This document shows positions 1 to 22,893 of a DNA stretch of 22,893 nucleotides, in pieces; position 1 is the stretch's first letter; each line of letters begins with the position of its first letter. Both the position numbers and the translations under genes were made by a program. Location of the stretch: IMG/VR virus record IMGVR_UViG_3300033141_006080, positions 1 to 22,893 of that record; one strand, written 5' to 3'. The notes beneath the pieces were generated by a model. The model saw only the letters and a list, made by a program, of their open reading frames with translations, did not search any database and was not told where the DNA came from. The DNA comes from a virus.

Positions 1-3000
1 CACCGCTAAGCCGATCACTACCCAATGCCCTTTCGTAGAACAACGCCCCTTGATCCCATTGGCCATCCGCAAGCTGGTACTTGTCTTCCAGCCAAATCTT
101 GAGCGCGGGGTCCATGCCACGCTTTACGTTGATATAGGGGGGATTGCCCACCGCGGCATCGAAGCCGGCTGCACCGAGGCGTTCGATCCTTTGCTCCGAT
201 GCCTCAGAGGGCCCGTAGAAGACCTCCGGGAACTCAAGTTCCCAGTGGAAGAATCGCCTCTCATCGGCGGCGGCAAGAGTTTGCTCAACGACCTTCCTGT
301 CCCATTCGGTGAGGCCCTTCTTGGTCTTGGGATCGCTCAGCCATGCTTCGACCTCCGGGCTCGTCAGGAATTGCATCGCCGGGTCGAACGGCTTCCCCTT
401 CTTTCCGGACGCCTTCTGCGGCTCGTTGCCGAACCAGCGGCTGGTGTACACGTCCAGAATGCGTTTGAACGGGGCGAGGGCGTCGGCGGCCTTGCGATAC
501 TCCCGCCGGCTCTCCTGGACCTGGGCGCTCGTCACGTCCGAGAGTTCCCCGACGTGCCGCATCAGGTCCGTCGCCAGCATGAGGCCGGCGAAGCGGATGC
601 CGAGGAGGGCCGTTTCGCCGCTCTCCAGCGCCTCGCTCACCTCGGCGACGGTGGCGCCGATCAGGCTGTTGCCGCACTTGACGTGGTGATCCAGGAACGA
701 CAGGGGCGCCCCCAGGGTGAAGCAGTCGAGCCACAGGCTGACCTTCGCGAGTTCCACGGCCATGGGGTTTAAGTCCACACCGTAGATGCAGCGTTTCAGG
801 ACGTGGCGCTTCAGGAGGTTTACGTCGGTCAGTTTCGACGGGTCGATGGAAACGCCCTGGCGTTCCACGTCGTCGAGGATCGTTTGGCGCGTCTCCTCGA
901 GGTAAGCCGACACCGGGTTCCAGGGGAAGGCGTGGAGAAAGTCGAGCATGCGGTCGGTGATGAAGTCCACGGCCTCGACGAGGAAGTGCCCCGAACCCAT
1001 GGCCGGGTCGAGGACCTTGACGTCGAAGAGTTCCGGGATGACCTCGTTGCGTCCCTTGAGGTCGGCCTGGGCGGGGTTCTTTTCGGGCAGGCCCTTCTTG
1101 CGATGGGCCTCCTGCTGCTTGAAGAACGCCTGCCGCTTCTGCTGGGCGTCGCGGATGAGCGGGCGGACGGCCTCGAACTTCTCTTCGAGGACCGGCCCGA
1201 CGGTGTGCTCGACGATGTACTCGACGATGTAGTCAGGGGTGTAGTACGAGCCGGTGGCCTTGCGTTCGCGCTTGTCGTTTTCGAGGTAGACCTGGCCCTT
1301 GCGGACAACCTTGCCGTCGCGCTCGGCGCGGGTTTTCTGGCGGTCCGTGAGGTTGCGGAACGGCTCGAAGACCTCGCGGCCCTTGGTCTTCCTGACGCCG
1401 AGTTTCCTGTCCGCGATGCGGAGTTTGAATTCCAGGAGCCCCTCGTAGATGGAGCCCAGGTGGCGGACGCCGAGGGACTTGTAGTCCAGCCGGACGAGGT
1501 CCTGGCGCTTGGGGTCCGGGTCGCGGGCCAGCAGGTCGATGGCGCGGGCCAGGTAGCGGTCCGGCACCTTGTGGGCATTGAGGAAGCGGGCATTGTCGGC
1601 CTCGGGGGTGTGGTCGTCGTCGCTCGGCTGCGTGATGAACAGGCCGCCGTTGTAGAACGGGACGTTGACGGTGGGGTCGCCCCGGTCCACGGCCGCGAAG
1701 AGCCGCATGAGACGGTCGTAAAGATCGTAGGAGTCATCGGAGTAGCGGCGCTGGAGTTTTCCGGCGACCTCGTCGGCGATGGGTCCGGCGGCCTCGGCGA
1801 TTTCGCCCTTCAGTTTGGAGAGGCTGATCTCGTAGTAGCCGCGCGTTTCGCGGACGGGCAGGAGGTCGCGCGACTCGGCGTAGAGCAGGAAGAGGAGCCG
1901 GTACAGCAGCGTGAGGGTGCCCTGGAAGACCGCGTCCAGGCGCTCCTGGGGGAGTTCCGCGTCGGCGCCCTCGTTCTCGCGAATGTACGCGATGAACCCC
2001 TCGGCGAGGTGCGGGAAGATGTCGACAAACACCCGTTCCTTGAGGCGCTGGCCGAGTTCCTTGGCGTACTCCTCGCTCTCGGCCAGCAACTGGTCGAGGA
2101 AGCAGAGGGTCTGTTCCTTGCCATCGCGGGTGACGGTGTGCGGCTCGAAAGCCTGGCGGCGGAAGAGGAGCCAGAAGTAGCGGAAGGCGTCGGCCGGGCC
2201 GCCGGCGTGCGGGCCCGCGGCGGCGAGGACCTCCTCCAGGTCCACCTCGTAATAGTTGGTGGCCTTGGCGTGAGCGCGGGCGGAGTACAGCCGCCACGCC
2301 TTGCCGTTGGTGACGACGGCCCAGGAGACTTCGTTGCGCTCCAGGAGGCTGACGACGACGAAGTTGGGGTTCTCGTCGGGCGTTTCGGTGTCGCGGCGGT
2401 CGTCCTTGCCGTCGAGCGACCGGCCCCAGGGGTACGTGAGGCAGACGGCGAGGGGGGTGTCGCCGTCGTCGGGCGAGAGGAGGCGGTAGTCGGGCTCGGC
2501 GGCTTCGCTCTTGGCCTTCTTGCCCGGCTTGAAGGAGAACCCGAGCGCGTCGAACACTGGTTCCAGCAGATCCGACCGGACCCGCGCCTCTGGTTCGCCT
2601 GCGAACTTGGAGGATGCCTCCTGGTACAGATCGCGAAACGCCATGTAGGTGGGCTTCGGGTCTTCCGCCCATATGTCCCGCTCACGGAGGCGTTCCAGCA
2701 GGTAGTAGTCCGAGAAGAGCGCCCGGTTGTTGAAGAACTCCTCGGACCACTCCGCAATCGTGTAGGCCGACAACAGTTTGTCGTACTGGGCCAGTGGGTC
2801 GGCCTCGGTGTACGTGAAGCGCCGTAGGACGCGAAGGTGGACGCGGGCAGGCTTGCGGCGCTCAACCGTCAGCATCCGTGGCCGCACGGCGACCTGGCGC
2901 TGGCCGATGGTCTTTGGGGCGGCCGCCGCGGTGGGCAAGTACTTCTCGACCAGGACAAAATCGAGGCGCTCGTAGTCGCTCGTCAGGACGAGCAGGTAGT

Positions 3001-3283
3001 TGCCGGCCCGGTTTCGGAAGGCCCGTGCCAGCGCCCGCGTGTGTGTGATGGTGACGCTCTTGACCTCGAACAAGTAGACCTGAAGGAGGCCCTCCTGGTC
3101 GGCGATCAACTCGATCCGGTCGATGGGACGCGCGGTCCCTTCGGCCGTGATGCCGAGGTTCGCGGGCGTCTGTTGCGTCCGCGCATCCGCATGGTAGCCA
3201 AGCCTGGCGAAGAGCCCGGCTACGGCATCCACATTTGCGAGGTCTTGAACATCTTTGGCCGTCAGTTCGAAGTCGAACTTCAC
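1..3283 (-). CDS. Eco57I-type adenine-specific DNA methylase / type IIG-like restriction-modification protein (3' end beyond window)
   Basis: The frame is open for about 1094 codons from a GTG at 3283 and leaves the window at base 1, so the C-terminus is missing. GAGG at 3290-3293, six bases upstream, supports this start. The methylase core is clear: the SAM-binding motif DPAMGSGHF lies around residue 762 (bases near 1000), preceded by a GSYYTPDYIVEYIV segment typical of N6-adenine methylases. The catalytic NPPY motif starts at residue 1047 (near base 145). An N-terminal domain has EVK at residues 73-75 after an acidic region, which is compatible with a PD-(D/E)XK nuclease. Together these suggest a single-chain restriction-modification enzyme that methylates adenine and may also cut. 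The specificity domain would lie in the missing part. It has its own upstream gap and a candidate promoter, so it is probably not part of the phage operon. A BREX or DISARM methylase is an alternative; no partner genes of those systems are visible. Confidence 0.85.
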   Translation of the reverse strand, partial: MKFDFELTAKDVQDLANVDAVAGLFARLGYHADARTQQTPANLGITAEGTARPIDRIELIADQEGLLQVYLFEVKSVTITHTRALARAFRNRAGNYLLVLTSDYERLDFVLVEKYLPTAAAAPKTIGQRQVAVRPRMLTVERRKPARVHLRVLRRFTYTEADPLAQYDKLLSAYTIAEWSEEFFNNRALFSDYYLLERLRERDIWAEDPKPTYMAFRDLYQEASSKFAGEPEARVRSDLLEPVFDALGFSFKPGKKAKSEAAEPDYRLLSPDDGDTPLAVCLTYPWGRSLDGKDDRRDTETPDENPNFVVVSLLERNEVSWAVVTNGKAWRLYSARAHAKATNYYEVDLEEVLAAAGPHAGGPADAFRYFWLLFRRQAFEPHTVTRDGKEQTLCFLDQLLAESEEYAKELGQRLKERVFVDIFPHLAEGFIAYIRENEGADAELPQERLDAVFQGTLTLLYRLLFLLYAESRDLLPVRETRGYYEISLSKLKGEIAEAAGPIADEVAGKLQRRYSDDSYDLYDRLMRLFAAVDRGDPTVNVPFYNGGLFITQPSDDDHTPEADNARFLNAHKVPDRYLARAIDLLARDPDPKRQDLVRLDYKSLGVRHLGSIYEGLLEFKLRIADRKLGVRKTKGREVFEPFRNLTDRQKTRAERDGKVVRKGQVYLENDKRERKATGSYYTPDYIVEYIVEHTVGPVLEEKFEAVRPLIRDAQQKRQAFFKQQEAHRKKGLPEKNPAQADLKGRNEVIPELFDVKVLDPAMGSGHFLVEAVDFITDRMLDFLHAFPWNPVSAYLEETRQTILDDVERQGVSIDPSKLTDVNLLKRHVLKRCIYGVDLNPMAVELAKVSLWLDCFTLGAPLSFLDHHVKCGNSLIGATVAEVSEALESGETALLGIRFAGLMLATDLMRHVGELSDVTSAQVQESRREYRKAADALAPFKRILDVYTSRWFGNEPQKASGKKGKPFDPAMQFLTSPEVEAWLSDPKTKKGLTEWDRKVVEQTLAAADERRFFHWELEFPEVFYGPSEASEQRIERLGAAGFDAAVGNPPYINVKRGMDPALKIWLEDKYQLADGQWDQGALFYERALGSDRLSG

Positions 3284-3362
3284 CGTTCACCTCAGTGCCG
3301 ATAGGACGGATGGGCCGCTCACCGCGCAGCACTTTCCCTCCGGAGTGGGCAAGTACGTGAAT

Positions 3363-3391
3363 AGGTTACCACCGCGCGCATGGCTTCTCAA
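3363..3391 (-). promoter_or_regulatory. Candidate sigma70-type promoter for the methylase gene
   Basis: On the minus strand TTGAGA (3386-3391, five of six matches to TTGACA) is followed after 17 bases by TAACCT (3363-3368, a weak -10 element). It would start a transcript roughly 70 bases before the GTG at 3283. This is read by eye from consensus. The -10 match is modest, and in GC-rich bacteria such hits can be accidental. Confidence 0.35.
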
Positions 3392-3429
3392 TGCAAATTG
3401 GCCGTGCGAGGCTTTGACTCGCTCAGGTC

Positions 3430-3450
3430 CGCGCGAGGTCGAATCGCGCG
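3430..3450. repeat. Short GC-rich inverted repeat
   Basis: Seven-base perfect arms (CGCGCGA at 3430-3436 and TCGCGCG at 3444-3450) enclose the loop GGTCGAA. It lies downstream of the last phage gene, so it could act as a transcript end or an operator. There is no U-tract, so an intrinsic terminator is not supported. It superficially resembles a T-arm, but no acceptor or anticodon arm fits. Confidence 0.3.
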
Positions 3451-3609
3451 CGGGCGCGCAGTGGCAGACCAGGTAAAACGGTCGCCTGTGAACAGCCATC
3501 AGAAGCGCGGGAGGGCACCAGGACCGGCGGACGGGTTGGGGGGAAGAGGTCGACGGTCTTGCGATGGCCAGCGATGCCGATCATGTGAGCCTCGGAGCCA
3601 GGGGCAGTT

Positions 3610-4620
3610 CTACTTGTAGTCAAGGTCGAGTTCGATGACCAGGCGCACGGGGCCAATGATGTTAAGCCCTTCGCGGTACGTGCTGGTGTAGTTCGGGCCG
3701 GGAGGCGTCCAGGCCGGGCGGTCGGCGGTGTCAGGGCGGGTGGAGCGGATCGTGAAGACCGAGTCGCCGCCGGTGTCGATGGCCGAGGCGACGGCCTTAA
3801 AGGTTTTCTCGCCGTATTGGTTGGAGGCGAACGTTCCCAGTTGCGCGCCGTTGCGGTCGATGGCCTCGGCCGTGAACGTGTCGGTGTAGTCCGTCGACCC
3901 CGACGGGGCTTCGGTCACGAACGTCAGCCACGCCTTCTTCACGGTGTAGCCGGCCAGCGCAGCCGTCGCGAAGGTCATCCGGAACTCGCGCGAGTCAAGG
4001 AACCACTGCTGGCTGGACCCGGCGTCGAAAACCTCGCCGCCCATGCCGACGTCGTAGTCCATCGAGGGGATCGCACCGCCGTCCGGCACGCCGTCGAACA
4101 TGGCGAACGTGGCCGCGCGCTCGGCCGGCCAGTCGCCGATACCGAACGTCAGCCGGTACACGTCGTCGCGCGTGACGGACTCCGAGGCGCTCGGCAGAAT
4201 CCGAATCCGGTCCAGCCGGTTGATCGCCTTGTAGAGTTCGTCGAAGAAGCAGGCGGCGGCGGGCGTCCACGGCGCGCTTACCCCCGTCAGGTCGTGCGTC
4301 CAGTTCACCTTGCCGAAGGCATCCTGGCAGAGATCGGCGAACGTATAGAGTCGGCTGCGGGTCGGATCCCACCAGCGGTAGGGCCAGACGAGCGCGAGCA
4401 TCTGCTCGATCTCGTACTGGAAGTTGGCCATCGTCTGGTTCGGAGGGTCCCCGCCTTCCGGCTCGCCGACCAGCGCATCCCAGCGGTCAAAGGCGGCGGG
4501 AACAAACCCGGCAGGCACAAGGCCGTTCCGTTCTGCGAGGGCAGCGCGGAGATCGTTGACGATCCCGTCCACGTCAATCGGCGTCCATCTTACCACCGGC
4601 CAGAGCGCGCTCCACACCAT
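3610..4620 (-). CDS. Putative distal tail or tail-fibre protein
   Basis: This 336-residue protein is the last gene of the phage operon. Its ATG at 4620 overlaps the stop of the gene before it by one base (TGATG), which supports the start and suggests coupled translation. The first 150 residues are rich in tryptophan and aromatic residues and look alpha-helical. The second half is rich in Gly, Ser, Thr and Asp with alternating hydrophobics, which fits a beta-rich receptor-binding or fibre domain. I recognise no named family. Position downstream of the tape measure gene is the main reason to call it a tail-tip or fibre component. No signal peptide or membrane helix is visible. Confidence 0.7.
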   Translation of the reverse strand: MVWSALWPVVRWTPIDVDGIVNDLRAALAERNGLVPAGFVPAAFDRWDALVGEPEGGDPPNQTMANFQYEIEQMLALVWPYRWWDPTRSRLYTFADLCQDAFGKVNWTHDLTGVSAPWTPAAACFFDELYKAINRLDRIRILPSASESVTRDDVYRLTFGIGDWPAERAATFAMFDGVPDGGAIPSMDYDVGMGGEVFDAGSSQQWFLDSREFRMTFATAALAGYTVKKAWLTFVTEAPSGSTDYTDTFTAEAIDRNGAQLGTFASNQYGEKTFKAVASAIDTGGDSVFTIRSTRPDTADRPAWTPPGPNYTSTYREGLNIIGPVRLVIELDLDYK

Positions 4621-5645
4621 CAGACCATCCTCGGCGGATGGACGAGCAGGAACCGCTCGTCGCCCGCCTCAAAGAGGGGCACGTAGATGTCGCAGCCACT
4701 GGGACCCGCCAGGTAGCCCGCCTCCTCGGCCTGGACCTCGCCGAAGTTGTGGATGTCCGTAAGCGGCGCGCCTGCGTCCTGCCACGCGCCGCCGCTGCGA
4801 ACGACCGGTTGAACCGTGTAGACGCCACCGGAGTACGAGACGATCCGGACGACGACCGGCCCACCCCCGCCGCCAGGCTCGTAGGCGAAGCGGTACTCGT
4901 CGGGATCGTCCGTGCGGTCGAGTTCCATCCAGACGACGGCGCCGGCGCCCGCGCCGGTGGGAATGCCCTCGGTCCCGTTCACCTCCTTCGCGTTGTCGGT
5001 GCCTGTCACGGGCGGGTCGACGTCGGTCTCGGCGTCGTCCTCGAGCATCTTCCAGGAGTAGTAACCACCGCCACCTGCCGCCTCGGCCGTCAGCCGCGCC
5101 CAGAACCCGGCCCGGTGCGGCAGCCCGATTCGGACAACAGCCCATTTCTCGCCGGTTCCCGACTCCTTCCACAGGATCTGGGCCGCGCCGCACCTGCCGC
5201 TTGCGAGGTGCCCGCACTGGCCGTCGTCCACGTCCGCGAAGTCGTGGTCCTCGTCCTGAACGTCGACCTTGACCGGACAGATTCCCTGGAGACAGGCAAG
5301 CGCGATCGCGCCCGCCTTGACCGGCTCCAGCAAGACGGCGAACCGGCCCTCGTGGTCGGCGAGCGTCGGCAGGACGCCTTTGAGGGCCACCTGGTCCTTG
5401 AAGGCATCCAGGCTGTCGGCCGGCGTGAAGACGGGGCCGTCGATGCCCAGACAAGAGAACCACTCGCGGTCCGCGCCGCTTGAGTTCTTGACCGGGACGA
5501 TACCGCCTTGCCTGCGCCTGGCCTTCGGCTCCGCGCTGCGGTCCAGCGAGCCGCGATTGGCCGCGGCAGCATCGAGCATCGCGTTCCACGCGGGAGCGCG
5601 AATCCTGAGCGCCTCGCCAGCCCGAACGTGATCAAAGAGGCCCAT
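4620..5645 (-). CDS. Putative tail-fibre / tail-tip protein
   Basis: The ATG at 5645 lies two bases after the stop of the upstream gene, giving a 341-residue protein; longer in-frame starts would run deep into that gene. The N-terminus is a short amphipathic segment (MGLFDHVRAGEALRIRAP). The middle contains several cysteines in a Gly/Asp-rich stretch (QGICPVK, GQCGHLASGRCG), and the C-terminal third is Gly- and Val-rich, as in fibre proteins. Cysteine pairs could form disulfides or bind metal; that is inference. I do not recognise a named family. Placement among distal tail genes supports a virion role. Confidence 0.7.
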   Translation of the reverse strand: MGLFDHVRAGEALRIRAPAWNAMLDAAAANRGSLDRSAEPKARRRQGGIVPVKNSSGADREWFSCLGIDGPVFTPADSLDAFKDQVALKGVLPTLADHEGRFAVLLEPVKAGAIALACLQGICPVKVDVQDEDHDFADVDDGQCGHLASGRCGAAQILWKESGTGEKWAVVRIGLPHRAGFWARLTAEAAGGGGYYSWKMLEDDAETDVDPPVTGTDNAKEVNGTEGIPTGAGAGAVVWMELDRTDDPDEYRFAYEPGGGGGPVVVRIVSYSGGVYTVQPVVRSGGAWQDAGAPLTDIHNFGEVQAEEAGYLAGPSGCDIYVPLFEAGDERFLLVHPPRMV

Positions 5646-5647
5646 CG

Positions 5648-6511
5648 TCAAATCCCAAGGCTCGCGAAGTCGCTCTCGTGATAGACCCGGTCCACGTAGG
5701 CCGCGAGGGCCTTCGCGTACATCCGCTTGGCCGCCGCGTCCTCGGCCTCCTCGTACCGCAGCCACAGGTAGGCCCAGCCGGGTTTCGAGGCGACCGTGAT
5801 GCCGGTGCCGGGGATCTCGACGTCCGTCCGGTTCGGGCTGCCCGCGAAGTGGTAGGTGATCTCAAGCGCGCCGTCGACCCGCGTGCGGCCCTCGCGGTGC
5901 CCCAGGAACAGGCACTCGCCGGCAGCGAAGGTCCACGTCCGCCCGGTCCCCGAATCGGTCACGGAGAAGGGGGCGCTGTTCGTGGTCGTCGCCATCACCC
6001 AGAGCGTGTTGGGCGACGGCGCGGCCGAGGCCGACTCGAAGACCTTCGTGACCTCTATCTCCAGCGTCCGCGCGGCAACGTCCACCCCCGCCACTTCGCC
6101 GCGGCCGTTGTCACCGATGCCGTGGGTCTCCGGCGCCGTCTCGCCTGCCGGTGCATAGGCCCCCAGGCGAGCGATGGGGGCGGTGACGTGTTCCTGGCCG
6201 CCCAATGTCGAGGCGCTGACGACGACGTCGCCGACCTCGAGCGGCTCGGGCGCGCTTCCGCTCGGGACACCGTAGGATGCCGTCCCGATCCAGCGGCACC
6301 CATCGGGCGCGGCGGAGTCGATGGCGAGCGGATCGACGCTGTACGCCAGACGCACAAGACCCCCGTGTGTCGTGGGGGCCGCCGAGGCCAGGGCCGCCCC
6401 CGCTTCCGCCTCGTCGGCCGTCCCCTGTACGAGGTAGATGAGGTCGACCGTCTTCTGCTCGCCCCACGAGCGGCGGCGGCTGGTGTCTTTCTCGGTCACG
6501 GTTATCGCCAC
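5648..6511 (-). CDS. Putative tail protein (distal tail / baseplate type)
   Basis: A 287-residue protein encoded directly after the tape measure gene, ten bases past its stop. The N-terminus (MAITVTEKDTSRRRSWGEQK) leads into an alternating hydrophobic pattern. The centre holds a Gly/Asp/Val-rich stretch that could be a beta-barrel like those in distal tail proteins. The C-terminal 45 residues look helical (EAEDAAAKRMYAKALAAYVD). In siphovirus gene order this slot is usually the distal tail protein, so that role is inferred from position. No enzymatic motif is visible. Confidence 0.7.
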   Translation of the reverse strand: MAITVTEKDTSRRRSWGEQKTVDLIYLVQGTADEAEAGAALASAAPTTHGGLVRLAYSVDPLAIDSAAPDGCRWIGTASYGVPSGSAPEPLEVGDVVVSASTLGGQEHVTAPIARLGAYAPAGETAPETHGIGDNGRGEVAGVDVAARTLEIEVTKVFESASAAPSPNTLWVMATTTNSAPFSVTDSGTGRTWTFAAGECLFLGHREGRTRVDGALEITYHFAGSPNRTDVEIPGTGITVASKPGWAYLWLRYEEAEDAAAKRMYAKALAAYVDRVYHESDFASLGI

Positions 6512-6521
6512 GGCGTATTCC

Positions 6522-8891
6522 TCACGACGCGAAGGTCATGTCCACCTTGAGGCCCCGTTCCAGGCGGCGGCGCATCTGGTCGGTGTTCTCGGCCGTCTTC
6601 TCGGCGGCCTTGGCCGTCCGCTCGGCCGTGGACTTGCCGCCGAAGGCCCGTTCAACGAAGGCGCTGAACGTCCCGCGCGTGCTGATGGTCCGCTCGGCCG
6701 CCTTCTGGACGCGAGCGCCGAGGCTGGCGAGGCTCATCTTCACCTGCGAGAGGAAGTCCTGCGGTTCCTTCAGTTCGCCGGGACCGCCAGGCCCCTCGCC
6801 CGTCTCAAGCGCCTCACGCTTGCGGCGGGCCTCCGCGAGCGCCTCCTCCCACGCCTGACGGGCCTCGTCGAGTTCGCCCTTGGTGACCGCGACCGCGGCG
6901 TCATGCTCGGACTTGATGGCGTCGAGGGCCTCGCGATGCTTGGCGCCGATGCCGGCGAGCTCTTCGTCGCGTTCGGCCTCGACCGCCTGGACGCGGGCCT
7001 TCTCTTCTCGCTCGATGCCGGCGAGTTTAGCGTCCGTCGTGTCGATGACGGCCCGGCGCTCGCGGTTCACGCGGTCGATGAAGGCCTTCTTCTCGGCCTC
7101 GTACGCTGGGGCCGTAATCTGGCCGCGCTCGTAGCGGGCCGTGATCTCGGCCGCCTCGCGCCTGTGCCGCCACTTCATGAACTTCAGTTGGCCTACCCCA
7201 GAGAACACGGCGAAGACGGTCTTCACGGTCCCCATCGTCTCGTGCCAGACGCGCTTGACGTGCGAGGCGAGCTGCACCCACAGGGCCTGGACGCCGTAGA
7301 AGGCGTCGGTCGCGACCTTCAAGAACCAGCCCTTGAAGTCGGCCCAGATGGTCTTGAGCCACCCGACGCCCTTCTGCCAGGCCATTTTCAGGCTGAGCCA
7401 GAGAATCTTGGCGGCCAGGCCGAAGTCGCCGGCGGCGAGGGCATCCTTGATGCCACCGAATGCGCGGCCGGCGAAGTCGGCAAGGGCCGCGAACTTCTGC
7501 TTCAGCCACGCGACGGCCTTGCCCATGGCGCCGCTTGCGTGCAGGAAGTACGCGCCCAGGGCCGCCACGGCGGTGATCACGAGACCGATGGGCGAGACGA
7601 TGGCCCCCAGGACCGCGAGAACGGTGCTCAGCGCCGTCCCGACGACGCCTGCAATCCCGGCCAGGCCACCGAATGCCGCACCCAGGGCGCTGACGGCGGT
7701 GCCGACGACGACCAGGGCCGCGCCGACCGCACCCACGACAGCCAGGACCTTCGCGATGGTCCGCACGATCTCCTTATTTGCCGAGAGCCAGTCGATGACG
7801 ATGCCGGCGAATCGTTTCACCTGGGCCGCGGCCTTGGCGAGCGGCTCGGCGAGCGCTTCGCCGACGACCGACAGGGCCGCCAGGCCCGCCTGCTTGAGCT
7901 GCGCGAAGGCGTGGCCGAGCGTCGCGGTCATCTTCCGGTACGCTTCCTCGGTCGCCCCGGCGCCCGAGCGCATGCGCTCGATGTCACCCGTGAAGCCTTC
8001 GAGGTTCTTAAGGGCCGGGATCACCCCACGAAGCGCCCGGATGTTCGGGAACAGCCGCGCCACGGCCTCGGGCGGCAAGGTGGCGATCCGCTCAAAGACC
8101 CCGGCGAGGCCCTCGGACTTGAGCGTGGCCGTACTCATCTCGAAGCCGAGTTCGCGTGCATACTCGGCGGCCTCGCCTGTGGGCTTAAGGAACGTGGCAA
8201 TGATGCGGTTTACGGCGGTGACTGCGTTCTCGGTCCGAACGCCGGAGCGCGTGAGCGTCGCCAGCGCCGCGCCGAGTTCATCCAGTCCCACGCCGCCGGC
8301 AGCGGCCGTCGAGGCCACGAGGCCAATCGAGGGGGCGAGTTCGGCGAAGGTGGTCTTTCCGCGCTTGACCACGGAGAAGAGGACGTCCGAGACGAGCCCC
8401 GCGTGCTCGGCCGCCAGGCCGTAAGAGTTAAGGACGGTCGTGATGGCATCGGCGGCGGTCTTCGTGTCGGTCATGCCCGCCTTGGCCGCCCGAACCGCGA
8501 CGGCCAGAACGTCGAGGGCCTTCTCCGCCGGCACGCTCGCGGAGAGGATATCGTAGAGGCCGCCGGCGAGGGCCTCGGTCGATTCACCGAAGTCGACGCT
8601 CATCCGCCGCACCGCGCTTCGGAACCGGTCCATGTGGACCGCCGGATCGTCAAGCATCGTCGAGACGGCCGCCATCTGCTGCTCGAAGTCGGCAAAGACC
8701 TTCGCGCCGGCGATGAACGGTGTGGCGAGGGCGGCGCTTACGCCCATGAGGCGCGTGCCGACGTTCTGCAGCCCCGCGCCGAAGGCTTTCATCTTCTTCT
8801 CGGCGCGCTTCAGGCCCCGCGAGAGCCGGTCATTGAGGACCAGTTCCACGTAGGCCCGACCCGCCTTGATGGCGCCCGCCGATGCGGCCAC
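6522..8891 (-). CDS. Phage tail tape measure protein (TP901-type)
   Basis: At 789 residues this is the largest gene of the phage block. It starts at GTG 8891, with GAGGAG upstream and the previous stop four bases away. Residues about 20-330 carry the TP901-type core, including ALATPFIAGAKVFADFEQQM and repeated helical segments. Residues about 360-470 contain strongly hydrophobic Ala/Val/Gly-rich helices (IAGVVGTALSTVLAVLGAIV) that would form the membrane-active part. Residues about 560-710 are charged, heptad-like coiled coil rich in Glu, Ala, Arg and Lys. Tape measure proteins set tail length and occupy the tail lumen, then help DNA enter the cell. The size implies a long, siphovirus-like tail, by analogy only. 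Confidence 0.92.
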   Translation of the reverse strand: MAASAGAIKAGRAYVELVLNDRLSRGLKRAEKKMKAFGAGLQNVGTRLMGVSAALATPFIAGAKVFADFEQQMAAVSTMLDDPAVHMDRFRSAVRRMSVDFGESTEALAGGLYDILSASVPAEKALDVLAVAVRAAKAGMTDTKTAADAITTVLNSYGLAAEHAGLVSDVLFSVVKRGKTTFAELAPSIGLVASTAAAGGVGLDELGAALATLTRSGVRTENAVTAVNRIIATFLKPTGEAAEYARELGFEMSTATLKSEGLAGVFERIATLPPEAVARLFPNIRALRGVIPALKNLEGFTGDIERMRSGAGATEEAYRKMTATLGHAFAQLKQAGLAALSVVGEALAEPLAKAAAQVKRFAGIVIDWLSANKEIVRTIAKVLAVVGAVGAALVVVGTAVSALGAAFGGLAGIAGVVGTALSTVLAVLGAIVSPIGLVITAVAALGAYFLHASGAMGKAVAWLKQKFAALADFAGRAFGGIKDALAAGDFGLAAKILWLSLKMAWQKGVGWLKTIWADFKGWFLKVATDAFYGVQALWVQLASHVKRVWHETMGTVKTVFAVFSGVGQLKFMKWRHRREAAEITARYERGQITAPAYEAEKKAFIDRVNRERRAVIDTTDAKLAGIEREEKARVQAVEAERDEELAGIGAKHREALDAIKSEHDAAVAVTKGELDEARQAWEEALAEARRKREALETGEGPGGPGELKEPQDFLSQVKMSLASLGARVQKAAERTISTRGTFSAFVERAFGGKSTAERTAKAAEKTAENTDQMRRRLERGLKVDMTFAS

Positions 8892-8895
8892 GATG

Positions 8896-9450
8896 TCAAC
8901 TCCTCACGATGTTGTCCCAGAAGCGCGGCAGACTGGTCCTGCCCTTGCGCTTCAGGGCCGAAACGCCCTTGCCGAGTGCCAGTCGCATAAACGGCCGCGC
9001 CCGGATCCGCACGCGCCGCCGTCTCGCGGCGACCGTCCCGCCGTACTCGAGGGCCTCCGCGCCCGCGCGGCCGAAGCGCAACGGGCCGATCACGACCGAG
9101 TCCCGCGCCGGGTCGTAGGCGAAGTAGATCAGGCGCTTCAAGGGACTCGGCCGCATGTGAAGGAGCGGCGGCCCGCCGGGCTCGCTCGTCCGCTCGGGCC
9201 TACGAGGCGGGCGACGCCCCTTGCGCCGCGCCATCTCCATGCGGACCTCGTAGGCCCGGCGCTCCTGAGCCGTCATCTCGCCGAGGCCCTTCTGTCGTGC
9301 CCGCTTCAGGCTCGACCGGGCCGCCGTGCGGATGAAGGACCCCGCGCGAGAGAGCAGGCCGCGCTTGCGCCGGTCCACCCGGCGCCGGACGGCCGCCCGG
9401 TCTGGAAAAGCCGAGAAGCGGATGTCCACAAAGCCCCCGGAACGCACCAT
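8896..9450 (-). CDS. Tail completion / virion morphogenesis-like protein
   Basis: A 184-residue, very basic protein lying between a lipoprotein-like gene and the tape measure gene. It starts at ATG 9450, three bases after the previous stop. The N-terminal half is Arg/Lys-rich and helical. The C-terminal half has a VVIGPLRFG strand, then EALEYGGTV and RARPFMRLALGK, a pattern seen in tail-completion (gpS/HK97 gp10-type) proteins, where the RPFM segment is conserved. The family call rests on this resemblance. The high basic content suggests contact with DNA or with other virion proteins. Confidence 0.65.
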   Translation of the reverse strand: MVRSGGFVDIRFSAFPDRAAVRRRVDRRKRGLLSRAGSFIRTAARSSLKRARQKGLGEMTAQERRAYEVRMEMARRKGRRPPRRPERTSEPGGPPLLHMRPSPLKRLIYFAYDPARDSVVIGPLRFGRAGAEALEYGGTVAARRRRVRIRARPFMRLALGKGVSALKRKGRTSLPRFWDNIVRS

Positions 9451-9453
9451 CGC

Positions 9454-9816
9454 CTACGGTTCCTCAGGTTGCTCGAGGCAGTACCAGCCTTCTGGGAGGT
9501 CCATCCGCCCAGGGACGGGGTTGCCGTCGGCCCCGAGCACCCAGACCTTCGCCCCTCGGACCGTCTCGCGGAGGCGGACGGGCGTCCCGCTGGGTACGTA
9601 GACCGTCCGCGTCCCGCAACCGGCGGCGAAGACGAGCACGAGGGCGAGCAAGACGGCCGCGCCGCGCGCGGGCCACGTCCGTCGGACCCGGTCTCTCAGC
9701 CGGTCCCGCAGTTCGGGCTGCCGGGCCGCGTCCTCGGCTCGGGGCTTCGACTGCTTGATGAGCGCCGGCAGGATCGCCCGGAAGAGCGCTTCCAGGATCG
9801 CAACGAGCCATTTCAT
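9454..9816 (-). CDS. Small membrane / lipoprotein-like protein, possible spanin component
   Basis: A 120-residue protein whose ATG at 9816 directly follows the TAG of the holin-like gene. It has two hydrophobic segments, residues about 3-20 and 52-66. The second ends in LVFAAGC, a good lipobox with Cys67, although such a box normally sits near the N-terminus. The remaining 53 residues are a compact Pro/Gly/Val-rich domain with one further cysteine. Together with the holin-like neighbour this suggests a lysis function such as an outer-membrane spanin, but the architecture is unusual. An envelope-anchored tail-associated protein is the alternative. Confidence 0.6.
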   Translation of the reverse strand: MKWLVAILEALFRAILPALIKQSKPRAEDAARQPELRDRLRDRVRRTWPARGAAVLLALVLVFAAGCGTRTVYVPSGTPVRLRETVRGAKVWVLGADGNPVPGRMDLPEGWYCLEQPEEP

Positions 9817-10164
9817 CTAAAGCGCTCCCGCCGCTTCGAGTTCGGCGTGCTTGATTTGGATGCCTTCCCGCAGGGCCGCGACGATCTTCGCCGGCGCGCG
9901 ACGACCCTCGATCTCTTCGTACACACGGAGGACGTAACGAAGGGCCGCGTCCAGGCGCGCGAGGCCCGGGCTCGGCACGTCGTCCGGAATCTCCTTCTCG
10001 GCAAACTTGACCGCCGAGAGGATGGTCCCCTCGTACTTCGCCCACGCCGGCCGAGCGGCGTAGAGGCGGTTGAGACCATAGAGCACGAGGGCCGCCACGA
10101 CGCTGATCCCCAGTGGCGAGTTCAGTACCTGCCACACGCTTTCCAGAATGGTCTGCATGTTCAT
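9817..10164 (-). CDS. Holin-like single-helix membrane protein
   Basis: A 115-residue protein starting at ATG 10164 with AAGGAG nine bases upstream; the start overlaps the previous stop (ATGA). One transmembrane helix is visible at about residues 18-35 (LGISVVAALVLYGLNRLY). It is followed by a soluble amphipathic domain with acidic and basic residues. The order of a short periplasmic end, one helix and a charged tail resembles LL-H-type holins (holin superfamily 6), which permeabilise the inner membrane at lysis. Assignment is by topology and position next to a lipoprotein-like gene. No endolysin is nearby, so a different membrane role is possible. Confidence 0.6.
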   Translation of the reverse strand: MNMQTILESVWQVLNSPLGISVVAALVLYGLNRLYAARPAWAKYEGTILSAVKFAEKEIPDDVPSPGLARLDAALRYVLRVYEEIEGRRAPAKIVAALREGIQIKHAELEAAGAL

Positions 10165-10412
10165 TCGCTTCTCCTTGGCCCCCGGTCCACCCTGGCACGG
10201 CAGGCGTGCCGTGGCCTGACGGCGAAGAGCCGCCTCAAGAGCCCCAGGTTCTCGGCCGTGAGCGGCACGCCGCCCGCGCGCCGGCGCTTGTGCGGATGAA
10301 AATCCCCCGGCCGGAAGGCCCGCGAGCGCCGGGGGTCGCGGTGACAGTTGGCCAGCATCGCCAACAACGACGCCGTATGGTTCCACGCCTCCTCGCTCTG
10401 CCCCTCGGCCAT
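10161..10412 (-). CDS. Tail assembly chaperone, second frame (gpT-like extension)
   Basis: The frame ends at 10161 and is protein-like from about base 10481 (residues LIWRLAGRLGVDPGPLTLRHL), which is upstream of the first ATG at 10412. No ATG, GTG or TTG exists between that point and the upstream gene, and the ATG at 10412 has no good ribosome site. The overlapped upstream gene lies in the frame that a -1 slip would leave. A frameshifted fusion like gpG-gpGT in lambda is therefore likely. Motifs such as EEAWNHTASLLAMLAN and a basic C-terminus match what I recall of chaperone partners in related phages. The coordinates given are the minimal ATG version. Confidence 0.6.
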   Translation of the reverse strand: MAEGQSEEAWNHTASLLAMLANCHRDPRRSRAFRPGDFHPHKRRRAGGVPLTAENLGLLRRLFAVRPRHACRARVDRGPRRSE

Positions 10413-10432
10413 CCAGACCAGATGCCGGAGCG

Positions 10433-10915
10433 TCAGCGGTCCGGGGTCGACCCCGAGTCGTCCTGCGAGTCGCCAGATGAGCCGTCGACACTCGCCAGCG
10501 CCCGTTCCACGAGTTCGTCGGTGTCCACGCCGTCCAGCCTCAGGTTCACGGCCTCCAGGAGCCGGCGGTACGCGGCGAGGAGTTTCTCGGCCTCCCGACG
10601 AATCGTCGGGCCCTCCTGGTGGAAAAAATCCACGATCTCCTCCAGAAGGACCTGCCGCGCCTCGGTGATCGCCCGACCGGCCATGCCGCGGCCGAACTCC
10701 TCGGCCGAGACGCCCTTCGCCTCCATCTGACCCTTGCACAGGGCGTAGAGCACGCGGCAGAGGACGACCGGGTTCCGCATCAGCCGCTCCAGGAGCGGTC
10801 CGCCCTCGACGAGCTGGAGCAGGTCCACGTCCGCCTCGGCCTTGACCTCCTCGATCCCCGTGACGCTCACGGCCACCTGCCACGCGCGGCCGGCGTTGTC
10901 CGTGAAGGTCCGCAT
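10433..10915 (-). CDS. Tail assembly chaperone (gpG-like)
   Basis: A 160-residue protein between the tail tube and tape measure genes, the standard slot of the tail assembly chaperone. It starts at ATG 10915 with GGAG upstream. The N-terminal 35 residues form a short beta-rich part (FTDNAGRAWQVAVSVTGIEEVK). Residues 40-145 are largely helical and leucine-rich (LLQLVEGGPLLERL, EKLLAAYRRLLEAVN). The tail is Ser/Asp-rich and overlaps the next frame by at least 21 bases. Such chaperones coat the tape measure protein and recruit tail tube subunits. The family call rests on context and the overlapping second frame. Confidence 0.75.
   Translation of the reverse strand: MRTFTDNAGRAWQVAVSVTGIEEVKAEADVDLLQLVEGGPLLERLMRNPVVLCRVLYALCKGQMEAKGVSAEEFGRGMAGRAITEARQVLLEEIVDFFHQEGPTIRREAEKLLAAYRRLLEAVNLRLDGVDTDELVERALASVDGSSGDSQDDSGSTPDR
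10622..10628 (-). other. Possible slippery heptamer in the chaperone gene
   Basis: On the minus strand the zero frame reads T TTT TTC, a perfect X XXY YYZ heptamer in codons 95-98 of the chaperone gene. Against its use, a slip here would replace about 60 well-formed helical residues with Arg/Pro/Gly-rich sequence before the real second-frame segment begins. A later G GGG at 10451-10454 keeps that helical part but is a weaker slip signal. Confidence 0.25.
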
Positions 10916-10950
10916 TCAGGGTCTCCTCAGTTGTCAGTTGCGCGCCGCCG

Positions 10951-11403
10951 TTACGGCACCGTGATCTCTTTCCACTCCGGCGGGTAGGTCGGGTTGTAGG
11001 CGGGCTTCGCGGTCACGCTGACGCTGATGCCCTCTTCCAGGGGCTCGGAGCGGGAGAACGAGATGATCGAGAAGTCGGCCCACAGGCCCTGGCTCCCGTC
11101 GGCGTCCACCGGGCCGTCCATGATCGCCAGGGCGATGGGGTTGCCGCCAAAGTAGGCGTCCTTGATCGCCGTGAACCCCGCGTCCTCGGTGTCCCAGACC
11201 ATCTCGAACTCGACCGAGGCGTCCTTGAGGGTCCCCTCGGTGGCCCGCCAGCCGTTGTTGGCCCGGGTCGTCAGGTCCGCCTCACCCTTCTCCAGGCTGA
11301 GCGTCAGGTCGCGGACGTTCGTCAGTTCGGTCCACGTCGGGGCCGCGCTCATCCCCGCCGCGTCGTAATACAGGCGGACCTCCATGCCGAGTTTCATGGT
11401 CAT
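10951..11403 (-). CDS. Major tail tube protein
   Basis: A 150-residue protein starting at ATG 11403 with AAGGAG eight bases upstream; a second ATG at 11397 is possible. The sequence MKLGMEVRLYYDAAGMSAAPTW followed by WTELTNVRDLTLSLEKGEAD matches the beta-strand-rich start of siphovirus tail tube proteins. The middle (ASVEFEMVWDTEDAGFTAI, GNPIALAIMDG) and the end (GISVSVTAKPAYN) continue the same fold pattern. The protein would polymerise into hexameric rings around the tape measure protein. It is the first tail gene after the accessory cassette and precedes the chaperone pair, which fits canonical order. Confidence 0.85.
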   Translation of the reverse strand: MTMKLGMEVRLYYDAAGMSAAPTWTELTNVRDLTLSLEKGEADLTTRANNGWRATEGTLKDASVEFEMVWDTEDAGFTAIKDAYFGGNPIALAIMDGPVDADGSQGLWADFSIISFSRSEPLEEGISVSVTAKPAYNPTYPPEWKEITVP

Positions 11404-11418
11404 CGGTGAATCTCCTTA

Positions 11419-11820
11419 TCAGGCGGGCGTCGCGCCCGCCGGCGTGTTGCGGAACATCTCCACGAACTCGTCCGAGGTCGGCTCCTCGTAGGTCGTGCCT
11501 TCCCACAAGGTGCCGCCGGGCAGGTACACGAGCTGCGACTGGGCCCACCTTTGCCGGGCCATCAGCCGGAGGGCCCGCGTCGGGGCGAAGAGTTCCACGA
11601 TCACCGTGTACCCCTGTTCCTCGAGCATCGCGGCGAACGTGGCCACCGTCTCGACGTTCCTGCGGCGGCCCTCGTCCGTGAAGTCGGACGGGAACCACTT
11701 GCGGAACCGGGCGCCGTCCAGGACGATGACCCGGACACCCCGCTGGGCCATCTCGTAGGCCATGCGGTACGCGAGGGTCGTCTTGCCGACGCCGGATTTA
11801 CCCGTGATGAAGTAGACCAC
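11419..11820 (-). CDS. cysC-like: Adenylylsulfate (APS) kinase-like protein
   Basis: The 133-residue frame begins at GTG 11820, two bases after the DUF2061 stop, with GGAAGG upstream. The P-loop GKSGVGKT is at residues 7-14. LDGARFR (34-40) matches the LDGDNVR motif of CysC. GRRRNVETVATFAAML (51-66) matches the DRxENIRR helix. The segment ELFAPTRALRLMARQ aligns with FISPHRAERQMVRE of E. coli CysC, and TYEEPTSDE with the conserved YExP. CysC phosphorylates APS to PAPS, the sulfate donor for sulfotransferases. The protein is much shorter than the roughly 200 residues of typical CysC: the lid region is reduced, and Ala replaces the Ser that is phosphorylated in E. coli. Another small-molecule kinase is possible, but the adjoining sulfotransferase domain supports PAPS synthesis. 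Confidence 0.75.
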   Translation of the reverse strand: MVYFITGKSGVGKTTLAYRMAYEMAQRGVRVIVLDGARFRKWFPSDFTDEGRRRNVETVATFAAMLEEQGYTVIVELFAPTRALRLMARQRWAQSQLVYLPGGTLWEGTTYEEPTSDEFVEMFRNTPAGATPA

Positions 11821-11822
11821 TT

Positions 11823-12035
11823 TCAGTCCTTCCCGAACTTCACGGCCTTGAGGAGCACCGCGTGGAACAGGTAGTACAGGGCCATGTTCACGACGTTCCA
11901 CGCCGCCGACGCGCCCAGGGCCAGGCAAAACTCGCCCGTCACCGGCCACAGCAACAGCGTCTGGCACGTCACGATGAACAGCCGGTACGCCAGGCCGCCG
12001 ACGAGCAGCCGACGCCAGCGGATTCTGCGCCACAT
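11823..12035 (-). CDS. DUF2061-like small membrane protein
   Basis: A 70-residue, strongly hydrophobic protein with two membrane segments (about 10-30 and 36-62) and a basic N-terminus (MWRRIRWRR). The ATG at 12035 shares one base with the TGA of the upstream gene. The pattern WRxLxxxxxYRxxxxxxQTxxLWxxTGxxxxAxxxxxxxxVxxMxLYYLFH resembles the DUF2061 family. I recall that DUF2061 is sometimes associated or fused with APS kinases, which would explain its place next to the CysC-like gene; this should be checked. Function is unknown. A role in anchoring or transport for the sulfation cassette is inference. Confidence 0.65.
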   Translation of the reverse strand: MWRRIRWRRLLVGGLAYRLFIVTCQTLLLWPVTGEFCLALGASAAWNVVNMALYYLFHAVLLKAVKFGKD

Positions 12036-12475
12036 CAGCAACGGCGCCTCCGCAGGGCCCTGGCCGAGATGCTCTCCGTGTCCGAGTCAAGCCGAATCTC
12101 GCGGATGCCCCAGCCCACGTCGCGGCCATAGCAGACCTCGTTGATGTCCACCGGCAGCGCCATGACGGTCAGCCGACCCATGTCCATCTCGGGGCCGAAC
12201 CGCCGGCGGAACATCCGGAGGCGGGCCTCGTCGTCGTGCGGGTTGTCCGCGTCGGTTGCGCCGGGGCGCATCAGCACGAGCACCTTCTTGCCCTTGTCGA
12301 GGACCGTCCGGATCAGGGCCTCGTGGCCGTTGTGGAGCGGCTGCCACCGGCCGATGAAGACGCTCGCCTTCGACCGGTCGGCCGGCATCGCCCCGCCGCG
12401 CCCGCGCCGCATCGCGTGGAGAAGCCAGGCCGTCGCCCAGCCCGACGCGAACGCGATGACGAAGCAGGCGATCAT
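12035..12475 (-). CDS. Membrane-anchored HxGH nucleotidyltransferase (NMNAT / ATP-sulfurylase superfamily)
   Basis: A 146-residue protein. The ATG at 12475 overlaps the upstream TGA (ATGA), so this start is preferred over the internal ATG at 12388, which would remove the membrane segment. Residues 1-22 form one hydrophobic helix followed by MRRGRGG, giving a cytoplasmic catalytic domain by the positive-inside rule. GRWQPLHNGH at 42-51 is the signature of nucleotidyltransferases that move AMP or CMP, and SISARALR at 135-142 matches the C-terminal ISxTxIR motif. The closest recalled form is NadM/NadR-type NMN adenylyltransferase. ATP sulfurylase belongs to the same superfamily, and the CysC-like and sulfotransferase neighbours make adenylyl transfer to sulfate worth considering. 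The substrate cannot be read from the sequence. Confidence 0.8.
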   Translation of the reverse strand: MIACFVIAFASGWATAWLLHAMRRGRGGAMPADRSKASVFIGRWQPLHNGHEALIRTVLDKGKKVLVLMRPGATDADNPHDDEARLRMFRRRFGPEMDMGRLTVMALPVDINEVCYGRDVGWGIREIRLDSDTESISARALRRRRC

Positions 12476-14226
12476 GCCGTGAGAACCTCCGTGCCCTCGA
12501 TGTGCCCGAAGACCTGCTCCGAGAGGGCCACCAAGTCCGGGTCGTTCTTGAACGCGGCCTTGAACCAGGGCACGTCATTGTAGGCCTCCCAGCGCCGGAA
12601 ATGCCGGTCGTCGGTCACGTGCTCCGCCCCGGCCGCCTGGCCGTCGAAGGAACTGCCGCCGCCCTGCGCGGGAACCTGCGGCAAGGCCGCGTCGGTCCGG
12701 TCCGGCAGACCGAGCGCCTCGGCCACGGTGTCGCGGTAGGCGGCGTCGATGAGCCAAGCGTTGTAACTGACCGCCACCTCGCCCGCGGCCGCGGCGTCCC
12801 GGATACGGATGAACTCCCGGGCGTGCTCCTTCCACAGGGCCACCCAGCCGTCCAGCTGCGAAGGCGTCTTGTCCTTCGGCCACCGGCCCATCGCCGCCTG
12901 GCTGGCGAGGGTGTTGAACGGGTCGCGCAGGAGCAGGACCGTCTTGTGCGCACCCGCCACGACGTTCCCCACGGCCGCCGCGTCGGCCGGCGGCGCGCTT
13001 TCATACGAGTACAGGACCAGGTCCTGCCCCTGGCCCACGACGTCCTCGAACCGGTGACGCCCGGCGATGGACGGGAGCGGGGCGGTGACCGCCTTGCGGT
13101 CGATGTCCCGGCCGTCGAGTGTCTTGCCGTGGTTCACGTCGTTGAAGAAGAGGACTTTCGGGCTCCCGGCCTGGGACGCCACCCAGTTCATCAGCGGGTG
13201 CCCGCCCGACCGCCGCATGTGGGCGACGCAGAGGCTCCGGGCGGTCTCGACGAAGGACTGCTTTTCCACGAGCCCGCTCCTGGAGTAGAGGCGGATGGCC
13301 CGCACCACGTCCCGCGGCCAGATCATCCGCATGCAGCGAGGCACGACCAGGTCGTCGGCCACCTGGACGGGGGCGACGCAGCGCTCCTCGGGCGCGTCGC
13401 TCGGATGACCGTCGCCGACCGGCTGGCACCGCATCCGCCAGCACCCGCCCTGGACGTTGCACGGCAGGGCCCCCGTCGTGTGCAGGAAGCGGTGCGTCGG
13501 GTAGGCCTCCCAGTGGGCCGGCTCGCGGCCCCCGGCCACGACGACGCAGGGGCGGTAGTGGCCATCCCTGGGCGGCACGGCGGCCGCCAGGTGCATCGGG
13601 AACGTCACCGGGCACACCACGCCCTCGGCGTGATACACGAGCCGGACCAGTTGCCGGAGGTCCGTCTGCCCCACGAGGTTCACGACGCCCTCCAAGGGCA
13701 GGTGCCAGTCGCCCGCCGCACCGATCTGGACGAACTTGATACGGCCCCGAAGCCGGTTCACGACCTTCTGATAGAACGCGGGGTTCCACCACTTGCACGT
13801 CATGTCGTACTTGCCGCCGGCGGCGACGAGCCAGTAGGGGCCGGTCCATCCCGCCTCCTCGGCCGGGCTCGGCGCGGTCTTCTCGGCCTCGGAGAGGTGG
13901 ATATCGCCGTGGAACGCCCCGGCGGGGATTTTTAGGCCGAGTTTGGCGGCCGCGTCCATGCGGAAGGCGTGGATGAAGTGGTACGGAATCCAGTTCGCCT
14001 TCGTCGCCAGCGGCGCCTCGACCAGGACCGTCTCCACGTCCGGCGCCGCCTCCTCCAGCGGCGTCAGGTACGGATTGTTTTCCCACAAGGCCGGCGCGGG
14101 CGTGCGGACGTCCAGCGCCCAGCCGTCGCGGTACGTGGCCGTATAGAGGTCGCGGACGGTGGCCGTCAGCAGCACCACGTCGCCGGGCGACAGGTCGTCG
14201 GAGAGTTTGAGGATGACCTTGCGCAT
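12472..14226 (-). CDS. Fusion of GT9-like glycosyltransferase and sulfotransferase domains
   Basis: A 584-residue protein from ATG 14226. Residues about 1-320 resemble GT9 (heptosyltransferase-type GT-B) enzymes: WLVAAGGKYDMTCKWWNP at 132-149, IKFVQIGAAGDWHLP at 163-177, and FPMHLAAAVP at 209-218 in the donor-binding region. A cysteine-rich patch follows (Cys256, 262, 267, 283, 298). Residues about 330-584 look like a sulfotransferase: RRSGGHPLMNWV at 338-349 fits the 5'-phosphosulfate loop, with VLFFNDVNHGKT after it, and LLLRDPFNTLAS at 431-442 fits the 3'-phosphate site of PAPS. The protein may add a sugar and then a sulfate to an acceptor. There is no signal peptide, so it acts in the cytoplasm. 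The acceptor is unknown. It is placed in a late phage operon, next to a CysC-like gene. Confidence 0.8.
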   Translation of the reverse strand: MRKVILKLSDDLSPGDVVLLTATVRDLYTATYRDGWALDVRTPAPALWENNPYLTPLEEAAPDVETVLVEAPLATKANWIPYHFIHAFRMDAAAKLGLKIPAGAFHGDIHLSEAEKTAPSPAEEAGWTGPYWLVAAGGKYDMTCKWWNPAFYQKVVNRLRGRIKFVQIGAAGDWHLPLEGVVNLVGQTDLRQLVRLVYHAEGVVCPVTFPMHLAAAVPPRDGHYRPCVVVAGGREPAHWEAYPTHRFLHTTGALPCNVQGGCWRMRCQPVGDGHPSDAPEERCVAPVQVADDLVVPRCMRMIWPRDVVRAIRLYSRSGLVEKQSFVETARSLCVAHMRRSGGHPLMNWVASQAGSPKVLFFNDVNHGKTLDGRDIDRKAVTAPLPSIAGRHRFEDVVGQGQDLVLYSYESAPPADAAAVGNVVAGAHKTVLLLRDPFNTLASQAAMGRWPKDKTPSQLDGWVALWKEHAREFIRIRDAAAAGEVAVSYNAWLIDAAYRDTVAEALGLPDRTDAALPQVPAQGGGSSFDGQAAGAEHVTDDRHFRRWEAYNDVPWFKAAFKNDPDLVALSEQVFGHIEGTEVLTA

Positions 14227-14239
14227 GGGGTGGTCTCTA

Positions 14240-14872
14240 TCAGGTCTCGTACATCACCACGACGCCGTCGCCGCCGGTGGCCGCGGTCAGGTCGAAGTCG
14301 TAGAGGTTGCAGCACGGCGGCAGTTCGACGCTCGCGCCGGGCGCGAGGATCCAGTAGTGCGTCTCGCCTTTCTCGGAGATGTACACGTTGCCGGTGTTGG
14401 CGCCGGGCAGACCGCCGCCCGGCGACCCGCCGCCGTAGGCCGACCCCGGCTTCTGCGCCTGCACCCAGGCCCGCACGTAGGGGGTCGATGAGGTGGCCAG
14501 CGACACGGGGGTCTCGTTGATGGCCGTCGCGCGCGAGCGGAACCCCGGCGTCCGCGCGCCGGCCGTGTGCTCCTTGACGATGGTGGCCAGGCGGCCGCCT
14601 TCGCGGGCCGGGTCGGCCGGGAGGTTGTCGGTCTTCGCCTTGATGGCCGCCAGGTTCCCGTCCTCGGTGGCCGGGTCGATCTTCGCGTCAGCCGTGTCCA
14701 GCAGGTGCACGTCGCCGATATCGACGTCCGGGTCGAACGTCAGGCCCTCGACCTTCGTTTTCAGGGCCCCGGAATCAATGAGCGCCGCCAAGGCCTCGGT
14801 CGCGGCACGCACCAGGTCCAGCGTCTCCTCGTGCGCCAGTCGCGGATGCAGCGGGTCGCGTTCGCCGGCCAT
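14240..14872 (-). CDS. Phage structural protein of unknown function (neck/tail region)
   Basis: A 210-residue protein starting at ATG 14872, ten bases after the previous stop. The first 115 residues are helical with two segments, DGNLAAIKAKTDNLPADP and REGGRLATIVKEH, of a kind recalled from phage structural proteins. A Gly-rich linker (YGGGSPGGGLPG) joins this to a C-terminal beta-type domain (TGNVYISEKGETHYWILAPG). I recognise no named family. The gene sits between the tail terminator-like gene and the glycosyl/sulfotransferase fusion. It could be a virion surface protein and, speculatively, the acceptor of that modification. Confidence 0.65.
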   Translation of the reverse strand: MAGERDPLHPRLAHEETLDLVRAATEALAALIDSGALKTKVEGLTFDPDVDIGDVHLLDTADAKIDPATEDGNLAAIKAKTDNLPADPAREGGRLATIVKEHTAGARTPGFRSRATAINETPVSLATSSTPYVRAWVQAQKPGSAYGGGSPGGGLPGANTGNVYISEKGETHYWILAPGASVELPPCCNLYDFDLTAATGGDGVVVMYET

Positions 14873-14882
14873 AGGGGTCCCT

Positions 14883-15311
14883 CTATCGCACCACGCGGAA
14901 CGTCAGGGTCAGGACGCTCGTCAGCTGCCGGAGTTCGTCCAGGTGCTCGGTCGCATAGAGCGGCACGTGTTCGGTCCGGACCCACACCGCCTCGGGCTGC
15001 GCCGTCAGGCGCCTGAGGCGGAAGAGGTCGCCGATCTCCTCCACGAGGCCCACCAGCGGGTCGATCTCGGAAGCGTCGGCGCTCGTGAGCTTCTTCTGGA
15101 CCGCCACGTCGACCTCGTACTCGTGGGCATTGCGGCCGCGCGAGCCGGCGACGACCGTCACGGCCTTCGGCACGACCGTCACGTGCAGCGCCGCCATGTC
15201 CTTGAGGTCGAAGAGCGGCCGGTAATGCCGCTCGGCCGAGACGGCCTGCGAGAGTCCCGCGCCGTTCAGTTCCGTCACGACCGCGTCCGCAATGTCCATA
15301 AGGACTGCCAT
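14883..15311 (-). CDS. Tail terminator-like protein
   Basis: A 142-residue protein from ATG 15311, which overlaps the end of the small membrane gene by a few bases. The sequence begins with a helix (MDIADAVVTELNGAG), then beta strands (LHVTVVPKAVTVV, HEYEVDVAVQKKL), a helix (DPLVGLVEEIGDLFRL) and a final strand (LRQLTSVLTLTFRVVR). This alpha-beta order matches tail terminator and neck proteins that cap the tail tube before head joining. The role is assigned from pattern and position, not from a diagnostic motif. Confidence 0.65.
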   Translation of the reverse strand: MAVLMDIADAVVTELNGAGLSQAVSAERHYRPLFDLKDMAALHVTVVPKAVTVVAGSRGRNAHEYEVDVAVQKKLTSADASEIDPLVGLVEEIGDLFRLRRLTAQPEAVWVRTEHVPLYATEHLDELRQLTSVLTLTFRVVR

Positions 15312-15314
15312 GGG

Positions 15315-15482
15315 TCACCTCGCGAGTTGAATGAGGAGCGACACGAGGGCGCTGACGACGGCTCCTAAGGCCAGGAGCGTCACCGCCCAGTGGTGCCTGA
15401 GGTGGTTCGTCAGGCACCGGTCGAGTTTTCGGACCCGCTCGTCGATGCGGATGAGCAGGTCGTGGTCGCTCGGTTCCGTCAT
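15315..15482 (-). CDS. Small single-helix membrane protein (55 aa)
   Basis: A short frame from ATG 15482, sharing one base with the TGA of the upstream gene, to a TGA at 15315-15317. Residues 1-29 are charged and helical, with a heptad-like pattern (DLLIRIDERVRKLDRCL). Residues 32-52 form one clear transmembrane helix (WAVTLLALGAVVSALVSLLI). Coil-then-helix proteins of this size are common in phage operons (XhlA-like or holin accessory proteins). The tight coupling to both neighbours supports a real gene. Function is unknown. Confidence 0.65.
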   Translation of the reverse strand: MTEPSDHDLLIRIDERVRKLDRCLTNHLRHHWAVTLLALGAVVSALVSLLIQLAR

Positions 15483-15865
15483 CAGGCCGCCTCCGTCGCC
15501 ACGTGCTTCGCGTGAATCCGTAGGGTCTTCCCAAACGGGTCGGCAGGCCGGTAGTGCCCCGCGCCCGCCAGGTCCAGGACCTCGAACACGAGCGCCGTCT
15601 CTGCGGCCGGCAAATGGATGCGGTCGCCCGGCTGCGGCTTCACCTGCTCACCGGCCAGGACCAGCGCGTCGGCCGAAACGATGAAGTCCGTGGCCTTGGT
15701 CTGGACCACCGCGCCCGCCTCGTCGCACGTCTCGTAGGTCGTGCTGCCCAGCGTGGCGGCGACCTGGACCGAGTCGCCCCCGCGCTGGTAGGTCACCTGC
15801 CGCGTGAGGTGCTGGACGCGCATGCCGTCCAGCCAGGAGACGCCTTGCTCGAGGAGGTCGGCCAC
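15482..15865 (-). CDS. Head closure / head-tail connector-like protein
   Basis: A 127-residue protein with a GTG start at 15865, 12 bases after the stop of the DUF2190-like gene and preceded by TAGGAG. It begins with a helix (MADLLEQGVSWLDGMRVQ), then beta-rich sequence including YQRGGDSVQVAATLGSTTYE, and PGDRIHLPAAETALVFEVLD, which resembles head-closure (stopper) folds. In siphovirus order the gene after capsid and decoration is a head-tail connector, which supports the call. No diagnostic motif is known to me. Confidence 0.6.
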   Translation of the reverse strand: MADLLEQGVSWLDGMRVQHLTRQVTYQRGGDSVQVAATLGSTTYETCDEAGAVVQTKATDFIVSADALVLAGEQVKPQPGDRIHLPAAETALVFEVLDLAGAGHYRPADPFGKTLRIHAKHVATEAA

Positions 15866-15877
15866 GGCGCAGCGCTC

Positions 15878-16219
15878 CTACTGGCTGAGGCGCACCCGGA
15901 CCGTCTCATCGTCGTCACCGGCGGCCGCGATGGTCTTGCCGAGGTACTTGTTGGCCCCGGTCTCGTCATCCGTCTTGGCCACGCTGTCGCCAGCGTCCCA
16001 GTAGACCTTGGCCCCGGCGGCGATGGCCTCACCGACGCCGGCCGTCTTCGGAAAATCGAAGACGCCGGTCACGGCGAGCGCTCCGAGAGCGCTGGCCGCG
16101 ATGGGCTGTTTGGCGACGCCCACCAGGTCCGCCTGGACCACCACATCGCCGGCCGCCACGTCCGAACCGGGCGTGTAATCGACCGACTCGCCTTCATGCA
16201 CGAAAGTTGCGGTTGCCAT
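15878..16219 (-). CDS. DUF2190-family capsid cement / decoration protein
   Basis: A 113-residue protein starting at ATG 16219 with AAGGAG upstream; starts further 5' are less well placed. It opens with MATATFVHEGESVDYTPGSDV and continues with AGDVVVQADLVGVAKQPIA, GALAVTGVFDFPK and a C-terminal ETVRVRLSQ. This is the typical pattern of DUF2190 proteins, which stabilise phage capsids in related systems. It directly follows the capsid gene, as expected for a decoration protein. Confidence 0.85.
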   Translation of the reverse strand: MATATFVHEGESVDYTPGSDVAAGDVVVQADLVGVAKQPIAASALGALAVTGVFDFPKTAGVGEAIAAGAKVYWDAGDSVAKTDDETGANKYLGKTIAAAGDDDETVRVRLSQ

Positions 16220-16304
16220 GCGTGTCTCCTTGAACGCGCCCATCAAGATGGGCGGCTAACTGTTGCTGTTGTCGTTGCCGTCCAATCCGAAATCCGCAAT
16301 CGGA

Positions 16305-18479
16305 TCACGCCTCGCCCTTGCTCTTGATGCCGCCCTTCGGGTCCTGCAGCGCGACGCCGAAGTCGTGGTAGCCCCGCATCTGGACGCCCAGGACGTTGAA
16401 ATCCGCCTCGGCCGTCTCGATGGTCGGCGACTCCTGACCGTTCAGGAACGCGACCTCGATGACCGGCAGGTCCGCCGGGTCGGCCAGGAGATACCACGCC
16501 TTGGCGCTCGCGCCGGTGTACTGGGTGTTCGCCAGGTAGCGGCTGACCTCGGCCCGGAACTTACCCTGGTGCGGGTTGGCGATGGGGTACTTCGTGTCAG
16601 CCGTCGTGTCCCGGATCTCCAGGCTCTTCTGCAGCGTGGTCCCGATGGCCGAGAGCGCCGTCGGCACCAGGAGCACCTGCGGCATGATTCCGATGGGCTT
16701 GCCGTCGCCGTCCGTCTGCTCCAGAAACTTGACCTCCGCCTTCGTCAGGCCGTCCACGGTCAGGGCCGTGTCGGCGCCCGTGATGTAGTTCTTGTTCGCG
16801 GTCTTGAAGAAGCCGGAGTTGTCCAGGAACACGGTCCAGAAGACGTCATTGATCTTCAGGCCCGACCCGCGACCGAGTTTGCGCGGCACGGTCGTGATCG
16901 CGCCGAGGTCGTCGTTGATGATGTCCCGCCGGTCGATGGAAAGGAGCAGACCGTACGTGTCGGCCTTGTTGGTGTAGGACTCCTGGCCCAGGGTCCCGTG
17001 CTTCAGTTCCCCGCCCGGAGCGACCGGCTGGTAGGTGTCGGCGCCGACGAGGCGATAACTCGTGACGGTCTTGAAGTCAGAGACGTTGCGGACGGCGCAG
17101 ATGTTCCGCCAGACCCGCTCGACGCTGAAGAAGCCGTCCAAGAGGAACTTGTTGGCGACGTTCGAGAGGATGCCGCCGATGTCAATGGTCGAGAAGGCCG
17201 CCTGGAGGCCCGTGCCGAAGGCGAACCGAAGGACGGCGCGGCTGTCACGGAAGTTTCGGCCCTCGTAGCCGTTTGCCCAAGCCGCCTCGAGCAGGAGTTC
17301 CTGGAGGCCAACGCCGCCGCGGAAACGCTTGTCGGCCGCGTCCATGGCCTCCTCACCGTAGGCGGCCAGGACGTCGTCGCCTTTCAAGCCGCCCGTCAGC
17401 ATGCAGGCCGCCTCCAGGACCGTCCCGGTCATGGCGTTGGCCGGCACGTGCGCGGCGGGGGCCTTGGGCCGGTCGGCCCGAAGGACCTCCAGTTCCGTCC
17501 GCGTCACGTCCCACCCCTCGGCGATGGCCTTGGCGGCGATCTCGGAGTGGGCGTCGCCGCAGACCTTGCGCACGGCCGCGATCCGGCTCGTCTCGGCGGC
17601 GGCCTTCGCGCGGATGTCGGCGACCGGGTCGGCGGTGAGGTCCGCGTCGGCCGTGGCCGTCTGCGGCGCAGCAGCCTGGACAGGAGGCGCGCCAGCCTCC
17701 GTGTCAGGCTGCGTCTGCTCCTCGCCCCGGAGAGCCTCCTTGTCCTCAGCGCCCTCGGTGTCCTGGTCCCGTTTGGTCTCGATGCCTTCCATGGTTCCGT
17801 TCTCCTTGCTCGACGCCGCCACGCTGGCGCTCGTGGCCAGGTCGGCGCCCAGATCGACAAACGAGATTTCGCCCAGCGTCGCCCGGCGGACGACGTTGAC
17901 GGGCCCCTCGAACTTGCGGCCGTTGACCACTGCGGCCTGGCCGGCCTTGACGAACTCGAACTCTTCGACACTTGCCCCGATGGAGGTTTGCCAGGGGAAG
18001 CCGTTGCGGGCGCTCGCGACGATCTCCTTGGCCGCGGCCGTGTCGCGAGAGACCACGCCCATCGCCATGAGCCTCCCGTCCTCGACGCGGATGGCGTCGG
18101 TGTGGCCGACGCCGTTCGCCATGTCGTGGCCGAAGCGGATAGGCCGGTTCTGTGACGGGACCGCCAGGCCCGCAAGGTCCACCACCACCGGGAAGCGCCA
18201 CCCCGTGATCCGCATGGGGCCGCCCGTATAGGCCACCATCGTGAAGCGCGGCAGCCGGGGCTTCCCGTCGCTGCTAGCATTGGCCCCAGCCTCGATGGTG
18301 AGGGCCCCGGGCTCGCTGAAAAAGTTGAGGGCCGACGCGGCCCGCGCGTCCGCCTGGCGCTCGCACACCGCCCGGCGCTGGGCCGCGTCCGGGAACTCCC
18401 TGGCCATCACCGGGTCCGCCATGCAGCGGTCGATGAAGCGGTCGCGCTCTTCGCCGGACTTTCGCTCAGGCAGCGGCAC
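16305..18479 (-). CDS. Prohead protease / major capsid protein fusion
   Basis: The 724-residue frame is best started at GTG 18479: it has GAGGAGGAC upstream, overlaps the portal stop by 14 bases, and begins with PLPERKSGEERDRFIDRCM, followed by MAREFPDAAQRRAVC, a conserved opening in such fusions. A start at 18518 is possible but lies further into the portal gene. Residues about 45-220 hold the protease, with probable catalytic His118 (RFGHD) and Ser166 (WQTSIGAS). A Glu/Ala/Pro-rich linker follows at about 230-310 and resembles a scaffold. Residues about 320-724 are the capsid protein (LSNVANKFLLDGFFSVERVW; FNVLGVQMRGYHDFGVAL). The protease is expected to remove scaffold and itself during head maturation. 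A good internal start at 17792 may make a second, capsid-sized product. Confidence 0.92.
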   Translation of the reverse strand: MPLPERKSGEERDRFIDRCMADPVMAREFPDAAQRRAVCERQADARAASALNFFSEPGALTIEAGANASSDGKPRLPRFTMVAYTGGPMRITGWRFPVVVDLAGLAVPSQNRPIRFGHDMANGVGHTDAIRVEDGRLMAMGVVSRDTAAAKEIVASARNGFPWQTSIGASVEEFEFVKAGQAAVVNGRKFEGPVNVVRRATLGEISFVDLGADLATSASVAASSKENGTMEGIETKRDQDTEGAEDKEALRGEEQTQPDTEAGAPPVQAAAPQTATADADLTADPVADIRAKAAAETSRIAAVRKVCGDAHSEIAAKAIAEGWDVTRTELEVLRADRPKAPAAHVPANAMTGTVLEAACMLTGGLKGDDVLAAYGEEAMDAADKRFRGGVGLQELLLEAAWANGYEGRNFRDSRAVLRFAFGTGLQAAFSTIDIGGILSNVANKFLLDGFFSVERVWRNICAVRNVSDFKTVTSYRLVGADTYQPVAPGGELKHGTLGQESYTNKADTYGLLLSIDRRDIINDDLGAITTVPRKLGRGSGLKINDVFWTVFLDNSGFFKTANKNYITGADTALTVDGLTKAEVKFLEQTDGDGKPIGIMPQVLLVPTALSAIGTTLQKSLEIRDTTADTKYPIANPHQGKFRAEVSRYLANTQYTGASAKAWYLLADPADLPVIEVAFLNGQESPTIETAEADFNVLGVQMRGYHDFGVALQDPKGGIKSKGEA
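17790..17807 (-). promoter_or_regulatory. Internal ribosome site and ATG inside the protease-capsid gene
   Basis: Within the fusion gene AAGGAG (17802-17807) lies nine bases before an in-frame ATG at 17792. Initiation there would make a 495-residue product that starts at the acidic linker (MEGIETKRDQD) and contains scaffold-like linker plus capsid, without the protease. Nested starts of this type exist in lambda (C/Nu3). Here it is inferred only from spacing and motif, and the bases also encode Lys-Glu in the long product. Confidence 0.5.
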
Positions 18480-19953
18480 GGTCGTCCTCCTCGTCCTCGC
18501 GCTCCCGTTCGTCCTCAACCGGCGCCTGCGGCAGGGCGGGGGCGGTCGCGAGGCCCAGTTCCTTCATGAGCGAGACCTCCTTGGCCCGCTGCCGCAGTTC
18601 CACCTCCCAGTCCTTACCGGCCCGGGCGTACTCCGTGGCCAGCGTCGTCGTGTGGCTGGCCAAGCGCTGGGCCTGGGCGTTCGCCTCCTTCTGCGGGTCC
18701 ACGTGCTCGCGACCGTCCCAGAACCACTGGTGTGGCCAGTCCTCCGGGCCCGCCAGTCCGAAGACCTTCGCCGCCTCCGCGAGCCACGCCTCCAGGATGC
18801 GGTCGAGGACCGCGTCCTCCAGGTGCGACTGCTCCACGCGGATGCACTTGAAATAGGTCTGGTGGTCGAGGCGGCCGGAGGCGTAGTTGTAGCCCGATGA
18901 GTCGCAGAGCGCAACGTTCTTGGGCATCGAGAACGGCCGCGCGGCCTCGGCGACAACGCCCGTGCAGAACTCCGAGAAGGTCGTCGTCGGCTGCTCGGCC
19001 TTGACCTGGGACGGCTCCCACCCCTCCGGCGTGAAGACCGCGAGGTTCGGCTCGAGGTCCATTGTCGCCAGGGGCTCGACCTCGGCCGCCTCGCCGCCAG
19101 CCGGGGCGGTGGTCTTCATGAAGAGGGCGATGTTGGCCGCGGTCCGCGCCGCGTCGAGGACCGCTTGGCGGTACTGCCGCAACTGCGCGAACAGCGGGAG
19201 CGACGGCGTGAGTTCCGGGATGCCGCGGCTCTGGCCCGGCCGGTCCGCACGGAACCAGTGGATCACGGAGACGGCCGGCACACGGTCGTACTCCATGCCG
19301 AGCGCCGCCTTGCCGCCGCCGGGATGGGCCTTCAGGACGTGGTACTCCTTGGGGTTGCCGAACTCGTCGAAGACGATGCCGTCCACTTGGCTTCGCTGCG
19401 CTTCGCCATGGCGGGCCGGGCCTGCCCCGGCGGAGCCCAAGGCGAAGCCGGGCGTGGTCACCTGGTCGGCCTCGATGAGTCGAACGTCCAGCGTGACCGG
19501 GTGCGGCAGGTTGCCGTTCGAGTAGAGGAGCGCGAACGCTTCGCCGTCCGACGCCCGGGCCATCCGCATCGTGCGGAGTTTTTCGGGAAGGCGCACCGCC
19601 TTGGCCCACCGGGCGAACTCGCGCTCGACGGCCCCGTTCACCTCGGCATCGTCCGTGAGCACCTGGAGGCGCGGGCCGGTGCCGATGACGTCGTTGGCAA
19701 GCGTCAGGACGATGCCCTTGGCGTAGCAGTTGTTGGCGACCTCGTAGCGGGACCGGCTGCGGAGGATACGGCGGACCTCGGCGCTCGCCGCGGCGTCGGC
19801 CGAGAGGAGGTCGGCATTCGCCCAATGGCGGCGGTTGTCGGGCGTGGTCTGGGCGGCGTCGAACTTGGCGCGGATGATCCGCCAGGCCTGCGGCGCCCTG
19901 CCGGCCGCGCGCCTCGACGCCTCGAACCACGTCCTCGGGTTCCACCACGCCAT
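18466..19953 (-). CDS. Phage portal protein (lambda GpB family)
   Basis: A 495-residue protein. The ATG at 19953 begins MAWWNPRTWFEASRR and lies two bases after the stop of the upstream small gene. The signature segment around residues 65-95 (RYEVANNCYAKGIVLTLANDVIGTG) is the conserved core of lambda-type portals. Further family features are DGEAFALLYSN, the SRGIPELTPSLPLFAQLRQY segment and GYNYASGRLDHQTYFK. The C-terminus is acidic and Arg-rich. The portal forms the dodecameric ring through which DNA is packaged and to which the neck attaches. It overlaps the capsid fusion start by 14 bases. No terminase precedes it, which is unusual. Confidence 0.93.
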   Translation of the reverse strand: MAWWNPRTWFEASRRAAGRAPQAWRIIRAKFDAAQTTPDNRRHWANADLLSADAAASAEVRRILRSRSRYEVANNCYAKGIVLTLANDVIGTGPRLQVLTDDAEVNGAVEREFARWAKAVRLPEKLRTMRMARASDGEAFALLYSNGNLPHPVTLDVRLIEADQVTTPGFALGSAGAGPARHGEAQRSQVDGIVFDEFGNPKEYHVLKAHPGGGKAALGMEYDRVPAVSVIHWFRADRPGQSRGIPELTPSLPLFAQLRQYRQAVLDAARTAANIALFMKTTAPAGGEAAEVEPLATMDLEPNLAVFTPEGWEPSQVKAEQPTTTFSEFCTGVVAEAARPFSMPKNVALCDSSGYNYASGRLDHQTYFKCIRVEQSHLEDAVLDRILEAWLAEAAKVFGLAGPEDWPHQWFWDGREHVDPQKEANAQAQRLASHTTTLATEYARAGKDWEVELRQRAKEVSLMKELGLATAPALPQAPVEDEREREDEEDDRAAA

Positions 19954-19955
19954 GC

Positions 19956-20156
19956 TCACACCGTCCCCGGCTGGACCATCTTCACGCGGACGAACGCCTT
20001 GGCGGGGTTCTGCTGAACGGCCGTCTTCCCGGCCAGGTACTTGTCGGCCTCGATCTGGTCCTTCAGGCCGTGCCGCTTGACGCGCACGCCGTCGGCGCCG
20101 GCCTCCTCGGGCCCCTCGGCGTTCTCGCGGATGGCGTCCGTCAGGTCTTCCGCCAT
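19956..20156 (-). CDS. Small head protein in gpW position
   Basis: A 66-residue charged protein, the first gene of the operon, from ATG 20156 with AAGGGGAG eight bases upstream. The segment LKDQIEADKYLAGKTAVQQN and the end VRVKMVQPGTV resemble small proteins that I recall directly upstream of portal genes in related phages. Lambda gpW, a head-tail joining protein, occupies the same place, so that role is suggested by position only. No homology to gpW can be claimed from the sequence. Confidence 0.7.
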   Translation of the reverse strand: MAEDLTDAIRENAEGPEEAGADGVRVKRHGLKDQIEADKYLAGKTAVQQNPAKAFVRVKMVQPGTV

Positions 20157-20423
20157 GGTACACGCTCCCCTTCACTACCTACCGCAGGCGAGGCCAAGGT
20201 GTCCGGCCAACGGCAACAAGAGAAAAGGCCGTGCAGAAGACGTGATCTTCTGCACAGCCTTGGTTCTTCCGGCACCGGCCAAGCGACGATCAGCCGCCTG
20301 ACAGTCCCCCTGTTGTCCTGTCGCCTACTCTTTTCCCGCTAGATCGTGGCAAGCAAGCCTCCCGCTACCGTTCACGAATCTGCGGGGGCACAAGACCAGG
20401 CGGTGAAGGGCAGCGGACACCCG
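20157..20423. other. Intergenic region between helicase and phage operon
   Basis: This 267-base gap contains a strong hairpin terminator (described separately) that ends helicase transcription. Downstream of it is about 60 bases of leader before the first phage gene, with a good ribosome site but no clear promoter consensus. I see no gene and no attachment repeat. A terminase pair would normally lie just upstream of this position and is absent. Confidence 0.5.
20214..20261 (-). terminator. Intrinsic (rho-independent) terminator downstream of the helicase gene
   Basis: The arms GTGCAGAAGA (20231-20240) and TCTTCTGCAC (20246-20255) are perfectly complementary around a 5-base loop. After one mismatch they continue with AAGGC (20225-20229) and GCCTT (20257-20261), giving about 15 pairs. 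Read leftward, the hairpin is followed by TTTTCTCTTGTT, a U-rich tract. It therefore fits termination of minus-strand transcripts arriving from the helicase, and separates that gene from the phage operon. Confidence 0.8.
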
Positions 20424-22736
20424 TCACACGGTACGCCAGCTGTGCCCCGCCGGGTCAAAGACCTCATGAATCTCGTGGGATGCCATTTCCAGAAAGTCTT
20501 CGGCAAGCTCAATTGCGTCAAGCTTGGGGATTGCCCCAGGGCGCTTGTCAAACCTCTCCAGGTGGAGACATCGCGGACAGCCGTTTTCACAATCACACTT
20601 CTTCGTGATGGCGATACCATGTTTCAGCACTTCCGGCCACACCTCGAAGAGCTTCTCCGCTAGACCTATGCCGCCGGGCACTGTCTCGTAGATGTAAGCC
20701 GTTGGAGGCAACTTGCCGCTGTACAGACTCCCGATGTCGAATCGGTCACACGGTATTATGAACGGCATCCCGGTTCTGATGAAGTACCGCACCAACGAAA
20801 GCCGCTCTCCGACACGCGCCATACTCGCCCCGCTGCCTTCTTCAATGCTCAACCAGAACCCCTGGACGGATCTCCTCACCGCGGTCGGATTGTCGAGCCG
20901 GACCTCATCCAGCACTTCGTCCGTTCGGTCGTCGATCCGCCTGTATCCAGCGAAGTTGTCATAGATCGTCAGAACCCCGAAATAGCACGCCGTTGCAGAC
21001 GCGTACCGACGTCCCTTGAGAATGGTGCTCTCCGTCACGACCGAGTACGTCAGAGCCTCTGTTCTCTCATTTGGGTTGGCGTCCGCAAGCGCAATCTCAT
21101 CTGTGCCATGCGACTCAACACGGTACGACTTGCCGAAGTGACTGTAGACCGCCCCGACATAGGCCTCTCGCTGGACTTGTTCGCCGGAAATCGTGCCTAT
21201 TTCACGGCCCTTGTAGATAAGCCTGTAGTTTGTACCATACGAGTTTCTGATGGGAGTCTGGTAGTGCGGAAGGTAGCGGCCCGCCCTAATGGGCCGGAAG
21301 GACTTCTGCTGTTCCATAACGGCCTGCCAGAGGTGCTCGCCCAACACCTCTCTATCCTCCGTTCCTACTGGAGTGGCCCTTTCGTACAGCAAACACGGCA
21401 CATGCTTTGCGGTGAGTTCGTCATTGTCCACGCCAACCATAATCTCATCGAGCGGTTTGTCCAGGAACGCGTCAAGGTTCTCTGCATAGAACTGGTCAAC
21501 GGGGTTGTCCATTGCGAAGAACAACACGTAGGCTCGCGCCTCCCAGCTGCGCCCCGCCCTCCCTATTCGTTGCCATGCCGACATGACGCTGTCCGGGAAT
21601 CCGGCTAGAATGCAGGCGTCGAGGCGACCAATATCAATGCCTATCTCCAAGGCATTTGTCGAGAACACGACCTGATACTGCCCCGACCGCAAACCTGCCT
21701 CTGTCTCCCGCCGCTCATCTGGCATGTAGCCGGCACGGTACGGGACCACTTTCTCCGGGTCCAGATCGAAATCCCTCGCTTCTCGCCGCGCGACTCGCGC
21801 CGCTTCTTCCGCGAACTTGCGAGTCGGGCAAAACGCCACCACAGAGAGGCCCTGGCTCATGCATGCCAAGGCAGCCCGGGCAATCCGCAAGAGGAAAATT
21901 CGATAGTACTTGAAGGGCGGCAAGTCTGGATTCACGAAGATGAAGGTCCGTGTGGGTCTGAAGCTGCCTTTGCATTCGACCAGGACAGGCCTTCGCCCGG
22001 TCAGGCGGTATGCGTGTTCCCCCGGATTGGCACAGGTCGCAGATGCAAGAACCAGCTGGCAGTGAGAGCCCAGCTCACGGAGTTTCCGGAGGAACCTCCT
22101 GGCCAGAAGTGCGAAATTCGTCCCGAAGTAGCCCCTGTACTCATGGATCTCATCGATCACCAGATACCGGAGGTTGCGGAGGTAGTCTTCCCACTTGTCC
22201 CAGTGTGCCAGGAAGGACTGGTGAAGCATCTCAGGATTGGTGAGAAGCACGTGGGGCGGATTGTTCCGCAGGAGCGACCGATGTTCGTGAGGGGTATCGC
22301 CGTCATACAGCCAGCTATCAATCTTGTGACCTCCAAGGCCTTCACAGAGCCTGTTCAACTGCAGCCGCTGGTCATTGGCCAATGCCTTCATCGGGTACAG
22401 CATCAATGCCCTCTTGCCGGGATTCTCGAGCAAGTCGCCGACTATAGGGATATTGAAACATAGCGTCTTTCCGCTTGCAGTCGGCGAGACGACGACAACG
22501 TCTTCGCCTCGCCGAATCCTTTCAATGGAATCTGCTTGGTGCCTGTAGAGCTGCGAGATGCCTAGGCTCTCCAGCCGCGACACAAGGCATGCCGGTAAGT
22601 CTTTGAGGGCTGAGGAAGTTGCGTACTCCGGCTCAATGCCACCCAGGGTCTTGATGTGCAACGAGTCCCGATGCTCACCATCACCCTTGTCGCGCAGGGC
22701 GTCGAAGAGACGGAGCTTTTCTAGAAGTGCCTCCAT
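20424..22736 (-). CDS. DEAD/DEAH-box helicase with C-terminal Zn-binding DUF1998/MZB domain (MrfA/YprA-like)
   Basis: A 770-residue protein from ATG 22736, with GGGGGTGG just upstream; a TTG at 22766 would add ten residues. Motifs in order: Q-type LYRHQ at about 63-67, Walker A SPTASGKT at 84-91, DEIH at 195-198, then SAT in LASATCANPG, STNALEIGIDIG in the second RecA domain, and QRIGRAGR. The C-terminal part contains YIYETVPGGIGLAEKLF and the cysteine cluster CDCENGCPRC, diagnostic of the DUF1998/MZB module. B. subtilis MrfA, of similar length and architecture, acts in mitomycin-type DNA damage repair. A defence role such as DISARM DrmA is possible, but no DrmB or DrmC is visible. Base composition is noticeably less GC-rich than the phage genes, suggesting separate origin. 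Confidence 0.92.
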   Translation of the reverse strand: MEALLEKLRLFDALRDKGDGEHRDSLHIKTLGGIEPEYATSSALKDLPACLVSRLESLGISQLYRHQADSIERIRRGEDVVVVSPTASGKTLCFNIPIVGDLLENPGKRALMLYPMKALANDQRLQLNRLCEGLGGHKIDSWLYDGDTPHEHRSLLRNNPPHVLLTNPEMLHQSFLAHWDKWEDYLRNLRYLVIDEIHEYRGYFGTNFALLARRFLRKLRELGSHCQLVLASATCANPGEHAYRLTGRRPVLVECKGSFRPTRTFIFVNPDLPPFKYYRIFLLRIARAALACMSQGLSVVAFCPTRKFAEEAARVARREARDFDLDPEKVVPYRAGYMPDERRETEAGLRSGQYQVVFSTNALEIGIDIGRLDACILAGFPDSVMSAWQRIGRAGRSWEARAYVLFFAMDNPVDQFYAENLDAFLDKPLDEIMVGVDNDELTAKHVPCLLYERATPVGTEDREVLGEHLWQAVMEQQKSFRPIRAGRYLPHYQTPIRNSYGTNYRLIYKGREIGTISGEQVQREAYVGAVYSHFGKSYRVESHGTDEIALADANPNERTEALTYSVVTESTILKGRRYASATACYFGVLTIYDNFAGYRRIDDRTDEVLDEVRLDNPTAVRRSVQGFWLSIEEGSGASMARVGERLSLVRYFIRTGMPFIIPCDRFDIGSLYSGKLPPTAYIYETVPGGIGLAEKLFEVWPEVLKHGIAITKKCDCENGCPRCLHLERFDKRPGAIPKLDAIELAEDFLEMASHEIHEVFDPAGHSWRTV

Positions 22737-22814
22737 TGTCCACCCCCAAGGGTCTCGGGCTGCCAAGCAACCTGCCCAAGACTAGTGCAACGCCTCATAA
22801 ATTCCGGTACAGTC

Positions 22815-22892
22815 TCAGTAGGGCGCAACGAGATGCTGCATGCAGCCCAGGATCGTCTCGACCATCTCCGCCATCGGGCCGCAGAAGGGCGT
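22815..22892 (-). CDS. Possible C-terminal end of an unidentified gene (5' end beyond window)
   Basis: One minus-strand frame is open from the window edge to a TGA at 22815-22817 and encodes 25 residues, ending in ETILGCMQHLVAPY. Its residue mix looks more protein-like than the other two frames. It lies about 80 bases upstream of the helicase start and is too short to identify. It could equally be chance. Confidence 0.3.
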   Translation of the reverse strand, partial: TPFCGPMAEMVETILGCMQHLVAPY

Positions 22893-22893
22893 G

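Follow-up and report, generated by a model that had tools for sequence, protein, structure and literature searches.

The stretch of DNA analysed here, which we call the window, comprises 22,893 nucleotides from a virus (IMG/VR record IMGVR_UViG_3300033141_006080, positions 1 to 22,893). Among its same-strand virion genes (portal, PF05136; capsid, PF25209; tail tube, PF06199) lies a gene whose product joins a GT9-like glycosyltransferase domain to a domain with a predicted sulfotransferase fold (Table 1). A sequence-only reading of this DNA had proposed such a two-domain protein at 12472-14226, and an open frame running from ATG to stop with no internal stops occupies exactly that interval, on the minus strand, a detail absent from that reading; its positions for RRSGGH (338-343), RDPFNTLAS (434-442) and the cysteines (between 256 and 298) are also accurate. 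It was right to place the gene in a virion operon, but did not mention that the gene is part of a cassette, in which the fusion is followed in order by a HIGH-type nucleotidyltransferase (NT), a small membrane protein and an APS-kinase-like protein.

Table 1. Features of the fusion gene, its cassette and the surrounding slot (window coordinates).
Feature	Position	Strand	Basis
Left slot border, conserved tail-completion-like gene	14883..15311	minus	In 58 loci including the window's own
Slot protein upstream of fusion, candidate virion decoration protein	14240..14872	minus	Relatives beside fusion
GT9-sulfotransferase fusion gene	12472..14226	minus	584 aa; counterparts in L137, L158, L179
N-terminal GT9-like GT-B domain, residues 1-318	13273..14226	minus	PF01075; AlphaFold2 model; Foldseek
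Asp16, candidate catalytic base, GD motif	14179..14181	minus	34/34 homologues covering position
Candidate Cys4 finger C256-C262-C283-C298, within GT9 domain	13333..13461	minus	Conservation; TibC likeness
C-terminal domain of predicted sulfotransferase fold, RSGxH family, residues 330-584	12475..13239	minus	Fold, motifs
RRSGGH 338-343, candidate 5'-phosphosulfate-binding (PSB) loop	13198..13215	minus	R339, G341, H343 35/35
Glu409, candidate catalytic base (putative role)	13000..13002	minus	E in 33/35; end of strand 84-92
RDPFNTLAS 434-442, candidate 3'-phosphate-binding motif (Arg434, Ser442)	12901..12927	minus	R434 35/35, S442 34/35
HIGH-superfamily nucleotidyltransferase (NT), 146 aa	12035..12475	minus	PF01467 above cut-off
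Small predicted membrane protein	11823..12041	minus	DUF2061 weak, 18.3 bits, below cut-off 23.1
Compact APS-kinase-like protein, 133 aa	11419..11820	minus	PF01583; PDB 8a8h, 3.6e-12
Right slot border, tail tube protein	10951..11403	minus	PF06199, phrog_1407

The fusion protein and its two domains

Searches of IMG/VR and INPHARED with the whole fusion sequence returned no matches, and family members were reached only via motif patterns followed by profile search. A survey for the same architecture, which had been suggested earlier, found three further phage contigs (L137, L158 and L179) whose two-domain protein is 48-49% identical to that of the window across its length; because the L137 and L158 cassettes are near-identical, these represent about two independent fusion sequences besides the window. 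In L099/L163 and in a 548-kb contig (L100/L176/L220), the two domains are encoded by separate adjacent genes, GT9 first, which overlap by a few dozen bases. Recurrence in related contigs, together with the adjacent overlapping genes of these two other phages, rules out the sequencing or assembly error that the earlier reading had allowed for, and domains that are fused in certain phages but encoded side by side in others are a classic sign of joint function.

The N-terminal half almost certainly adopts a GT9 fold, as judged from its structure model. PF01075 (GT9) matches above its curated cut-off (27.7 against 22 bits), partially, over residues 181-217 only, and the AlphaFold2 model, built from an alignment of 38 phage homologues, contains the whole GT9 fold (pLDDT 93.9, pTM 0.91), so that the earlier call of a GT9-like domain is upheld by a partial sequence match and a complete GT-B/GT9 heptosyltransferase fold. 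The best 30 Foldseek matches of this model in the PDB are GT9 heptosyltransferases or TibC (3tov, 1.8e-10; 1psw, 4.8e-10; TibC 4rap, 3.2e-9), and the profile of the GT9 alignment also matches 1psw by sequence (E 6e-5). The motif GGKxDxTxKWW is present in 53 phage contigs, and Asp16 would by its position be the equivalent of TibC Asp110 and WaaC Asp13. That GT9 enzymes normally build lipopolysaccharide (LPS) cores, as the sequence-only reading had it, agrees with the matches to LPS heptosyltransferase folds but overlooks the TibC/AAH branch, which glycosylates protein serines and is the more relevant precedent for a GT9 enzyme in a virion operon.

Cysteines occur at residues 256, 262, 267, 283 and 298 of the fusion protein, a patch previously taken for a linker. 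Four of them are conserved among GT9 homologues (C256 in 38/38, C262 in 37/38, C283 in 38/38 and C298 in 36/36), and since most of the 38 homologues have no C-terminal domain, these cysteines belong to the GT9 domain, where their order and position resemble the iron finger of TibC; a linker role is thereby ruled out. In the window's protein the second cysteine is lost (N257). Other members of the finger-bearing branch are fused to different C-terminal parts, some of which read like glycosyltransferases, and this variety of partners marks the GT9 domain as a module.

The C-terminal domain found no match in Pfam, NCBIfam, PHROG or PDB sequence searches. Profile-to-PDB searches of its family found no sulfotransferase, a direct profile comparison with two sulfotransferases of L116 was negative, and none of the scanned phage and bacterial relatives matches a sulfotransferase model; with sequence-level links to named sulfotransferase families thus absent, membership of the superfamily rests on fold and motifs. 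The domain model (pLDDT 77.7, pTM 0.81, with low confidence at its residues 51-81) has sulfotransferases as all of its top 43 structural matches in the PDB (E 6e-5, probability 0.97-1.00), at TM-scores of about 0.4-0.57, which, being near 0.5, indicate the same fold rather than close kinship. In BFVD an uncharacterised protein of Hokovirus matches best, and several named viral sulfotransferases come next. On this model a sulfotransferase fold for the C-terminal half is highly probable, and the domain proposed from the sequence is backed by a conserved family and the predicted fold, though without a sequence-model match.

Relatives of this domain, the RSGxH family, occur in phages and in bacteria (Planctomycetota, Verrucomicrobia, cyanobacteria, Rhodobacteraceae-type genomes and others). 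Across an alignment of 35 unfused-family members from both, R339, G341, H343, W348, R434, N438 and R545 are invariant, and S442, E409, Y497 and R498 nearly so. In the domain model, RRSGGH forms the loop between the first strand (10-19) and helix 25-35, and RDPFNTLAS lies at a strand-helix junction (strand 107-116, then helix 119-131); both motifs therefore fall in the expected loops of the predicted fold, at the two presumed PAPS-phosphate positions, in keeping with the earlier suggestion that they line the PAPS pocket. Arg434 and Ser442, eight residues apart, we take to be the counterpart of the SULT 3'-phosphate motif. PAPS is probably the donor, and sulfate chemistry is likely. Fusion relatives carry RSAGH or RAAGH at the PSB loop, which accordingly tolerates change.

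Within 4 kb of phage RSGxH genes, in a tally made without a control set, the genes are mostly methyltransferases, glycosyltransferases and nucleotide-sugar enzymes, and Sulfotransfer_3 matches come to 3/114. In L116 the RSGxH gene is flanked by two PF13469 sulfotransferases and lies 2 kb from a full APS kinase. APS kinase scores above cut-off in 4 of 26 RSGxH phage records and in none of 46 GT9-only records; three of the four belong to one lineage, that of the fusion, so the association is suggestive only, and APS kinase as a general companion of RSGxH genes was set aside as weak. Given this rarity, most RSGxH phages would draw PAPS from the host or work with something different. The GT9 alignment matches one of nine bacterial RSGxH genomes, weakly. 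Separately, another sulfotransferase-glycosyltransferase fusion was seen in a 341-kb phage (L086/L101), whose 1007-aa protein (L086:1600-4623) has an RSGxH domain at its start and Gly_transf_sug at its end.

Cassette, cargo slot and host

NT and the APS-kinase-like gene lie downstream of the fusion in all three relatives, in the same slot. The small membrane protein has no homologue in the cassettes of L137, L158 and L179, its place being taken by a CmcI-like O-methyltransferase gene (in L137 and L179 described as rhamnosyl-O-methyltransferase-like). The kinase is 74-75% identical in the three, scores 60.6 bits with PF01583 (cut-off 21.1), has a P-loop, and falls below the cut-off of the equivalog model TIGR00455 (58.2 against 138.7 bits); APS kinases are by far its closest relatives. 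Where the APS kinase consensus has DGD and KGLYK, the cassette protein reads DGA, has no KGLYK segment and is short at its C-terminus, and it retains the R-N and FxPTR motifs. NT is 40% identical to its relatives in L137/L158 and 39% identical to that in L179, with a conserved motif GRDVG[WY] (GRAVGW in L179). Its nearest solved structures in a PDB profile search are NMN adenylyltransferases, and as an ATP sulfurylase it scores 16.2 bits with PF01747, under the cut-off of 24.3; production of APS by NT is the weakest link in any reading in which the cassette supplies PAPS, which we put slightly short of an even chance. An APS-kinase-like P-loop domain fused to a HIGH-type nucleotidyltransferase, in the order found in PAPS synthetase, was also observed as phrog_10255 'kinase' in Casjensviridae-type phages (L082, L083 and L084).

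The slot between the tail-completion-like gene and the tail tube gene can be as short as about 30 bases or as long as 3,755, and the genes within it are unrelated; in relatives they encode fibre-like and beta-helix proteins, an aldo/keto reductase and thioredoxin-like proteins. None of 80 capsid relatives carries the fusion, NT or the kinase. As both length and contents vary, the cassette is best described as cargo that occupies a recurring site of variable content. The slot protein upstream of the fusion is 31-37% identical to relatives adjoining the fusion in L137, L158 and L179. In a second cluster, 12 related phages (L039, L036, L053 and others) encode in this slot a protein of about 280 aa whose sequence looks like that of a GT-A glycosyltransferase (VDRDM), although neither Pfam nor PHROG matches it.

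Relatives of the capsid protein were found in 50 of 392 Planctomycetota genomes, as prophages and at up to 79% identity; at a stricter limit they occur in 0/299 Pseudomonadota and in 9/241 Verrucomicrobiota, the latter at about 39% identity. From this distribution of sequence relatives the host is probably a Planctomycete. Elsewhere in the window, all on the minus strand, a single 737-aa frame (16305-18518) combines the capsid protein with a weakly prohead-protease-like region; a DEAD helicase with an MrfA zinc-binding domain (20424-22766) stands at the other end of the virion block; and a large Eco57I-type methylase (2-3283; best PADLOC match DISARM DrmMI, 1e-88) may be host flank or phage defence cargo.

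A proposed glycosylation and sulfation cassette

We propose, with a probability of roughly one half, that the locus is a self-supplied glycosylation and sulfation cassette of a tailed phage, acting on one or more virion proteins. A nucleotide donor would provide the sugar (by analogy a heptose) that the GT9-like domain transfers; PAPS would then provide a sulfuryl group, which the C-terminal domain would place on this sugar or on a neighbour, and NT and the APS-kinase-like protein would raise the supply of PAPS or of a similar 3'-phosphonucleotide donor. From what the computation establishes (both folds, motif conservation, the recurring fusion, and a conserved cassette and slot) we infer the catalysis, the donors, the order of the two steps and the acceptor. 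As acceptor, a virion protein encoded in this operon would be likeliest, the slot decoration protein and the tail tube being examples; that a virion protein is the acceptor at all we judge an even call. The arrangement is suggestive of a phage that adds chemical decoration to its own particle.

The slot protein of L137, L158 and L179 contains poly-Ser tracts, as does the C-terminus of the tail tube protein there (e.g. L137:1231-2067, 6655-7110), with serine runs 5 to 18 long and ends of the form SSSSSSA. By analogy such tracts would suit a TibC-like serine transferase; they are absent from the window, which has a Gly-rich stretch instead, so poly-Ser tails as acceptor are a lead only. A 772-aa frame with very long poly-Ser tracts was also seen in L080.

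Several observations count against a sulfation cassette, namely the missing sequence-level link to named sulfotransferase families, the altered PSB loop of the fusion relatives, C-terminal TM-scores of about 0.5 with a low-confidence stretch in the model, the scarcity of APS kinase among RSGxH phage records, the DGA motif and short C-terminus of the kinase, the resemblance of NT to NMN adenylyltransferases rather than to ATP sulfurylase, and the lack of poly-Ser tracts in the window. Its fullest version, a self-contained virion sulfation system in which two compact genes make PAPS (a new minimal HIGH-superfamily sulfurylase together with the 133-aa APS kinase) and a fusion of protein glycosyltransferase and sulfotransferase, the latter from a family not yet described, puts sulfated glycoproteins on the particle, is in our view unlikely.

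The strongest competing account, one with an appreciable though minority chance, is that NT and the kinase serve other ends, such as NAD salvage or the making of a sugar-nucleotide donor for the GT9 domain, and that the sulfotransferase domain uses host PAPS. It would explain why NT is closest to NMN adenylyltransferases, and the kinase-NT fusion of the Casjensviridae adjoins an NADAR gene, with no sulfotransferase seen nearby; however, the kinase is closest to APS kinases, and its two best-conserved neighbours across cassettes that have diverged by 48% are NT and the fusion.

We regard as rather improbable that the same architecture targets a host surface glycan, the phage or prophage remodelling the envelope (for example against superinfection), with the location among virion genes reflecting a mere cargo slot. 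That the slot is a general cargo site open to aldo/keto reductase and thioredoxin-like genes, that the cassette includes a small membrane protein and that the capsid relatives are prophages in Planctomycetota genomes would all fit. However, the slot genes are in line with the late virion genes on the same strand, so late expression is expected, when superinfection exclusion would be least useful, and a resemblance to tail fibre or beta-helix proteins is seen in many proteins of the slot.

Still less probable is that the C-terminal domain takes a different group from its 3'-phosphonucleotide donor and transfers that, after the manner of the Campylobacter phosphoramidate pathway, whose kinase Cj1415 is an APS kinase homologue. 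The parallel parts are a nucleotidyltransferase, an APS-kinase-like enzyme, a methyltransferase (in L137/L179) and a transferase, but neither a glutamine kinase (Cj1418) nor a hydrolase-like (Cj1417) gene was recognised in the cassette, and in L116 the RSGxH gene has genuine Pfam sulfotransferases and a full APS kinase as its neighbours. In Campylobacter, the nucleotidyltransferase Cj1416 and the 3'-kinase Cj1415 yield CDP-phosphoramidate 3'-phosphate (PMC11800397). A degenerate or chance fusion without two working domains, for which the altered PSB loops and the loss at N257 might speak, is very improbable given that key residues of both domains are retained at 48% identity across the fusions and that the arrangement recurs both fused and as neighbouring genes.

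The genetic surroundings of the proposed cassette suggest a specific, testable role for it, namely placing sulfated glycan on virions, and candidate genes for a donor pathway lie alongside. Two further groups emerge from the analysis: a widespread family of transferases for which Pfam has no model, with members in phages, in bacteria and perhaps in a giant virus, and a GT9 branch bearing the putative finger, which is used as a module and joined to many different C-terminal partners. Since Planctomycetes are well known to carry many sulfatases, sulfation of the particle would also have ecological interest for this group of hosts.

Comparison with known systems

With the GT9 LPS heptosyltransferases (WaaC, WaaF; 1psw, 3tov) the phage protein shares the GT-B fold, the PF01075 signature and the N-terminal GD-motif Asp; unlike them it has a conserved putative Cys4 finger and a fused second transferase, and is phage-encoded. 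With TibC/AAH (BAHT) it shares the GT9-type fold; its four conserved cysteines near the end of the C-lobe resemble the TibC finger, a likeness of order and position only, as the spacing is CX5CX20CX14C in the phage and CX2CX15CX11C in TibC. TibC binds a ferric ion on C339, C342, C358 and C370, which is required for assembly and activity, and heptosylates protein serines, not threonines (PMC4358343). The N-terminal beta-barrel of TibC (residues 1-97) is absent from the phage model, which begins directly with a Rossmann-type lobe, and for this reason we do not file the phage GT9 as a BAHT.

The C-terminal domain shares with SULT, TPST, StaL/Teg12 and Sulfotransfer_3 enzymes the predicted fold, the position of the PSB loop, the spacing of the R...S 3'-phosphate motif and a conserved Glu, but differs in that the RSGxH family has no detectable similarity to Pfam models and has motifs of its own (NW, NxW..YR, GSSFD and RW). 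The cassette kinase has PF01583, the P-loop and the R-N and FxPTR motifs in common with APS kinase and PAPS synthetase; unlike these, it is only 133 aa long with DGA for DGD and without the KGLYK segment, and its partner NT is not recognisable as an ATP sulfurylase.

In actinobacteriophages, a phage glycosyltransferase is thought to decorate the virion, and a methyltransferase is likewise described (cited in PMC13313380); that system differs in host phylum and enzyme, and the passage concerned mentions no sulfotransferase or donor-synthesis genes. Sulfotransferases in phage genomes have been reported before, with their role stated to be unclear (PMC10580990), and the phrase 'phage-encoded sulfotransferase' was not found in the literature searched. 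Phage sulfotransferases and virion glycosylation are thus already known, and what is new is that a fused enzyme, a transferase family not yet named and donor genes next door occur together.
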